This document shows positions 1-64,000 of a stretch of 64,000 nt of DNA, piece by piece. Below the pieces are notes generated by a model that saw only the letters and a program-made list of their open reading frames with translations, was not told where the DNA came from and did no database searches. The first letter of the stretch is position 1, and each line of letters opens with the position of its first letter. The DNA is taken from assembly GCF_000469545.1 (NCBI RefSeq), contig NZ_KI273067.1, positions 1 to 64,000 of the forward strand, given 5' to 3'. This stretch comes from Mitsuokella sp. oral taxon 131 str. W9106 (GTDB taxonomy: Bacteria > Bacillota > Negativicutes > Selenomonadales > Selenomonadaceae). Made by a program: the position numbers and the translations under genes.

Positions 1-67
1 TTTTTGCGTCAATTTATTTTACAACTTACGATACGATGTACGGGCTGTTTTGTTTGACGGCGAAAGA

Positions 68-96
68 TTGACTTTGCACGTGCCTTACGTTAAAAT
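68..96 (+). promoter_or_regulatory. Promoter of glmS
   Basis: TTGACT (68-73) and TAAAAT (91-96) are separated by 17 bases, a good sigma-A type match. Transcription would start near 103, about 60 bases before the ribozyme core. Nothing gene-like is seen in bases 1-67. Confidence 0.75.
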
Positions 97-164
97 GTCT
101 AACGAGAAGAAATCCAGAGAAAATGCCTGCTGTTCTGGTAATACGGAAAAGATGGAATCATCTT

Positions 165-312
165 AGCGCTGGTTCTCATGCGTGACATGAGAGGACGAGG
201 AGAAGGTTGTCGAGCCGTCAGCGGATGCCTTCCGGCCGCCCGCCGATAGATTCCCGGCAAAGCCCGTGCGCGAGCGCGGGGACAAAATGGGATGGGGCGC
301 AGCAGGCGCGTG
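165..312 (+). ncRNA. glmS ribozyme: glmS ribozyme (glucosamine-6-phosphate-activated self-cleaving leader)
   Basis: The leader contains the ordered glmS ribozyme landmarks: AGCGC at 165-169 with the expected cleavage site between A165 and G166, a P2-like hairpin (TCTCATG/CATGAGA, 174-192), the core GACGAGG, then TGTCGA and GCGGATGCCT followed by CCGGC. The family cleaves its own mRNA when glucosamine-6-phosphate binds, which lowers glmS expression. It lies directly upstream of glmS, as expected. The 3' boundary is approximate. I recognised this from memory of the Bacillus sequence, not by a covariance search. Confidence 0.88.
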
Positions 313-339
313 GGGAATTTTCCCCAAGGAGGGAATTTT

Positions 340-2169
340 ATGTGTGGTATTGTCGGCTATATCGGCGACAAGCAGGCGGCGGAGTTCCTGCTCGACGGAC
401 TCTCGAAGCTTGAGTATCGCGGCTACGACTCGGCAGGCATCGCGGTCTACGACGGCGCGAAGATTCGCGTCGAGAAGAGCGTCGGTCGTCTCGCCGCACT
501 GCGCGACAAGATCGGCAGCAACATGCCGAAGGGCACGCTCGGCATCGGCCATACGCGCTGGGCGACGCATGGACGCCCGTCTGACCGCAACGCACATCCG
601 CATACGGACTGCAGCGGGGACTTCGTCATCGTCCACAACGGCATCATCGAGAACTACCTCGCACTGAAAGAGGATCTCATTGAGAAGGGGCACGACTTTA
701 AGTCCGAGACGGATACGGAGGTCGTCGCACATCTCCTCGAAGAAGTCTACAACGGCGATTTCGTCTCGTCGATCCGCGAAGTCCTGCGCCGTATCGAGGG
801 TTCCTATTCGCTCGTGTTCATGAGCAGGAAGCATCCCGATATGCTCGTCTGCACGAAGCAGGACAACCCGCTGGTCATCGGAATCGGCGAGGGGGAAAAC
901 TTCATCGCATCCGATATTCCCGCGATCATTTCGCGCACGCGCCGCACTTACATCCTGAACGACGGCGAGCTCGCCGTCGTCAAGAAGGATTCGATCCAAA
1001 TCACGAACCGCGAGGGCGAAGCGGTTACGAAGAAGGTCTTCGAAGTCAACTGGAACGCTGAGGCAGCGGAAAAGGGCGGCTACGAGCACTTCATGCTCAA
1101 GGAGATCCACGAGCAGCCGAAGGCGGTGCGCGACACGATGAGCCAGCGTATCGCGAAGGATGGCAAGCGCATTGTGATGGATGAGCTCAAGTGGGATGCC
1201 GACTATCTGAATTCGTTCAACAAGATCTACATCGTCGCCTGCGGCACGGCGTACCATGCTGGGCTTGTCGGCAAGTTCTACATCGAGAAGATGGCACGCG
1301 TGCTCGTCGAGGTCGACGTCGCATCGGAGTTCCGCTATCGCAATCCGATCGTCGATGAGAATACGCTGCTCATCGTCGTCTCGCAGTCCGGCGAGACGAG
1401 CGATACGCTCGCCGCACTCAAGGAGTCGAAACGTCTCGGCGCAAAGACGCTCGCGATCACGAACGTCGTCGGCTCGTCGATCGCACGCGAGGCGGATCAG
1501 GTGCTCTACACGTGGGCAGGCCCTGAGATCGCCGTCGCGTCGACGAAAGCCTATACGACGCAGCTCATTCTCTTCTTCATGCTCTCCCTCTACATGGCGC
1601 AGATCCGCGGCACGCAGAGTCCGGAGCGCGTCGAGGCGCTTATTTCGAGACTCAAGGAGATCCCTGCGCAGGTCAGCGAGACGCTCTCGGATGTTGAGCC
1701 GATCAAGACGTTTGCGAAGCAGTACGGCTTCAACGAGGATGTCTTCTACATCGGCCGTGCGCTCGACTATGAGGTCGCGCTTGAAGGCGCGCTGAAGCTC
1801 AAGGAGGTTTCCTATATCCACGCCGAAGCGTATGCGGCAGGCGAGCTCAAGCACGGCACGCTCGCGCTCATCATTGAGGGCGTTCCCGTCATCGCGCTCG
1901 CGACGCAGAAGAGTGTCTACGAGAAGACCCTCTCGAATATCAAGGAGGTCAAGGCGCGCGATGCTGTCGTCATCGGGCTTGCGGCGGCAGGCGACACGGA
2001 GCTCTCCAAATACGTCGACCATGTCATCACCGTCCCGCAGACGGATGAGCTGCTCATTCCGCTCCTGACGGTCGTTCCGCTGCAGCTTCTCGCTTACTAT
2101 GCGGCAATCACGCGTGGCTGCGATGTCGACAAGCCGCGCAACCTCGCGAAGTCGGTTACGGTGGAGTAA
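340..2169 (+). CDS. glmS: Glutamine--fructose-6-phosphate aminotransferase (isomerizing)
   Basis: Makes glucosamine-6-phosphate from fructose-6-phosphate and glutamine, the first step towards UDP-GlcNAc for peptidoglycan and LPS. The protein has 609 residues. The chosen ATG at 340 follows AAGGAGGG and places the nucleophile Cys at residue 2 (MCGIVGYIG), as glutamine amidotransferase processing requires; an upstream start in the same frame would bury it. A class II glutaminase domain is followed by two SIS sugar-isomerase domains (VACGTAYHAG near residue 297, SQSGETSDT near 347, a second SIS near 470). The C-terminus KPRNLAKSVTVE is the usual ending. It stands alone between its ribozyme and a terminator. 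Confidence 0.98.
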   Translation: MCGIVGYIGDKQAAEFLLDGLSKLEYRGYDSAGIAVYDGAKIRVEKSVGRLAALRDKIGSNMPKGTLGIGHTRWATHGRPSDRNAHPHTDCSGDFVIVHNGIIENYLALKEDLIEKGHDFKSETDTEVVAHLLEEVYNGDFVSSIREVLRRIEGSYSLVFMSRKHPDMLVCTKQDNPLVIGIGEGENFIASDIPAIISRTRRTYILNDGELAVVKKDSIQITNREGEAVTKKVFEVNWNAEAAEKGGYEHFMLKEIHEQPKAVRDTMSQRIAKDGKRIVMDELKWDADYLNSFNKIYIVACGTAYHAGLVGKFYIEKMARVLVEVDVASEFRYRNPIVDENTLLIVVSQSGETSDTLAALKESKRLGAKTLAITNVVGSSIAREADQVLYTWAGPEIAVASTKAYTTQLILFFMLSLYMAQIRGTQSPERVEALISRLKEIPAQVSETLSDVEPIKTFAKQYGFNEDVFYIGRALDYEVALEGALKLKEVSYIHAEAYAAGELKHGTLALIIEGVPVIALATQKSVYEKTLSNIKEVKARDAVVIGLAAAGDTELSKYVDHVITVPQTDELLIPLLTVVPLQLLAYYAAITRGCDVDKPRNLAKSVTVE

Positions 2170-2195
2170 GGCCGTTACGTGCACCTGGTATGATG

Positions 2196-2233
2196 AAATC
2201 CCTGCTGTCATGAAAAGAGAGCAGGGATTTTTT
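2196..2233 (+). terminator. Rho-independent terminator of glmS
   Basis: AATCCCTGCT (2197-2206) pairs perfectly with AGCAGGGATT (2220-2229), followed by a T run to 2233. Confidence 0.9.
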
Positions 2234-2282
2234 GAAGGGAAACACGAAATCCATTTTCGGGTCCGTGCGAAAGGAGCATTTC

Positions 2283-2930
2283 ATGAAAGCGTTTATTTAC
2301 GACATGGACGGCGTGATCGCCGACACCGAGCCCGTGCATACGAAGGCGGAGAGAATTGTCCTTCAGGACATGGGCATCGAGGTCACGGACGAGTTCCTCG
2401 CGCAATATCAAGGCGTGACGGATCTCATGATGTACGAGGATCTGAAGGAGAAATTCCATTTCGCGCCGTCGGCTGCGGAGGTGGCGAAGAAGAAGGCCGC
2501 GCTTTTCCAGAAGATCATGCGCGAAGAGCACGTGACGCCTATCGAAGGCATCCTCGCGCTCATCGAAAAGACGCATGAACGCCGCAAGACCGGCCTCAAG
2601 ACGGCGATTGCGAGTTCGTCGAGCCGCGCATTCATCTCGTTCGTCGTCGACGACCTCGGCATCCGCGACAAGTTCGACTTCCTCATGAGCGGCGAGAGCG
2701 TGCCGCGTTCGAAGCCAGATCCAGTCGTTTACCTGCAGACGGCAGAACACCTTGGCGTAGCGCCTGCGGACTGCGTCGTCATCGAGGACACGAAGAGCGG
2801 CGCGCTCGCGGCGAAGGCGGCAGGCATGCGCTGCATCGGATTCAAGAGCCCGCACAGCTTCCATCCGGATCTCTCGATGTGTGATGCGGTTGTCACCCGC
2901 ATAGCGGATGTCGACCCTTCCGAATGGTAA
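2283..2930 (+). CDS. HAD-superfamily phosphatase, beta-phosphoglucomutase-like
   Basis: A 215-residue HAD hydrolase. Motif I is DMDGV (nucleophile Asp7, acid/base Asp9), followed by the helical cap of the phosphoglucomutase-like subfamily. Motif II Ser lies in IASSSSRAF, motif III Lys in RSKPDP, and motif IV in VIEDTKSGALAA. It probably dephosphorylates or isomerises a small sugar phosphate, but the substrate cannot be told from sequence. The ATG at 2283 follows AAAGGAG; a TTG 51 bases upstream in frame is less likely because it has no good ribosome-binding site. It is separated from glmS by a terminator. Confidence 0.85.
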   Translation: MKAFIYDMDGVIADTEPVHTKAERIVLQDMGIEVTDEFLAQYQGVTDLMMYEDLKEKFHFAPSAAEVAKKKAALFQKIMREEHVTPIEGILALIEKTHERRKTGLKTAIASSSSRAFISFVVDDLGIRDKFDFLMSGESVPRSKPDPVVYLQTAEHLGVAPADCVVIEDTKSGALAAKAAGMRCIGFKSPHSFHPDLSMCDAVVTRIADVDPSEW

Positions 2931-2993
2931 AGGGAGATGGTTTCCTGTATAATACATAACGGGAACAAGAAATCGGGATAAAGGAGTGAAACA

Positions 2994-3557
2994 ATGACGC
3001 GACTGGAAGAAATGCTCGCGGCCAATGCAGCGTATCAGAAGCGTGCGCCGCACGACTACACGGGAGAAAACCGCAGGACGAGCAAACTGCCGAAGAAGAA
3101 GCTCGCGATCTTTGCCTGTATGGATACCAGGCTGACGGGACTCTTGGAGCCAGCGCTCGGCATCGCGCGCGGCGATGCGAAGGTCATCAAGACGGTTGGC
3201 AATTACCTTTCCGGATCGCTCGACAGCGTCATTCGCAGCCTCATGATCGCCATTTACGAGCTTGGCGTCGAGGAGATTGTCGTCATCGGGCATTACGAGT
3301 GCGGCATGGCAAAGACGACGGCGGACAGCCTGGCAAGGGCGATGCGCGAGCGCGGCATTGCAGAAGATGTGATCGCAGCGGCGCATGAAGAGCTTGCCGA
3401 GTGGGCAGACGCATTCCACGATCCCGTGGAGAATGTGCGCCATGCCGTCGAAACGCTGCGCGGGAATCCCTACATCCCGAAATCGGTCAAGGTGCACGGG
3501 CTCATGATCCATCCGCGTACGGCAAAACTGGATCTCATCGTGAGCGGGGACGCGTAG
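2994..3557 (+). CDS. Beta-class carbonic anhydrase
   Basis: A 187-residue cytosolic zinc enzyme that interconverts CO2 and bicarbonate. The zinc ligands are visible: Cys42 and Asp44 in CMDTR, then His100 and Cys103 in GHYECGM. Arg46 of the Asp-Arg dyad is also present. The ATG at 2994 follows AAAGGAG. A TATAAT at 2948-2953 may be its -10 box, but I see no convincing -35. The gene is immediately followed by the remains of Wadjet genes. A second, unrelated carbonic-anhydrase-like protein (gamma class) lies at 29593. Confidence 0.9.
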   Translation: MTRLEEMLAANAAYQKRAPHDYTGENRRTSKLPKKKLAIFACMDTRLTGLLEPALGIARGDAKVIKTVGNYLSGSLDSVIRSLMIAIYELGVEEIVVIGHYECGMAKTTADSLARAMRERGIAEDVIAAAHEELAEWADAFHDPVENVRHAVETLRGNPYIPKSVKVHGLMIHPRTAKLDLIVSGDA

Positions 3558-3936
3558 CAGGATATGGCGTCTGCGGCAAAGGATCGATATATGGAATCCG
3601 CGCGCGTTTGGATGCGGCCTGCCACGATATCACGGAGCACATCGCGAGCATCAACGATTCCCTTCGGGGAATCGACTACAATGCGGGACGCTACATCCAG
3701 ATGGCGTGCGTGCAGGCACATGATGAACGCGTGCGCAGTTTCCGTGCCGAGTTCACTGCCGCACGGACCGTGCGCTTGCTGCGGAAGACATCGATGAGGC
3801 GTTTCTTAAAAGCTCGAATGAGGCGACATTCGGGCCTGCGCTTTTTGCGCGCCTTGACTTGCAGCTCCTGGTCGTGACGCCGCTTTTGAAGCTCGCGACC
3901 ATCGAGCCGTTCATCCGCCACGTCGGTTTCGTCTAG
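3557..3936 (+). pseudogene. jetC: Decayed jetC (Wadjet SMC-like ATPase) fragment
   Basis: Two reading frames together encode pieces of the C-terminal ATPase region of a JetC/MukB-like SbcC-type protein. Frame 2 (about 3600-3756) gives ITEHIASINDSLRGIDYNAG and continues through VRSFRAEF. The text then continues in frame 1 (3757-3936) as CRTDRALAAEDIDEAFLKSS, then LDLQLLVVTPLLKLATIEPF, ending HVGFV and TAG. IDEAF is a Walker B and SSNEAT a D-loop. The Walker A and the SGGQ signature are missing, so there is an internal deletion as well as a frameshift. Family assignment rests on recognising conserved strings of Wadjet JetC, not on a search. Confidence 0.72.
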
Positions 3937-3938
3937 CC

Positions 3939-4112
3939 CCGAATCGTATTTTGCTCTATGGCATGGGTTATGGTATCCTAAAAGCAGTTCGTTTCCTGCC
4001 TTGGCTAAAGGATATGGAACGATTCTACTGGGGCGACCTCGATACGAATGGATTGCGTATCCTGTCGAAATTGAGGCAGGAACGGAAAGGGGAAATGCGA
4101 ATAGCGCTGTAG
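3939..4112 (+). pseudogene. jetD: Decayed jetD (Wadjet nuclease, DUF2220/Toprim-like) fragment
   Basis: Frame 3 encodes NRILLYGMGYGILKAVRFLP, then WLKDMERFYWGDLDTNGLRI and LSKLRQ, ending at TAG 4110-4112. The string YWGD(I/L)DTxG is the hallmark of the DUF2220 domain of JetD, the Toprim-like nuclease of Wadjet plasmid-defence systems. Only about 50 residues remain. The fragment starts two bases after the jetC remnant stop, which keeps the C-then-D order of jetABCD. No jetA or jetB remains are seen. It ends 23 bases before the hydrolase start at 4136. Confidence 0.72.
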
Positions 4113-4135
4113 AAAGGCAATGGCTTCCTAAAATC

Positions 4136-5113
4136 ATGAAGAAAATCATTCTTACCGTTATCCTTACGGCGGTTCTCGTCACCTGCACCATCGTCACGGG
4201 GATCGGCTATTTGTTCGGCAATTATTTTGTGCATTTTGGGCTTGAGCGCGGCACGAAGGACAATCCGAAAGAGCCGCCGCGCGCTTATGCACTATTGATG
4301 CCGCCGGAGGCGCGCGAGTTTGCAAAGCCAGATTATCCGTCGGAACCATGGGACCTCACATCGACGGATGGGCTGCATCTCGCGGCGACGCACTTTTCGC
4401 CGAAGGAGGGACGCATGCAGGAGCCGGAGCGATGGGCGATCGTCGTCCACGGTTACGGCTGCACGCAGCAGAATTCCTACTACATCGCAGAACATTATCT
4501 GCACATGGGCTATCACGTGCTGACGCCGGACCTCCGTGCAGCAGGCGACAGCGAGGGACGCTACCTGACCTTGGGCGTGCGCGAGAGCGAGGACATCGTG
4601 CTTTGGGCGCGCAAGATCGCACGCGAGCGCCCCCATGCGAAGATCCTCATGCACGGCGTGTCGATGGGCGCGGCGACGGTCATGCTCGCAGCGGGGAGGG
4701 ATGACTTGCCGCGCGAGCTCGTCGCCTGTGTCGAGGACTGCGGCTATACGAGTGCCTACGACCTGCTTGCGCTGCAGGTGGAGGAATCGTTCGGCCTGCC
4801 CGCATTTCCGGCGATGAATCTTCTCGACTGGCGCTGCGTGCGCCTAGCGAAGTTTCGCATCAAGGATGCTGCGCCAATCGAGGCGGTGCGCCATGCGCAC
4901 GTGCCGATTCTCTTTATCCACGGGGAAAAGGACACGCTCGTGCCGAACTACATGATGGATCTCTTGTACGATGCGGCAAATGCGCCGCAGAAGGCAACGC
5001 TCCTGATACCGGGCGCGAACCATGCGGCATCGAGCCAGGTGGGCAAGAAACTCTACTTCAAGACGATACGCGATTTCGTCCGTCCCTACATGGACAAGGA
5101 CGAAAGGAAATGA
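4136..5113 (+). CDS. Membrane-anchored alpha/beta hydrolase
   Basis: A 325-residue protein with one N-terminal membrane segment (about residues 3-30) and an alpha/beta-hydrolase domain. The nucleophile elbow is GVSMGA with Ser176, the likely acid is the Asp in HGEKDTLVP, and the likely base is the His in GANHAAS. An HGYG oxyanion-type turn sits at about residues 105-108. It resembles the bacterial BEM46/YqkD-like hydrolases; the substrate is unknown. I chose the ATG at 4136 because it starts the membrane segment. An in-frame upstream start at 4001 would read through jetD remnant sequence in another frame and has no family support. Confidence 0.8.
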   Translation: MKKIILTVILTAVLVTCTIVTGIGYLFGNYFVHFGLERGTKDNPKEPPRAYALLMPPEAREFAKPDYPSEPWDLTSTDGLHLAATHFSPKEGRMQEPERWAIVVHGYGCTQQNSYYIAEHYLHMGYHVLTPDLRAAGDSEGRYLTLGVRESEDIVLWARKIARERPHAKILMHGVSMGAATVMLAAGRDDLPRELVACVEDCGYTSAYDLLALQVEESFGLPAFPAMNLLDWRCVRLAKFRIKDAAPIEAVRHAHVPILFIHGEKDTLVPNYMMDLLYDAANAPQKATLLIPGANHAASSQVGKKLYFKTIRDFVRPYMDKDERK

Positions 5114-5125
5114 GGAGGAATCGCA

Positions 5126-5569
5126 TTGCGGGCAGTAGTGACGCGGGTTAGCTCCGCTTCGGTGACGATAGAGGGCATGGAGCATGGGCGCATTGGGCAG
5201 GGCTTCCTCGTCCTGCTCGGCATTGGCCCTACGGATACGGAGGAGACGTGCGGGCACCTAGCGGAAAAGATCGCACGCACGCGCGTCTTCTCCGACGCGG
5301 AGGGCAAGATGAACCTCTCGATCGATCAAGTGGGCGGCGCGTTTCTCGTCATCTCGCAGTTTACGCTTTACGCCGACGTGAAGAAGCGGCGTCCGGGCTT
5401 TTCGCACGCCGCGCCGCCCGCACTCGCCGCAAGGCTCTACACGCATTTTCTCGCCGTGCTCAAAGGGAAGGGCTTTCGCGTCGTACACGGCGAATTCGGC
5501 GCGGATATGCAGGTCGCGTCCATCAACGATGGCCCCGTGACCTTGCTTTTTGATACGGATGCGTTATGA
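5126..5569 (+). CDS. dtd: D-aminoacyl-tRNA deacylase
   Basis: A 147-residue protein that hydrolyses D-aminoacyl-tRNAs (and Gly-tRNA-Ala), keeping D-amino acids out of translation. The family motif SQFTLYAD and the C-terminal NDGPVT motif, which forms the cross-subunit active site, are both intact. It starts with TTG at 5126 after GAGGAGGA; the start gives the conserved [13 protein letters not shown]. It lies 12 bases after the hydrolase and just upstream of the aminopeptidase, so these genes may share a transcript. Confidence 0.95.
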
Positions 5570-5595
5570 TGGTCAGGGGAAAAGAGGGATCCTGC

Positions 5596-6831
5596 ATGAA
5601 TGAAACTCTGTGCAAGGAATACGCACGGCTCGTCGTGCGCGTCGGAGTCCATCTCGAGCGCGGTCAGATTCTCGTCCTGACCGCGCCGATCGAGTGTGCC
5701 TCCTTCGCGCGCCTCATTGCGGAGGAAGCGTTCACGGCAGGAGCGCATGATGTCGTGATGGACTGGGGGGACGAATTGTCGGCGCGCCTGCGCTTTATGC
5801 GCGGCAAGAAATCACTCTTCACGGAGTTCCCGGACTGGCGGCGTGCATTCTACACGGACTACGCCGAGCAGGGCGCGGCGTTCGTCACGATCGCCGCGCG
5901 CGATCCGGAGCTGTTTGCAGGAATCGATCCCGAAAAACTCACGCTCGCGAATCAAGCAGCGGGCGCGGCGCTTCTTGCGTACCGCGAACGTCTCATGAGC
6001 AACAAGAACACGTGGTGCATCGTTTCGATCCCGACGAAGAGCTGGGCAAGAAAGGTCTTTCCCGATTGCACGGAAGAGGAAGCCGTTGCGCGCCTATGGA
6101 GAGAGATATTCGCGGCGGTGCGCGTCGGCGAAGGGCGCGATGCCGTGCATGCGTGGCAGGAGCATATCGCGTTCCTGCAAAAGGCGGCGCGTTTCCTGAA
6201 CGAAAGTGATTTTGAACGACTTCATTACACGAATGCGCTTGGCACCGATCTCACCATCGAGCTGCCGAAAGGCCACATTTGGGCGGGAGGAGCGGAGCGC
6301 TCGGCACGTGGCACGCTCTTCGCTGCGAACATGCCGACGGAGGAAGTCTACACCTTGCCAAAGCGCGACGGCGTAAACGGAAAGGCCGTCGCGACGAAGC
6401 CGCTGCACTGCAACGGCAACCTCATCGAGAACTTTTCTCTGACGTTCGCGGAAGGGAAGGTCGTCTCGTTCCATGCGGAAAAAGGTGAGGCCGTGCTGAA
6501 AGAGCTTCTTGCCATGGACGAAGGCGCATCGTATCTCGGAGAAGTCGCGCTCGTTCCGTTCGATTCCCCGATCCGCAATAGCGGCGTGCTCTTTTACAAC
6601 ACGCTTTTCGACGAAAATGCCGCGTGCCATCTTGCGCTCGGAAAAGCCTATCCGACGTGCATCGAAGGCGGCGCGGATATGGACAGCGTGACGCTCGCAC
6701 GGCACGGCGTCAACGATTCCTTTATCCATGCGGATTTCATGGTCGGCAGCAGCGACCTTTCGATTGTCGGCGTACGCCGCAGCGATGGAAAGAAGGTACA
6801 GGTCTTTCGGAATGGGAACTTCGCATTTTAA
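5596..6831 (+). CDS. M29-family metallo-aminopeptidase
   Basis: A 411-residue protein of the thermophilic-aminopeptidase (AmpS/PepS, M29) family, which removes N-terminal residues from peptides using two metal ions. The C-terminal metal-site block is seen: GEVALVPFDSPI, then the FYNTLFDENAACHLALG segment and HGVNDSFIHADFMVGSSDL. The ATG at 5596 follows AAAAGAGGG. Another ATG at 5566 overlaps the dtd stop but adds ten residues not typical of the family. Likely cytosolic. Confidence 0.88.
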   Translation: MNETLCKEYARLVVRVGVHLERGQILVLTAPIECASFARLIAEEAFTAGAHDVVMDWGDELSARLRFMRGKKSLFTEFPDWRRAFYTDYAEQGAAFVTIAARDPELFAGIDPEKLTLANQAAGAALLAYRERLMSNKNTWCIVSIPTKSWARKVFPDCTEEEAVARLWREIFAAVRVGEGRDAVHAWQEHIAFLQKAARFLNESDFERLHYTNALGTDLTIELPKGHIWAGGAERSARGTLFAANMPTEEVYTLPKRDGVNGKAVATKPLHCNGNLIENFSLTFAEGKVVSFHAEKGEAVLKELLAMDEGASYLGEVALVPFDSPIRNSGVLFYNTLFDENAACHLALGKAYPTCIEGGADMDSVTLARHGVNDSFIHADFMVGSSDLSIVGVRRSDGKKVQVFRNGNFAF

Positions 6832-6840
6832 GGAGGGCGC

Positions 6841-7494
6841 ATGATGGGGCGCATAGGGCAGGTTGCAGTAAGTCTCATTTGTTTTTTCATGCTTTTTGCC
6901 GCCTCGGTTCTCGCAGAAGCGGCAGAAGGGGCGAAACCAATGGAGGGGGCGCTCCTCGACACGGATTTTGCCTATCGGGGCGTTGCGCTCGGCGATACGG
7001 AGGAAAAACTGCTCGCCGTTTACGGTGAGCCGCTATTTGATCGTATCATGCGCAAGCAGGGGGTGACGGTCAAGGTCTGCACGTTCCACGGGCACATCGA
7101 TGTCGGCGTCTCCGTGCGCACGAGGCGCGTCGTCGACTTCGTGATGGAGGACGATCCGCCCGTGATGCGCGCGGGCGTGAGACGCGGTGCGACGAAGCAT
7201 CTCATTTGGGCGACGTACGGCAAGACGGAACGCAGATTTCTCGATGGAAAGCTCGCCTATGTCTACACGCGTCCCGGCCATCCGCACGATCATCTCGTGC
7301 TCTTCCTCGACCCGGAAACGGAGTCGCTGGCGTCCGTTCGCCTGACGTCGCTTCCGTTGACCGAGGAAGAAGCCGATGCGCGAGCGGGAGAAGAGGCGCA
7401 GGCGGAGGCGGATGATGGATCCGATCTGAAGGGAATGGATGATTCGGCACTGCCGCATGCCAGCGATGTGAAGCTTGGAGGTGTGCTGCCGTGA
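6841..7494 (+). CDS. Secreted or periplasmic protein of unknown function
   Basis: A 217-residue protein with a clear Sec signal peptide (hydrophobic stretch at about residues 8-23, cleavage after VLAEA). The mature part has two similar segments, GVALGDTEEKLLAVYGEP and RRGATKHLIWATYGKTE. These recall the repeated G-x-T-x(4)-v-x-x-x-YG pattern of small BamE/SmpA-like periplasmic folds. The C-terminus is acidic and probably disordered. I do not recognise a named family. ATG at 6841 follows AAGGAGG. Its stop overlaps the start of the YitT gene by four bases, so the two are translationally coupled. Confidence 0.7.
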   Translation: MMGRIGQVAVSLICFFMLFAASVLAEAAEGAKPMEGALLDTDFAYRGVALGDTEEKLLAVYGEPLFDRIMRKQGVTVKVCTFHGHIDVGVSVRTRRVVDFVMEDDPPVMRAGVRRGATKHLIWATYGKTERRFLDGKLAYVYTRPGHPHDHLVLFLDPETESLASVRLTSLPLTEEEADARAGEEAQAEADDGSDLKGMDDSALPHASDVKLGGVLP

Positions 7495-8426
7495 AATACC
7501 TCCACCTGCACGTCCTCGAAAACCGCGCCCTGCGCTATGCCGGCATCGCGCTCGGCTGCTTCATCGCGAGCTGCTCGATCAATACGTTTCTCGTCCCGGC
7601 ACATCTCTTGACGGGCGGCGCGACGGGCATCGCGATCATTGCCTACTACCTCACGGGACTCCCGATCGGACTGCAGACGTTTCTTTACAACATCCCGCTG
7701 CTCGTCGCCGCATGGCGGCTCTTAGGGCGCAGCTATACGATTGACGTCGTCATCGGCACGGGCATTTTTTCGGTCTTTCTCGACCTCACGCGCTTTTTGA
7801 ACGCCTACGCGCCCGTACAGGACATCATGCTTTCCGCGATATTCGGCGGCGTCTTCAACGGCATCGGCTACGGCATCGTCTTTCGGCTGAACGGCAGCAC
7901 GGGCGGGTTTGACATCATCGGCGCGATCATCAAGAAATACTACTCGATGAGCATGGGCGGCGTGATCTTCGCGTTCAACTGCGGCATCATGTGCGTCGCG
8001 GCGTTCTTCTTCGGCATGGCGCCCGCGATGTTCACGCTCATCTGCATGTACATGAACGCCGCCGTTACCAACAAAGTCATCGCGGGCTTCAACAGCCGCG
8101 AGGCCGTGCTCATTGTATCCGACCGTGCACAGCACATCGCCGAAGGCATTATGGAGATAGGGCGAGGCGTGACATTCCTGCACGGGCAGGGGGCATTCAC
8201 GCGAAGGGAGCGCAATGTCGTATTCGTCGTTGTGAAGCTCACGCAGGTCAGCAGGATCAAGCTTGTCGTCCATGCGATCGATCCGCACGCGTTCATGATC
8301 ATCGTGCCGGCAAATGAAGTCTTAGGGCGTGGCTTCAGTGAACCGGGCTCCGGTGGGAAGACGCCGATCGTGCATCGCGTGCATGACTTGCACGAAGCGT
8401 ATGAGCGTAACCAGCATGGACACTAG
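7491..8426 (+). CDS. YitT-family membrane protein (DUF161 + DUF2179)
   Basis: A 311-residue protein with about five or six N-terminal membrane segments, including LLTGGATGIAIIAYYLTGLP and GSTGGFDIIG, the family glycine motifs. It is followed by a cytosolic ACT-like DUF2179 domain (about residues 205-290). The family is widespread in Firmicutes; its transport substrate is not firmly known. The GTG start at 7491 overlaps the preceding TGA (GTGA) and follows GGAGGTG. Confidence 0.9.
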   Translation: MKYLHLHVLENRALRYAGIALGCFIASCSINTFLVPAHLLTGGATGIAIIAYYLTGLPIGLQTFLYNIPLLVAAWRLLGRSYTIDVVIGTGIFSVFLDLTRFLNAYAPVQDIMLSAIFGGVFNGIGYGIVFRLNGSTGGFDIIGAIIKKYYSMSMGGVIFAFNCGIMCVAAFFFGMAPAMFTLICMYMNAAVTNKVIAGFNSREAVLIVSDRAQHIAEGIMEIGRGVTFLHGQGAFTRRERNVVFVVVKLTQVSRIKLVVHAIDPHAFMIIVPANEVLGRGFSEPGSGGKTPIVHRVHDLHEAYERNQHGH

Positions 8427-8440
8427 AGAGGGATTGCGAT

Positions 8441-9175
8441 ATGAATTTGGAACTCACGTACCTGATGAACAGCGGTTTCATCGTCCGCGAAGGCGGGCTG
8501 TTGCTCGTTTTCGACGATTTCCGCGATCCGAAGGAAGCGGTAAGGCGCGAGCTTGCTAAGGGCTTTGATCGCCTCTACATCTTCGCCTCGCATGCGCACT
8601 TCGATCACTTCGACTCGCATATCCTGGACTACGAAGCGCAGGCAAGCCATTTCATCTTCGGCTACGACATTCGGCGAACGAAGCGCGCGAAGGCATTCCC
8701 TGCGGAAAAGACGCAGTATATGCAGACGTACGATGCGTGGGAGGACGATGCGCTCCACGTCGCGTCGTTTGATTCGACCGATGCAGGCGTCTCGTTTCTC
8801 GTTGCGATCAAGAGGACGGGCAGGCGCATTTTCCACGCGGGCGATTTTAACTGGTGGGATTGGATCGGCGATATGGCGGAGAATCGAAAGCTCGCGGAAA
8901 ACGCCTTTCGCAAGCAGATGAAAAAGCTTGCAGGCCTTGAAGCCGACCTCGCGTTTTTCCCCGTCGACGGCAGGCTCGAGGGCGCGATGGACAAGGGTGC
9001 GAAGGTGTTCTGTGCCGAAACGTCGGTGCGCGCGCTCGTCACGATGCATTCGGTCGGCTATCCCGTATGGACGCCGCCCGCAGGCTTTTTTGAGGCAGGG
9101 CGCGAAATCCCCGTTTGGTCGCCGCGCGCGGAAGGCGAACGCCGCGTGCTTTCGGCACACGGTTTCCTCGCATGA
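8441..9175 (+). CDS. Metallo-beta-lactamase-fold hydrolase
   Basis: A 244-residue MBL-fold protein. The zinc motif HxHxDH is seen as HAHFDH (about residues 52-57), a later GD in FHAGDFNWWDW would supply the bridging Asp, and a further His follows near TMHSVGYP. It resembles UlaG/RNase Z-like MBL-fold proteins; the substrate cannot be inferred. ATG at 8441 follows GAGAGGG. It is 14 bases after yitT. Confidence 0.8.
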   Translation: MNLELTYLMNSGFIVREGGLLLVFDDFRDPKEAVRRELAKGFDRLYIFASHAHFDHFDSHILDYEAQASHFIFGYDIRRTKRAKAFPAEKTQYMQTYDAWEDDALHVASFDSTDAGVSFLVAIKRTGRRIFHAGDFNWWDWIGDMAENRKLAENAFRKQMKKLAGLEADLAFFPVDGRLEGAMDKGAKVFCAETSVRALVTMHSVGYPVWTPPAGFFEAGREIPVWSPRAEGERRVLSAHGFLA

Positions 9176-9307
9176 GCGAGCCGCTGGCGGAAGGGACGGC
9201 ATGATGAGGCGATTTTTCGCGCCGTTTATGGGGAAGCACGGATCGATTCAGACCGCATGGTGATCGTATCCGCGGTTCCCTTGAAATGCAGGGAGGGATA
9301 CGATACA

Positions 9308-9892
9308 ATGAAACGAATGATAGTCGCAGCGCTCGCGCTCCTGCTCGTCTTTACGAGCGGATGCCTTGCAGCAGGGGAAACGGGAAGCGCGAATCGTGGT
9401 GGAGGCAACAAAATGGCAAATCGCATGGCAGTATTCAAGACGAATCAAGGAACGTTTGAAGTCGAGCTCTTTGAGGACAAGGCACCGATCACGACGAAGA
9501 ACTTCATCGACCTGTCGGAGAAAGGCTTTTACGACGGCGTGATATTCCACCGCGTCATCGACGGCTTCATGATCCAAGGCGGCGATCCGACGGGGACGGG
9601 CATGGGCGGTCCCGGCTACACGATCGAGGACGAGTTTCGCGAGGATCTCACCTTTGCGGGCGAGGGCATTCTCGCGATGGCAAATACGGGCATGCCGCAC
9701 ACGGGCGGCAGCCAGTTCTTCATCACGCTCGACAAGACGCCGTGGCTCAACGGCAAGCACACGATCTTCGGCAAGGTCACGAAAGGCATGGACGTTGTCA
9801 AAAAGATCGGCCACGTGAAGACGGATTTCCAAGACCGTCCGCTTGAGAAGGTCGTCATCGAGAAGATCGAGATCCGAGACGCGAAGAAGTGA
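9308..9892 (+). CDS. Cyclophilin-type peptidyl-prolyl isomerase, lipoprotein form
   Basis: A 194-residue cyclophilin. The N-terminus is a lipoprotein signal peptide with lipobox FTSGC, so the full product should be anchored to a membrane. The catalytic domain has [26 protein letters not shown] and HTIFGKV, the classic substrate-binding strings. ATG 9308 follows AGGGAGGG. A second in-frame ATG at 9413 lies after GGTGGAGG with seven bases of spacing. It would give a 159-residue cytosolic cyclophilin without the signal, so two products are plausible. Its stop overlaps the next gene's start. Confidence 0.93.
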
Positions 9893-10152
9893 GCGGGCAA
9901 GCGTATACGTACATGCTCGCGTGCAGGGACGGCAGCATTTACACGGGCTGGACGAAGGATCTCGAAAAGCGCGTCGCGGCGCACAACGCAGGCAAGGGAG
10001 CAAAGTACACGCGCACGCGGCTTCCCGTGCACCTCGTCTACGCGGAGGCATTTCCCGACAAGCGCGAGGCGCAGAGCCGCGAGTGGCACATCAAGCAGCT
10101 CACGCACGCCGAAAAGCTGGCACTCATTGACAGTGCGGACAAGAGCCATTAG
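9889..10152 (+). CDS. GIY-YIG nuclease-superfamily protein (YhbQ/YazA-like)
   Basis: An 87-residue single-domain GIY-YIG protein. The signature appears as [17 protein letters not shown], followed by [17 protein letters not shown] and the Glu in SREWHIKQL. It is the length of the stand-alone UPF0213 family, whose physiological role is poorly known. The GTG start at 9889 overlaps the cyclophilin stop (GTGA). Confidence 0.92.
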
Positions 10153-10197
10153 AATGAACAAATGATATCTCTATAGAAGTAAGGGGCGTTTTTATCC

Positions 10198-12191
<1,994 letters not shown>

Positions 12192-12476
12192 CCAAAAAAT
12201 CCAGCGTTTATGCGAGCCAGCGGACTTTCGGAAGTTGCAGGGCCTACGAATTTACCACCAACTTAGTGCCAAATTTTGAAACCGATAAAAACGATATAGG
12301 CAGTCATTCCACAAAACGGATCTTACTGCCAGAGTATCTGTGAAAACAGCTTTGATGGTTTTCTTATATCCATATTGCAGCCAATATTTGAACGCGTCAG
12401 CTCATGCTCGACTTGAGGATGTACTGGCGTTTTTTCGTGCCATAAAAGTGTAGTCAAACGTTATCTGCCGTTGCCA
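12192..12476. other. AT-richer gap between lysS and the TetR gene
   Basis: I see no gene, terminator or RNA here. Base composition drops sharply after lysS and stays low through the TetR/ABC block. A short frame ending at 12453 can be translated (ARLEDVLAFFRAIKV then TAG), but I cannot match it to a family. It may be debris from the event that brought in the block. Confidence 0.4.
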
Positions 12477-13130
12477 TTATCGGCTCTTTTTGAACGAAAT
12501 CGTTTTCGAAGCAGTATTCTGTTTCAACAGACGATCCATTCCAGCGACGAAAAAGGCACATAGCTTCTCCATATAAAAACGCGCCTCCCTGCGGTTCATG
12601 TCGTGGCGGAGAGGTTCGAACATAGACGCATAAAAGGAATTGGTCAGCATATGCAGCACGTTCATCATCAATTTTTTTTCGTTCCCTGCACCTCCTGCCA
12701 ATCCGGTCCATTTCGAGACGTAGGAAATGTTATTGTCAGTCAAAGCCTCAATCAGTGCCGTGTGCCATTTGCCTTCTAAAGAGGTTTGCATCAATAGAAA
12801 CTCGTCTTTATGATCATAAATATAGTCGATCATATCCATATAGATTGCAGTATCATCGGAAGAAATGGCGGCTGTTCCATTCCCCCCTGCATTCTTCGGC
12901 CAAAACTGATTCGCATAATTCTGATATCGTTCAATAAGACCATCTGATACGGGCGAAACAATTGCGTCAAAAAGCCCCTCCTTATTGGGAAAGCGCGTAT
13001 AGACAGCACGGGCGCTGGTTCCTGCTTTTTTTGCAATCTCCCGGATGGAAGCAGCCTGAAACCCTTGATTTAAAAATTCGCTTTTGGCACATTCCAGTAA
13101 GCGTTCTGATATACCAGCAATTCGTTTCAT
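12477..13130 (-). CDS. TetR-family transcriptional regulator
   Basis: A 217-residue repressor-like protein. The N-terminal helix-turn-helix is clear: LLECAKSEFLNQGFQAASIR then EIAKKAGTSARAVYTRFPNK. The C-terminal ligand domain is not recognisable. I chose the ATG at 13130 (MKRIAGISERL), which sits at the usual distance before the HTH. A further upstream in-frame start at 13199 would add 23 unusual residues. It is divergent from the two ABC transporter genes and very probably controls them through the palindrome at 13245-13265. Confidence 0.85.
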   Translation of the reverse strand: MKRIAGISERLLECAKSEFLNQGFQAASIREIAKKAGTSARAVYTRFPNKEGLFDAIVSPVSDGLIERYQNYANQFWPKNAGGNGTAAISSDDTAIYMDMIDYIYDHKDEFLLMQTSLEGKWHTALIEALTDNNISYVSKWTGLAGGAGNEKKLMMNVLHMLTNSFYASMFEPLRHDMNRREARFYMEKLCAFFVAGMDRLLKQNTASKTISFKKSR

Positions 13131-13211
13131 GTCAATACGCTCTTTCTGAAAGATGGAAACATCGTTTTTTATTTTATCGGCAAGAAAGCAGCGTGTCAAT
13201 ACAGAAACAGG

Positions 13212-13241
13212 TTGACAATCCTTGCTGATACGCCGTATAAT
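13212..13241 (+). promoter_or_regulatory. Promoter of the ABC transporter pair
   Basis: TTGACA (13212-13217) and TATAAT (13236-13241) are both consensus, with an 18-base spacer. Confidence 0.85.
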
Positions 13242-13244
13242 CCT

Positions 13245-13265
13245 ATTTGAAACAGTGTTTCAAAT
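13245..13265 (+). promoter_or_regulatory. Probable TetR operator (perfect palindrome)
   Basis: ATTTGAAACA (13245-13254), one central G, then TGTTTCAAAT (13256-13265): a perfect 10+1+10 inverted repeat. It lies three bases downstream of the -10 box and covers the expected transcription start. A bound repressor would block initiation. Confidence 0.75.
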
Positions 13266-13341
13266 GTATGGCAAGAGGAAAATGTTTTGACTTTATGATT
13301 CGCCATTGCTGGCAGACAGGCAAAATCAAGGAGTTGGCAGT

Positions 13342-15147
13342 ATGAAAGAAAAAGGGGTACTGGGGCGTCTGTTCCGACATATGGGCATGTTCAGGATCAC
13401 AATGGCAATCTCCATTGTATTGTCTGCTGTTTCGTCGGTCATCAACCTATATGCCTTTGTGTGCGTGTATGACGTGGCAAAGGAGATCGTTCGGTCGCTA
13501 GGCAATATGCATGCGCTGGATCAGGCCGATATGGTCGATATGGGCTGGCGCGCTGTATTCTTGATTCTTATGTCATTTGGAATATACGGACTGGCATTGC
13601 TGTTCTCCCATATCACCGCTTTCAATACGGTCGCAAAACTGCGGATTCAGATTGTCCGACACATTGGGAATCTGCCTTTGGGGTATCACGCGACAAATCC
13701 CAGCGGGAAACAACGAAAAATTATTGAAAAGAACTCGGACAATCTGGAAACGCTGATTGCACATCAGATTCCAGACTTCGCAGGAGCGGTTGCACTGCCG
13801 ATCGCTTTTCTTGTATTTATGTTTGTGTACGACTGGCGGTTGTCTTTCATCTGCCTGATACCGATCTTGGTCGGCTTTGGCATCCTTTATTATATGCTGA
13901 AGGATGAAAGCGAAGGCTTTGCTAAGCAATATCAAAAATCTGCCGAGGACATTAGCAATGCCGTCACGGAATATATCAGGGGCATTGCGGTTGTAAAGGT
14001 GTTTGGACAAACTGCCAATTCTTTTCGGCACTATAAAGCTGCGGTAAAAGAGTACGGTGATTATTTGCTGAAATACGCGCTCTCCATGCAAAATACAGAC
14101 AGTCTTTACCATGCTGCAATTAACGGCATCTTCTTTTTCCTGATTCCCGGCGGCATAATCCTGTTTAACACAGGCAGCAATCCTGAAAAAACGATACTGA
14201 GTTTTCTGTTCTTTTCGGTCCTGATTCCTACCGTCGCGACGTTCTTAGCGCGCATTATGAATAGTTCCTCCAATCTCATGCTTTCCAAGGCGTCGTTGGA
14301 CGCAATCGATCGGATTTTGAAGGAAAAGCCGCTGCCGGAAACAAAAAAGCCGCAATCTCCGATGGGGTATGATATATCCATTGACCATGTTTCCTTTTCT
14401 TATGGAGAGACGGCCGGAAAAGCTTTGGACGATATTTCTTTCGATGTGCCGGAGGGTACGATTACCGCACTGGTCGGGAAATCCGGCGGCGGGAAAAGCA
14501 CGATTGCGAATCTGATTGCGAGATTTTGGGACGTCGATGAGGGAGCTATCCGGGTCGGCGGAGTGGATGTACGGGAAATGGATTATAAGCATTGGATGAA
14601 GCGGGTCAGTATGGTATTTCAGGACACGAATTTATTTAAGACGTCGGTCAAAGAAAATGTCGCTGTTTTCAATCCGGACGCTTCACGTGAGGATATTTTC
14701 CAAGCCCTTCATCTGGCACAGTGTGACGATATTTTGGAAAAGCTGCCGCAGGGCGCAGACACGGTGATCGGGACAAATGGAATCTATCTTTCCGGTGGTG
14801 AAATGCAGCGGATCGCCCTTGCCCGCGCAATCCTGAAAAACGCCCCTGTGGTGCTGCTGGATGAAGCAACTGCATTTGCTGATGCGGAAAATGAATACCG
14901 GATACAGAAAGCTTTGGACGAACTGCTGCGAGGGAAAACCGTCATTATGATTGCCCACCGGCTTTCCACCATTATACACGCGGATCAAATCTGTGTTTTG
15001 GAGCGAGGGAAGATTGTTGAGAAGGGAACCCACCGTGAACTGATGGGCATGCACGGTGCATATGCCAAAATGCGTGAAGAATACCAAAGCAGTATTTCAT
15101 GGAGGATTGGAGGGCAACAATATGCTGGAGCGCGTATATCGCATTAG
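13342..15147 (+). CDS. ABC transporter, fused permease/ATPase half-transporter 1
   Basis: A 601-residue half-transporter: an exporter-fold membrane domain (about residues 20-310) and an ATPase domain. Walker A is GKSGGGKST, the signature LSGGEMQR, and Walker B VVLLDEATAF; the H-loop lies in IAHRLS. The LIARFWDVDEG string resembles the YbtP/IrtA-type transporters, which have an exporter fold but import siderophores; drug export is equally possible. ATG 13342 follows AAGGAG. The stop overlaps the next gene's start by 26 bases, so the two subunits probably form a heterodimer. Composition is AT-richer than the flanks, which suggests transfer. Confidence 0.9.
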   Translation: MKEKGVLGRLFRHMGMFRITMAISIVLSAVSSVINLYAFVCVYDVAKEIVRSLGNMHALDQADMVDMGWRAVFLILMSFGIYGLALLFSHITAFNTVAKLRIQIVRHIGNLPLGYHATNPSGKQRKIIEKNSDNLETLIAHQIPDFAGAVALPIAFLVFMFVYDWRLSFICLIPILVGFGILYYMLKDESEGFAKQYQKSAEDISNAVTEYIRGIAVVKVFGQTANSFRHYKAAVKEYGDYLLKYALSMQNTDSLYHAAINGIFFFLIPGGIILFNTGSNPEKTILSFLFFSVLIPTVATFLARIMNSSSNLMLSKASLDAIDRILKEKPLPETKKPQSPMGYDISIDHVSFSYGETAGKALDDISFDVPEGTITALVGKSGGGKSTIANLIARFWDVDEGAIRVGGVDVREMDYKHWMKRVSMVFQDTNLFKTSVKENVAVFNPDASREDIFQALHLAQCDDILEKLPQGADTVIGTNGIYLSGGEMQRIALARAILKNAPVVLLDEATAFADAENEYRIQKALDELLRGKTVIMIAHRLSTIIHADQICVLERGKIVEKGTHRELMGMHGAYAKMREEYQSSISWRIGGQQYAGARISH

Positions 15148-16855
15148 TGACGAGGGAAGTTGGAACATTCTGAAGTCCGGTTTGTATATGTGCCTGTTCA
15201 ATCTTGCTACGCTTTTGCCTGTTCTTTTGCTTGCAATGGTTGCAGATGAAATGATGAATCGATACTTTGGCATAGCGCACGGAAGTATCCCTTTGTGGGG
15301 GTATTGGGGAACTGCCTTTTTGCTGCTATGCGCAATCTATTTTGCATACCGCATGACATATCGAAAGAAATACCTGACTTCCACACAAGAAGATATGAGG
15401 CTTCGCATGGGGATCGCAGACAAAATCCGAAGGCTTCCGCTCTCTTATATCGGGAGGCGTGATTTGAGCGATTTAGCCTCTACGGTCATGGATGATGTTG
15501 CTGCTGTGGAGTTGGCGCTTTCTACTGGCGCAGCAGAGTTTATAGGAGGATTCCTGTCGGGGGTGACGACCCTTGCCATCCTCGCATTTTACAACTGGAA
15601 GCTGGCTGGCAGTCTGGCGGTTTGCCTCCCCTTAGTCGTGATCGTAATGTTCTTGTGCCGGATTATCTCTGAGGGGACGAATCAAAGAAACAGGCAAAAA
15701 AAGCTGGATATCAGCGACGGGCTACAGGAGTATCTGGAAACGATAAAGGTGCTGCGTTCTTCCGAAGAAATGGAAGGGTACCAGAATCGTCTGTCCGTCA
15801 CAATCAAGCGCATATTGAAGGGGCTTGTCCTATACGAATTTTTGTCCGGATTTGCGATTGGACTGGCTCATAACATCATGCGGATCGGTTTAGGGCTTAT
15901 CATCGTCACGGGTTCCACGCTCCTGATTTCAGGAGAAATCCATTTCTTTGCATTCCTCTTGTTTCTCCTTGTTGCGGTCAGGATTTACGAGCCTCTGACC
16001 AAGGCGTGTGAATCGCTTGGCGTCATGATTTCGTCTTTGGTCAGCGCAGGGCGGATCCGGGATCTGATGGATTATCCGGAGCAGCAGGGAGACGCATCAT
16101 GGCAGCCAAAATCTTTTGATATTTTCTTTGATCATGTATCATTTGCTTACAATAAGAAAGATGTGCTGCATGATGTCTCTTTTACAGCAAAGCAGGGACA
16201 AATCACGGCTTTGGTAGGGCCATCAGGCTGTGGGAAAAGTACCCTTTGCCGGCTTGCGGCCCGTTTCTGGGACGTAAGTAGAGGAAGCGTGTCTCTAGGA
16301 GGCCTCAACATAAATGAAATTGCTCCGGACACATTATTGAAGCATTATGCCTTTGTTTTTCAGGACGTGGTGTTATTCAATGATACGATCTATAACAACA
16401 TCAAGATTGGAAAAGAAAACGCGACTCGTGAGGAAGTCCTGACTGCGGCAAAGCTGGCCTGCTGTGACGAGTTTATAGACCGGCTCCCGCAGGGGTATGA
16501 CACCGTAATCGGAGAAAACGGAATGACCCTCTCCGGCGGTGAAAGACAGCGGCTTTCCATTGCCCGCGCATTCCTGAAGGATGCGCCTGTGATTCTGCTG
16601 GATGAGAGCACCGCTTCCATTGATCCTGAAAATGAAACAAAAATCCAGAAGGCCATCGGCAGGCTTGTTGCGAACAAGACAGTACTGATCATTGCGCATA
16701 AACTGCGATCCATAGTGGCGTGCGATAAGATCGTGGTTTTGAACGAAGGGAACGTGATGGAATCCGGCACACATGAAGAATTGATGCAGGAGGACGGCTT
16801 GTACCATCGCCTCTATTCCCTGCAAAGCGAGAGTCTGGCATGGGAGGTCAAATGA
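15122..16855 (+). CDS. ABC transporter, fused permease/ATPase half-transporter 2
   Basis: A 577-residue partner of the preceding half-transporter, with a membrane domain (about residues 20-300) and an ATPase. Walker A is GPSGCGKST at about residue 365, the signature LSGGERQR, and Walker B VILLDESTAS followed by an intact D-loop (IDPENE). ATG 15122 follows GGAGGG and overlaps the end of the upstream gene in another frame. The product is likely to pair with it in the inner membrane. The same LAARFWDV string links it to the YbtQ/IrtB group. Substrate unknown. Confidence 0.9.
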   Translation: MLERVYRISDEGSWNILKSGLYMCLFNLATLLPVLLLAMVADEMMNRYFGIAHGSIPLWGYWGTAFLLLCAIYFAYRMTYRKKYLTSTQEDMRLRMGIADKIRRLPLSYIGRRDLSDLASTVMDDVAAVELALSTGAAEFIGGFLSGVTTLAILAFYNWKLAGSLAVCLPLVVIVMFLCRIISEGTNQRNRQKKLDISDGLQEYLETIKVLRSSEEMEGYQNRLSVTIKRILKGLVLYEFLSGFAIGLAHNIMRIGLGLIIVTGSTLLISGEIHFFAFLLFLLVAVRIYEPLTKACESLGVMISSLVSAGRIRDLMDYPEQQGDASWQPKSFDIFFDHVSFAYNKKDVLHDVSFTAKQGQITALVGPSGCGKSTLCRLAARFWDVSRGSVSLGGLNINEIAPDTLLKHYAFVFQDVVLFNDTIYNNIKIGKENATREEVLTAAKLACCDEFIDRLPQGYDTVIGENGMTLSGGERQRLSIARAFLKDAPVILLDESTASIDPENETKIQKAIGRLVANKTVLIIAHKLRSIVACDKIVVLNEGNVMESGTHEELMQEDGLYHRLYSLQSESLAWEVK

Positions 16856-16928
16856 ATCCAATCCCAAATTGCAAATGTAACACAGGTATGGCAGCCCTGC
16901 AAAGGTTCCTTTTTCGTTTATAATGGAC

Positions 16929-16957
16929 TTGCAATCAAAACGGAATTCCCGTATAAT
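16929..16957 (+). promoter_or_regulatory. Promoter of the flagellin-like gene
   Basis: TTGCAA (16929-16934) and TATAAT (16952-16957) have a 17-base spacer, a sigma-A pattern. No sigma-28 (TAAA/GCCGATAA) pattern is seen. Another TATAAT-like box lies at 16919-16924 without a clear partner. Confidence 0.7.
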
Positions 16958-16972
16958 ACGAGATGGAAGGGG

Positions 16973-17031
16973 AAAAGCGCAGGAAAGCCTTGCGCTTTTT
17001 GGTACGGCCGCAGACCATGGAAGGTCTGCGG
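16973..17031 (+). promoter_or_regulatory. Two-hairpin 5' leader of the flagellin-like gene
   Basis: Hairpin 1 pairs AAAAGCGCA (16973-16981) with TGCGCTTTT (16991-16999) and ends in five T, so it looks like an intrinsic terminator or attenuator. Hairpin 2 pairs CCGCAGACC (17008-17016) with GGTCTGCGG (17023-17031) around a six-base loop. Both lie in the roughly 100-base leader between promoter and start codon. Confidence 0.6.
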
Positions 17032-17059
17032 GTCTATGGTATGAAAGGAAGGATTTTCT

Positions 17060-17875
17060 ATGCAGATTGGAAGCTACAATGCCCTACACTCGTTGAACAC
17101 GCTGGATCGCGCACATAAGACGAATGCGAATACGCTTCAGCGCATTTCGGACGGCTCGAAGCATTCGAGCGCAGCATTTGGCTCGGCAGCGTATGCGATC
17201 GTGCAGCGCACCTATGCCAATATCGGCGCAGTGAGCCAGTCAAATCAGAACACGCAGAATGCAAGCGCGATGCTCGCGACGGCTTCGGGCGGTGTGAGCA
17301 ACACGGTCGAGTCGCTCACGAACCTGCGCGAGACGATCCTCCATGCAGCGAACGGCACGAACGGCCCGTCGGATCTCGCGACGCTTCAGAAGTCGATCGA
17401 TCAGACGATCCATTCGATCGACGATACGGTCGACTCTGCGACGTTCAACGGCAAGCGCCTCCTCGACGGGGACAAGAACGTCATGGTCGCAGGGTCGGAC
17501 AGCTACAAGAACGTTCCGCTCGGCAACTTGTCGGCAGAGGGACTTGGCCTCCGCGACGATCAGGGCAGGAGCACGGTCAACGTCTCGAATCCGTCCTCGA
17601 TTGCAGACGCGCTCGACAAGGTCGACCGTGCTCTTGGTCGGGCACTGGATCAGGCTACGACGATCGGCGCCGCACAGCAAGGGCTTTCGTATCGCTCGGC
17701 GAACTACACGACGATGGAAGAGGGACTGCAGGGCCAGGCATCTGTCATGGACAGCACGGACATCGCAAAGGGCTCTGTCGATCTCAGGAATGCGCAGACG
17801 CAGGAGCAGCTCGCACTTTTCGCGACGAAGATGAACAACCACAACCGTGGTGCAGTTCTCGCGCTTCTTCGTTGA
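17060..17875 (+). CDS. Short flagellin-like protein
   Basis: A 271-residue protein that keeps only flagellin-type end domains. The N-terminus has the spaced Asn/Leu heptads and RISDGSKHSSA, then VESLTNLRETILHAANGTNG and ATFNGKRLLDGD, all typical of flagellin D1. The C-terminus ends GAVLALLR, like the VLSLLR end of D0. The usual DDAAGLAIS segment is replaced by SAAFGSAAYAI, and there is no variable outer domain. No other flagellar gene is in the window, and the promoter looks like sigma-A. It could be a minor filament protein, a hook-junction-like protein, or a flagellin that has taken another role. Confidence 0.82.
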   Translation: MQIGSYNALHSLNTLDRAHKTNANTLQRISDGSKHSSAAFGSAAYAIVQRTYANIGAVSQSNQNTQNASAMLATASGGVSNTVESLTNLRETILHAANGTNGPSDLATLQKSIDQTIHSIDDTVDSATFNGKRLLDGDKNVMVAGSDSYKNVPLGNLSAEGLGLRDDQGRSTVNVSNPSSIADALDKVDRALGRALDQATTIGAAQQGLSYRSANYTTMEEGLQGQASVMDSTDIAKGSVDLRNAQTQEQLALFATKMNNHNRGAVLALLR

Positions 17876-17891
17876 TCGCACGGCATTTGGC

Positions 17892-17921
17892 GGTGGGTCA
17901 CTTCGGTGGCCCACCTTTTTT
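17892..17921 (+). terminator. Terminator after the flagellin-like gene
   Basis: GGTGGG then CAC (17892-17901) pairs with GTG then CCCACC (17906-17915) around TTCG, followed by TTTTTT. Confidence 0.9.
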
Positions 17922-18011
17922 ATCGCGGTCTTGCGCAACAGGAAAAGAGCACTTTTTGTCGTATTGATATAAAGCAGAAAGCAGAAGATTTTGATTTGGA
18001 GGTGGTTGTTC

Positions 18012-18890
18012 TTGATTCGGAAGGGGATCATACTTGCGGGAGGCTCTGGCACGCGCCTTTATCCGCTGACGAAGGTCGTATCGAAGCAGCTCATGCCCGT
18101 CTACGACAAGCCGATGATCTATTACCCGCTCTCGACGCTCATGCTCGCGGGAATCCACGACATCCTGATCATCACGACGTCGGAAGACCGCGATCTATTT
18201 GCACGCCTCTTAGGCGATGGCAGCCAGCTTGGCATCCAGATCTCGTACGCGGTGCAGCCACGCCCCGAAGGGCTTGCGCAGGCATTTTTGATCGGTGCGT
18301 CGTTTATTGCGGGCGAAGGCTGCGCGCTCATCTTGGGCGACAATATCTTTTACGGCTCGGATCTCGCACAGGCGATGCAGCAGGCGACGAAGGAGGACGA
18401 AGGCGCCACGGTCTTCGCATACTACGTCTCAGACCCGAAACGCTACGGCGTCGTGGAATTCGACCGCAAGGGAAGGGCGCTGAGCTTGGAGGAAAAGCCC
18501 AAAAATCCACGCTCCAATTACGCGGTCACAGGACTCTATTTCTACGATAAGGACATCGTCGGGATTGCGAAAGGGATTCGCCCGTCGCCGCGCGGCGAGC
18601 TTGAGATCACAGACGTCAACAAGGCATACCTGGAGCGCGGCACGCTTCGCGCGCAGAAAATGCGCCGCGGCTACGCATGGCTCGACACGGGAACGCACGA
18701 GTCGCTGCTCGCGGCAGGCGCGTTCGTACAGACGATCCAGGCGCGGCAGGGGCTGAAGATCGCTTCGCCGGAGGAGATCGCGTGGCGGATGGGCTACATC
18801 GACGCCGAGCAGGTGCTTCGCCTCGCTGCGCCGCTCGCGAAGAACGAGTACGGCAAATACTTGCAGCAGATTGTAAAGGAAGGGCTTTGA
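18012..18890 (+). CDS. rmlA: Glucose-1-phosphate thymidylyltransferase
   Basis: A 292-residue enzyme that makes dTDP-glucose from dTTP and glucose-1-phosphate, the first step towards dTDP-deoxysugars of surface glycans. The nucleotide-binding loop [11 protein letters not shown] and the [20 protein letters not shown] segment are diagnostic, and LGDNIFYG carries the metal-binding Asp. TTG 18012 is the best start because GGAGGTGG lies six bases upstream and it gives the standard [11 protein letters not shown]. rmlB follows after two bases. Confidence 0.95.
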
Positions 18891-18892
18891 AC

Positions 18893-19927
18893 ATGAAATT
18901 GCTGGTGACGGGCGGCGCCGGATTTATCGGCGCGAACTTCGTTTACTACGAACTGGAAAACCACCCGGATGACGAGATCCTCTGCGTGGACAAACTCACC
19001 TACGCAGGCAATATGGAAACGCTTGCGGGCGCGATGCGGAATTCGAAGTTTCGATTCGTGCGCGCTGACATCGCGGACCGCAAAGCGATGGATGCGATCT
19101 TTGCGGAGCAAGGCCCCGACATCGTCGTGAACTTTGCGGCGGAGTCGCATGTCGACCGCTCGATTGAGACGCCTGAGATATTCCTGCGGACAAATATTCT
19201 CGGCACGAACGTCCTCATGGATGCGTGCCGGAAATACGGCATCCGCCGATACCATCAGGTCTCGACGGATGAGGTTTACGGCGACCTTCCGCTCGACCGT
19301 CCCGATCTCTTTTTCAAGGAAGCGACGCCGATCAAGGCATCGAGCCCGTACTCCGCATCGAAGGCATCCGCGGATCTTCTCGTCATGGCATATTATCGTA
19401 CGTACCACCTGCCCGTGACGATTTCGCGCTGCTCGAACAACTACGGGCCGTATCACTTCCCGGAAAAGCTTATCCCGCTCATGATCATCAATGCGCTTTC
19501 CGATAAGAAGCTTCCCGTCTACGGCGACGGGCTCAACGTGCGCGACTGGCTCTATGTCAGGGACCATTGCACCGCGATTGATCTTATCATCCGCAAGGGC
19601 AGGGAAGGCGAGACCTACAATATCGGCGGGCACAACGAACGCGCGAATATCGCCGTCGTCAAGACGGTGCTGAGGGAGCTGGGAAAGCCCGAGACGCTCA
19701 TCGAGCACGTCACGGACCGCAAGGGACACGATCGCCGCTATGCGATCGATCCGACGAAAATCCATGCGGAACTCGGCTGGCTGCCGACGACCTCTTTTGA
19801 GGAAGGCATCAAGAAGACGGTCGCATGGTACCTCGAACACCGTGCTTGGTGGGAGCATATCGTGAGCGGCGCTTACGCTTCGTACTACGAAAAAATGTAC
19901 GGCAATCGCACCGTCTTGGATCCATGA
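18893..19927 (+). CDS. rmlB: dTDP-glucose 4,6-dehydratase
   Basis: A 344-residue short-chain dehydrogenase that converts dTDP-glucose to the 4-keto-6-deoxy intermediate. It has the NAD loop GGAGFIG, the catalytic STDEVYGD, the YSASKA Tyr-Lys pair and the NNYGPYHFPEKLIPL block. ATG 18893 follows AAAGGAAG and is two bases after the rmlA stop. rmlC and rmlD are not in the window, so the final sugar (rhamnose or another) is undetermined. Confidence 0.96.
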   Translation: MKLLVTGGAGFIGANFVYYELENHPDDEILCVDKLTYAGNMETLAGAMRNSKFRFVRADIADRKAMDAIFAEQGPDIVVNFAAESHVDRSIETPEIFLRTNILGTNVLMDACRKYGIRRYHQVSTDEVYGDLPLDRPDLFFKEATPIKASSPYSASKASADLLVMAYYRTYHLPVTISRCSNNYGPYHFPEKLIPLMIINALSDKKLPVYGDGLNVRDWLYVRDHCTAIDLIIRKGREGETYNIGGHNERANIAVVKTVLRELGKPETLIEHVTDRKGHDRRYAIDPTKIHAELGWLPTTSFEEGIKKTVAWYLEHRAWWEHIVSGAYASYYEKMYGNRTVLDP

Positions 19928-19968
19928 GGAAACCGCTTGCACGAGGGAAAATTTTTTCTAAAAAAAGT

Positions 19969-19997
19969 TTGCCTGCTACAGATAAGCATGATATACT
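19969..19997 (+). promoter_or_regulatory. Promoter of ispH-rpsA
   Basis: TTGCCT (19969-19974) and TATACT (19992-19997) have a 17-base spacer. Confidence 0.65.
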
Positions 19998-20057
19998 AAA
20001 AAGCAGGTCATGAGTCATTCGGTGATTTGTGCCTAAGGTACGTGAAATGGTGATACG

Positions 20058-20885
20058 ATGGAAGTGCTCTTGGCGGACTACCTCGGTTTTTGCTACGGGG
20101 TCAAACGTGCGATCCAGATGGCGAAGGAAAACGCCGCGAAGGACGGCACCTCCTGTACGCTTGGCCCGATCATCCACAACCCGCAGATGGTGAGACGTCT
20201 GCAGGAAGAAGGAGTCGGGACGGTCTCCTCTTTGGATGCGATGCGGCACGGCACGATCATCATTCGCTCGCATGGCGTCGGGCCATCCGTTTACGAAGAA
20301 GCGGAACGCCGTGGTCTCAATATGGTCGACGCGACGTGCCCGCATGTCAAGAAGGCACAGCTTTCGGCAAAGGCACTGGTCGATGAAGGCTATGCGGTCA
20401 TCCTCATCGGCGAAAAGGAGCACCCCGAGGTCAAGAGCATTTTGGAGTGGGCGTCCGGAAAGGCGCGCATCGTGGAGACCGAGGCGGAAGCAAAAGCGAT
20501 TGAGCCGTGCGCACGGCTCGGCGTCGTCTGCCAGACGACGTTTTCCCGCGTGCGCTTTGAACGGATCGTCGCGCAGCTCCTCGAAAAGGCACGCGAGATC
20601 AAGATCCTCCGCACGATTTGCACCGCGACGGATCAGCGTCAGGCGGCGGCGATGGCACTCGCCGAAAAAGTGGATCGGATGCTCGTCATTGGCGGCAGAA
20701 ACAGTGCCAATACGACGCGCCTCGCGCAGCTATGCGCAGAAAAGTGCCTGACTTTCCACATCGAGACGGCGGCAGAGCTGCAGCCCGAGTGGTTTGACAA
20801 CATAGAAAAAATTGGTATTACAGCTGGTGCTTCTACACCGGACTGGATTATCAGGGAGGTATACAAGAAGTGTCAGAACAGATGA
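20058..20885 (+). CDS. ispH: 4-hydroxy-3-methylbut-2-enyl diphosphate reductase
   Basis: A 275-residue Fe-S enzyme, the last step of the MEP isoprenoid pathway, giving IPP and DMAPP. The three cluster Cys are visible in GFCYGVKRA (Cys12), ATCPHVKK and TICTATDQRQ. The substrate-binding strings IIHNPQ, RSHGVG and GGRNSANTTRL are intact. In Clostridia ispH is often fused to an S1 protein. Here the two are separate but overlap by 16 bases. Confidence 0.97.
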   Translation: MEVLLADYLGFCYGVKRAIQMAKENAAKDGTSCTLGPIIHNPQMVRRLQEEGVGTVSSLDAMRHGTIIIRSHGVGPSVYEEAERRGLNMVDATCPHVKKAQLSAKALVDEGYAVILIGEKEHPEVKSILEWASGKARIVETEAEAKAIEPCARLGVVCQTTFSRVRFERIVAQLLEKAREIKILRTICTATDQRQAAAMALAEKVDRMLVIGGRNSANTTRLAQLCAEKCLTFHIETAAELQPEWFDNIEKIGITAGASTPDWIIREVYKKCQNR

Positions 20886-21934
20886 GTATGGAAGAATTGT
20901 TGGCGCAGGAGTCGATGCCGGATATCCAGGAACGTACTACGGTACGCGGTACGGTCGTCCAGGTGACGCGCGATGAAGCCTATGTAGACATTGGCTACAA
21001 GCAGGAGATCGCCGTCCCGAAGCGTGAGCTTGCGTATCCGACGCCGGATTCGGCAGAGGATGTGGTCAAGGTCGGCGATGAGATCGACGTCTACGTCGTA
21101 TCCCTCGGCGGAGACAACGGCGGCATTCTTTCGAAGGTCAAGGCGGACCGCATGGTCGCTTGGACGGAGATGGAGAAGATCAAGGAGGCCGGGAAAACGG
21201 TCCAGGCGCACGTCAACCAGGTAGTAAAGGGCGGTCTCGTCGCGTCGGTCAACGGTCTTCGTGGATTCATCCCCGCTTCTCAGATGGAACTGCACTTCGT
21301 CAAAGATCTTTCGGTCTATGTCGGACAGACGGTCGAAGCGGAGATCATCGAGATCGACGTGCATAAGCAGCGCCTTGTCCTCTCGCGTCGCGCCCTGCTT
21401 GAGGCAGAGCGTGCAAAGCGCGAGGAAGAAGTGTTCTCGACACTTGAGGCTGGGCAAACGGTTCGTGGCACGGTCAAGCGTCTCGTCGACTACGGTGCGT
21501 TCATCGACATCGGCGGCGTCGATGGGCTGGCACATATCTCCGACCTCGCATGGCATCGCGTCAAGCATCCTTCCGATGTCCTCGAAGTTGGCCAGGAACT
21601 CGACGTCTATGTCAAGAACGTTGACGCTGAGGCAAAGCGCATCTCGCTGTCCGTCAAGGACACGATGCGTGATCCGTGGCTCGATCATGCAGAGCATTAC
21701 AACGAGGGCGACATCATCGAAGGCAAGGTCATCAAGCTTACGGACTTCGGCGCATTCATGGAAATCGAGCCGGGATTCGATGGCCTCATCCCGATGGGTG
21801 AGCTTGCAGAGAAGCGCATCGAGCGTGCAGACGAAGCCGTCCATGTCGGCGACATCGTCCGCGTCAAGATCCTGCGCATCGATATGAAGCGCAAGCGCAT
21901 CTCGCTCTCGATCACGAAGGCAAAGAACGAATAA
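20870..21934 (+). CDS. rpsA: 30S ribosomal protein S1-like, four S1 domains
   Basis: A 354-residue protein with four consecutive S1 RNA-binding domains. The third and fourth are the most canonical (GTVKRLVDYGAFIDIGGVDG and GKVIKLTDFGAFMEIEPGFD). It is shorter than the six-domain S1 of Proteobacteria, as usual in Firmicutes. The GTG start at 20870 follows GGGAGG and lies inside the end of ispH, so translation is coupled. Confidence 0.93.
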   Translation: MSEQMSMEELLAQESMPDIQERTTVRGTVVQVTRDEAYVDIGYKQEIAVPKRELAYPTPDSAEDVVKVGDEIDVYVVSLGGDNGGILSKVKADRMVAWTEMEKIKEAGKTVQAHVNQVVKGGLVASVNGLRGFIPASQMELHFVKDLSVYVGQTVEAEIIEIDVHKQRLVLSRRALLEAERAKREEEVFSTLEAGQTVRGTVKRLVDYGAFIDIGGVDGLAHISDLAWHRVKHPSDVLEVGQELDVYVKNVDAEAKRISLSVKDTMRDPWLDHAEHYNEGDIIEGKVIKLTDFGAFMEIEPGFDGLIPMGELAEKRIERADEAVHVGDIVRVKILRIDMKRKRISLSITKAKNE

Positions 21935-21958
21935 GAAAACCGCAAACACAGCATATTC

Positions 21959-21987
21959 GGGAGTGGTGGACATCCATCACTCCTTTG
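21959..21987 (+). terminator. Terminator after rpsA
   Basis: GGGAGTGGTGGA pairs with TCCATCACTCC across a short CA loop (about 21959-21983), followed by a T-rich run broken by one G. Confidence 0.7.
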
Positions 21988-22023
21988 TTGTAGCAAGAAG
22001 CAGCATTGGGCAGAAAGCAGTAT

Positions 22024-23418
22024 ATGAGCAAACAATATCCGGGCGTCATCTTGCGCGTCCAGCCGGGTAGCCTCGCAGAGGAACTGGAGCTCGCGCCCGG
22101 CGATAAGATCCTCGCAGTCAACGGACAGGGACTTCGCGACATCATCGACCTGAGCTTCGCGATGGCAGACGAGGCGATCGATCTGCTCGTCGAACACGCA
22201 GGCGGCGAGCAGGAAATGATTTCGTTCGACAAGGATGCCGACGAAGAGCTTGGCGTCGAATTCGAGTCGGCTGTTTTTGACGGCATACGAAGCTGCGCGA
22301 ATCATTGCTGTTTTTGCTTCGTTGACATGATCGCACCTAATATGCGCAACAGTCTTTCCATCCGCGACGACGACTACCGTCTCTCCTTTCTTTACGGCAA
22401 CTTCATTACGATGACGAACCTAAGCGATGCGGATTTTCGCCGCATCGAGCAATACCATCTGTCGCCCTTATACGTTTCGGTCCAGTGCATGAATCCAAAG
22501 CTGCGTGCTGAGATCCTGCGCTGCAAGGGCGCGGCGCAGATCGCTTCGCAGCTTGACCGCCTTGAGGCGACGGGAACGGAGTACCATACGCAGGTCGTGC
22601 TCTGCGCAGGGCTGAACGACGGCGAGGAGCTGGAACGCACGATCCGCGAGATTGTCGCGCGCCGTCCGCACGCGCTTTCGCTCGCCGTCGTGCCGGTCGG
22701 CATCACGAAGTACCGCATGGATCCATTCCCGCTCAAGCAATTCGGCCGGGAGGAAGCGGCAACTGTCATCGAACAGGCGGAGAAATGGCAGAAGAAGCTG
22801 CAGGAAGAGGATGGACGCACATTCCTCTACCTCGGCGATGAGTTCTACTTCTTGGCGGGACGCGAGGTGCCGCCTTCCCGCTTTTACGACGGGTTTCCGC
22901 AGCTCGACAACGGCATCGGCCTCACGCGGAACTTCTTGAACGAGTGGGAAGGGACGAAGCCGCAGCAAAGCGCCTACGAGACGCCCGTTCATCTCGCTGT
23001 TGTCACGGGCACTGCGATCGCGCCTGTCATGCAGCGGCTCGCGGATACCGTAAAGCAAAGGAATCTTGCGGTGCACATCATCGCCGTGCCGAACGAGCAC
23101 TTCGGCACGACGGTCAATGTATCGGGGCTGCTCACTGCACATGACATTATCGCATCGCTTAAAAAGATGGGCGAGCATTTTGACGGCGTGCTGATCCCAG
23201 AGTCCGCGCTGCGTTCAGGCGAGGACATCTTCCTCGACGACGTGACACTCGACGATCTGCGCGCCCATTTTCCAAAGGCGCGCATCGAGCCCGTGCAGAA
23301 TGGCCATGACTATCGCATGGCGCTCACGGGCTGGCGCACCTACCATAAGGACAGGGCGCGTGAGACGGCGTACATGTGGCAGAGCAATGCCGGCTACACG
23401 AAGAATGTTTCGTATTGA
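22024..23418 (+). CDS. PDZ/radical-SAM protein with C-terminal DUF512
   Basis: A 464-residue protein. An N-terminal PDZ-like domain (VQPGSLAEELELAPGDKILA) is followed by a radical-SAM-like Cys cluster in CANHCCFCF (C-x3-C-x2-C), and then by DUF512. This architecture is conserved in Clostridia and Negativicutes and usually lies next to der and plsY, as here. The function is not established. ATG 22024 has a weak ribosome-binding site, and a TTG six codons upstream is possible. Confidence 0.85.
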   Translation: MSKQYPGVILRVQPGSLAEELELAPGDKILAVNGQGLRDIIDLSFAMADEAIDLLVEHAGGEQEMISFDKDADEELGVEFESAVFDGIRSCANHCCFCFVDMIAPNMRNSLSIRDDDYRLSFLYGNFITMTNLSDADFRRIEQYHLSPLYVSVQCMNPKLRAEILRCKGAAQIASQLDRLEATGTEYHTQVVLCAGLNDGEELERTIREIVARRPHALSLAVVPVGITKYRMDPFPLKQFGREEAATVIEQAEKWQKKLQEEDGRTFLYLGDEFYFLAGREVPPSRFYDGFPQLDNGIGLTRNFLNEWEGTKPQQSAYETPVHLAVVTGTAIAPVMQRLADTVKQRNLAVHIIAVPNEHFGTTVNVSGLLTAHDIIASLKKMGEHFDGVLIPESALRSGEDIFLDDVTLDDLRAHFPKARIEPVQNGHDYRMALTGWRTYHKDRARETAYMWQSNAGYTKNVSY

Positions 23419-23468
23419 TATCTTGATATCTTGATAGCGAAAAACACGGATCAGAGAGAAGGGATTTT

Positions 23469-24794
23469 ATGAGCAAGCCAATCGTTGCGATCGTTGGTCG
23501 CCCGAATGTCGGCAAGTCGACGCTTTTCAATCAGATCGGGCGGAAGCGCGTCTCGATTGTCGACGACATGCCGGGCGTCACGCGTGACCGCATTTACCTC
23601 GACGCCGAGTGGCTCAATCGCGCGTTCACCATGATCGATACGGGCGGCATCGAGTTCGATGCGCGCAGCCATATCCTGCAGGCGATACGCAGCCAGGCGC
23701 AGCTCGCGATGGAGGAGGCAGACGTCATTCTCTTCCTCGTGGACGGGCGGGCAGGGCTCACGACGGCGGATGAGGAAGTCGCGCGGCTCCTTCGTCAGAC
23801 GAAGAAGCCCGTCGTGCTCGGTGTCAACAAGATCGATAGCCCGCAGCGTGCGGTGGATATCTACGAATTTTGCAATCTAGGGCTCGGCGATCCGATTGCG
23901 CTTTCCGCATCGAATGCCATGAATCTCGGCGATCTCCTCGATGCCGTCGTCGCGCATTTTCCCGACCATGTGGAAGAAGTGCGCGACGAAGAGGAGATTC
24001 GCATTACGGTCATCGGCCGTCCGAATGTCGGCAAGTCATCGCTCGTCAACGCGCTTCTCGGCGAGGAGCGCGTCATCGTCAGCGATGTCCCGGGAACGAC
24101 GCGTGATGCGATCGATACGCATTTCATGCGCGATGGCATGAAGTTTACGCTCATCGATACGGCGGGCATGCGCCGCCGCGGCAGGATTGGCGAGGCAGTC
24201 GAGCGATACAGTGTCATCCGCTCGCTGCGCGCCGTCGACCGTGCCGATGTCGTGCTCATGATGATCAGCGCCGAAGAGGGCATCACGGAGCAGGACAAGA
24301 AGATCGCAGGCTACGCGCATGCGTCGGGAAAAGGCGTTGTCATCGTCGTCAACAAGTGGGATATCTATCCGAACAAGGACGACAAATCGACGCTGCGCTT
24401 CACAGAAGACCTGCGCGACGAACTCGGCTTCCTGCAATATGCGCCCGTGCTCTATGCCTCGGCGCTCACGGGGCAGCGCGTTGGGCGCATCACGGAGCTC
24501 GTGAAGTACGTCGCTGAGCAGCAGTCGATGCGCATCAAGACGAGCGTCCTGAACGAACTGATCCGCGACGCCGTATCGGTCAATCCGCCGCCCATGCACC
24601 GCGGCAAGCAGCTCAAGATCCTGTTCATGACGCAGGTTGGCGTCGCGCCGCCGAAGTTCATCCTCTTCGTCAACGATCCAAAGCTCATGCACTTTTCGTA
24701 CCTGCGCTTCATCGAGAACCGCCTGCGCGAGAGCTTCGGCTTCGAGGGAACGCCGCTTCAGCTCATTGTGCGCGCACGTGAGGAGGAGGAATGA
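23469..24794 (+). CDS. der: GTPase Der (EngA), ribosome assembly
   Basis: A 441-residue double-GTPase needed for 50S ribosome maturation. Both G domains are complete: GRPNVGKST, DTGG and NKID in the first; GRPNVGKSS, DTAGMRR and NKWD in the second. A KH-like C-terminal domain carries PPMHRGKQLKILF. ATG 23469 follows AGAGAAGGG. Its TGA overlaps the plsY start. Confidence 0.98.
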   Translation: MSKPIVAIVGRPNVGKSTLFNQIGRKRVSIVDDMPGVTRDRIYLDAEWLNRAFTMIDTGGIEFDARSHILQAIRSQAQLAMEEADVILFLVDGRAGLTTADEEVARLLRQTKKPVVLGVNKIDSPQRAVDIYEFCNLGLGDPIALSASNAMNLGDLLDAVVAHFPDHVEEVRDEEEIRITVIGRPNVGKSSLVNALLGEERVIVSDVPGTTRDAIDTHFMRDGMKFTLIDTAGMRRRGRIGEAVERYSVIRSLRAVDRADVVLMMISAEEGITEQDKKIAGYAHASGKGVVIVVNKWDIYPNKDDKSTLRFTEDLRDELGFLQYAPVLYASALTGQRVGRITELVKYVAEQQSMRIKTSVLNELIRDAVSVNPPPMHRGKQLKILFMTQVGVAPPKFILFVNDPKLMHFSYLRFIENRLRESFGFEGTPLQLIVRAREEEE

Positions 24795-25393
24795 CGATGG
24801 TTTCGTATTTTCCCGTTTGCCTCATCGCTTATTTGCTCGGCTCGGTTCCGAACGGGCTCGTATTTGGAAAGCTCCTTTGGAAGACCGATCTCCGCGAGTA
24901 TGGCAGCCACAACATTGGTGCGACGAATGCGTGGCGCACGCTCGGAAAGGGCGCGGGCATCCTGATCTTCGCACTCGATTTCCTGAAGGGCGCCGTCAGC
25001 GTGCTTCTTGGCGGCGCGCTTATCCATGCGCCGCTCGCACTCGTGCTCGGCGGCCTCTTTGCGATCATCGGGCACTCGTGCTCGCTCTTTCTGCGCTTTC
25101 ATGGCGGCAAGGGCGTCGCGACGGGGCTCGGCGTCATCGCGATGCTCATGCCGCTGCCGAGTCTCATCGTCTTTCTTGTCTGGCTCGCCATCGTTGTCGT
25201 GACGAAGTACGTATCGCTTGGTTCGTGTGTCGCGGCGCTGCTCGTGCCGATCCTTTCGTTGGCACTTGGCTTTCCACGCGAGTACACGGCATTCGGCGCG
25301 CTTGCCGCTGCTTTTGTCATCGTGCGCCACCATGCGAACATCGTGCGCCTGTTAAATGGAACGGAGCCGAAAATCAAAGCAGGGCATCGTTAA
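24791..25393 (+). CDS. plsY: Acyl-phosphate:glycerol-3-phosphate acyltransferase
   Basis: A 200-residue inner-membrane enzyme that makes lysophosphatidic acid from acyl-phosphate. Family motifs are seen in order: LGSVPNGLVFGK, YGSHNIGATNAWRTLGKGAG, and LRFHGGKGVATG. About five membrane segments. The ATG at 24791 overlaps the der stop (ATGA); a second ATG at 24797 is possible. Confidence 0.96.
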   Translation: MTMVSYFPVCLIAYLLGSVPNGLVFGKLLWKTDLREYGSHNIGATNAWRTLGKGAGILIFALDFLKGAVSVLLGGALIHAPLALVLGGLFAIIGHSCSLFLRFHGGKGVATGLGVIAMLMPLPSLIVFLVWLAIVVVTKYVSLGSCVAALLVPILSLALGFPREYTAFGALAAAFVIVRHHANIVRLLNGTEPKIKAGHR

Positions 25394-25439
25394 GGCATGG
25401 AAGAGAAGTACGGATTCCGTGAAAAAGCACGGTAAATCA

Positions 25440-25478
25440 TTGTGCTACTGCAAGGGATTGTGCTATACTATCCCTTGC
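25440..25478 (+). promoter_or_regulatory. Promoter with inverted repeat bracketing the -10 box
   Basis: TTGTGC (25440-25445) and TATACT (25464-25469) have an 18-base spacer. GCAAGGGAT (25450-25458) and ATCCCTTGC (25470-25478) form a perfect 9-base inverted repeat on both sides of the -10 box, so a regulator may bind there. Confidence 0.55.
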
Positions 25479-25496
25479 TAGAAGAATACTATCCAT

Positions 25497-25536
25497 TGGA
25501 GGCGTAATGGATGGACTGGAGGCGTAATAGATGGAC
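25497..25536 (+). repeat. Tandem duplication of a ribosome-binding site and start region
   Basis: Two head-to-tail 20-base copies differ at one base: each has TGGAGGCGTAAT then GATGGAC. The second copy is the real start of the next gene (ATG 25531). The first copy makes a six-codon ORF (ATG 25507, MDGLEA) that stops at 25525-25527, just before the real start. Confidence 0.9.
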
Positions 25537-25977
25537 AAAGAAAAAAGCGGCTTCTTTTTGGTTCGTGAAGAGATTTTGCCGGAGGCAATCAAAAAGACGA
25601 TCCGCGTAAAGGAGATGCTCAAACGCGGCGACGCGCGCACGATCAATGAGGCTGTCGAGAAAATGGAGCTTTCGCGCAGTGCGTACTACAAGTACAAGGA
25701 CTACGTGTTTCCCTTTTATGAGGCGAGCCAGAACAAGATCGTAACGCTCACGCTGCTGCTCGAGCATAAAAAGGGCGTGCTGTCGAGCGTGCTCAACACG
25801 ATTTCCTCGGAATCCGGCAGCGTCATGACGATCAATCAGGGCATTCCCCTGCAGGGCGTAGCCAATGCGACAATCTCGATCGAGACGGCAAATCTCTCGA
25901 TCGACCTTGAGGCTCTTCTCGATAAGATCCGCATGGTCGACGGGGTCAAGCGCCTCGAAATCCTTGGCCAGTCGTAA
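25531..25977 (+). CDS. ACT-domain protein (PheB/UPF0735-like)
   Basis: A 148-residue protein: an N-terminal helix-turn-helix-like part (TINEAVEKMELSRSAYYKYK) and a C-terminal ACT domain (VTLTLLLEHKKGVLSSVLNT). This family commonly lies upstream of hom and thrB in Firmicutes and is thought to be a small amino-acid-sensing regulator; its exact role is unclear. ATG 25531 follows the second copy of GGAGGCG. hom starts 17 bases downstream. Confidence 0.88.
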   Translation: MDKEKSGFFLVREEILPEAIKKTIRVKEMLKRGDARTINEAVEKMELSRSAYYKYKDYVFPFYEASQNKIVTLTLLLEHKKGVLSSVLNTISSESGSVMTINQGIPLQGVANATISIETANLSIDLEALLDKIRMVDGVKRLEILGQS

Positions 25978-25994
25978 CGGAGCGGGGAGGAATC

Positions 25995-27296
25995 ATGGAA
26001 CGCATCATCAAGATCGGCCTATTGGGGGCGGGAACAGTCGGTTCGGGCGTCGTCAAGGTGCTCGATATGAACCGCCAGCAGATCGTGGAGCGCGTCGGTG
26101 CTTCCATCGAGCTGAAGGCCGTTCTCGTCCGCAATATGAAACGGAAACGACCGTATCTGAGGAACGTCCGCCTGACCGATGATATCGAAGATATCCTAAC
26201 GGACGGGGAAATTGATGTCGTCGTCGAGCTCATGGGCGGCATTGAGCCTGCGAAGACGTACATGCTTCGCGCGATGGAAGCAGGCAAGAGTGTCGTCACG
26301 GCGAACAAGGACGTCGTCGCGCAGTTCGGCAAGGAAATGTTCGACATGGCGTCGAAGAAGGACGTCGACTTTCTCTTTGAGGCGAGCGTCGGCGGTGGAA
26401 TCCCGATCATCACGCCGCTCAAGCAATGCCTGACGGCAAATCGCATCACGGAAATCATGGGCATCGTCAATGGCACGACGAATTACATGCTCACGCAGAT
26501 GATGGAGTGCGGCAAGAGCTACGAGGCAGCGCTGAAAGAAGCGCAGGAGAAAGGTTATGCCGAGGCGGATCCATCTGCTGATGTCGACGGGCTCGATGCA
26601 GCGCGCAAGGCGGCTATACTCGCCTCAATCGCATTCAACATGCGCATTCATCTCGATGATGTCTCGGTGGAAGGGATTTCGAGGATCACGTCTGCTGACA
26701 TCGACTACGCAAAGGATCTCGGCTATGTCGTCAAGCTGCTCGCCGTCGGCAAAAACGATGCCGATGCGGGCGTCGACGTGCGCGTGCATCCCGTTCTCCT
26801 GCCGAAGAGCCATCCTCTCGCGGCCGTCAACGGCGTCTATAACGCAATTTTCGTGCGCGGCAACGCCATCGGCGAGGCGATGTTCTACGGGCAGGGGGCG
26901 GGATCGCTTCCGACGGCATCGGCAGTCGTCTCCGATATCATCGACGTTGCGCGCGACATCGTGCACCATACGTTCGGAAAGGTGCGCTGCACCTGCTTTG
27001 AGCAGAAAAAGCTCTGTCCGATTGCGAATACCTCGTCCTCGTACTACGTGCGCCTGCTCGTCGATGACAAGCCGGGCGTCCTGGGCGCGATCGCGACGGC
27101 GTTCGGCAATGCGGGGGTCAGCCTGAAGTCCGTGATCCAGACGCGCCGCAACGTCGTTGAAGACCATGCGGAGATTGTGGCGGTCACGCATATCGTCGCG
27201 CATGCACGCATCGAAGAGGCGGTCAGGGTACTTGCGGGGCTGCCTGTCGTCGATGAAGTGCGCAATATGATACGTGTCGAGAATGAACGGGGGTAA
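25995..27296 (+). CDS. hom: Homoserine dehydrogenase
   Basis: A 433-residue enzyme that reduces aspartate semialdehyde to homoserine for threonine and methionine. It has the NAD(P) loop GLLGAGTVGSGVV, the catalytic block (GIVNGTTNYMLTQM, PSADVDGLDAARK) and a C-terminal ACT domain (VDDKPGVLGAIATAFGNAGV), which is usually the threonine feedback site. thrB follows after two bases. Confidence 0.97.
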   Translation: MERIIKIGLLGAGTVGSGVVKVLDMNRQQIVERVGASIELKAVLVRNMKRKRPYLRNVRLTDDIEDILTDGEIDVVVELMGGIEPAKTYMLRAMEAGKSVVTANKDVVAQFGKEMFDMASKKDVDFLFEASVGGGIPIITPLKQCLTANRITEIMGIVNGTTNYMLTQMMECGKSYEAALKEAQEKGYAEADPSADVDGLDAARKAAILASIAFNMRIHLDDVSVEGISRITSADIDYAKDLGYVVKLLAVGKNDADAGVDVRVHPVLLPKSHPLAAVNGVYNAIFVRGNAIGEAMFYGQGAGSLPTASAVVSDIIDVARDIVHHTFGKVRCTCFEQKKLCPIANTSSSYYVRLLVDDKPGVLGAIATAFGNAGVSLKSVIQTRRNVVEDHAEIVAVTHIVAHARIEEAVRVLAGLPVVDEVRNMIRVENERG

Positions 27297-27298
27297 TC

Positions 27299-28228
27299 AT
27301 GGCGGAACGATCCATATCCATTCGCGTGCCGGGAACGAGCGCGAACTGCGGCCCGGGGTTTGATACGCTCGGACTTGCCTGTACGCTTTACAACGATCTG
27401 ACACTCGAACTCACGCATGAGCCGCAGCTTGAGATCGTGGTGCATGGAGAGGGCGCGGGCGCGATCCCGACCGATGCGCGCAATATCGTTTGGCGCTCCA
27501 TCCAGTACCTGCTGCAGCAGGCGGGAGCTGAGCGCGAGTACCGAGGCGCAAAGATCGAGATGGAGAACCGCGTGCCGATCTCGCGCGGCCTCGGCAGCAG
27601 CGCGACGGCTATCGTTGCGGGACTCAAGGCAGCGAATGTCCTCATCGGCAATCGCTACAGCCGGCGCGAGCTCCTGCAGTTCGCAGCGGCGATCGAAGGG
27701 CATCCAGACAATGTCGCGCCCGCGATCTTCGGCGGCTTTACGATCAGCACGACGATGCGAAGCGGCGTGGAGTGCTTCTCCTTCGTTCCGAAGTTTCATC
27801 TTACGTTTGTCGTTGCCGTTCCAAACTTCTCGCTCCCGACGCGTGCAGCGCGAAAAGTCCTGCCCGAAGACGTGCCGATGAAGGATGCCGTGTTCAATAT
27901 CGGCCGGGCAACCATGCTCATTGCGGCGCTTACGCGCGGCAGCGAACGCTTCCTGCGCGCCTCGTTTGACGATGCGCTGCATCAGCCGTACCGCTCAAAG
28001 CTCGTCCCCGGCATGTACGACGTGTTCCGCGCTGCGCGCAGGGCGGGCGCTGTCGGCACATCGCTGAGCGGGGCCGGACCGAGCCTCATCGCCTACGCGC
28101 TTGAGCGCCATCGCTGCGAAGAGGCGATCGGCGAAGCGATGAAGTCGGCGTTTGCCGCGCATGATGTGCATGCGGATATTTTGACGCTTCGGCTCGATAT
28201 GCGCGGAGCGCATGTGCGCAAAGAATAA
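27299..28228 (+). CDS. thrB: Homoserine kinase
   Basis: A 309-residue GHMP kinase that phosphorylates homoserine before threonine synthase. It has the ATP loop PISRGLGSSATAIVAGL, the N-terminal VPGTSANCGPGFDTLG and the C-terminal GTSLSGAGPSLIAY. ATG 27299 follows GGGGG two bases after hom. thrC is not seen here. Confidence 0.96.
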   Translation: MAERSISIRVPGTSANCGPGFDTLGLACTLYNDLTLELTHEPQLEIVVHGEGAGAIPTDARNIVWRSIQYLLQQAGAEREYRGAKIEMENRVPISRGLGSSATAIVAGLKAANVLIGNRYSRRELLQFAAAIEGHPDNVAPAIFGGFTISTTMRSGVECFSFVPKFHLTFVVAVPNFSLPTRAARKVLPEDVPMKDAVFNIGRATMLIAALTRGSERFLRASFDDALHQPYRSKLVPGMYDVFRAARRAGAVGTSLSGAGPSLIAYALERHRCEEAIGEAMKSAFAAHDVHADILTLRLDMRGAHVRKE

Positions 28229-28235
28229 AGGCAGG

Positions 28236-28259
28236 CCTTGCGCTCGGCAAGGTTTTTTT
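28236..28259 (+). terminator. Terminator after thrB
   Basis: CCTTGC (28236-28241) pairs with GCAAGG (28247-28252), followed by seven T. Confidence 0.8.
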
Positions 28260-28275
28260 GCGAGGAAGTGAAGGC

Positions 28276-29526
28276 ATGAAGGAGCGCGCCGCAGCGGAGC
28301 GGATTTCGTCTGCCGGAGGACGGCTCTACGTCGTCGGCGGCTGGGTGCGTGACCGCGTCCGCGGCGCCGTTCCGCACGACAAGGACTATGTGATCACGGG
28401 GCTTTCGGAAGCAGATTTTTGTGCACTGTTCCCAGAGGCAAAGAAGATCGGAAAAGCGTTTCCCGTCTACCTCGTCCGCATGGACGGAAAGCCATGCGAA
28501 ATCGCGTTTGCGCGCAGGGAGAAGAAGACGGGAGCGGGGTATCGCGGCTTTTCCGTCGATGTCGATCCGTCCGTCACCATCGAGGAAGATCTCTTTCGGC
28601 GCGACACGACGATGAACAGCATGGCGATCGCACTGCCGGAGGGCGATTGGATCGATCCCTACGGCGGGCGCGCCGACATCGGGGCAAAGCGGATACGTGC
28701 CGTATCGGAACACTTCCTCGAAGATCCCGTCCGCGCCCTGCGCGCGGCGCGGCAGGCGGCGCAGTTTGGCTTTCGGATCACGGAGGAGACCTACGCCTAC
28801 ATGAAAAAGTGCCGCGCGGAGCTGGCGCTTGAGCCGGGCGAGCGCATTTTCTTAGAGATGCAGCGTGCTTTGGCGACAGAAAGGCCGTCCATTTTTTTTC
28901 GTACGCTTCAGCGTGCGGAGCTTCTCGAGGTGACGTTTCCCGAACTCTTTGCGCTCATTGGAAAGACGCAGCCGAAGGAATTCCATCCAGAAGGCGATGC
29001 ATGGGCGCATACGATGGATGTCGTCGATGCCGTAGCGGGGACGACGCACGATGCCGTCACGCGGTTTTGCGCGCTCGTCCACGATCTCGGCAAGGGCAGG
29101 ACGCCGCCTGAAATGCTGCCGCATCACTACGGGCACGAGCGGACGGGGCTCGCGGCGCTCCGCGCGTGGAACGAACGCATGGTGCTGCCGCACGGCTGGC
29201 TGCAGGCGGGGCTTTTCGTCATCCAGGAACACATGCGTGCGCCGCGCATCGAGAAGATCGGCAAGATGGCAGCGCTCCTGCTCGACATCGACAAATCTGC
29301 GATCTCGCTCGAAGGATTCTGTGCGGTCATCCGCGCCGATCATCGCGGGCTGCCGGACTATCTCGAATCGGGAGCGGAGTATCTCGCGGCCATGCAGTCC
29401 GTTCGAGGTGAAGACGCTCCTGAACGGCTAAGGGGAAAGGCGATCGGCGATTGGATTTTTGCGCAGCAAGTTGCGATCCTGCGCGCGATCCGTGCAAAGA
29501 ATGGCAAGGCGGTTTCCATCCGTTAG
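28276..29526 (+). CDS. cca: CCA tRNA nucleotidyltransferase with HD domain (E. coli Cca-like)
   Basis: A 416-residue enzyme that adds or repairs the 3' CCA of tRNA. The head has VGGWVRD and the catalytic DKDYV (Asp-x-Asp), then RRDTTMNSMA and the EDPVRALRAARQAAQFGFRI neck. The C-terminal half has an HD phosphohydrolase core (HTMDVV, LVHDLGKGRTPPE). Order and strings closely follow the multifunctional Cca of gamma-proteobacteria rather than the Bacillus type. ATG 28276 follows GAGGAAG. Confidence 0.93.
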   Translation: MKERAAAERISSAGGRLYVVGGWVRDRVRGAVPHDKDYVITGLSEADFCALFPEAKKIGKAFPVYLVRMDGKPCEIAFARREKKTGAGYRGFSVDVDPSVTIEEDLFRRDTTMNSMAIALPEGDWIDPYGGRADIGAKRIRAVSEHFLEDPVRALRAARQAAQFGFRITEETYAYMKKCRAELALEPGERIFLEMQRALATERPSIFFRTLQRAELLEVTFPELFALIGKTQPKEFHPEGDAWAHTMDVVDAVAGTTHDAVTRFCALVHDLGKGRTPPEMLPHHYGHERTGLAALRAWNERMVLPHGWLQAGLFVIQEHMRAPRIEKIGKMAALLLDIDKSAISLEGFCAVIRADHRGLPDYLESGAEYLAAMQSVRGEDAPERLRGKAIGDWIFAQQVAILRAIRAKNGKAVSIR

Positions 29527-29592
29527 CAGGAAGTTTTCTCTTCTTATCGAATACATATAGTAAACCATAGTTTGCTGGAGGGGTGAACGGAT

Positions 29593-30111
29593 TTGGCAAA
29601 TATCTTTCCCTACAAATCGGTCAAGCCGAAGATCGGCGCGGACGTATTCGTCGCGCCGAATGCTTCCGTCATTGGCGACGTGGCACTGGGCGATGGCTCA
29701 AGCGTTTGGTTCGGCGCCGTCGTGCGCGGGGATTTTCAGCCCGTGCGCATTGGCAAGCGGACGAACGTGCAGGACAATGCGACGATTCACGTCATGTGCG
29801 ATACGCCGACCATCATCGGCGACGATGTCATCATCGGGCATAACGTCGTCCTGCACTGCAATTGCATCGGCAACAACTGCCTTATCGGCATGGGCTCGAT
29901 TATCCTCGGCTACACGGAGATCGGCGACAACGTGATCGTCGGGGCAGGATCCCTGATCACGCAGCACAAGAAGATCCCGTCCAATTCGCTCGTCTACGGC
30001 AGCCCCGCGCAGATCGTCCGCGCATTGCGCGAGGATGAGATGGAGGCGCTCAAGGCCTCGGCGGAGAACTATCGGAACGTCGCACAGGAATATCAGGCAG
30101 AGCTGCTCTAA
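29593..30111 (+). CDS. Gamma-carbonic-anhydrase-family hexapeptide protein
   Basis: A 172-residue left-handed beta-helix protein with many hexapeptide repeats (IGDDVIIGHNVVLHC, IGDNVIVGAG). His residues fit the gamma-class zinc sites (ATIHVM, IIGHNVVLHC). Many YrdA/PaaY-like members have weak or unproven activity. The TTG start at 29593 follows GGAGGGG. ndk is 25 bases downstream. Confidence 0.9.
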   Translation: MANIFPYKSVKPKIGADVFVAPNASVIGDVALGDGSSVWFGAVVRGDFQPVRIGKRTNVQDNATIHVMCDTPTIIGDDVIIGHNVVLHCNCIGNNCLIGMGSIILGYTEIGDNVIVGAGSLITQHKKIPSNSLVYGSPAQIVRALREDEMEALKASAENYRNVAQEYQAELL

Positions 30112-30132
30112 AGGAGAAGCGCTAAAGGAGAA
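30108..30132 (+). repeat. Duplicated ribosome-binding site before ndk
   Basis: CTAAAGGAGAA occurs twice with a 14-base period (30108-30118 and 30122-30132). Only the second is at normal spacing for the ndk ATG; the first overlaps the upstream stop codon. Confidence 0.8.
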
Positions 30133-30136
30133 TCGG

Positions 30137-30571
30137 ATGGAAAAGACACTTGTGCTCATCAAACCGGACGCGTTCAGCAAGCACCATGCAGGCGCGATCA
30201 TCGACCGCTATGAGAAAGAAGGCTTCCGCATCGTCGCGATGAAGATGCTCAAGATGGACGCACGGCTCGCCTCCATTCACTACGCGGAACATATCGGGCG
30301 CCCGTACTACGGCGACCTTTCCGGATTTATGACGTCCGGCCCGATCATCGCGATGGTCCTAATGGGCGAGAACGCGATCGCGCGTGTCCGCAAGCTCAAC
30401 GGCAAGACGAATCCCGCTGAGGCGGAAGAAGGGACGATTCGCAAGCAGTTTGCCGAGTCCAGCAGCCGCAATGCCGTCCATGCCTCGGACAGCCCTGAGA
30501 GCGCGGCGCGCGAGATCCCGATTTTTTTCAATCAGATGGAGATCTTCGACGCGGACGATGCGATTGGATAA
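30137..30571 (+). CDS. ndk: Nucleoside diphosphate kinase
   Basis: A 144-residue enzyme that balances NTP and dNTP pools. It has the N-terminal TLVLIKPDAF, the RPYYGDLSGFMTSGP segment and the phosphohistidine motif RNAVHASDSPESA. Length is normal. ATG 30137 follows AAAGGAG. Confidence 0.97.
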   Translation: MEKTLVLIKPDAFSKHHAGAIIDRYEKEGFRIVAMKMLKMDARLASIHYAEHIGRPYYGDLSGFMTSGPIIAMVLMGENAIARVRKLNGKTNPAEAEEGTIRKQFAESSSRNAVHASDSPESAAREIPIFFNQMEIFDADDAIG

Positions 30572-30602
30572 GATTGCGTACAGGCAGCTGGGAGGTGCTT
30601 TT

Positions 30603-31121
30603 ATGGCGATCACGACAAAGACGGGGGACAAGGGGAAGACGAGCCTCTACACGGGGCAGCGCGTCGGCAAGGACAGTCTGCGCGTCGAAGCGTACGGCAC
30701 GATTGACGAGCTCGATTCCGCACTGGCGCTCGCGCGTGCCTTTGCCGAAAAAGAAGGTGTCGCAAAGCGCGTGCGCAGCCTGCAAAAGAGCGTATCCCTG
30801 CTCATGGCAGACTTCGCGAGCATCGGAAAAGAGCCGCTTATCACGGCAGAGCACGTAGCGAAGATCGAAAAGGAAATCGCAGACATCGAGGACGACCTCC
30901 CCGAGCAGCACGCATTCATCGTGCCGGGCGATACGCGGGGCGGCGCGATGCTCGACCTCGCGCGCACCATCGCGCGGCGTGCCGAGCGTGCGGCGTGCCG
31001 CCTCGCACAGGAAGAGGATGTGCCCGCGCAGGCGATGATCTACCTCAATCGCATCTCCGACTACTGCTTCCTTCTCATGCGGCTTGAAGAAGATGTTTTT
31101 TCGAGCGGCGAGGAGGCATGA
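30603..31121 (+). CDS. PduO-type cob(I)yrinic acid a,c-diamide adenosyltransferase
   Basis: A 172-residue enzyme that makes adenosylcobalamin. The N-terminal KTGDKGKTSLYTGQRV ATP loop, the EAYGTIDELDSALALARA helix and the C-terminal YLNRISDYCFLLMR motif are all diagnostic. ATG 30603 follows GGGAGGTG. It implies B12-dependent metabolism; no B12-dependent enzyme is in the window. Confidence 0.95.
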   Translation: MAITTKTGDKGKTSLYTGQRVGKDSLRVEAYGTIDELDSALALARAFAEKEGVAKRVRSLQKSVSLLMADFASIGKEPLITAEHVAKIEKEIADIEDDLPEQHAFIVPGDTRGGAMLDLARTIARRAERAACRLAQEEDVPAQAMIYLNRISDYCFLLMRLEEDVFSSGEEA

Positions 31122-31183
31122 GCGGGCCGCTCCATCGCATGGACCGGCATTACACGGTGAAATCGATGCTGCCGAAAAACAAA

Positions 31184-31230
31184 GGCTGTGCAGCCCAACC
31201 GAGAAGGTGCGGGGGCACAGCCCATTTTAT
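31184..31230 (+). terminator. Possible terminator in the gap before the EF-G paralogue
   Basis: GGCTGTGC (31184-31191) pairs with GCACAGCC (31215-31222) over a long loop, then ATTTTATTT. The large loop makes this weaker. The rest of the 250-base gap is AT-rich and holds nothing else I recognise. Confidence 0.45.
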
Positions 31231-31372
31231 TTCCCTTTGCTTTTGCATCGGGGTTGGCGCGGGAAATACCTGCTTCCTATTCGGGCGATGTTCATTTTTT
31301 TGTATTTTGGCAGGATTCCTATTGTATTCAGAGAATATAGAAAAAAGAATTTATAAATGGGAGGGATGGTTC

Positions 31373-33445
31373 ATGAAATCGTATCCAAGCACAAATTTGC
31401 GAAACGTCGCCGTCATTGGACATGGCAAGACGGGCAAGACGAGCTTGCTCGACGCTTGCCTTTTTGATGCAGGCGGAGCAAAGCGTCTCGGCAGCGTCGA
31501 AGACAAGACGAGCGCGATTGACCATGAGGCGGAAGAACTGCGCCGCGGCATGACGGTCAGCGCGAAGCTCGTCGCCTGCGAATGGCAGGATTACAAGATC
31601 AATTTCCTTGATACGCCGGGCTATCCTGACTTTGTCGGCGACGTGAAGGGAGCGCTCGCCGCAGCAGACAGCGCACTCATCGTCATTTCCGCGCCGGCAG
31701 GCATCGAGATGGAGACAGAGCGCGTTTGGCAGTATGCGGAGGAGGCCTTGCTGCCGCGTGCGTTCTTCGTCAATAAGATGGATCGCGAACACGCGGACTT
31801 TGACCGCGTCGTCGAGGAGTTGCGCGTCCGATTCGGCACGGGCGTCGTTCCCGTGCAGATCCCGATCGGCAAGGAGGCGGCGTTCCAGGGCGTCGTCGAT
31901 CTCCTGACCCTTCGCATGCGCGTCATGACGCACGACGATGAGCCGCAGGTGGGCGAAGTCCCTGCGTACATCCGGGCGGAGGTTGAGGCAGGACGGCAGA
32001 AGCTCATCGAGTCGATTGCGGAGTTCCATAACGAGCTTCTCGAAAAGTACATCGAAGGCGCGGAAATCACGGAAGTCGAGGCGGCTGCTGCCCTTATCGA
32101 GGGGATTCAGGCAGGCAAGATATTCCCCGTATTCTGCGGCTCGGCAAAGGCGAACATCGGCATCCGAAAGCTGATGAACAGCATCGTCGAATACCTGCCG
32201 ACACCGTATTTCAAGGTCGCGATCGGCACGGATCCCGAAACGGGGGACATCAAGGAGCGGCGCACGGAGGACGCGTTCTCGGCGCAGTCGTTCAAGACCA
32301 TCGTCGATCCCTTCGTCGGACATCTTAGCTTTTTGCGCGTTCTTTCGGGTGAGATGCGCGGCGATGCTTCGTACTGCCATCCGAACGGTACGGATACGGT
32401 GCGCGTCGGCACGCTCTTCACGATGCGCGGCAAGCAGCAGGAAAGCCTGCCAAGCGCCGCGGCGGGCGATATCGTCGTCACGGCAAAGCTGCCGTCCGTT
32501 CGGACCGGCGACTCGCTCTGCGACAAGGCGGACGCCATCCAGTACGAGGCAATCGAGACGCCTGCGCCCATGCTCGAAATGGCGGCGACCGCAGAAAAGA
32601 AGGGCGAAGAGGACAAGGTCTTTTCCGCGCTTTACAAGCAGCAGGAGGAAGACCCGGCCATTGCCGTCACGAAAAATCCCGAGACGCATGAGACGCTCGT
32701 CTCCGGCATCGGCGAAGTGCACCTTGAGATACTCGCCGAGAAGCTCGCGCGCAAGTTCTCCGTGACGCTCAAGCTCGGCGAGCCGAAGGTCGCCTACCGC
32801 GAGACGATACGAAAGAGCGTCAAGGTGCAGGGCAAGCACAAAAAGCAGAGCGGCGGCCACGGCCAGTACGGCGACGTTTGGCTTGAGCTCAGCCCGCAGC
32901 CGGCGGGCGAAGGCAATGCATTCCAGGAGACGATCTTCGGCGGCAGCGTGCCGCGCCAGTACATCCCCGCCGTCGAAAAAGGCGTCGCAGAGACATTCGC
33001 TGCAGGCATCGTCGCAGGCTATCCCGTGACCGACGTCAAGGTCAATCTCTACGACGGCTCGTACCATACCGTCGACTCGTCCGAGGCGGCGTTCAAGGCG
33101 GCGACCGCCATCGCGCTCAAGAAAGGCGTCATGGAGGCATCGCCCGTCCTCCTCGAGCCGATCGATACCGTGACGGTTCGGACTCCCGAGTACTACATGG
33201 GCGACGTCGTTGGCAAGCTCAACGCGAAGCGGGCGCGCATCCTCGGCATCGAGCATGTTGGCAGGGACATGAGCAGGATACAGGCGGAGGTGCCCGTCTC
33301 GGAGCTCTATCGCTTCGCGACCGACCTGCGCTCCCTCACGCAGGGACGCGGCACCTATGCACGGGCGTTCTCGCGCTACGAGCCGCTTGCGGATCCAGAG
33401 GCGAAAAAGATCATCGAAAGAAGGCGTTCCTCTAGGGAGAACTGA
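31373..33445 (+). CDS. Elongation factor G-like GTPase (EF-G paralogue)
   Basis: A 690-residue translational GTPase of the EF-G2 type. The P-loop is GHGKTGKTSLLD, not the GHIDAGKTT of standard EF-G. Switch II is DTPGYPDF and the NKxD motif is NKMDRE. Domain IV has GGHGQYGDVWLELSPQ and FGGSVPRQYIPAVEKG, and domain V TVRTPEYYMGDVVGKLNAKR. The paralogue family is widespread in Firmicutes; its role in elongation, recycling or stress is not settled. ATG 31373 follows GGGAGGG. The main EF-G gene is presumably elsewhere. Confidence 0.9.
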   Translation: MKSYPSTNLRNVAVIGHGKTGKTSLLDACLFDAGGAKRLGSVEDKTSAIDHEAEELRRGMTVSAKLVACEWQDYKINFLDTPGYPDFVGDVKGALAAADSALIVISAPAGIEMETERVWQYAEEALLPRAFFVNKMDREHADFDRVVEELRVRFGTGVVPVQIPIGKEAAFQGVVDLLTLRMRVMTHDDEPQVGEVPAYIRAEVEAGRQKLIESIAEFHNELLEKYIEGAEITEVEAAAALIEGIQAGKIFPVFCGSAKANIGIRKLMNSIVEYLPTPYFKVAIGTDPETGDIKERRTEDAFSAQSFKTIVDPFVGHLSFLRVLSGEMRGDASYCHPNGTDTVRVGTLFTMRGKQQESLPSAAAGDIVVTAKLPSVRTGDSLCDKADAIQYEAIETPAPMLEMAATAEKKGEEDKVFSALYKQQEEDPAIAVTKNPETHETLVSGIGEVHLEILAEKLARKFSVTLKLGEPKVAYRETIRKSVKVQGKHKKQSGGHGQYGDVWLELSPQPAGEGNAFQETIFGGSVPRQYIPAVEKGVAETFAAGIVAGYPVTDVKVNLYDGSYHTVDSSEAAFKAATAIALKKGVMEASPVLLEPIDTVTVRTPEYYMGDVVGKLNAKRARILGIEHVGRDMSRIQAEVPVSELYRFATDLRSLTQGRGTYARAFSRYEPLADPEAKKIIERRRSSREN

Positions 33446-33506
33446 TTCGGCGACGGCGCATCATGCTTTGCGGGCAGCGGAATACGTGTGCCATTCGCAT
33501 GGGGAG

Positions 33507-33548
33507 GGAGTCCATTCGTCACATAGGACGATGGGACTCTTTCTTTTC
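33507..33548 (+). terminator. Terminator after the EF-G paralogue
   Basis: GGAGTCCATTCGTC (33507-33520) pairs imperfectly with GACGATGGGACTC (33527-33539), followed by TTTCTTTT. Confidence 0.75.
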
Positions 33549-33621
33549 GTGTGCCTATTTGTCTGCCCGCATCCGATTCGTGAATCGTGGCAAGAAAAAT
33601 CTGCCCATCCAATCTTTTATC

Positions 33622-33650
33622 TTGCTTTCATGTTCTATTAGCAGTAAAAT
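33622..33650 (+). promoter_or_regulatory. Promoter of the autotransporter gene
   Basis: TTGCTT (33622-33627) and TAAAAT (33645-33650) have a 17-base spacer. The start codon is 49 bases downstream of the -10 box. Confidence 0.6.
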
Positions 33651-33698
33651 AATCTTATGCTAGGTTAATACATTAAAAAATATGGGGAGAGGGGTATC

Positions 33699-36600
33699 AT
33701 GCGCAAAGGAACCAAGAGATATCAGAAATTGGCCGTGTGCATTGCGCTGGCATTGTCCACGGGGGGGGGGACATTCTTACTAAATCCGACCCATGCGCTG
33801 GCTGCGGATGTGACGGGCGGAGATGTGACGGTGGATGCGGCGCATCCTCTTCCCGCTACGTTTTCATTGCCAGCAGGAAATGGAGCGGATATACCCAATA
33901 CAGGCGATAACCGAAATGTGGTTGGCAACAAACTGACCATACGTGTGCGAACCGGATACGTATGGCATTATGGCGGGTATACGGCCGGTAGCGGCAACGC
34001 GACAGGCAACATACTCACGCTAAGTGGGGAATTGAATTCAGGCCTTGCTGATCTTTATTTTGTCGGGGGAGGATCAGAGCACGGAAATGCGACCGGCAAT
34101 ACGGTCATACTGGAAGGCCCGGTAACGGGGAATTATCTATACCTATATGGCGGAAGAAGCAATCTTCCGGCAGGAGATGCCACGACGGGAAACACGCTGC
34201 GCGTAAAGGGCGGGATGACGAGCGTAATCCAAATAAGAAATTTCGAGAAGATGGAGTATGATCTCGATTCGAGTGTTGCCAATGGCGCTGGGATGTTATA
34301 CGTATCGTTTGGGCTGCCGTCCATTGATTGGAACAAGGTGGGGGTAAACGGGTTGAGCAAGTGGGCCGAAAGCCTGCCATCCACGATCAACACGCCAAAC
34401 GTCGTACTGTACAACACTGGGTCATCGAATATTTCACTTCGCAATTACTCGCCACGCTTGATTCAAGCGATGAACCACTACGAATTCGGAATACGCGGAA
34501 ACGGCACGCTCGCGGGGACAACGATGGCAGGGGCAACGCAAATTACCCTGTCAGGCAATAAATACGAATACGCAACGACACCGACAGTCGTCGGCGCTAC
34601 TGCGCATGGCGGATATTCTCTCTATGGCAATACGACGAACCACAATACGATTACGATAAGCCCGGGCGCGTATTCCGACGTCCGCGCAGGCTATACCGAT
34701 GCGGAAAAAGGTGGTTCGGAGTACAATACGCTGAAGTTTGAACCTGGCACGTCCTCGACAAATGCCTATGCGGGATTCTCCCGCGCCACGCAGGCCTCGG
34801 ATGCGGACCGAAAGGCGGATGCCTCGGCGAAGGCAAATGCAAAGAAGAACGTGGCGGAGGTATCGGGCGGTGCGATTACGAATCTCTACGGCGGCGCACT
34901 GACGGGCGCGGCGGCATCGGGGGATGCGACAGGGAACGCAGTCAAGGTATCGGGCGGCGCGGTCACGAATCTCTACGGCGGCGCACTGACGGACGCGGCG
35001 GCGACGGGAAATGCGACGGGCAACACCGTCACCATCACGGGCGGCACGCTGAACGGCGATGTCTACGGCGGCCATACGGCAGGCACGGGCAAGACGACGG
35101 GCAACACGGTCAACCTCGGCGACGAGGATGGGGCGTATTCCGCTGCGACTGCCGTAAACGGCACGCTCTACGGCGGCAGTGACAGCGCGGACGTCGCGGG
35201 CAATGTCCTGAACGTCAACGCCAACGCGCAGGCGAAGAACATCCGGAACTTCGAGACGATCCGCTTCAACTTCAAGCCCACGCAGAACGCGGCAAGCCCC
35301 TTGCTCAGGCTCACGGACACGGCCGGCACGGCGCTGGACTGGCGCAGCATCAAGACGACGGGAAATGCGATCGGGGATGGCCGCATCGTCACGCTGCTTG
35401 AAAATACGACGGCAGGCGGGCTCACGATCGGGTCGTACACCGGGGCGAAAGAAGTCGCGTCCACGGGGACGAGCGAAATCTCCATCGATACCGACACCCA
35501 TGCGGCGAGCGCAAAGAAGATCCTGTTCCGCGGCTACACGTTCCGCGATGCCAGCAAGACCGCTGGCGCATCCGATGCCACGACGCCCGCGTCGGACGTA
35601 TGGGCCGGGCGTTCCGCGATCGGCAACACGACGGCGGGGAGCCATCTCACCGTCACGGGCGGCACGTTCCGCGATGCCTATGGCGGATGGACGGCCGGCA
35701 CGACGACGACGGCCGCCGACAAATTCGGCAGCCGGGGGAACAGCGTCACGCTGAAGGACACGGATGCGGCGCATCCGACGGAAGTCCGCAGCCTCTACGG
35801 CGGACGCTCCGAGACGCCCGCGGGAAGCGCGACGGGCAACAAGGCCATCGTCGCGGGCGGCACGGTCACGGGCACGATCTACGGCGGCGCGCTGACGGAC
35901 GCGGCGGCGACGGGAAGTGCGACGGGCAACACCGTCACCATCACGGGCGGCAGGATCGGCACGCCCCTTCAGGCAGCAGATGTCTACGGCGGCTATACGG
36001 CAGGCTCTGGAAAGACGACGGGGAACACCGTCACATTAGGCGACGGCACGCATGGCGTCGGCACGATCTACGGTACGCTCTACGGCGGCAGTGACAGCGC
36101 GGACGTCACGGGCAATACGCTCGTCGTCAAGGCGAATGCCGGAGCTGCGGTCAAGGGCATCCAAAATTTTGAGACCATCCGGTTCGACATGGACACGAGC
36201 GCGAGCACGACGACGCCGCTTCTGAATGTGACGGGCACGATGCCGCTTGCGGGACTCGATTGGGCGAAGGTCGACGTGGACGTAAAGCACCTTTCGCCCG
36301 TGCTCAGGCCCTATGAGGCATACCATGCGCATATCCTGGAAGGGGCAGGCGGCATCTCGTTCATGCAGGGCTCGCGCAATACGTACGTCCCAATCGGTGC
36401 CAAGGACAAGCGGAATGGAAACTACGAGTTCGTCCTCGACACGGATACGCACAGCGTGAACGCCACGCGCTACGTCGACCTCACGGGCTGCCAGTACCAA
36501 AACAACAAGGCGGCGAAATTCACGGCGGCGGACGGCACGAAGCCCGAGGCATGGGCAGGGCGCAGCATCGCCGGCAACACCGTGCAGCATAACGTGCTTT

Positions 36601-39470
36601 CCGTCGAGGGCGGCACGCTCGTAAAGGCGGTGGGCGGCATCGCCGAGAACACGAAACACGACGGCGCAGGCGTCCTTCTGACAACGGGGGATGCGAACGA
36701 CAACACGGTGACGGTAAAGGCAGGCGCGGCCGTCCATGATGCCTATGGCGCGGACGTGCGCACGAAGGGAGGCTCGGCGGAAGGGAACGCCGCCGAGGTC
36801 ACGGGCAGCACGGTCGCGGGGAATGTCTACGGCGGCGCGCTCACGGCAGCAGGCGCGACGGGCGCGGCAAAGGAGAACGTCGTGCGCCTGAAGGGCGGCA
36901 CAGTCACGGGCACGGTATACGGCGGTGCGCTGACGGACGCGGCGGCTGTGGGCGCAGCGACGGGCAATGTGGTGAATATCCTAGGCGGACAGGCGCAGGA
37001 CATTTATGCGGGCTTCACGGCGGGCACGGGCAGGACAACGGGCAACATCGTCAATATCGGCGACGGCGCGGCTCCTCTTGCTGCCGGCACATCCGTTTCC
37101 GGCACGATCTACGGCGGAAATGGAACGGACGTCGAAGGCAATACGCTGAACATCAAGACGAAGGGCTTGACGGCAGGCAGTGTCGCAAACTTCGAGCATA
37201 TCACATTTATGCCGAACGCGCAGATGGCGGACGGAGACACCGTGCTTACGCTCACGCGGAACACGGTGATTCCCATCGGATCGCTCTGCGTACCGACCGA
37301 GCACATGGAGAAATGGCTTGGAAACGCTGTGGAAAAGGGCGCACATCTCATTCGCATGACCGGTGCTTCGCTTACGGTAAACGGGTATGGCACAGCGGCG
37401 GACACAAAGCGTGCGGGCGATGTCGAATACCAGCTCCGGACGGATGACGATGCGGCTGTGACGACGGGAACGCTCGATATTTCCGCTTATCGCTGGCGCA
37501 ATGCGAACATCACCGCAAGCACTGCGGCAGCCGATGCCTACGCGGGCAAGAGCCGCATGGCGGAAACGGAGTCGAATCATCTTTCCATTGCTGCCGGCGG
37601 GGCGGTCACGAACGCGATAGCGGGCGACACGCAGTCCGCTATGGGCGATGCAAAGGGGAACGTGCTGACGGTAACGGACGGCGCGCTGGCGCACGGCATC
37701 GGCGGCAAGGCGATTGGCGGCGCGGCCGTGAAAAATGCCGTCGTCGTCAATGGCGGGGCAATCGGCACGGCATCGGCGCAAGGCGCGCTCTACGGCGCCA
37801 TGACACAGGGAGAAGCGCATGAAAACCGCGTCGCAGCCGAAGGCGGCACGGTGCATGCAGATCTCTGCGGCGCGCGCGCCGCAGGCAGCGCGACAAAGAA
37901 TACGGTCACGGTCGCTTCTTCCATGCAGGGGCGTGTCACGGGGGCAGAGTCTGTTCATGCAGACGCCACGGAGAACACGGTCTCCATCAAGGCCGCCGTG
38001 ACGGGCGATGTCTTTGGCGGCAGGGCTGCGCAGGGCAGCGCCTCGCAGAATGCGGTCACCGTGGAAGGCGCGTCCGTCACGGGCGATGTGACGGGCGGTG
38101 CGGGCGCGACGACAACCGGCAATGCCATTCACTTGCGGGGGGCTGCGGTGACGGGTGACGTCATCGGCGGCACGGCGGGCGCAGCGGGCAACACGCTTGC
38201 CATCCATTTCGACCCCGTGCGCACATCGTCTGTCCACGACTTCCGCAATGTGGAAAACCTGCACTTCTACCTTGGCGGCAGGGTGAACCGCGAAAGCCCG
38301 ACCATGCTCCAGCTTGGCGTCAGACAGAAGGACATGCGCGGCATGCATCTCGGCGTCGGCGTCAATGGTGCTGCGCCCGCCCTGCAAATGGGCGATGTCA
38401 TCAGCCTTATGAAAGCCGCACCGGGCGGCACGCTCACGATGGACGCGCTTCCCCAAAACCACGTCGAGGGGATGCAGGGCGTCTCGCTGCTCTATGGGTT
38501 TGACCTGCAGAAGCGCGGGCTTGACGAGCTCGTCGCGACCGTCACCAAGGCGGCCATAAGCGAGCGGACGAAGTCCCTCGTCGAGACGCGCGCCGGCATG
38601 AGCGACTTTTTGAACCGCGGCGCGGATCTCTTGACGTGGGCGGGCGTCCAGTCCGCAGGCAAGGAAGGCGGGACGAAGCGGTACGAGCTTTGGGCTGCCA
38701 TGCAAAACGGCTCGATGCGCGCAAGAACCGGCTCGTATGTCGACAGCAACGGCATGAACCTTGCCCTTGGATGGGCACGCAGGGATCCGCGCGGCAAGGG
38801 CAAGACGACCTTCAGTCCCTTTGTCGAGTACGGCAAGGGGAAGTATACCTCTCATTTGGACGACGGCACGACGGGAAGCGGCGACCTCAGCTACTTCGGC
38901 GCGGGCGTGCTCGGAACGTACGAACGCCCGGATGGACTTTGGGCGGATGCGTCCGTCCATGCGGGCATGGCGCGGAGCGACTACCGCGGACAGCTCTACG
39001 GCAATCGGAATACGACGTACGATATGGACAGCGCGTACTATGCGGCGCATCTCGGCGTCGGCAAGAACTTCCGCTGCGGAGCAGGCAGTACCGTCGGAGC
39101 GTACCTGCGCTACCTCTATTCCAACCAGCAGGGCGGAGAAGCGACGCTGAGCTCCGGCGAGACGTACGACTTCGGCAGCGTGCATTCGAACCGCGTGCGC
39201 CTCGGCGCGACATACGCCCATATGGGCAAGCGGGGCGGCTCCGTGCGGGCAGGGCTTGCCTGGGAGTATGAGCTCAGCGGCAGTGCGCGTGCAAGCTACG
39301 CGGGCTACGACACGCCGAGTCCCAGCCTGCGCGGCGGCAGCGCGATGCTCGAGCTCGGCTATCGCTTCGCACCGAAGGACGGCCGCGTTCGCTACGACTT
39401 CCAAGTGACGGGCTGGCAAGGCAGGCGCGAAGGGGTGTCCGGCAGCGTGCAGGTGAACTGGGCGTTTTAA
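33699..39470 (+). CDS. Giant autotransporter with beta-barrel domain and poly-G tract in the signal region
   Basis: A 1923-residue outer-membrane protein. Residues 1-36 form a signal peptide with basic start and ALA cleavage sites, and its TGGG codons are encoded by ten consecutive G. The passenger (to about 1610) is rich in Gly, Thr and Asn and contains large repeats marked by the hinge NFE(T/K/H)I-x-F at about residues 185, 516, 822 and 1163, with a weaker one near 1513. A linker precedes a roughly 270-residue barrel (about 1655-1923) ending NWAF, with the expected terminal aromatic. The first kilobase is AT-richer than the rest. Ligand or adhesin role is unknown. ATG 33699 follows GGGGAGAGGGG. 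Confidence 0.93.
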   Translation: MRKGTKRYQKLAVCIALALSTGGGTFLLNPTHALAADVTGGDVTVDAAHPLPATFSLPAGNGADIPNTGDNRNVVGNKLTIRVRTGYVWHYGGYTAGSGNATGNILTLSGELNSGLADLYFVGGGSEHGNATGNTVILEGPVTGNYLYLYGGRSNLPAGDATTGNTLRVKGGMTSVIQIRNFEKMEYDLDSSVANGAGMLYVSFGLPSIDWNKVGVNGLSKWAESLPSTINTPNVVLYNTGSSNISLRNYSPRLIQAMNHYEFGIRGNGTLAGTTMAGATQITLSGNKYEYATTPTVVGATAHGGYSLYGNTTNHNTITISPGAYSDVRAGYTDAEKGGSEYNTLKFEPGTSSTNAYAGFSRATQASDADRKADASAKANAKKNVAEVSGGAITNLYGGALTGAAASGDATGNAVKVSGGAVTNLYGGALTDAAATGNATGNTVTITGGTLNGDVYGGHTAGTGKTTGNTVNLGDEDGAYSAATAVNGTLYGGSDSADVAGNVLNVNANAQAKNIRNFETIRFNFKPTQNAASPLLRLTDTAGTALDWRSIKTTGNAIGDGRIVTLLENTTAGGLTIGSYTGAKEVASTGTSEISIDTDTHAASAKKILFRGYTFRDASKTAGASDATTPASDVWAGRSAIGNTTAGSHLTVTGGTFRDAYGGWTAGTTTTAADKFGSRGNSVTLKDTDAAHPTEVRSLYGGRSETPAGSATGNKAIVAGGTVTGTIYGGALTDAAATGSATGNTVTITGGRIGTPLQAADVYGGYTAGSGKTTGNTVTLGDGTHGVGTIYGTLYGGSDSADVTGNTLVVKANAGAAVKGIQNFETIRFDMDTSASTTTPLLNVTGTMPLAGLDWAKVDVDVKHLSPVLRPYEAYHAHILEGAGGISFMQGSRNTYVPIGAKDKRNGNYEFVLDTDTHSVNATRYVDLTGCQYQNNKAAKFTAADGTKPEAWAGRSIAGNTVQHNVLSVEGGTLVKAVGGIAENTKHDGAGVLLTTGDANDNTVTVKAGAAVHDAYGADVRTKGGSAEGNAAEVTGSTVAGNVYGGALTAAGATGAAKENVVRLKGGTVTGTVYGGALTDAAAVGAATGNVVNILGGQAQDIYAGFTAGTGRTTGNIVNIGDGAAPLAAGTSVSGTIYGGNGTDVEGNTLNIKTKGLTAGSVANFEHITFMPNAQMADGDTVLTLTRNTVIPIGSLCVPTEHMEKWLGNAVEKGAHLIRMTGASLTVNGYGTAADTKRAGDVEYQLRTDDDAAVTTGTLDISAYRWRNANITASTAAADAYAGKSRMAETESNHLSIAAGGAVTNAIAGDTQSAMGDAKGNVLTVTDGALAHGIGGKAIGGAAVKNAVVVNGGAIGTASAQGALYGAMTQGEAHENRVAAEGGTVHADLCGARAAGSATKNTVTVASSMQGRVTGAESVHADATENTVSIKAAVTGDVFGGRAAQGSASQNAVTVEGASVTGDVTGGAGATTTGNAIHLRGAAVTGDVIGGTAGAAGNTLAIHFDPVRTSSVHDFRNVENLHFYLGGRVNRESPTMLQLGVRQKDMRGMHLGVGVNGAAPALQMGDVISLMKAAPGGTLTMDALPQNHVEGMQGVSLLYGFDLQKRGLDELVATVTKAAISERTKSLVETRAGMSDFLNRGADLLTWAGVQSAGKEGGTKRYELWAAMQNGSMRARTGSYVDSNGMNLALGWARRDPRGKGKTTFSPFVEYGKGKYTSHLDDGTTGSGDLSYFGAGVLGTYERPDGLWADASVHAGMARSDYRGQLYGNRNTTYDMDSAYYAAHLGVGKNFRCGAGSTVGAYLRYLYSNQQGGEATLSSGETYDFGSVHSNRVRLGATYAHMGKRGGSVRAGLAWEYELSGSARASYAGYDTPSPSLRGGSAMLELGYRFAPKDGRVRYDFQVTGWQGRREGVSGSVQVNWAF
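33761..33770 (+). repeat. Poly-G tract (10 G) in autotransporter signal-peptide codons
   Basis: Ten consecutive G fall within codons 21-24. With ten the frame is open to the full barrel; gain or loss of one or two G would end translation early. This is the form of a slipped-strand contingency locus. Confidence 0.9.
34950..37140 (+). repeat. DNA-level repeats in the autotransporter passenger
   Basis: A nearly identical stretch of about 65 bases occurs at 34980-35045 and 35886-35951, exactly 906 bases (302 codons) apart. A third, diverged copy begins near 36924, 1038 bases (346 codons) further. A CTCTACGGCGGCAGTGACAG block at 35166 recurs at 36078. All offsets are multiples of three, so recombination between copies would keep the frame. 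Confidence 0.85.
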
Positions 39471-39490
39471 GAAAACCTGCCTGTCCCGCA

Positions 39491-39519
39491 TTGACAAGCC
39501 ATGTCCCGTTTGCTACACT
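39491..39519 (+). promoter_or_regulatory. Promoter of glyQS
   Basis: TTGACA (39491-39496) and TACACT (39514-39519) have a 17-base spacer. Confidence 0.8.
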
Positions 39520-39527
39520 GTAATGGC

Positions 39528-39716
39528 AATGAAGAAGAGGAGTACCCCCAATCCCAGCGAGATGCGACGGTGAAAGGCATCGACGGGGCGAAGGCACTTT
39601 GGAGCGCGAACCGCATAGATTGAGGTGGGTCTTCGGATCAATCAGGGTGGAACCGCGGTACTTGGCAATCGAGTCTCGTCCCTGTGGCGTTGCGTCGCAG
39701 GGGCGGGGCTTTTTCT
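39528..39716 (+). promoter_or_regulatory. T-box: Glycine T-box leader with terminator
   Basis: The T-box sequence AGGGTGGAACCGCGG lies at 39644-39658. It is followed by a terminator hairpin (CGTCCCTG... with CGCAGGGGCGGGG, about 39677-39709) and TTTTT. The Stem I region is short. By comparison with the remembered Geobacillus glyQS leader, the specifier GGC (glycine) is likely at 39593-39595 in CGAAGGCACTTTGGAGC; another GGC at 39576-39578 is a less likely alternative. Uncharged tRNA-Gly should favour the antiterminator and switch on glyQS. Confidence 0.92.
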
Positions 39717-39769
39717 ATGCGGATAGGAGCCGCTTTTCCTGCGGCAGTTGGAGTAGAGGAGTTGTTCCC

Positions 39770-40648
39770 ATGAAATTTCAGGAAATCATCTTTGCCCTGC
39801 AAGCATTTTGGTCGGAGCAGGGCTGCATTCTCGCAGAGCCTTACGACGTCGAAAAGGGCGCAGGCACGATGAACCCCATGACGTTTCTGCGCGTGCTCGG
39901 CCCAGAGCCATGGCATGTCGCTTACGTCGAGCCATCGCGCCGTCCCGCCGACGGACGCTACGGCGATAACCCGAATCGCCTGTACCAGCACCATCAGTTC
40001 CAAGTCATCATGAAGCCGTCGCCCGACAACATCCAGGAGCTTTACCTAGAGAGCCTGGAGCGTCTCGGCATCGATCCAAGGCAGCACGACATCCGCTTTG
40101 TCGAGGACAACTGGGAGTCGCCGACGCTCGGCGCGTGGGGACTCGGCTGGGAGGTCTGGCTCGACGGCATGGAGATCACGCAGTTTACGTATTTCCAGCA
40201 GGTCGGCAGTCAGGACATCCGCCCAGTCGCATCGGAGATCACGTACGGGCTCGAACGCCTCGCGATGTACATTCAGGGCGTCGAGAATGTCTACGATATC
40301 AAGTGGACGGACGACTGCACGTACGGCGATGTATTCCATCAGAACGAGTACGAGCAGTCGGCTTACGCATTCGACCTTTCCGACGAGGCACTGCTCTTTG
40401 ATCTTTTCGGCAAGTATGAAAAGGAAGCCGTCCGCATCATTGAGACGGGAAACGTTCATCCCGCATACGACTACGTGCTCAAATGCTCGCATACGTTCAA
40501 CCTGCTCGATGCGCGCGGCGCGATTTCCGTATCGCAGCGCGCCGCCTTCATCGGGCGCGTCAGGAGGCTCGCGCGTCTGTGCGCTGCGTGCTATTTGAAG
40601 CAGCGGGAGGAGCTTGGCTATCCGATGCTGCACAGGGGGGAGAAATGA
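39770..40648 (+). CDS. glyQ: Glycyl-tRNA synthetase alpha subunit
   Basis: A 292-residue catalytic subunit of the heterotetrameric bacterial GlyRS. Conserved strings include [41 protein letters not shown] and [23 protein letters not shown] 39770 follows AGAGGAG. Its TGA overlaps the glyS start (ATGA). Confidence 0.98.
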
Positions 40649-42705
40649 GCATGGGCAAGGATTTATTACTCGAAATCGGAACGGAAGAAGTCCCCGCGCA
40701 CGTCATGCCGGGCATTCTGAAGGAACTCAGGGAGAATGCGGCGGCTGCGCTGAACGAAAACCGTATCGCATTTGCCGCGGTCCGCACGATCGGCACGCCG
40801 CGCCGCATGGCGCTTCTCGTCACGGGAGTTGCCGAAAAGCAGGAGGACGTCACGTGCGAAAGCCGTGGACCGTCCGTCTCAATCGCATTCGACGCGGACG
40901 GCAATCCGACGAAGGCGGCGCAGGGCTTCGCGCATGGCCGGCATATCGACCCGAAGGATCTCGTGACGAAGGATGGCTACGTCTACGCGATGGTGCATGA
41001 GGCGGGCAAGGAGACGGCAGCGCTTCTGAGCGAGATCCTGCCGGCTCTCATCTGCGGGCTGAGCTTTCCGAACAGCATGCGCTGGGGCACGCTCGATTTC
41101 AAATTCATTCGCCCGATCCGCTGGATCGTCGCGCTCTTCGGCGCTGACGTCGTGCCGTTCGAGGTCGCGAACGTCAGGAGCGGACGCATATCGCGCGGCC
41201 ATCGCTTCCTGGGGAACGGCGGCTTTGAAATCGCGGATGCGGCAAGCTATGAAGCGGCGTGCGAGAAGGCGTTTGTCCTCGTCGACCCGGAGAAGCGCAG
41301 GGAAAGGATCCGCGCCGGCATCGAAGCGGCCGCCGCGGAGAACGGCGGCAGGGCGGAGATCACGGAAGACCTTCTCGAAGAGGTTCTCTATCTTGTCGAG
41401 TACCCGACGGCACTCTGCGGCAAATTCGATGAGAAGTATCTGAAGCTGCCCCCGGAGGCGGTCATCACGCCGATGCGCGACCATCAGCGCTACTTTCCCG
41501 TAAAGGATGCAAAGGGAAAGCTCCTGCCGCTCTTTATCACGGTGCGCAACGGCGGCAGCGAGTACCTCGAAACGGTGCGGCACGGCAATGAGCGCGTGCT
41601 GCGCGCGCGCCTTGAAGATGCGCAGTTCTTCTTTGATGAAGACCGCAAGAAGAGTCTCGACGAACACCGCGAAAAACTCCGGACCGTCGTGTTCCAGCAG
41701 GGACTCGGCACGATGTACGAAAAGACGGAACGCCTCGCCGTGCTCGCAGACTGCATCGCAGACGCCGTCCATGCGGACGAGAAGGCACACAAGCACGCAC
41801 ATCGCGCAGCCCTCCTCTCAAAGGCCGATCTCGTGACAGGCATGGTACAGGAATTCACGGAGCTGCAGGGCATCATGGGACGCGAGTACGCGCGCCTTGA
41901 CGGATGCTGTGAAGGCGTCGCGCGTGCGATCGACGAGCACTACAAGCCGCGTTTTGCGGGCGATGCGCAGCCCGCTACCGAGGCAGGGCGCATCGTGAGC
42001 CTCGCCGACAAGATCGATACGATCGTCGGCACGTTCTCCATCGGCAAGATCCCGACGGGATCGCAGGATCCATTTGCCCTGCGCCGTCAGGCACTCGGGA
42101 TGGTCCATACGATTATCGAGGCGAAGTACGCGCTTTCGCTCCGCGCCTTAGTCGGACGCGCGATGGATCTCTACCGGATCACGGATGCGTCGGCGCGCGG
42201 GAAGCTGCAGCAGGCTGTGGCCGACTTCATCCGCCTGCGCCTTAAGAACGTTCTTGAAGGAATCCGTTACGATGTCGTCGATGCCGTGCTCACGCATGTG
42301 GATGATGTCTACGGCGTGATCCTGCGCGCAAAGGCAGTCGAGTCGTTTCTCGCGGGAGAAGATGCGGCGGCGGGCGTGCAGGCATTGGTACGCGCTGCGA
42401 ATCTCGCGGCAAAGGGCAAGGACGATGCCATGGATCCGGCACGCTTTGCGGCAGCGGAAGAGAAGGCACTCTTCTATGCTTATGAGCAGGCGAAAAAGCG
42501 TGTTTTGGCAGCGTGCGGATCGCATGATTACGTGGGTGCATTGCAGGCGCTTGCGAGCCTTGCCGCACCGATTGACGCGTTCTTTGACGCCGTCATGGTC
42601 ATGGACAAGGACGAGGCTGTCCGCCGGAACCGCCTCGCACTCTTGAGGTCCATCGATGCACTCACGAGGGAAGTCGCGGACTTCGGCAAGATCGTGCTCG
42701 CCTGA
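40645..42705 (+). CDS. glyS: Glycyl-tRNA synthetase beta subunit
   Basis: A 686-residue partner of GlyQ. It starts with the family [19 protein letters not shown]. It contains the B3/B4-like region (GHRFLGNG), an HD-like fold segment ([24 protein letters not shown]) and the DALRIC-type C-terminus ([32 protein letters not shown]). ATG 40645 overlaps the glyQ stop; an ATG two codons downstream is also possible. Confidence 0.97.
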
Positions 42706-42724
42706 ATCGACATGAATCCTTTGG

Positions 42725-42759
42725 CAGCGGGGAGGGAAACGGATCCTCGCTGTTTTTTT
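42725..42759 (+). terminator. Terminator after glyS
   Basis: CAGCGGGGA (42725-42733) pairs with TCCTCGCTG (42744-42752), with a GGGAAACGGA loop, followed by seven T. Confidence 0.85.
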
Positions 42760-42774
42760 GTGCAAAAAGAATGC

Positions 42775-42804
42775 TTGCAAATTTATGCAAGAATGATGTA
42801 TAAT
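42775..42804 (+). promoter_or_regulatory. argC promoter with ARG-box-like operator
   Basis: TTGCAA (42775-42780) and TATAAT (42799-42804) have an 18-base spacer. TTGCAAATTTATGCAA (42775-42790) is a near-palindrome that resembles the ArgR/AhrC box and covers the -35 and spacer. Arginine with ArgR would be expected to repress. Confidence 0.65.
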
Positions 42805-42834
42805 TATGACCATAGTTTTCTAAGGAATCATGGA

Positions 42835-43000
42835 TAACATGAAATTCGTCGGATTGACGTAGATGTTTCGTCCGAACGAGGTGGAAAACTGGACGCAGCG
42901 TGGCGCTCGGTGGAGGATTTTCCACCGAAGTACGGGCAAAAAAGATGCGCCGGGCTGGCGTGGCTGAATGGATCCGTGCTTCCCTAAGGGGGGGAAAAAA
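42835..43000 (+). promoter_or_regulatory. Structured leader of argC
   Basis: Two mutually exclusive helices are possible: GGTGGAAAA (42880-42888) with TTTTCCACC (42918-42926), or CGGTGGA (42908-42914) with TCCACCG (42921-42927). A further CGCC/GGCG hairpin lies about 42945-42965. The SD of argC is part of a run of seven G (42988-42994). No T-box sequence or open small ORF of arginine codons is seen. Confidence 0.45.
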
Positions 43001-43005
43001 CGCGT

Positions 43006-44046
43006 ATGGATAGTAAAGTCAGCATCCTCGGTGCGACGGGCTACGCAGGTGCGGAGCTCATGCGCATCTTATACAACCATCCGAACGCGGAGGTCGTCCA
43101 CATCACGTCGGAGCGTCATGCGGGCGAGCATATCACCGCACTCTATCCGCATCTGCGCGGGCTCTATGATATGGAGCTTGAGAGCATGAGGGACATCGCG
43201 CGCATCGGTGCCGACAGCGACTTCGTCTTTATCGGCCTGCCGCATGGCCATGCGATGGAGGTTGGCAGGGCGCTTGCGGGCATGAGGACGCGCATCATCG
43301 ACCTCGGCGCGGACTACCGCTTTGATGATACGGATGTTTACGAGGCATGGTATCACGTCAGGCATACGCATGCCGATGCGCCGCGCACCTACGGCCTTTC
43401 GGAACTCTGCCGCGACGCGGTGCGCACGGCGAAGATCATCGGCAATGCGGGCTGCTTCACGACGGCGAGCATTTTGGCGCTCGCACCGCTCGCGAAGGAG
43501 CGTCTCGTCGACGTGAATACGATCCTCGTCGATGCGAAGTCGGGCGTTTCGGGCGCGGGACGCGGCGCGAAGACGGCGAATCACTTTCCTGAGCTTTACG
43601 ATAACTTCCGCGCCTACAACGTCGCGCACCATCGCCACACGCCGGAGATCGAGCAGGAGATCGGAAAGCTTGCGGGCGAGAAGGCGACGATCCAGTTCAC
43701 GCCGCATCTCGTGCCGATGTCGCGCGGCATCCTCGCGACGTGCTACGCGACGCTGAAAGAAGGCGTCACGGAAGATGACGTGGATGCGGCGTACGAAAAA
43801 ATCTATCGAAACGAGCCTTTCATCCGTCTGTTGGGACGCGGTGCGTACCCCTCGACGAAGGAGGTACGCGGCTCGAATTTCTGCGATATCGCATGGCATA
43901 TCGACGCGCGGACGCATCGCATCATCGTGCTGTCGGCGATCGATAACCTCGTCAAGGGCGCGGCAGGGCAGGCGGTGCAGAATTTCAACATCGCCTGCGG
44001 CTTTGACGAGACGACGGGGCTCATGATGACGCCGCTGTATCCATAA
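43006..44046 (+). CDS. argC: N-acetyl-gamma-glutamyl-phosphate reductase
   Basis: A 346-residue NADPH enzyme of arginine synthesis. It has the nucleotide loop LGATGYAGAELMR, the catalytic Cys in GNAGCFTTA and the SGVSGAGRGAK and HRHTPEIEQE motifs. It is the first gene of argCJBD. ATG 43006 follows AAGGGGGGG. Confidence 0.97.
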   Translation: MDSKVSILGATGYAGAELMRILYNHPNAEVVHITSERHAGEHITALYPHLRGLYDMELESMRDIARIGADSDFVFIGLPHGHAMEVGRALAGMRTRIIDLGADYRFDDTDVYEAWYHVRHTHADAPRTYGLSELCRDAVRTAKIIGNAGCFTTASILALAPLAKERLVDVNTILVDAKSGVSGAGRGAKTANHFPELYDNFRAYNVAHHRHTPEIEQEIGKLAGEKATIQFTPHLVPMSRGILATCYATLKEGVTEDDVDAAYEKIYRNEPFIRLLGRGAYPSTKEVRGSNFCDIAWHIDARTHRIIVLSAIDNLVKGAAGQAVQNFNIACGFDETTGLMMTPLYP

Positions 44047-44100
44047 GAAACGGCTCGCGGCGGAAATCCGTGCAAATAGCAAATATCAGGAGGAAATCAC

Positions 44101-45312
44101 ATGTTCAGTGAGAAGCATGCAAAGGCGGGCGTGACGTTCCCGCAGGGCTTTAAGGCGGCTGGCGTCAAGGCTGGCATCAAGAAGAGCGGCAACCTCGACG
44201 TCGCCGTCATTTACACGGAGCGGGAAGCGGCTGTCGCAGGCGTGTTCACGCAGAACGCGGTTGCAGCAGCGTCGGTCTCTGTCTCCAAGGAGGTCGTCGC
44301 GACGGGTACGGCGCACGCCGTCGCTGCCAATGCGGGCTGTGCGAATGCCTGCACGGGGGAGCAGGGGGAAAAGGACGCGCGCGCGACGCAGGAAATCACG
44401 GCTGAGGCGCTCGGCTGCACGGCAGAGGACGTCATCGTCGCTTCGACGGGCGTCATCGGCGTCAATCTGCCGATGGACAAGATGGAAAAAGGACTCAGGG
44501 CGGCCGTCGCGGCGCTTTCAGCGGACGGCAGCGAGAATGCCGGCAATGCGATCCTCACGACGGACACGTACTCGAAGTCGTGCGCGGCGGAAGTCGAAAT
44601 CGCCGGCAAAAAAGTCCGCTTCGGCGCAATCGCGAAGGGCTCGGGCATGATCCAGCCGAATATGGCGACGATGCTCTGCTTCATCACGACGGACGCGGCC
44701 ATTGACAGCAGGCTTTTGCAAAAGGCGCTCTCCGAGACCACCGAGGTTTCGTTCAACATGATTTCGATCGACGGCGACATGAGCACGAATGACATGGCGG
44801 TCGTGCTCGCAAACGGAGCCGCAGGAAACGCGAGGATTCAGGCAGAAGGGGCAGACTACGAGGCGTTCAAGAAGGTGCTGGAGTCGATCTGCAAGGGACT
44901 CGCACAGCGCATTGCCGCAGACGGCGAGGGCGCGACGAAGTTCCTCACCGTCAACGTATCCGGCACGAAGTCGTTTGCGGACGCAAAGACGATCGCAATG
45001 AGCGTCGCGAAGAGCCCGCTCGTCAAGACGGCGTTCTTCGGCGAAGACCCGAACTGGGGACGCGTGATCTGTGCGGTCGGCTACGCAGGCATCCCCATGG
45101 ATCCGAAGACAACGGTCGTGAAGTTCGGCGGCATTCCCGTCTACGCAAACGGCGTTGGCGCGGCTTGCGACGAGGAAGCGCTAAGGGCCGTCATGGGCGA
45201 ACACGATATTGCCATCGACATCGATATGGGGGCGGGCGAGGCGAGCGCGACGGTTTGGACGTGCGACTTTTCCTATGCGTACGTCAAGATCAACGGCGAG
45301 TATCATACTTGA
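44101..45312 (+). CDS. argJ: Bifunctional ornithine acetyltransferase / N-acetylglutamate synthase
   Basis: A 403-residue enzyme that moves the acetyl group from acetylornithine to glutamate, so a separate argA or argE is unnecessary. The self-cleavage site is seen in KGSGMIQPNMATMLCF (the Thr becomes the new N-terminal nucleophile). It also has VNLPMDKM and EDPNWGRVICAVGYAG. It lies between argC and argB. Confidence 0.97.
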   Translation: MFSEKHAKAGVTFPQGFKAAGVKAGIKKSGNLDVAVIYTEREAAVAGVFTQNAVAAASVSVSKEVVATGTAHAVAANAGCANACTGEQGEKDARATQEITAEALGCTAEDVIVASTGVIGVNLPMDKMEKGLRAAVAALSADGSENAGNAILTTDTYSKSCAAEVEIAGKKVRFGAIAKGSGMIQPNMATMLCFITTDAAIDSRLLQKALSETTEVSFNMISIDGDMSTNDMAVVLANGAAGNARIQAEGADYEAFKKVLESICKGLAQRIAADGEGATKFLTVNVSGTKSFADAKTIAMSVAKSPLVKTAFFGEDPNWGRVICAVGYAGIPMDPKTTVVKFGGIPVYANGVGAACDEEALRAVMGEHDIAIDIDMGAGEASATVWTCDFSYAYVKINGEYHT

Positions 45313-45341
45313 TCGGCATCGCTTGAAAGGGAGGCGGTCAT

Positions 45342-46226
45342 TTGTATCAGGCAGCGGACAAGGCGTCCATTCTCGTAGAAGCGCTCCCGTACATACAGGA
45401 ATTCTACGGGAAGACGATTGTCATAAAATACGGCGGCAATGCGATGGTCAGCGATGTCCTCAAAGACGAGGTCATGCAGGACATCGCGCTCATGAAGTAC
45501 GTCGGCATCCGTCCCGTCATCGTGCATGGCGGAGGCCCCGAGATCACCGGCTTTTTGAAGAAAGTCGGCAAGCAGTCGTCCTTCGTCGCAGGGCTTCGCG
45601 TGACCGATGCGGAAACGGTGGAAATCGCTGAGATGGTGCTGGACGGCAAGATCAACTCCGAGATCGTCACGCTCTTAAATCAGCGCGGCGCGCGCGCGGT
45701 CGGGCTTTCGGGGAAGGACGCGGGGCTCATCCGCGCGCGCAAGAAGCTCGCACACGTCTACGAAAATGAGGCGGAAAAGGAAGTCGACATCGGCTACGTC
45801 GGCGAGGTCGAGGCGATGAACGTTTCCGTTATCAAGGATCTGCTCGATCGGGACTACGTGCCCGTCGTCGCACCGATCGGTGTCGGGCAGGACGGTGAGA
45901 GCTACAACATCAATGCCGATTACGTCGCGGCTGGGATCGCGGGCGCGCTTGCGGCGGAAAAGCTTCTGCTTCTCACGGATATCGAAGGCATCTACAAGGA
46001 TTTCGACGACAAGAGCTCGTTCCTCTCGACGATCCGCATGCAAGAGGCAAGGGACTACATCAAGGGTGGCAGGATCGCGGGCGGCATGATCCCGAAGGTG
46101 GAGGCCTGCCTTCGGGCACTCGAAGGAGGCACGCGCAAGACGCACATCATCGACGGGCGCCTTGCGCATTCCATCATCCTCGAGCTTTTCACATCGACTG
46201 GCATCGGTACGCAGGTCGTGCGGTAA
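45342..46226 (+). CDS. argB: Acetylglutamate kinase
   Basis: A 294-residue amino-acid kinase. It has KYGGNAM, VHGGGPEI, GLSGKDAGLI and NINADYVAAGIAGALAAEK. It phosphorylates N-acetylglutamate and is usually the arginine feedback point in the cyclic pathway. It starts with TTG at 45342 after AAAGGGAGG. Confidence 0.96.
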   Translation: MYQAADKASILVEALPYIQEFYGKTIVIKYGGNAMVSDVLKDEVMQDIALMKYVGIRPVIVHGGGPEITGFLKKVGKQSSFVAGLRVTDAETVEIAEMVLDGKINSEIVTLLNQRGARAVGLSGKDAGLIRARKKLAHVYENEAEKEVDIGYVGEVEAMNVSVIKDLLDRDYVPVVAPIGVGQDGESYNINADYVAAGIAGALAAEKLLLLTDIEGIYKDFDDKSSFLSTIRMQEARDYIKGGRIAGGMIPKVEACLRALEGGTRKTHIIDGRLAHSIILELFTSTGIGTQVVR

Positions 46227-46235
46227 GGAGAAACT

Positions 46236-47444
46236 ATGAGCGCAACAGAACAGCAAATTTTCGATACGGATGCGAAGGACTACCTGCCCGTGTTCAACCG
46301 CTACAGGATTGTCCTCGATCATGGCGAGGGCGCCTACGTTTGGGACATCACGGGAAAGCGATACCTCGACTTCCTCGGCGGCATTGCCGTCAACGTGCTC
46401 GGCCACGGCTACAAGCCGCTTGTCGACGCAGTCGCAAGACAGGCGGGAAAGCTCATCCATGTATCGAACCTCTATTACACGGAGCCGCAGGCAAGCGCTG
46501 CGGCAAAGCTCGTCAAGCTCAGCGGCCTTGACCGCGCATTCTTCGGCAACTCCGGCGCCGAGGCGAATGAGGGCGCGATCAAGATCGCGCGCAAGTACGC
46601 GCATCGGACGGATCCCGGCAAGTCGGAAATCTTAACGGCATGGGACAGCTTCCACGGCCGCACGCTCGCGACTCTGACGGCGACGGGACAGCCGAAGTAC
46701 CACGAGGGATTCGGCCCGCTTCCCGCAGGCTTCGATTACATCCACTACAACGACATCGAGGAGCTCGAGGCGAAGATCAGCGATAAGACGGCAGCCGTCA
46801 TGCTCGAGACGATCCAAGGCGAGGGCGGCGTCCATACGCCAAAGGGCGACTACCTCCAGAACGTTCGCGCGCTCTGCGACAGGCATCACGCGCTCCTCAT
46901 CTTCGATGAGATTCAGTCGGGCATCGGCCGGTCGGGTGCGTTCTTCGCCTACGAGAAGTACGGCGTGAAGCCCGACATCGTCACGCTCGCGAAGGGGCTT
47001 GCGGGCGGCGTGCCGATCGGCGCGTTCGTCGTCACCAACGAAGTCGCGAGGGCGTTCCATGCGGGCGACCACGGCACGACGTTCGGCGGCAACCCGCTCG
47101 CGTGCGCGGCGGCGAACGTCGTCCTCGATACCGTGCCGAATCCGGCGTTTCTCGCACGCGTCGAGCTGCTCGGCATGTACTTCAGGAAAAAACTGGAAGG
47201 CTTGCAGAAGAAGTACAGGGAATTTCTCGTCGACGTGCGCGGCACGGGACTCCTGCTCGGCGCGGAACTCGCCTCGGCGCAGCATGGGCGCGACATCGTG
47301 AATGCGTGCCTCGCGGAAGGCGTGATCATCAACTGCACGGCGGGCAAGGTGCTTCGCTTCATCCCGCCGCTCATTATCACCGAGGCACAGATCGACGAAG
47401 TCATCGCGACCCTCGACAAAGCAATTTTCAATTATGCAAGATAG
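46236..47444 (+). CDS. argD: Acetylornithine aminotransferase
   Basis: A 402-residue class III PLP aminotransferase. It has NSGAEANEGAIKIARKY, the HGRTLATL loop, FDEIQSGIGRSG and the PLP Lys in TLAKGLAGGVPIGA, then the GDHGTTFGGNPLA block. It follows argB after nine bases. It may also serve in lysine synthesis (DapC role), as in other bacteria. Confidence 0.96.
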   Translation: MSATEQQIFDTDAKDYLPVFNRYRIVLDHGEGAYVWDITGKRYLDFLGGIAVNVLGHGYKPLVDAVARQAGKLIHVSNLYYTEPQASAAAKLVKLSGLDRAFFGNSGAEANEGAIKIARKYAHRTDPGKSEILTAWDSFHGRTLATLTATGQPKYHEGFGPLPAGFDYIHYNDIEELEAKISDKTAAVMLETIQGEGGVHTPKGDYLQNVRALCDRHHALLIFDEIQSGIGRSGAFFAYEKYGVKPDIVTLAKGLAGGVPIGAFVVTNEVARAFHAGDHGTTFGGNPLACAAANVVLDTVPNPAFLARVELLGMYFRKKLEGLQKKYREFLVDVRGTGLLLGAELASAQHGRDIVNACLAEGVIINCTAGKVLRFIPPLIITEAQIDEVIATLDKAIFNYAR

Positions 47445-47446
47445 TC

Positions 47447-47507
47447 GTATAAGTATACATCATTCTTTTGGGATTCCCTTCACAGGCACAAGGAACTGAT
47501 GTATAAT
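47447..47507 (+). promoter_or_regulatory. argF promoter and operator-like motifs
   Basis: TTCACA (47479-47484) and TATAAT (47502-47507) have a 17-base spacer. The palindrome GTATAAGTATAC (47447-47458) lies upstream. TTATGCAAGA just before it (47432-47441) and TGATGTATAAT at the -10 box both recur at the argC promoter, which suggests a common regulator. Confidence 0.6.
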
Positions 47508-47551
47508 AACAAAAGCATGCACCGTGCTTTGTGCATAGAGGAGGCGTTTCT

Positions 47552-48502
47552 ATGCTGAAAGGGAAGGATATGTTATCCATCCATGACCTTTCCGTGGACG
47601 AGGTAGAGGAGATTCTCTCCTTCGCGAAAGAGCTTAAGGCCATGCAGAAGGCGGGCGTCACGCACCATCTTCTTGCGGGCAAGACGCTCGGCATGATTTT
47701 TGAAAAGTCCTCGACGCGCACGCGCGTCTCGTTCGAGACGGGCATGTACCAGCTCGGCGGACAGGCACTTTTCCTATCGAACCGCGATCTGCAGCTCGGA
47801 CGCGGCGAGCCGATCAAGGATACGGCACGCGTGCTCTCGCGCTACCTCGACGGCATCATGATCCGCACCTATGGGCATGACTGCGTCGAGGAGCTCGCCG
47901 AGTGGGCGGATATCCCCGTCATCAATGCGCTCACGGATCTCCTGCACCCGTGCCAGGCGCTCACCGATCTTCTGACGATCCGCGAGCACAAGGGGAAAGA
48001 CCTCAAGGGACTCAAGATGGCGTACGTCGGCGACGGCAACAACATGACGAACTCCTACATGTACGGCTGTGCCAAGACCGGCATGACGTTCGTCGCGGCA
48101 ACGCCCGCAGACTACCGTCCCGATGCGACGGTCACAAAGCAGGCGGTCGAGGATGCGAAGGCGACGGGCGCGCGCATTTCGCTCGTCACCGATCCCAAGG
48201 AAGCCGTAAAGGATGCCGATATCGTCGTCACGGACACGTGGGCGAGCATGGGGCAGGAAGCGGAGCACGACGCGCGCAGGAAGATTTTCGCGCCGTACCA
48301 AGTGAACCGCGAGCTGCTCGCGGGCGCGGATAAGCGCGTCATCGTCATGCACTGCCTGCCCGCCTACCGCGGCGAGGAAATCACCGAGGAAGTCCTTGAG
48401 GCGAACGCGGATGTCATCTTTGACGAGGCGGAAAACCGTCTCCACACGCAGAAAGCCATCATGGCGCTCACGATGGGCGACGGACCAATAGAAAAGGGGT
48501 AA
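47552..48502 (+). CDS. argF: Ornithine carbamoyltransferase
   Basis: A 316-residue enzyme that makes citrulline. It has the carbamoyl-phosphate motif SSTRTR, then [18 protein letters not shown] and [12 protein letters not shown], all typical of OTC. ATG 47552 follows GAGGAGG. It has its own promoter, 107 bases after argD. Confidence 0.97.
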
Positions 48503-48507
48503 TTATC

Positions 48508-49719
48508 ATGGGTCAGATCAAGAAAGTCGTACTCGCATACTCAGGCGGTCTCGATACCTCCGTCATCATTCCTTGGCTCAAGGAGCATTACGACGGCTGC
48601 GAAGTCATCGCCTGCTGCGCGGACATCGGACAGGGCGAGGAGCTTGCGCCCGTGCACGACAAGGCACTGAAGTCCGGCGCATCGAAGGTGTTCATCTGCG
48701 ACCTCACGGAGGAGTTCCTGACGCAGTACGTTTGGCCGACGCTCAAGGCGGGCGCCGTCTACGAGGACAAGTACCTGCTCGGCACGTCATTTGCACGCCC
48801 GATCATCGCGAAGAAGCTCGTCGAGATCGCGAAGCAGGAAGGCGCGGATGCCATCGCGCACGGCGCGACGGGCAAGGGCAATGATCAGGTCCGCTTCGAG
48901 CTCACGGTCAAGGCGCTCGCGCCACATATCCAGCTCATCGCGCCGTGGCGCGAATGGGAGCTCGATTCGCGCTCTTCGGAAATCGCGTATGCAAAGAAGC
49001 ACGGCATCCCCGTCGCGGAGGACAACAAGACATACTCGATGGATCGCAATATATGGCACCTTTCGCATGAGGGCTCTGATCTTGAGGATCCGGCAAACGA
49101 GCCGAAGGACAGCATGTTCCTCATTGCAAAGGCGCCGCAGGACGCACCGGACAAGCCCGAATACGTCACGATTGATTTTGAAAAGGGGGAGCCCGTCGCC
49201 GTCAATGGAAAGAAGATGGGCGCAGTCGAGCTTTTGACCACGCTCAACGGGATCGGCGCCAGAAATGGCGTCGGCATCGTCGATATCTGTGAGAACCGCC
49301 TCGTCGGCATGAAGTCGCGCGGCGTCTACGAGAACCCAGGCGGCTCGATCCTCTACTACGCGCACCGCGAGCTCGAATACCTCTGCCTCGACCGCATGAC
49401 GTACCACTACAAGCAGCAAGTCGCGATCCGCTTCGGCGAGCTCGTCTACGACGGCATGTGGTTCTGCCAGCTCCGTGAGGCGCTCTCCGCCTTTGTCGAC
49501 AGCACGCAGCAGACGGTCACGGGCACGGTAAGGCTCAAGCTCTACAAGGGCAATATCATTTCGGCAGGCTCGAAGAGCCCGTACTCGCTCTACAGCAAGG
49601 AATTCGTCACGTTCGAGCATGACGATGTCTACAACCAAGCGGATGCGACGGGCTTCATCAACCTCTTTGGCCTGCCGCTCAAGGTTCGCGCATTGATGCA
49701 GGAGAAGACGAATCCATGA
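48508..49719 (+). CDS. argG: Argininosuccinate synthase
   Basis: A 403-residue ATP-dependent ligase of citrulline and aspartate. It has the PP-loop [15 protein letters not shown], the [13 protein letters not shown] block and [11 protein letters not shown]. It is five bases after argF, and its stop overlaps argH. Confidence 0.98.
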
Positions 49720-51137
49720 GTGAGGCAATGTGGGGCGGTCGCTTCAGCAAGACGACGGATGAGAGGATCAACGAGTTTCAGGCGTCCATTGCATTTGATC
49801 GGCGCATGTATCAAGAGGATATAGCAGGATCGATTGCCCATGCGAAAATGCTTGCGAAATGCGGCATCCTCTCGGAAAAGGATCGCGATGCCATCGTTCA
49901 CGGGCTTCAGGATATCCGTGCGAAGATCGAGGCAGGGGACTTCGATTTCTCCGTCGCGCTCGAAGACATTCACATGAACATCGAAAAGCGTCTGACGGAC
50001 GCGATCGGCGAGGCGGGCGGACGTCTCCATACGGCACGAAGCCGCAACGATCAAGTCGCACTCGACACGCATCTCTACGTGCGACGCGAAGTGCTCGCCG
50101 TGCAGAAGGAAATCGTGAATCTCCAGCAGGCGCTCGTACTGGCGGCAGAGCAGTACAAGGATGTCATCATGCCGGGCTACACGCACCTGCAGCGCGCGCA
50201 GCCGATTCTCTTTTCGCATCACCTGCTCGCTTACTACGGCATGCTCGCACGTGATTTCGCACGCTTCACAGGCGTTTACGAACGGGCGGACATCATGCCG
50301 CTCGGAGCGGGTGCGCTCGCGGGAACGACGTTCCCCATCGACCGCGCATTCGTGCAGAAGGAGCTCGGATTTGAGGCCATCTACACGAACAGCATCGACG
50401 CGGTCAGCGACCGCGATTACATCATGGAGTTCCTCTCTGCGGCTTCCATCCTCATGGTTCATCTCTCACGCCTTTCGGAGGAGACGATCCTTTGGTGCAG
50501 CCGGGAATTTTCTTTCATCGAGCTCGATGATGCGCACTGCACGGGTTCCTCGATGATGCCGCAGAAAAAAAACCCCGATGTGTCGGAGCTCGTGCGCGGC
50601 AAGACGGGACGCGTCGTCGGGCATCTCATGGCGATGCTCACGACGGTCAAAGGCCTTCCGCTCGCCTACAACAAGGATTTGCAGGAGGACAAGGAAGGAA
50701 TCTTCGACGCGATCGATACGGTGAAGTTCAGTCTTTCCGTCTACGCCCGGATCGTGCGTGGCATGAAGGTCCGCGCAGACGTCATGAAAAAGGCGGTCAC
50801 GGAGGATTTTTCCAATGCAACCGATCTCGCGGACTACCTCGTCAAGAAGGGCATGCCGTTCCGCAAGGCGCATGCCGTAGCAGGGCAGGCCGTCCACGAC
50901 TGCATCGCAAGGGGCATCTATCTCGAAGACATGCGCATCGAGGAGTTTCAGAAGCTCTCGCCGCTCTTCGATGCCGATATCAAAGAGGCGATTCGTCCGG
51001 AGACTTGCGTCAGGAACCGCAATTCTCTTGGCGGCACGTCGTACGACCAAGTCGCCTGCCAGCTCGGTCTCGCCAAAAAACAGATCGAAGCGGAACATGA
51101 GCGCATTTCGCTCGCCTTGCGAAAGCAAGCCGTGTAG
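49716..51137 (+). CDS. argH: Argininosuccinate lyase
   Basis: A 473-residue enzyme of the aspartase/fumarase superfamily that releases arginine and fumarate. It has [34 protein letters not shown] and the catalytic-loop signature [19 protein letters not shown] 49716 overlaps the argG stop (ATGA). Confidence 0.98.
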
Positions 51138-51152
51138 GCGTATAAGAAAGGG

Positions 51153-51184
51153 AAGAACCGAGCAGTTTCGCTCGGTTCTTTCGC
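51153..51184 (+). terminator. Terminator after argH
   Basis: AAGAACCGAGC (51153-51163) pairs perfectly with GCTCGGTTCTT (51170-51180), then TCGCGTTTT. Confidence 0.85.
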
Positions 51185-51212
51185 GTTTTGAGCATATTTC
51201 ATCTTTATTTTA

Positions 51213-51241
51213 TTGACAGTAGGATTCGCTATCCTTATACT
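51213..51241 (+). promoter_or_regulatory. Promoter of the aldehyde dehydrogenase gene
   Basis: TTGACA (51213-51218) and TATACT (51236-51241) have a 17-base spacer that contains AGGAT/ATCCT as a small inverted repeat. Confidence 0.75.
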
Positions 51242-51297
51242 ATCAAATGGGTTAAGGTTATTTTTGTCGAATGTCTTGATGAACAGGAGGCTGTAAG

Positions 51298-52815
51298 ATG
51301 GCTGAAGCAAAACGCATGGGATATTGCATCGGCGGCGAGTGGAAGCAGTCCGCGACAGGAAAGTACATGGAAATCACGGATTCCAGCACAGGCGAGGTCA
51401 TTGCAGAAGTGCCGAGCTGCACGCTTGCAGAATGCGAGTCGGCGATTGACGCGGCGCAAAAGGCATTTCCCGCTTGGGCGCGCATGTCGATGGCAAAGCG
51501 CGTCCAATATCTCTTCCGTTGGCGTGATGTCCTTTACGCGCATAAGGAAGAGCTCGCTGTTCTCTGCGCAAAGGAGCTCGGCAAGAATTTGAATGAAGCG
51601 CGCGGTGACGTGCAGAAGGCAATCGAGCCGACGGAAGAGGCCTGCGCGGCACCGATGCTCATACAGGGCGATGCGGCGATGCAGGTCACGACGAACTACG
51701 ATACGGCTTCGTACCGTTTCCCGCTCGGGGTCGTGGCAGGGATTGTGCCGATGAACTTCCCTGCGATGATCCCATGGGGATGGATGGTCCCGCTTGCCAT
51801 CGTGTGCGGCAATACGGTCGTGCTGAAGGCAAATAGCAATACGCCGTTGACTTCCATGCGCATGCTTGAACTTTTCTACGAGGAGGCGGGTTTCCCCGCC
51901 GGCGTCGTGAACCTCGTGACGACGAGCCGCAAGGAGGCGGAGGCATTCCTGACCGATCCGCGCGTGAAGGCCGTCACCTTCGTTGGCACGACGGGCGTCG
52001 GCAAGCATATCTACTCCGTCGCTGCAGCGCACGGCAAGCGCGTGCAGGCGCAGTGCGAGGCAAAGAACCATGCGCTGCTGCTGGCCGATGCGGATCTTGA
52101 GGCCTCGACGAACGCCATCATCAACTCGACGTACGGCTGTGCGGGCATGCGCTGCATGGCGCTTCCTGTCGTCGCCGTCGAGGAAAGCATCGCGGACGAC
52201 TTCGTGGCACTGCTGAAGCAGAAGGCAGAGGCAATGAAGATCGGCTGCGCCTACAAGGAGGACACGGTCCTTGGGCCTGTCGTTTCTGCACAGCATCAGA
52301 AGAAGGTATTTGACTGGATTCAAAAAGGTGTCGATGAGGGCGCGGAGCTCGTTCTCGACGGACGCACGGCATGCGTGCCGGGATACGAGAAGGGCTTCTT
52401 CGTCGGGCCGACGATTCTCGACCATGTGAAGCCCGGCATGACGGTCGGCGACTGTGAGATTTTCGGCCCGGTCACTTCCATCAAGCGCGTCAGGAATTAC
52501 GAGGAAGGCATTGCCATCATGAATGCGAATCCGTTTGCAAACGGGTCGAGCATCTTTACGAGCAGCGGCTACTATGCGCGCCGTTTTGTCATGGATACGG
52601 ACGGCGGCATGGTCGGCGTCAATGTCGGCATTCCGGTCCCGAGCGCATACTATCCGTTCTCCGGGAACAAGGATTCGTTCTTCGGCGACCTCCACGTCCT
52701 CGGCAGGGACGGCGTGCACTTCTTCACACGCGCAAAGACGGTCACGACGCACTGGTTCGATGACAAAGCCGCAAAGCGTGCCGTCGGAACATGGGAAGGA
52801 AGCACGGAACAGTAA
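51298..52815 (+). CDS. Aldehyde dehydrogenase, methylmalonate-semialdehyde-dehydrogenase-like
   Basis: A 505-residue NAD-dependent aldehyde dehydrogenase. The segment GVVAGIVPMNFPAMIPWGWM and the nucleophile Cys in GCAGMRCMAL match the CoA-acylating MmsA/IolA branch. The position of the usual general-base Glu is occupied by QCEAKNHALLL, as in that branch. Substrate is not certain; the gene stands alone with its own promoter, with no valine or inositol genes nearby. ATG 51298 follows GGAGG. Confidence 0.85.
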   Translation: MAEAKRMGYCIGGEWKQSATGKYMEITDSSTGEVIAEVPSCTLAECESAIDAAQKAFPAWARMSMAKRVQYLFRWRDVLYAHKEELAVLCAKELGKNLNEARGDVQKAIEPTEEACAAPMLIQGDAAMQVTTNYDTASYRFPLGVVAGIVPMNFPAMIPWGWMVPLAIVCGNTVVLKANSNTPLTSMRMLELFYEEAGFPAGVVNLVTTSRKEAEAFLTDPRVKAVTFVGTTGVGKHIYSVAAAHGKRVQAQCEAKNHALLLADADLEASTNAIINSTYGCAGMRCMALPVVAVEESIADDFVALLKQKAEAMKIGCAYKEDTVLGPVVSAQHQKKVFDWIQKGVDEGAELVLDGRTACVPGYEKGFFVGPTILDHVKPGMTVGDCEIFGPVTSIKRVRNYEEGIAIMNANPFANGSSIFTSSGYYARRFVMDTDGGMVGVNVGIPVPSAYYPFSGNKDSFFGDLHVLGRDGVHFFTRAKTVTTHWFDDKAAKRAVGTWEGSTEQ

Positions 52816-52850
52816 GCGCTTCCTCTGTCCGAAGTCCCATAACCATGAAA

Positions 52851-52895
52851 AGAGAGTGCCGCCAGCATGCATTTGCCGGCGGCACTCTCTTATCC
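52851..52895. terminator. Bidirectional terminator between the aldehyde dehydrogenase and ppk
   Basis: AGAGAGTGCCGCC (52851-52863) pairs perfectly with GGCGGCACTCTCT (52878-52890). A-rich and T-rich flanks serve both strands. It overlaps the last codon of ppk. Confidence 0.9.
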
Positions 52896-54953
52896 GAGCA
52901 CGGCGCCTTTTCCCGCTGTCTCCTTCAGCAGATCCTGCGCCGCGATGGCTTCGCTTCCCTTGCGGCAGGCGGCGCGCACGTAGGAGCCGTCGGAGCGCAT
53001 GAGATATGCCTTGCGGTTATCCCGCAGGTAGGCCTTCAGGATGGCGCGAAGCCGCTTTTTGTGCGCTTTGTCTTCGACGGGGACCATGAGCTCGATGCGG
53101 CTGTTGAGGTTGCGCGGCATCCAGTCCGCGGACGAGATGTAGATCTTGCTCGCACCGCCGTCCCGGAAGTAGGTGATGCGGCTGTGCTCAAGGAAGCGCC
53201 CGACGATGCTGCGGACGCGGATGTTCTCGCTGACGTCCGGGAGTCCCGGACGCAGCACGCAGATGCCGCGCACGATGAGATCGATGCGGACGCCTGCCGC
53301 CGAGGCTTCGTAGAGCTTCGCGATGATGCCTTTGTCGAGCAGCGCGTTCATCTTCGCCGCTAGGTATGCCTTCTCGCCGTGCTTTGCGTGTTCGATCTCG
53401 CGATCGATCCCTGCGAGGATCGTCTCGCGGAGGTTGAGCGGCGCGACGATGAGCTTGTTCCATACGGGCGGGTCGCTGAATCCCGAGAGAAAATTGAAGA
53501 AGCCCGAAGCATCGATACCGATTTCCGTATCCGATGTAAATAGGCCGATGTCGGTGTAGATCTTTGCTGTCGATCCGTTGTAGTTGCCCGTCGCGAGATG
53601 GCAGTAACGACGGATGCCCGTCTCTTCGCGGCGAATGACCATCGTGATCTTCGAATGCGTCTTGAGCCCCAAAATGCCGTAGATGACGTGGCAGCCTGCC
53701 TCTTCGAGGCGGTGTGCCATGAGGATGTTGTTCTCCTCGTCAAACCGTGCCTTGACTTCCATGAGCACCGTGACTTCCTTGCCGTTTCGTGCGGCTTCTT
53801 CGAGCGCGGCGATGATCGGCGAACGGCTGCTCACGCGGTAGAGCGTCTGCTTGATGGCCAGCACGTATGGGTCGCTCGCCGCCGTGCGGATGAAGTCCTC
53901 GACGGTTTGGAAGCGCTCGAATGGATGGTGGACGAGAATATCGCGCGTGCGGATGGCGTCCCAAATGCTTGCCGCACCAAGCCGAGCAAGCTCGATGGAA
54001 GGGACCGGCGCAAACGGCGCATAGCGCAAAGGATCGAATCCTTCGAGATTCGCGAGCGCGGAGAAGAAAGCACAGCCTAGCGGTCCTTCGCCTGTATAGA
54101 TATCGGATTCCTGCAATTCGAGTTCCCGCTTTAGGAACGCGCGCGTCTCATCCGATGCGGAGCCGGCGATTTCAAGGCGGACGGCAGCGCCTTTCTTGCG
54201 GCGCTCGAGGGATTTTTCGACCTCGACGAGAAGGTCGTCGGCATCCTCGCGGATCGTGAGATCGGCGTCACGCGTGACGCGAAATGGCGTCGTTTCGAGG
54301 ATCTCATAGCCTGTGAAAAAGCGTACGGCAAAGTGGCTCAGAATGTCTTCGAGGCAGAGGAAGCGCGGCGCACCGGGCAGCTTGACGAGGCGGTCGAGGA
54401 CAGGGGCGGGGACGGGCAGGATCGCACGGCGCGTTTCCGATTCGCCTGCACGCCTGAGCCGTACGGCGAGATTCAGGCTCTTGCTCGCGAGAAAGGGGAA
54501 GGGGTGCGTGGGATCGAGTGCCATTGGCGTGACGATGGGATAGATTTCGCACTCGAAGAACTCCGTGAGCCAAAGCAGCTCTTTCGCGTCTATCGCATTG
54601 GGGCGGGTGATACGGATGCCTTCTGCTTCGAGCGCAGAGAGGACGCGTGCGAGGCAGCGATCAATCGCGTGCATCTGCTCGTGTGCGCGATTTGCTACGG
54701 CATCGAGCTGCCCCTTCGGCGTGAGCCCGCTGATATCGCGGTGCGGCGTCTCGCTTGCGAGCAGATGCTTGAGACCTGCGACGCGGATCATGAAGAACTC
54801 ATCGAGATTGGAACAGGCGATCGCGATGAAGCGCAGGCGTTCGAGCAGCGGATTCGATGCATCTTTCGATTCGCGCAGTACGCGGTGGTTGAACGCGAGC
54901 CAGGTACATTCGCGGTTGAGATAATAGTCGGATCTTTTGAAGTCGATGTCCAT
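52890..54953 (-). CDS. ppk: Polyphosphate kinase 1
   Basis: A 687-residue enzyme that polymerises the gamma phosphate of ATP into polyphosphate, normally at the membrane. It starts YLNRECTWLAFNHRVLRE and has IACSNLDEFFMIRVAG, IKQTLYRVSSRSPII, the phosphohistidine in GLKTHSK and the second catalytic His in LEHSRITYFRDGG. It lies downstream of the ppx-like gene on the same strand with a gap of 32 bases, so the two are probably one transcript. Confidence 0.98.
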   Translation of the reverse strand: MDIDFKRSDYYLNRECTWLAFNHRVLRESKDASNPLLERLRFIAIACSNLDEFFMIRVAGLKHLLASETPHRDISGLTPKGQLDAVANRAHEQMHAIDRCLARVLSALEAEGIRITRPNAIDAKELLWLTEFFECEIYPIVTPMALDPTHPFPFLASKSLNLAVRLRRAGESETRRAILPVPAPVLDRLVKLPGAPRFLCLEDILSHFAVRFFTGYEILETTPFRVTRDADLTIREDADDLLVEVEKSLERRKKGAAVRLEIAGSASDETRAFLKRELELQESDIYTGEGPLGCAFFSALANLEGFDPLRYAPFAPVPSIELARLGAASIWDAIRTRDILVHHPFERFQTVEDFIRTAASDPYVLAIKQTLYRVSSRSPIIAALEEAARNGKEVTVLMEVKARFDEENNILMAHRLEEAGCHVIYGILGLKTHSKITMVIRREETGIRRYCHLATGNYNGSTAKIYTDIGLFTSDTEIGIDASGFFNFLSGFSDPPVWNKLIVAPLNLRETILAGIDREIEHAKHGEKAYLAAKMNALLDKGIIAKLYEASAAGVRIDLIVRGICVLRPGLPDVSENIRVRSIVGRFLEHSRITYFRDGGASKIYISSADWMPRNLNSRIELMVPVEDKAHKKRLRAILKAYLRDNRKAYLMRSDGSYVRAACRKGSEAIAAQDLLKETAGKGAVLG

Positions 54954-54985
54954 CGTCGTTCCTCCTTGCGGAATGGGCAGGCTGG

Positions 54986-56530
54986 TCAGGCTCGCTGCAA
55001 AATGGGCGTGATGCCGAAGATTTCCCGAAAGAGCACGGAAGCGCGGTCAAATGTCCAGCGGATCAGTGCGATGTCATCCTCCGAACGATACGTGAGGAGG
55101 AGTGCTTCGCGCGCGAGACGGGCGTTCTTTATCGTGAGCTTGTCGCGGTGGCCTTGGTCGAGTGCGTCGGCGAGGCGCAGGATGGCGCAGCACTTGTCCA
55201 CGACGATTTTCTGCTCGCGCGTGAGAAGCTGGTAATGGGTGTCGCGATGATCGGGGTTTTCCTTTGCGTAGTAGTAGCAATTTGAGGCGATGATTTCCTT
55301 TTCCGCGTCCGTGATGCCGAAAAAATCGGAGCCCAGTACCGTCTGCCATGTGTGAAGCGCGTAGTTGCGGAGGTTGATGAACTTGCCGGTCTCGTGGAGA
55401 ATCGCGCTCATGCGAAGCAGCATGCCGTGGCGCTCCGATAGACCGTGAATGGACTGCAGCGCTTCGAAGATGCGCACGGCAAATGTTTCGACGCGCTCGT
55501 CGTGTGCGAGATTGCAGCCGTAGCGCATGGCGACACTGCGCGCAAGGTCGAGGAGCAGGATGTCCTGTTCGCGCATGGCGTGCGGCGAGCAGAGGAGCGC
55601 GCCGGCGTACGTCGCATAGGCCTGGAGAAACGGCGTGTCCATGACGCGAATGGAATCGATCTGAATCGTGCGGATTGTCTCGTCGTATAAGAGAAGCGTC
55701 GGCAGCAGGATGCTCGCAAGCCGCTCGGAGAGCGAGAAGGTGCGCATGAGCTTCTTGACGGTGAGCGGAGCAAGACCTTCGAGGAAGGTGCGGAATGTTT
55801 CCGGGGCGATGGCGTGCGGCTCATTGGCGTCTGCGGGGATGAGGCGATGCGCAAGAACGCGCGATTCAAAGCCCGTGAGGACGAGTGTGTGGATCTTTGC
55901 GCGCGCGATCGTAGGCCAAAGCGGTGAGAGTGCAGCGTGGAGGTAATCGCGCATGGCGGAGGGGAACATGACATCGGAGCGCTCCTTTTTCGTGAAGTGT
56001 TCGAGGATGCTGAGCCTTCCGCTCGCGGCGTTGCGCTGAAAGAGGATACGGCCGCTCTTCCAGCCCGTGAAGGCGAGACCGCCTGATGTGACGTCGAGCA
56101 GCAGGAGAGGGCGCTTTCCAATGGTTTTGTCCCTCTTTAACCGCTGATGAAGCGCGAAAAATTTGTAGTACGTTTCTTCTGTGAGGCCGGCGACGTGGAA
56201 CGAGAAGCCTGTGCGCAGGCGCAGGAGGTCGAGTATGCCGAGACTGTTCTCCGCTTCGCGCACGACCGTCGTCGCGATCGGGTAGACGGTCTCGATGCCG
56301 TAGTCGGCAAAGAGCTGGCGGAATCCTTGCAGGATCGTGCAGAGCGCGTGGATGGAGGCAAAGGAGAGACGGTGCGCGTGCAGCACTTCCTCGCCGAATG
56401 TCGTTTCCTTTTGCACGGACTCGATGATCTCGACATCGGTCGGCGTGCGCCAGCTCACGATGGCGGCACTCGTCCGAATGGAGCCGATATGCACGACGCC
56501 GAACGTAGGGGATGGTTTCATGGCATTCAT
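54986..56530 (-). CDS. Ppx/GppA-like protein with degenerate phosphate loops and HD-like domain
   Basis: A 514-residue ASKHA-fold protein with a C-terminal HD-like domain. Family order is clear: VVHIGSIRTSAAIV, ATTVVREAENSLGI, LTEETYYKFFA (which keeps the catalytic-type Glu), LLLDVTSGGLAFTG and SAILHETGKFINLRNYALHT. Two loops are unusual: the first conserved Asp (D-x-G-S) is His, and the second loop is DVTSGG rather than DIGGGS. It may be a weak polyphosphatase, a pppGpp binder or a regulator. I chose the ATG at 56530 because AAAGGA lies eight bases upstream. Confidence 0.75.
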   Translation of the reverse strand: MNAMKPSPTFGVVHIGSIRTSAAIVSWRTPTDVEIIESVQKETTFGEEVLHAHRLSFASIHALCTILQGFRQLFADYGIETVYPIATTVVREAENSLGILDLLRLRTGFSFHVAGLTEETYYKFFALHQRLKRDKTIGKRPLLLLDVTSGGLAFTGWKSGRILFQRNAASGRLSILEHFTKKERSDVMFPSAMRDYLHAALSPLWPTIARAKIHTLVLTGFESRVLAHRLIPADANEPHAIAPETFRTFLEGLAPLTVKKLMRTFSLSERLASILLPTLLLYDETIRTIQIDSIRVMDTPFLQAYATYAGALLCSPHAMREQDILLLDLARSVAMRYGCNLAHDERVETFAVRIFEALQSIHGLSERHGMLLRMSAILHETGKFINLRNYALHTWQTVLGSDFFGITDAEKEIIASNCYYYAKENPDHRDTHYQLLTREQKIVVDKCCAILRLADALDQGHRDKLTIKNARLAREALLLTYRSEDDIALIRWTFDRASVLFREIFGITPILQRA

Positions 56531-56580
56531 GGCAAGCATCCTTTCCGAAAAGGTAGAGAAAGGCAGGGGACTTGTTTTAA

Positions 56581-56609
56581 TTATAGCAAAATGTTTGCTT
56601 GGAATGAAC
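56581..56609 (-). promoter_or_regulatory. Promoter of the ppx-like/ppk pair with palindrome
   Basis: On the minus strand TATAAT (56586-56581) has a weak TTCATT (56609-56604) 17 bases upstream. AGCAAA-ATG-TTTGCT (56586-56600) is a perfect inverted repeat inside the spacer. A second pair GTTTGC/GCAAAC spans 56594-56619. A repressor site is possible. Confidence 0.5.
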
Positions 56610-56635
56610 ATGGCAAACAAATTTTGGCAGGACGT

Positions 56636-56713
56636 TTACAAGACGTGGGTTTTATGCTAAACTAGGACTATCAATATGAAGTGTTTATGGAAGAGTGGGT
56701 GCGAGCCCACTCT
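56636..56713 (+). promoter_or_regulatory. Promoter and leader hairpin of the rimP operon
   Basis: TTTACA (56636-56641) and TAAACT (56658-56663) have a 16-base spacer. Downstream, AGAGTGGG (56692-56699) pairs with CCCACTCT (56706-56713), followed by TTCATCTT. This could be an attenuator or only a stable leader hairpin. Confidence 0.55.
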
Positions 56714-56772
56714 TTCATCTTATGTGCAAGGAATGGCGCGGCGACGCCGCGCGAGATGGTAGGAGTGGGGCT

Positions 56773-57225
56773 ATGGCAAGACAACAAGTAGAAGACGCAG
56801 TGGAAGCGATCGTGCGCGAACTTCTAACCGGACAGGAGGAAATCGAGCTCGTCGATGTCGAGTACGTCAAGGAACACGAATGGTATCTTCGCGTCTACAT
56901 CGACAAGAAAGGCGGCGTCGATATCGAGGACTGCCAGGATCTCAGCGAAAAGCTCGGAGCGCGTCTTGACGCGGCAGATCGCATCGCGGAGAGCTACATC
57001 TTGGAAGTCTCGTCTCCCGGAATCGACCGTGTGCTAAGGAAACCGCGCGACTACGCGCGCGAGATGGGCAAGGCGGTTGATGTCACGCTTTACGCGGCAA
57101 GGGATGGAAAGAAGCAGATCACAGGCAGGCTCACGGCATTTGCAGATGGCGTCCTGACGCTCGACGGCAACGTGACGATCCCGCTTGCAGATGCGGCGCA
57201 GGTGCGGCTGCACATCGATATTTGA
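56773..57225 (+). CDS. rimP: Ribosome maturation factor RimP
   Basis: A 150-residue protein for late 30S assembly. It has ELVDVEYVKEHEWYLRVYID, SSPGIDRVL and a C-terminal SH3-like part. It is the first gene of the conserved rimP-nusA-ylxR-ylxQ-infB-rbfA cluster. ATG 56773 follows AGGAGTGGGG. Confidence 0.95.
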   Translation: MARQQVEDAVEAIVRELLTGQEEIELVDVEYVKEHEWYLRVYIDKKGGVDIEDCQDLSEKLGARLDAADRIAESYILEVSSPGIDRVLRKPRDYAREMGKAVDVTLYAARDGKKQITGRLTAFADGVLTLDGNVTIPLADAAQVRLHIDI

Positions 57226-57263
57226 AGCAAGGCCATTTCATGCGATTTAGGAGGATTAGTACG

Positions 57264-58415
57264 TTGGCAAGGAAAACGACGAAGGCGAAGGCGAAGGCGA
57301 CGGATCCGGGGCAGGAGTTTCTCATGACCCTGCGGGAACTCGGCAAGGAAAAGGGCATTGACGAAGAGGTGCTGTTCGAGGCGATCGAGGCAGCGCTCAT
57401 TTCCGCCTACAAGCGCAATTTCAGCGCGAAGGAGAACGTCAGTGTGACGCTCTCGCGCGAGACGGGGCATTATCACGTTTACGCGCTCAAGCAGGTCGTC
57501 GAAGAGGCCGAGAACGACATCACGGAGATATCGCTCGCCCGCGCACGCGCGATCAAGCCGGACTACGAAATCGGCGATGAGATCGAGATCGAGGTCACGC
57601 CAGCTGACTTCGGACGTGTCGCGGCACAGACGGCAAAACAGGTCGTCGTGCAGCGCATTCGCGAAGCGGAGCGCGGCATCATCTACGAAGAGTACATGGA
57701 ACGGGAGAGCGACATCATCACGGGCATTGTCCAGCGCGTCGAGAAGGGCAATGTATTCGTCGATCTCGGCAAGACGGAGGCGATCTTGACGCCGAGCGAG
57801 CAGATTCCGACGGAGAACTACACGCACGGCATGCGGATCAAGGCTTTTGTCGTCGAAGTCAAAAAGACGAACAAGGGACCGCAGATCGTCGTTTCGCGCA
57901 CGCATCCGGGCCTATTGAAGCGCCTCTTTGAACTGGAGGTTCCCGAGATCCAGGAAGGTGTCGTCGAGATCAAATCGGTCGCGCGCGAACCGGGCAACCG
58001 CTCGAAGATCGCCGTTTGGTCGAAGGATGAGAACGTCGATCCCGTCGGCGCGTGTGTCGGTCATCGCGGCATGCGCGTGCAGGCGATCGTCGACGAGCTC
58101 GGCAGCGAGAAGATCGATATCGTAAAGTGGAATGAGGACTCGGCGACGTACATTGCCAATGCGCTCAGCCCAGCGAAAGTCGTCTCGGTCGCGGTCAATG
58201 AGGAAGAACGCGTCTCGCGCGTCGTCGTGCCCGACTACCAGCTCTCGCTTGCCATTGGCAAAGAAGGGCAGAACGCACGTCTCGCAGCGAAGCTCACGAG
58301 CTGGAAGATCGACATCAAGAGCGAGACGCAGGCAGCGGATGAAGTGCTCGACGACAGCATGAACGAGGTTTCCGTCGTCACCGAGGAGTCCTTCAGCGCG
58401 GAGGGTGAGTCATGA
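57264..58415 (+). CDS. nusA: Transcription termination/antitermination factor NusA
   Basis: A 383-residue factor. It has an N-terminal polymerase-binding domain (IDEEVLFEAIEAALISAYKR), an S1 domain (GIVQRVEKGNVFVDLGKTEA) and two KH domains (ACVGHRGMRVQAIVDELG, LAIGKEGQNARLAAKLT). It lacks the acidic repeats of the E. coli protein, as usual in Firmicutes. TTG 57264 is chosen because AGGAGG lies nine bases upstream. Longer starts at 57222 or 57240 lack this. Confidence 0.95.
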   Translation: MARKTTKAKAKATDPGQEFLMTLRELGKEKGIDEEVLFEAIEAALISAYKRNFSAKENVSVTLSRETGHYHVYALKQVVEEAENDITEISLARARAIKPDYEIGDEIEIEVTPADFGRVAAQTAKQVVVQRIREAERGIIYEEYMERESDIITGIVQRVEKGNVFVDLGKTEAILTPSEQIPTENYTHGMRIKAFVVEVKKTNKGPQIVVSRTHPGLLKRLFELEVPEIQEGVVEIKSVAREPGNRSKIAVWSKDENVDPVGACVGHRGMRVQAIVDELGSEKIDIVKWNEDSATYIANALSPAKVVSVAVNEEERVSRVVVPDYQLSLAIGKEGQNARLAAKLTSWKIDIKSETQAADEVLDDSMNEVSVVTEESFSAEGES

Positions 58416-58684
58416 AGGCGAAGAGAATCCCGGAGCGGTTCTGCCTCGGCTGCCAAGAAAGCCGTCCGAAAAAGGATCTTCTGCGCATCGTGCGCAGCCC
58501 GGAGGGCGAGTTTTCCGTCGATGTGACAGGCAAGAAGGCAGGACGCGGCGCGTATATATGCCGAAGCATGGCGTGCTTGGAACGGGCGAGGAAGAGCCGT
58601 GCGCTTGAGCGTTCCTTCAAGTCTCCCATTGCGCCCGTTGTCTACGATATGCTCGCAAACGAACTAAAAGGGCTGGAGGGCTAA
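58412..58684 (+). CDS. YlxR-family RNA-binding protein (RnpM-like)
   Basis: A 90-residue protein with PERFCLGCQESRPKKDLLRI and GRGAYICRSMACLERA, the YlxR (DUF448) strings. The Bacillus protein has been proposed to modulate RNase P. ATG 58412 overlaps the nusA stop (ATGA). Confidence 0.93.
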   Translation: MKAKRIPERFCLGCQESRPKKDLLRIVRSPEGEFSVDVTGKKAGRGAYICRSMACLERARKSRALERSFKSPIAPVVYDMLANELKGLEG

Positions 58685-58688
58685 GAAC

Positions 58689-59018
58689 GTGACGGAATTG
58701 GCGGAGGCCAAGGTGAAAAATATCCTCGGCATGGCGCAGCGCGCGAGACGGATTGCATCAGGCGCATTCGCCGTCGAACAGGCAATGCGCGGGAAGAAGG
58801 CAGCATTTCTTCTCATCGCGGCAGACGCTGAGGATGAATCCAAACGAAAGTACAGGAAGCTTGCTGCAGAATGCGGCGTTCCGCATGCTGAGGCGCTGAC
58901 GAGGGAATCGCTCGGCGGCTGCATCGGCAAGGAATACCGAGCGGCGGCGGCACTTCTCGACGAGGGCTTTGCAAAGAAGCTGCAAGGTCTCCTCGCGATA
59001 GACGAAGCGAAAGAGTAG
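58689..59018 (+). CDS. L7Ae-like ribosomal protein (YlxQ)
   Basis: A 109-residue protein of the L7Ae/L30e RNA-binding family. It has VKNILGMAQRARRIASGAFAVEQAMRGK and KAAFLLIAADA. GTG 58689 lies four bases after ylxR. Known homologues bind kink-turn RNA; the role in Firmicutes is not firmly known. Confidence 0.9.
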   Translation: MTELAEAKVKNILGMAQRARRIASGAFAVEQAMRGKKAAFLLIAADAEDESKRKYRKLAAECGVPHAEALTRESLGGCIGKEYRAAAALLDEGFAKKLQGLLAIDEAKE

Positions 59019-59045
59019 AAGGAAGAAACAGTCGGGGGTGGATTG

Positions 59046-61631
<2,586 letters not shown>

Positions 61632-61661
61632 GGAAATGCGCAGCAAAGGAGGCGTTTGCCA

Positions 61662-62033
61662 ATGAGCCAGCTTCGTGTGGAGAAGGTTCAGGAGCTGATG
61701 AAACAGGAGATCTCTGAGATCATCCTGCGCGAGCTCAAAGATCCACGCATCGGATTCGTTACCGTGACATCCGTCGAATGTACGGGCGACCTGCGTGAGG
61801 CGAAGATCTACGTGAGTCTGATGGGCGATGAGAAGGACGCAAAGGAATGCTGGGCGGGGCTTATGAGCTCGCTCGGCTTTATCCGCCGCGAGATCGGCAA
61901 GCGCATCCGCCTGCGCTTTACGCCGGAGCTTACGTTTGCACTCGACAAGTCGCTCGACTACAGCGCGCGTATCCAAGAGCTTCTGCTCAAGGTGCGAAAA
62001 GAGGCGGAGGAAAAGGAAGGGCAGTCCGTATGA
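61662..62033 (+). CDS. rbfA: Ribosome-binding factor A
   Basis: A 123-residue KH-fold protein for 16S rRNA maturation. It has RVEKVQELMKQEISEIILRE, DPRIGFVTVT and LRFTPELTFALDKSLDYSAR. ATG 61662 follows AAAGGAGG. Its stop overlaps the next start (ATGA). Confidence 0.97.
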   Translation: MSQLRVEKVQELMKQEISEIILRELKDPRIGFVTVTSVECTGDLREAKIYVSLMGDEKDAKECWAGLMSSLGFIRREIGKRIRLRFTPELTFALDKSLDYSARIQELLLKVRKEAEEKEGQSV

Positions 62034-62974
62034 ACATGACGCTAGCAGAAACGGCGGGGAAGCTGCTTCGTGCGCAGAACGTCGTCCTGACCGCACATGT
62101 CAATCCAGACGGCGATGCGATTGGCTCCTCGTTGGGGCTCATGCATCTTTTGCGCGGGCTTGGCAAGGAGGCTGCCGTTCTTTTGGATGACGATGTGCCA
62201 AAGGCGTTTTCGATTCTGCCGGGGTACGAGGCGATCCAGCGCCCAGAGGGAGAGCGAAGCGCCGACCTTCTCGTCATTCTCGATACGGCACCGGATCGTA
62301 TCGGCGGCGTCGCGAAGTGCGTACAGGCAGATGCGTGCATCAACATCGACCATCATCGCACGAATGCGGCGGAAGGGGACACGTATCTCGCGCCCGACCG
62401 TGCGGCGACGGCAGAAATCGTCTACGAGCTTGCAAGCGAGATGAAGGCGGCGTTTACGAAGGACTCGGCGCTCTGCATCTATACGGGGCTTGCAACCGAT
62501 ACGGGGTTTTTCCGCTACTCGAATACGACGGCGCGCGTCATGCGTGCGGCGGCACATCTCATGGATTGCGGCGCAGAGCCCCATATCGTATCGGAGGCAC
62601 TCGAACAAAAGCCGTACCAGATGATCTGCGATACGGCGGAAGCGCTTCAGCACATCGAACGTTTTGCAGATGGCCGTGCGGCAGGCATTTTCCTCGATCA
62701 TGAAACGACGGAGCGCATGGAATCCACAGAAGGCTTCATCGACTTCGTCCGCGTCATCGAAGGGGTCGATGTCGCCGTTCTTCTGAAGGCAAAAGAAGAG
62801 AAGCTATGTCGTGTGAGCATGCGCTCGAAGGGCACAGATGTCAGTGCGATTGCAGCTTCCTTTGACGGTGGCGGGCACATGCGTGCAGCAGGATGCACGC
62901 TCAAGATGGGGTTTGATGAAGCGAAGAAAAGGATCATGGCGGCGATTGCAGACAGGCTTGAGGGGGAAAGTTGA
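62030..62974 (+). CDS. nrnA: DHH-family oligoribonuclease/phosphatase (NrnA-like)
   Basis: A 314-residue DHH/DHHA1 protein. Metal motifs are HVNPDGDAIGS, VILDTAP, NIDHHRTN and GLATDTGFFRYS, then the DHHA1 GGGHMRAAGCTL. Homologues in this operon degrade nano-RNAs and convert pAp to AMP. ATG 62030 overlaps the rbfA stop. Confidence 0.94.
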   Translation: MNMTLAETAGKLLRAQNVVLTAHVNPDGDAIGSSLGLMHLLRGLGKEAAVLLDDDVPKAFSILPGYEAIQRPEGERSADLLVILDTAPDRIGGVAKCVQADACINIDHHRTNAAEGDTYLAPDRAATAEIVYELASEMKAAFTKDSALCIYTGLATDTGFFRYSNTTARVMRAAAHLMDCGAEPHIVSEALEQKPYQMICDTAEALQHIERFADGRAAGIFLDHETTERMESTEGFIDFVRVIEGVDVAVLLKAKEEKLCRVSMRSKGTDVSAIAASFDGGGHMRAAGCTLKMGFDEAKKRIMAAIADRLEGES

Positions 62975-63855
62975 TGGACGGATTCCTCGATCTCTTAAAA
63001 CCCCCCGGCATGTCGTCCCACGACGCCATCAACATCGTCCGAAAGATACTCAATAGGAAGCGCGTCGGCCATGCAGGGACACTCGACCCTGCGGCGGCCG
63101 GCGTGCTTCCTATTGCCGTCGGGCAGGCGGCACGCCTCGTCGAGTACTTGGAACTCGCCGATAAGTCGTATCGCGCCGAAATCCGCTTTGGGATTGCAAC
63201 AGACAGCGGCGATGACACGGGCGAAGTGATGGAGCGCATGACGGATTTCGTACTTCCGGGTGAAACGGCGATTCGCGCTGTGCTCGCGCAATTCACGGGA
63301 CAAATCGAGCAGGCACCGCCGGCGCATTCTGCGATCAAGATCCGGGGCAAGCGTGCCTGCGATCTCGTGCGGCGCGGCGTCGCCGTCGAGATTCCGACAC
63401 GTACGGTAGCGATTCATCGCCTAGCTCTTTTGGCACGTCATGAGGATCGCATCTTGATTGATGTGGACTGCTCGAAAGGCACGTATATACGGAGCCTTTG
63501 TGCTGACATCGGGAAGGCTCTCGGCATCCCTGCGACGATGGCATTTCTCGTGCGTACGCGCGTCGGCGATTTTTCGCTCGAAGACGCGCATACGATCGAG
63601 GCACTTCGCGATTTGGGTGAGGCGGCAATCCTTGCGCCTGAGAACTATCTGAGCCATATTGAACGATACGATCTTGCACCGCATCGAAGCAGGGCGTTTC
63701 AAAACGGCCTAGCGACGAACGAGCGCAGGAACCTGCCGCATGGGGAAACGTTTCGCGTCTACAGCGAGGGATTGTTCCTCGGCATGGGACGCTACGACCG
63801 CGAGGAAAAGGCCATCGTGCCGACCAAAGTTTTTTTATGGGAGGCGGGACGATAA
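62974..63855 (+). CDS. truB: tRNA pseudouridine-55 synthase
   Basis: A 293-residue enzyme. It has LLKPPGMSSHDAINIVRKIL, the catalytic Asp in RVGHAGTLDPAAAGVLPIAV, and the SKGTYIRSLCADIG segment. A PUA-like C-terminus is present. ATG 62974 overlaps the nrnA stop by one base. Confidence 0.97.
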   Translation: MDGFLDLLKPPGMSSHDAINIVRKILNRKRVGHAGTLDPAAAGVLPIAVGQAARLVEYLELADKSYRAEIRFGIATDSGDDTGEVMERMTDFVLPGETAIRAVLAQFTGQIEQAPPAHSAIKIRGKRACDLVRRGVAVEIPTRTVAIHRLALLARHEDRILIDVDCSKGTYIRSLCADIGKALGIPATMAFLVRTRVGDFSLEDAHTIEALRDLGEAAILAPENYLSHIERYDLAPHRSRAFQNGLATNERRNLPHGETFRVYSEGLFLGMGRYDREEKAIVPTKVFLWEAGR

Positions 63856-63856
63856 G

Positions 63857-64000
63857 ATGCAGGTCTATGCAAAATGGACTGACCTGCGCGCACGCGCGCC
63901 CATCGCGGTTGCGCTCGGCATGTTTGACGGCGTGCACATCGGCCATCAGCGCATCGTGCATCGCGCAGTTGAACTCGCAAAAGCGGAGGGCGGCACGAGC
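63857..64000 (+). CDS. ribF: Bifunctional riboflavin kinase/FAD synthetase, 5' part
   Basis: The first 48 codons are seen before the window ends. VALGMFDGVHIGHQRIV is the nucleotidyl-transferase HxGH motif of RibF, which makes FMN and FAD. It follows truB by one base, as in the common truB-ribF order. The truncation is due to the window edge only. Confidence 0.93.
   Translation, partial: MQVYAKWTDLRARAPIAVALGMFDGVHIGHQRIVHRAVELAKAEGGTS

What the first reader, a model, noticed from the sequence alone, without database searches (positions are those of the whole stretch)
33761..33770. Poly-G contingency tract in an outer-membrane autotransporter
Ten G lie within codons 21-24 of a 1923-residue surface protein. 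Homopolymers of this length at the start of surface genes typically change length by slipped-strand mispairing. Only lengths of 1 modulo 3 (such as 10) keep the frame, so the protein could switch on and off.
Basis: partly seen in the sequence, partly recalled or inferred. Interest (0 to 1): 0.72.

Follow-up and report, generated by a model that had tools for sequence, protein, structure and literature searches.

The report
Poly-G switch in autotransporter signal peptide
A run of ten Gs sits inside the export signal of a giant surface protein of a double-membraned gut or mouth bacterium, and relatives carry the same kind of run at the same spot in both readable and broken frames, so the protein is very probably switched on and off at random by slips in copying the DNA.

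Summary
G10 lies at 33761-33770, at the third base of codon 21 and codons 22-24 of a 1923-codon ORF, and is in frame. The protein is a type Va autotransporter: signal peptide, repeat-rich passenger, and a C-terminal barrel that matches PF03797 (1e-15) and folds onto EspP, BrkA and NalP.

The length of the run is not by itself remarkable in this genome: the expected number is about two and two are seen. Its place is. In 5' ends of 90 related Selenomonadaceae autotransporters, G/C runs of 8 or more occur in 16/90 signal-peptide windows against 0/327 downstream windows. A Gly-Gly-Gly in the signal peptide is pure poly-G in 14/29 cases, against 1/55 in passengers.

Homologues at the same position are found in frame (S. 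infelix G10, one S. massiliensis G10) and out of frame (two other S. massiliensis G10, S. infelix G8, one G9 in a single-contig genome). ON/OFF translational phase variation is therefore well supported by comparison. It was not shown by length variation in this species, because no second strain or reads were available. The mechanism is known from Campylobacter, Neisseria and Helicobacter; I found no report of it in Negativicutes.

The parts
33761..33770 (+). poly-G tract, G10, last base of codon 21 and codons 22-24; present state in frame (ON)
33699..33806 (+). signal peptide MRKGTKRYQKLAVCIALALSTGGGTFLLNPTHALAA (cleavage after ALAA inferred by eye); the tract is at the end of its hydrophobic core
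   Evidence: translation; homologous signal peptides
33684..33694 (+). GGGGAGAGGGG, likely ribosome-binding site
   Evidence: sequence, (inference)
33807..38507 (+). passenger domain, rich in repeats of the GNxVxV ... YGG kind; includes an 87-bp tandem duplication at 34858-35031
38691..39377 (+). autotransporter beta-domain, PF03797, E = 1.2e-15 when the C-terminal 320 aa are scanned alone; barrel runs to 39467 (ends NWAF)
   Evidence: AlphaFold2 model pLDDT 86, pTM 0.83; PDB hits EspP, EstA, BrkA, AIDA-I, NalP
33699..39470 (+). whole autotransporter gene, 1923 aa

Best explanation
It is a phase-variable (contingency) autotransporter gene. During replication the G10 tract gains or loses single Gs by slipped-strand mispairing. 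Only lengths of 1 modulo 3 join the signal-peptide start to the passenger and barrel. Other lengths end translation within 3 or 45 codons, so nothing is exported. The population would then be a mixture of cells with and without the 1923-residue surface protein; in the genome as sequenced the gene is ON. Shown here: the tract, its place, the autotransporter domains, the strong enrichment of such tracts at this site in the family, and both frame states among homologues. Inferred: slippage in this strain, its rate, and the benefit (adhesion, immune or phage escape).
For: Tract and frame. Autotransporter. Signal-peptide windows with a G/C run of 8 or more: 16/90 versus 0/327 downstream windows, Fisher p = 7e-12 (genes not fully independent). 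Gly-Gly-Gly encoded as a G run of 8 or more: 14/29 in signal peptides versus 1/55 in passengers, p = 3e-7. In the window the GGG codon is only 16-17% of Gly codons, so three in a row have p of about 0.004. Out-of-frame signal peptides: 5/17 with a tract versus 1/73 without, p = 7e-4; the single exception has a G7 further down where the two frames overlap. Same-position homologues ON: S. infelix L113/L192 G10, S. massiliensis L203 G10, L160 G8, L161 G8, L162 G9. OFF: S. massiliensis L170 and L184 G10, S. infelix L238 G8, L165 G9 in a single-contig genome, L071 G7. Near-identical flanks with and without a tract: L248 G9 versus L247 GGCGGAGGG; S. massiliensis L170 G10 versus C. periodontii L106 GGGGGAGGGG. 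Campylobacter tracts of 8 or more Gs are proven switches (PMC6321876).
Against: No length variation of this very tract was seen: one genome of the species is held, and no reads. The genome encodes intact mutS and mutL, which lowers slippage of short tracts. The same genome keeps a G9 in the essential gene pyrH, at its conserved glycine motif, so a long G run alone does not prove switching here. Many homologues have the Gly motif with interrupted codons and are fixed ON. Homopolymer sequencing error could account for some OFF calls.
Confidence: 0.83

Rival explanations
1. Incidental homopolymer: the signal peptide needs two or three glycines at this place, the codons happen to be GGG, and the tract is effectively stable and always in frame.
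For: A GG or GGG motif is common here even without a tract (62 of 91 genes have GG in the signal-peptide region). Tract count in the genome is near the shuffled expectation. pyrH shows a stable-looking G9. mutS and mutL are intact.
Against: Gly triplets in passengers of the same genes are hardly ever pure G (1/55) while those in signal peptides are in 14/29. Out-of-frame states sit at these tracts.
Confidence: 0.12
2. Gene decay: frameshifts at the tract in relatives are ordinary pseudogene formation in a redundant adhesin family, with no reversible switching. This was argued for capC in Campylobacter (PMC7168839).
For: Some family members are broken inside the passenger without any G tract (L163, L235, L237).
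Against: Breaks fall on the few bases of tract in 5 of 17 tract genes, while passengers of several kilobases show only a handful among 100 genes. The OFF genes are otherwise open for up to 3459 codons (L170) with a complete barrel, which old pseudogenes would not be.
Confidence: 0.08
3. Sequencing or assembly artefact in a homopolymer.
For: G homopolymers of 8-12 are error-prone on several platforms; most genomes here are drafts or MAGs.
Against: An error changes the length by one but cannot make a ten-base tract out of GGCGGAGGG. The tract recurs at the same codons in many independently sequenced genomes and genera.
Confidence: 0.03
4. Programmed ribosomal or polymerase slippage on the G run, giving a fixed small share of frameshifted product instead of heritable switching.
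For: Long homopolymers can promote slippage in transcription or translation (general knowledge); nothing specific found.
Against: The present frame is already the productive one, and the alternative frames end at once, so no second product would be made.
Confidence: 0.03

Closest known systems
Campylobacter capA/capC/capD autotransporters with poly-G tracts
   Same: autotransporter genes carrying a homopolymeric G tract; in capD the tract lies in the coding sequence and its length decides the frame (PMC7168839)
   Different: capC tracts lie upstream of the start codon; Campylobacter is a phylum apart and carries dozens of such tracts, whereas this genome has four G runs of 9 or more and only this one in a surface gene
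Helicobacter pylori oipA (CT repeats in the signal-peptide codons)
   Same: repeat inside the signal-peptide sequence of an outer-membrane protein; length sets ON or OFF (PMC10564699)
   Different: dinucleotide repeat, not poly-G; not an autotransporter
Neisseria phase-variable autotransporters (NalP, AutB and others)
   Same: classical autotransporters switched by repeats in the 5' coding region; the NalP barrel is among the structural matches
   Different: poly-C or tetranucleotide repeats (recalled, not tested here); unrelated passenger
Veillonella parvula autotransporters
   Same: Negativicutes autotransporters that drive biofilm formation and autoaggregation (PMC7549365)
   Different: that paper does not mention phase variation, homopolymers or frameshifts

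Membership tests
Classical (type Va) autotransporter | Sec signal peptide at the N-terminus | tested here: met
   K/R-rich start, hydrophobic core, ALAA end; same layout in homologues. No dedicated signal-peptide predictor was run.
Classical (type Va) autotransporter | C-terminal 12-stranded beta-barrel of the PF03797 kind ending in an aromatic residue | tested here: met
   PF03797 E = 1.2e-15, AlphaFold2 barrel pLDDT 86, EspP/BrkA/NalP matches E 1e-13 to 1e-9, C-terminus NWAF
Classical (type Va) autotransporter | passenger on the same chain, exposed at the surface | tested here: inconclusive
   a passenger of about 1570 residues with repeats is on the same chain; surface exposure not testable
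Slipped-strand phase-variable (contingency) gene | homopolymer long enough to slip (poly-G of 8 or more) at the 5' end of the coding sequence | tested here: met
   G10 in codons 21-24; threshold from PMC6321876
Slipped-strand phase-variable (contingency) gene | off-frame lengths abolish the product | tested here: met
   other frames end after 3 and 45 codons
Slipped-strand phase-variable (contingency) gene | ON and OFF states exist among homologous genes | tested here: met
Slipped-strand phase-variable (contingency) gene | reversible length change within a clone or between strains of one species | not testable with these tools
   only one genome of the species; no reads

The most novel reading that the evidence does not exclude
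Selenomonadaceae, diderm Firmicutes not known for phase variation by DNA repeats, have evolved a family-wide system in which a Gly-Gly-Gly in autotransporter signal peptides is a recurrent cradle of poly-G switches. A parallel poly-C version lies in the N-region of another subfamily, and sister species carry poly-G in methyltransferase, glycosyltransferase and possibly mutL genes. Each cell would then display its own random set of giant adhesins, independently of the proteobacterial examples.
Probability: 0.6. Interest if true: 0.62.

Novelty: new member of a known kind. Interest (0 to 1): 0.5.

Why it matters
Phase variation by poly-G is textbook biology in Campylobacter, Neisseria and Moraxella. 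Here the same design appears in the outer-membrane Firmicutes of mouth, gut and rumen, in the gene family most likely to decide adhesion and coaggregation. It means that one genome per species misjudges which adhesins these bacteria display, and that annotated pseudogenes in this family may be switched-off genes. It is directly testable with existing isolates and read sets.

Tried and rejected
(1) A full-length scan of the 1923-aa protein against Pfam and NCBIfam gave nothing; the barrel alone gives PF03797 at 1e-15, so the negative came from the full-length scan, perhaps its composition or length filters. (2) The first barrel alignment was too diverse for the collection scan; a narrower one worked. 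(4) Within-species comparison: no second genome of the species was found, and the genome-contig scan leaves out near-identical records. (5) Synteny as a test: glyQ in both sister genomes is preceded by another gene, so an empty site could not be compared. (6) A promoter scan found nothing convincing upstream; Rfam found nothing in 33300-39800. (7) Considered and set aside: the G9 in pyrH, the tuf-rpsJ intergenic G10 and the fapR leader G9 as further switches of this genome, as there is no frame or homologue evidence for them. (8) Literature searches for phase variation with Selenomonas, Mitsuokella, Veillonella and Negativicutes brought no report of repeat-driven switching; the library lacks most subscription papers.

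Full report
What is there. The window holds one G or C run of 8 or more: G10 at 33761-33770. It lies in the ORF 33699-39470, ATG start, 1923 residues, as TCC ACG GGG GGG GGG ACA, residues S20-T21-G22-G23-G24-T25 of the signal peptide MRKGTKRYQKLAVCIALALSTGGGTFLLNPTHALAA. The frame through the tract is the long one, so the sequenced state is ON. After the tract the two other frames end after 3 and 45 codons.

Is it chance? By length alone, nearly. Dinucleotide shuffles of the window give a mean of 0.05 G10 per 64 kb, 4 of 100 shuffles with one or more. Over the 2.31-Mb genome that is about two, and the genome holds two G10 and two G9. The other three are a G9 at the conserved glycine motif of pyrH, a G10 between tuf and rpsJ, and a G9 in the leader of a fapR-like gene (gene names read from sequence, not scanned). 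So the tract is interesting for where it is, and that had to be tested on relatives.

The protein. No family was found for the full-length protein, but the C-terminal 320 residues match the autotransporter beta-domain PF03797 at 1.2e-15. They fold into a barrel behind an N-terminal helix (pLDDT 86, pTM 0.83) whose nearest solved structures are EspP, EstA, BrkA, AIDA-I and NalP. The passenger is built of GNxVxV/YGG-like repeats. The gene stands between an EF-G-like gene and glyQ. In the two sister genomes glyQ has a different upstream neighbour, and one of them has no member of this barrel family, so the gene is accessory.

Whose genome. The species was not identified.

The family survey. A barrel profile found members in 91 of 151 Selenomonadaceae genomes. 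I fetched 100 gene 5' ends and could place the signal peptide in 90, partly by hand. A G/C run of 8 or more falls in the first 120 bases in 16 of 90, against 0 of 327 equal windows further down the same genes (p = 7e-12) and 0 of 354 windows upstream (two G9 leader tracts, L204 and L222, fall just between the upstream windows). The genes are related, so the p-values overstate independence, but the tracts come from at least six genera. A Gly-Gly-Gly in the signal peptide is a pure G run of 8 or more in 14 of 29 cases, against 1 of 55 Gly-Gly-Gly in passengers, where GGC prevails (p = 3e-7). The glycine motif alone therefore does not explain the tract.

ON and OFF. In 12 of the 17 surveyed genes with a run of 7 or more, signal peptide and passenger are in one frame; in 5 they are not. 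Of 73 genes without such a run, one is out of frame, and that one has a G7 slightly downstream where the two frames overlap. At the very position of the window's tract, S. infelix L192 (G10) and S. massiliensis L203 (G10) are in frame, while S. massiliensis L170 and L184 (G10) and S. infelix L238 (G8) are not. In the single-contig genome G119, three neighbouring paralogues read G8 ON, G9 ON and G9 OFF. A further OFF gene is L071 with G7. The OFF genes stay open for hundreds to thousands of codons and end in intact barrels, as expected of switched-off rather than long-dead genes. Similar neighbours show the tract being gained or broken up: L248 G9 against L247 GGCGGAGGG, and L170 G10 against C. 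periodontii L106 GGGGGAGGGG.

A second version. Another subfamily has a C run just before the hydrophobic core: L239 C10, L080 C10 and L174 C11 in frame, L173 C9 out of frame; close relatives carry CCCCCATCAC in its place.

Mechanism. Slipped-strand mispairing changes the tract by single Gs, and only lengths of 1 modulo 3 give an exported protein. The steps shown by sequence are tract, frame consequence, domain content, enrichment at the site and both states among homologues. The steps inferred are slippage in this strain, its rate and the selective benefit. Intact mutS and mutL genes are present, which should lower the rate. In Campylobacter, tracts of eight or more Gs have been shown to switch expression, with 9 and 10 the commonest lengths (PMC6321876).

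Known or new. Poly-G-switched autotransporters are known in Campylobacter (capD in-frame tracts; capC upstream tracts, whose role is disputed: PMC7168839). Repeats inside signal-peptide codons are known in H. pylori oipA (PMC10564699). Autotransporters of Negativicutes are known to drive biofilm formation (PMC7549365), but that paper does not mention phase variation. I found no paper on repeat-driven switching in Selenomonas, Mitsuokella, Veillonella or Negativicutes in the open-access library. I file it as a new member of a known kind, in a lineage where it seems unreported.

Noticed in passing
L094, L093, L098, L097 (G002) and L088 (G001): Sister genomes carry G9-G12 tracts in genes for methyltransferases (PF13649, PF08484, PF05711) and an AraC-type regulator; by eye the two sides of the tract are in different frames in several of them, as in switched-off contingency genes.
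   Followed up: partly
L087 and L090 (G001): A methyltransferase (G10) and a family-1 glycosyltransferase (G10) with poly-G near the 5' end and an open frame.
   Followed up: partly
L100 / L258, G002 contig C65: mutL of a sister species has a G9 in its coding sequence (ETMGGGTSF), in frame; slippage there would switch off mismatch repair.
   Followed up: partly
G001 whole genome: A sister genome listed as 99% complete shows no mutS1 or mutL over the family cut-off, and has seven G runs of 9 or more.
   Followed up: partly
L239, L080, L174, L173: A second autotransporter subfamily has C9-C11 before the signal-peptide core; C9 is out of frame, the others in frame.
   Followed up: yes
L222 and L204: G9 tracts a little upstream of the start codon of two further autotransporters, possible promoter or leader switches.
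   Followed up: no
L102 and L103 (own genome C9:252538-252547 and C9:305886-305894): G10 between tuf and rpsJ and G9 just before the start of a fapR-like gene; role unknown.
   Followed up: no
window 42988-42994: G7 directly upstream of the argC start at 43006, probably only a ribosome-binding site.
   Followed up: no
L163, L235, L237: Some related autotransporters are broken inside the passenger without a G tract, by decay or sequencing error.
   Followed up: partly
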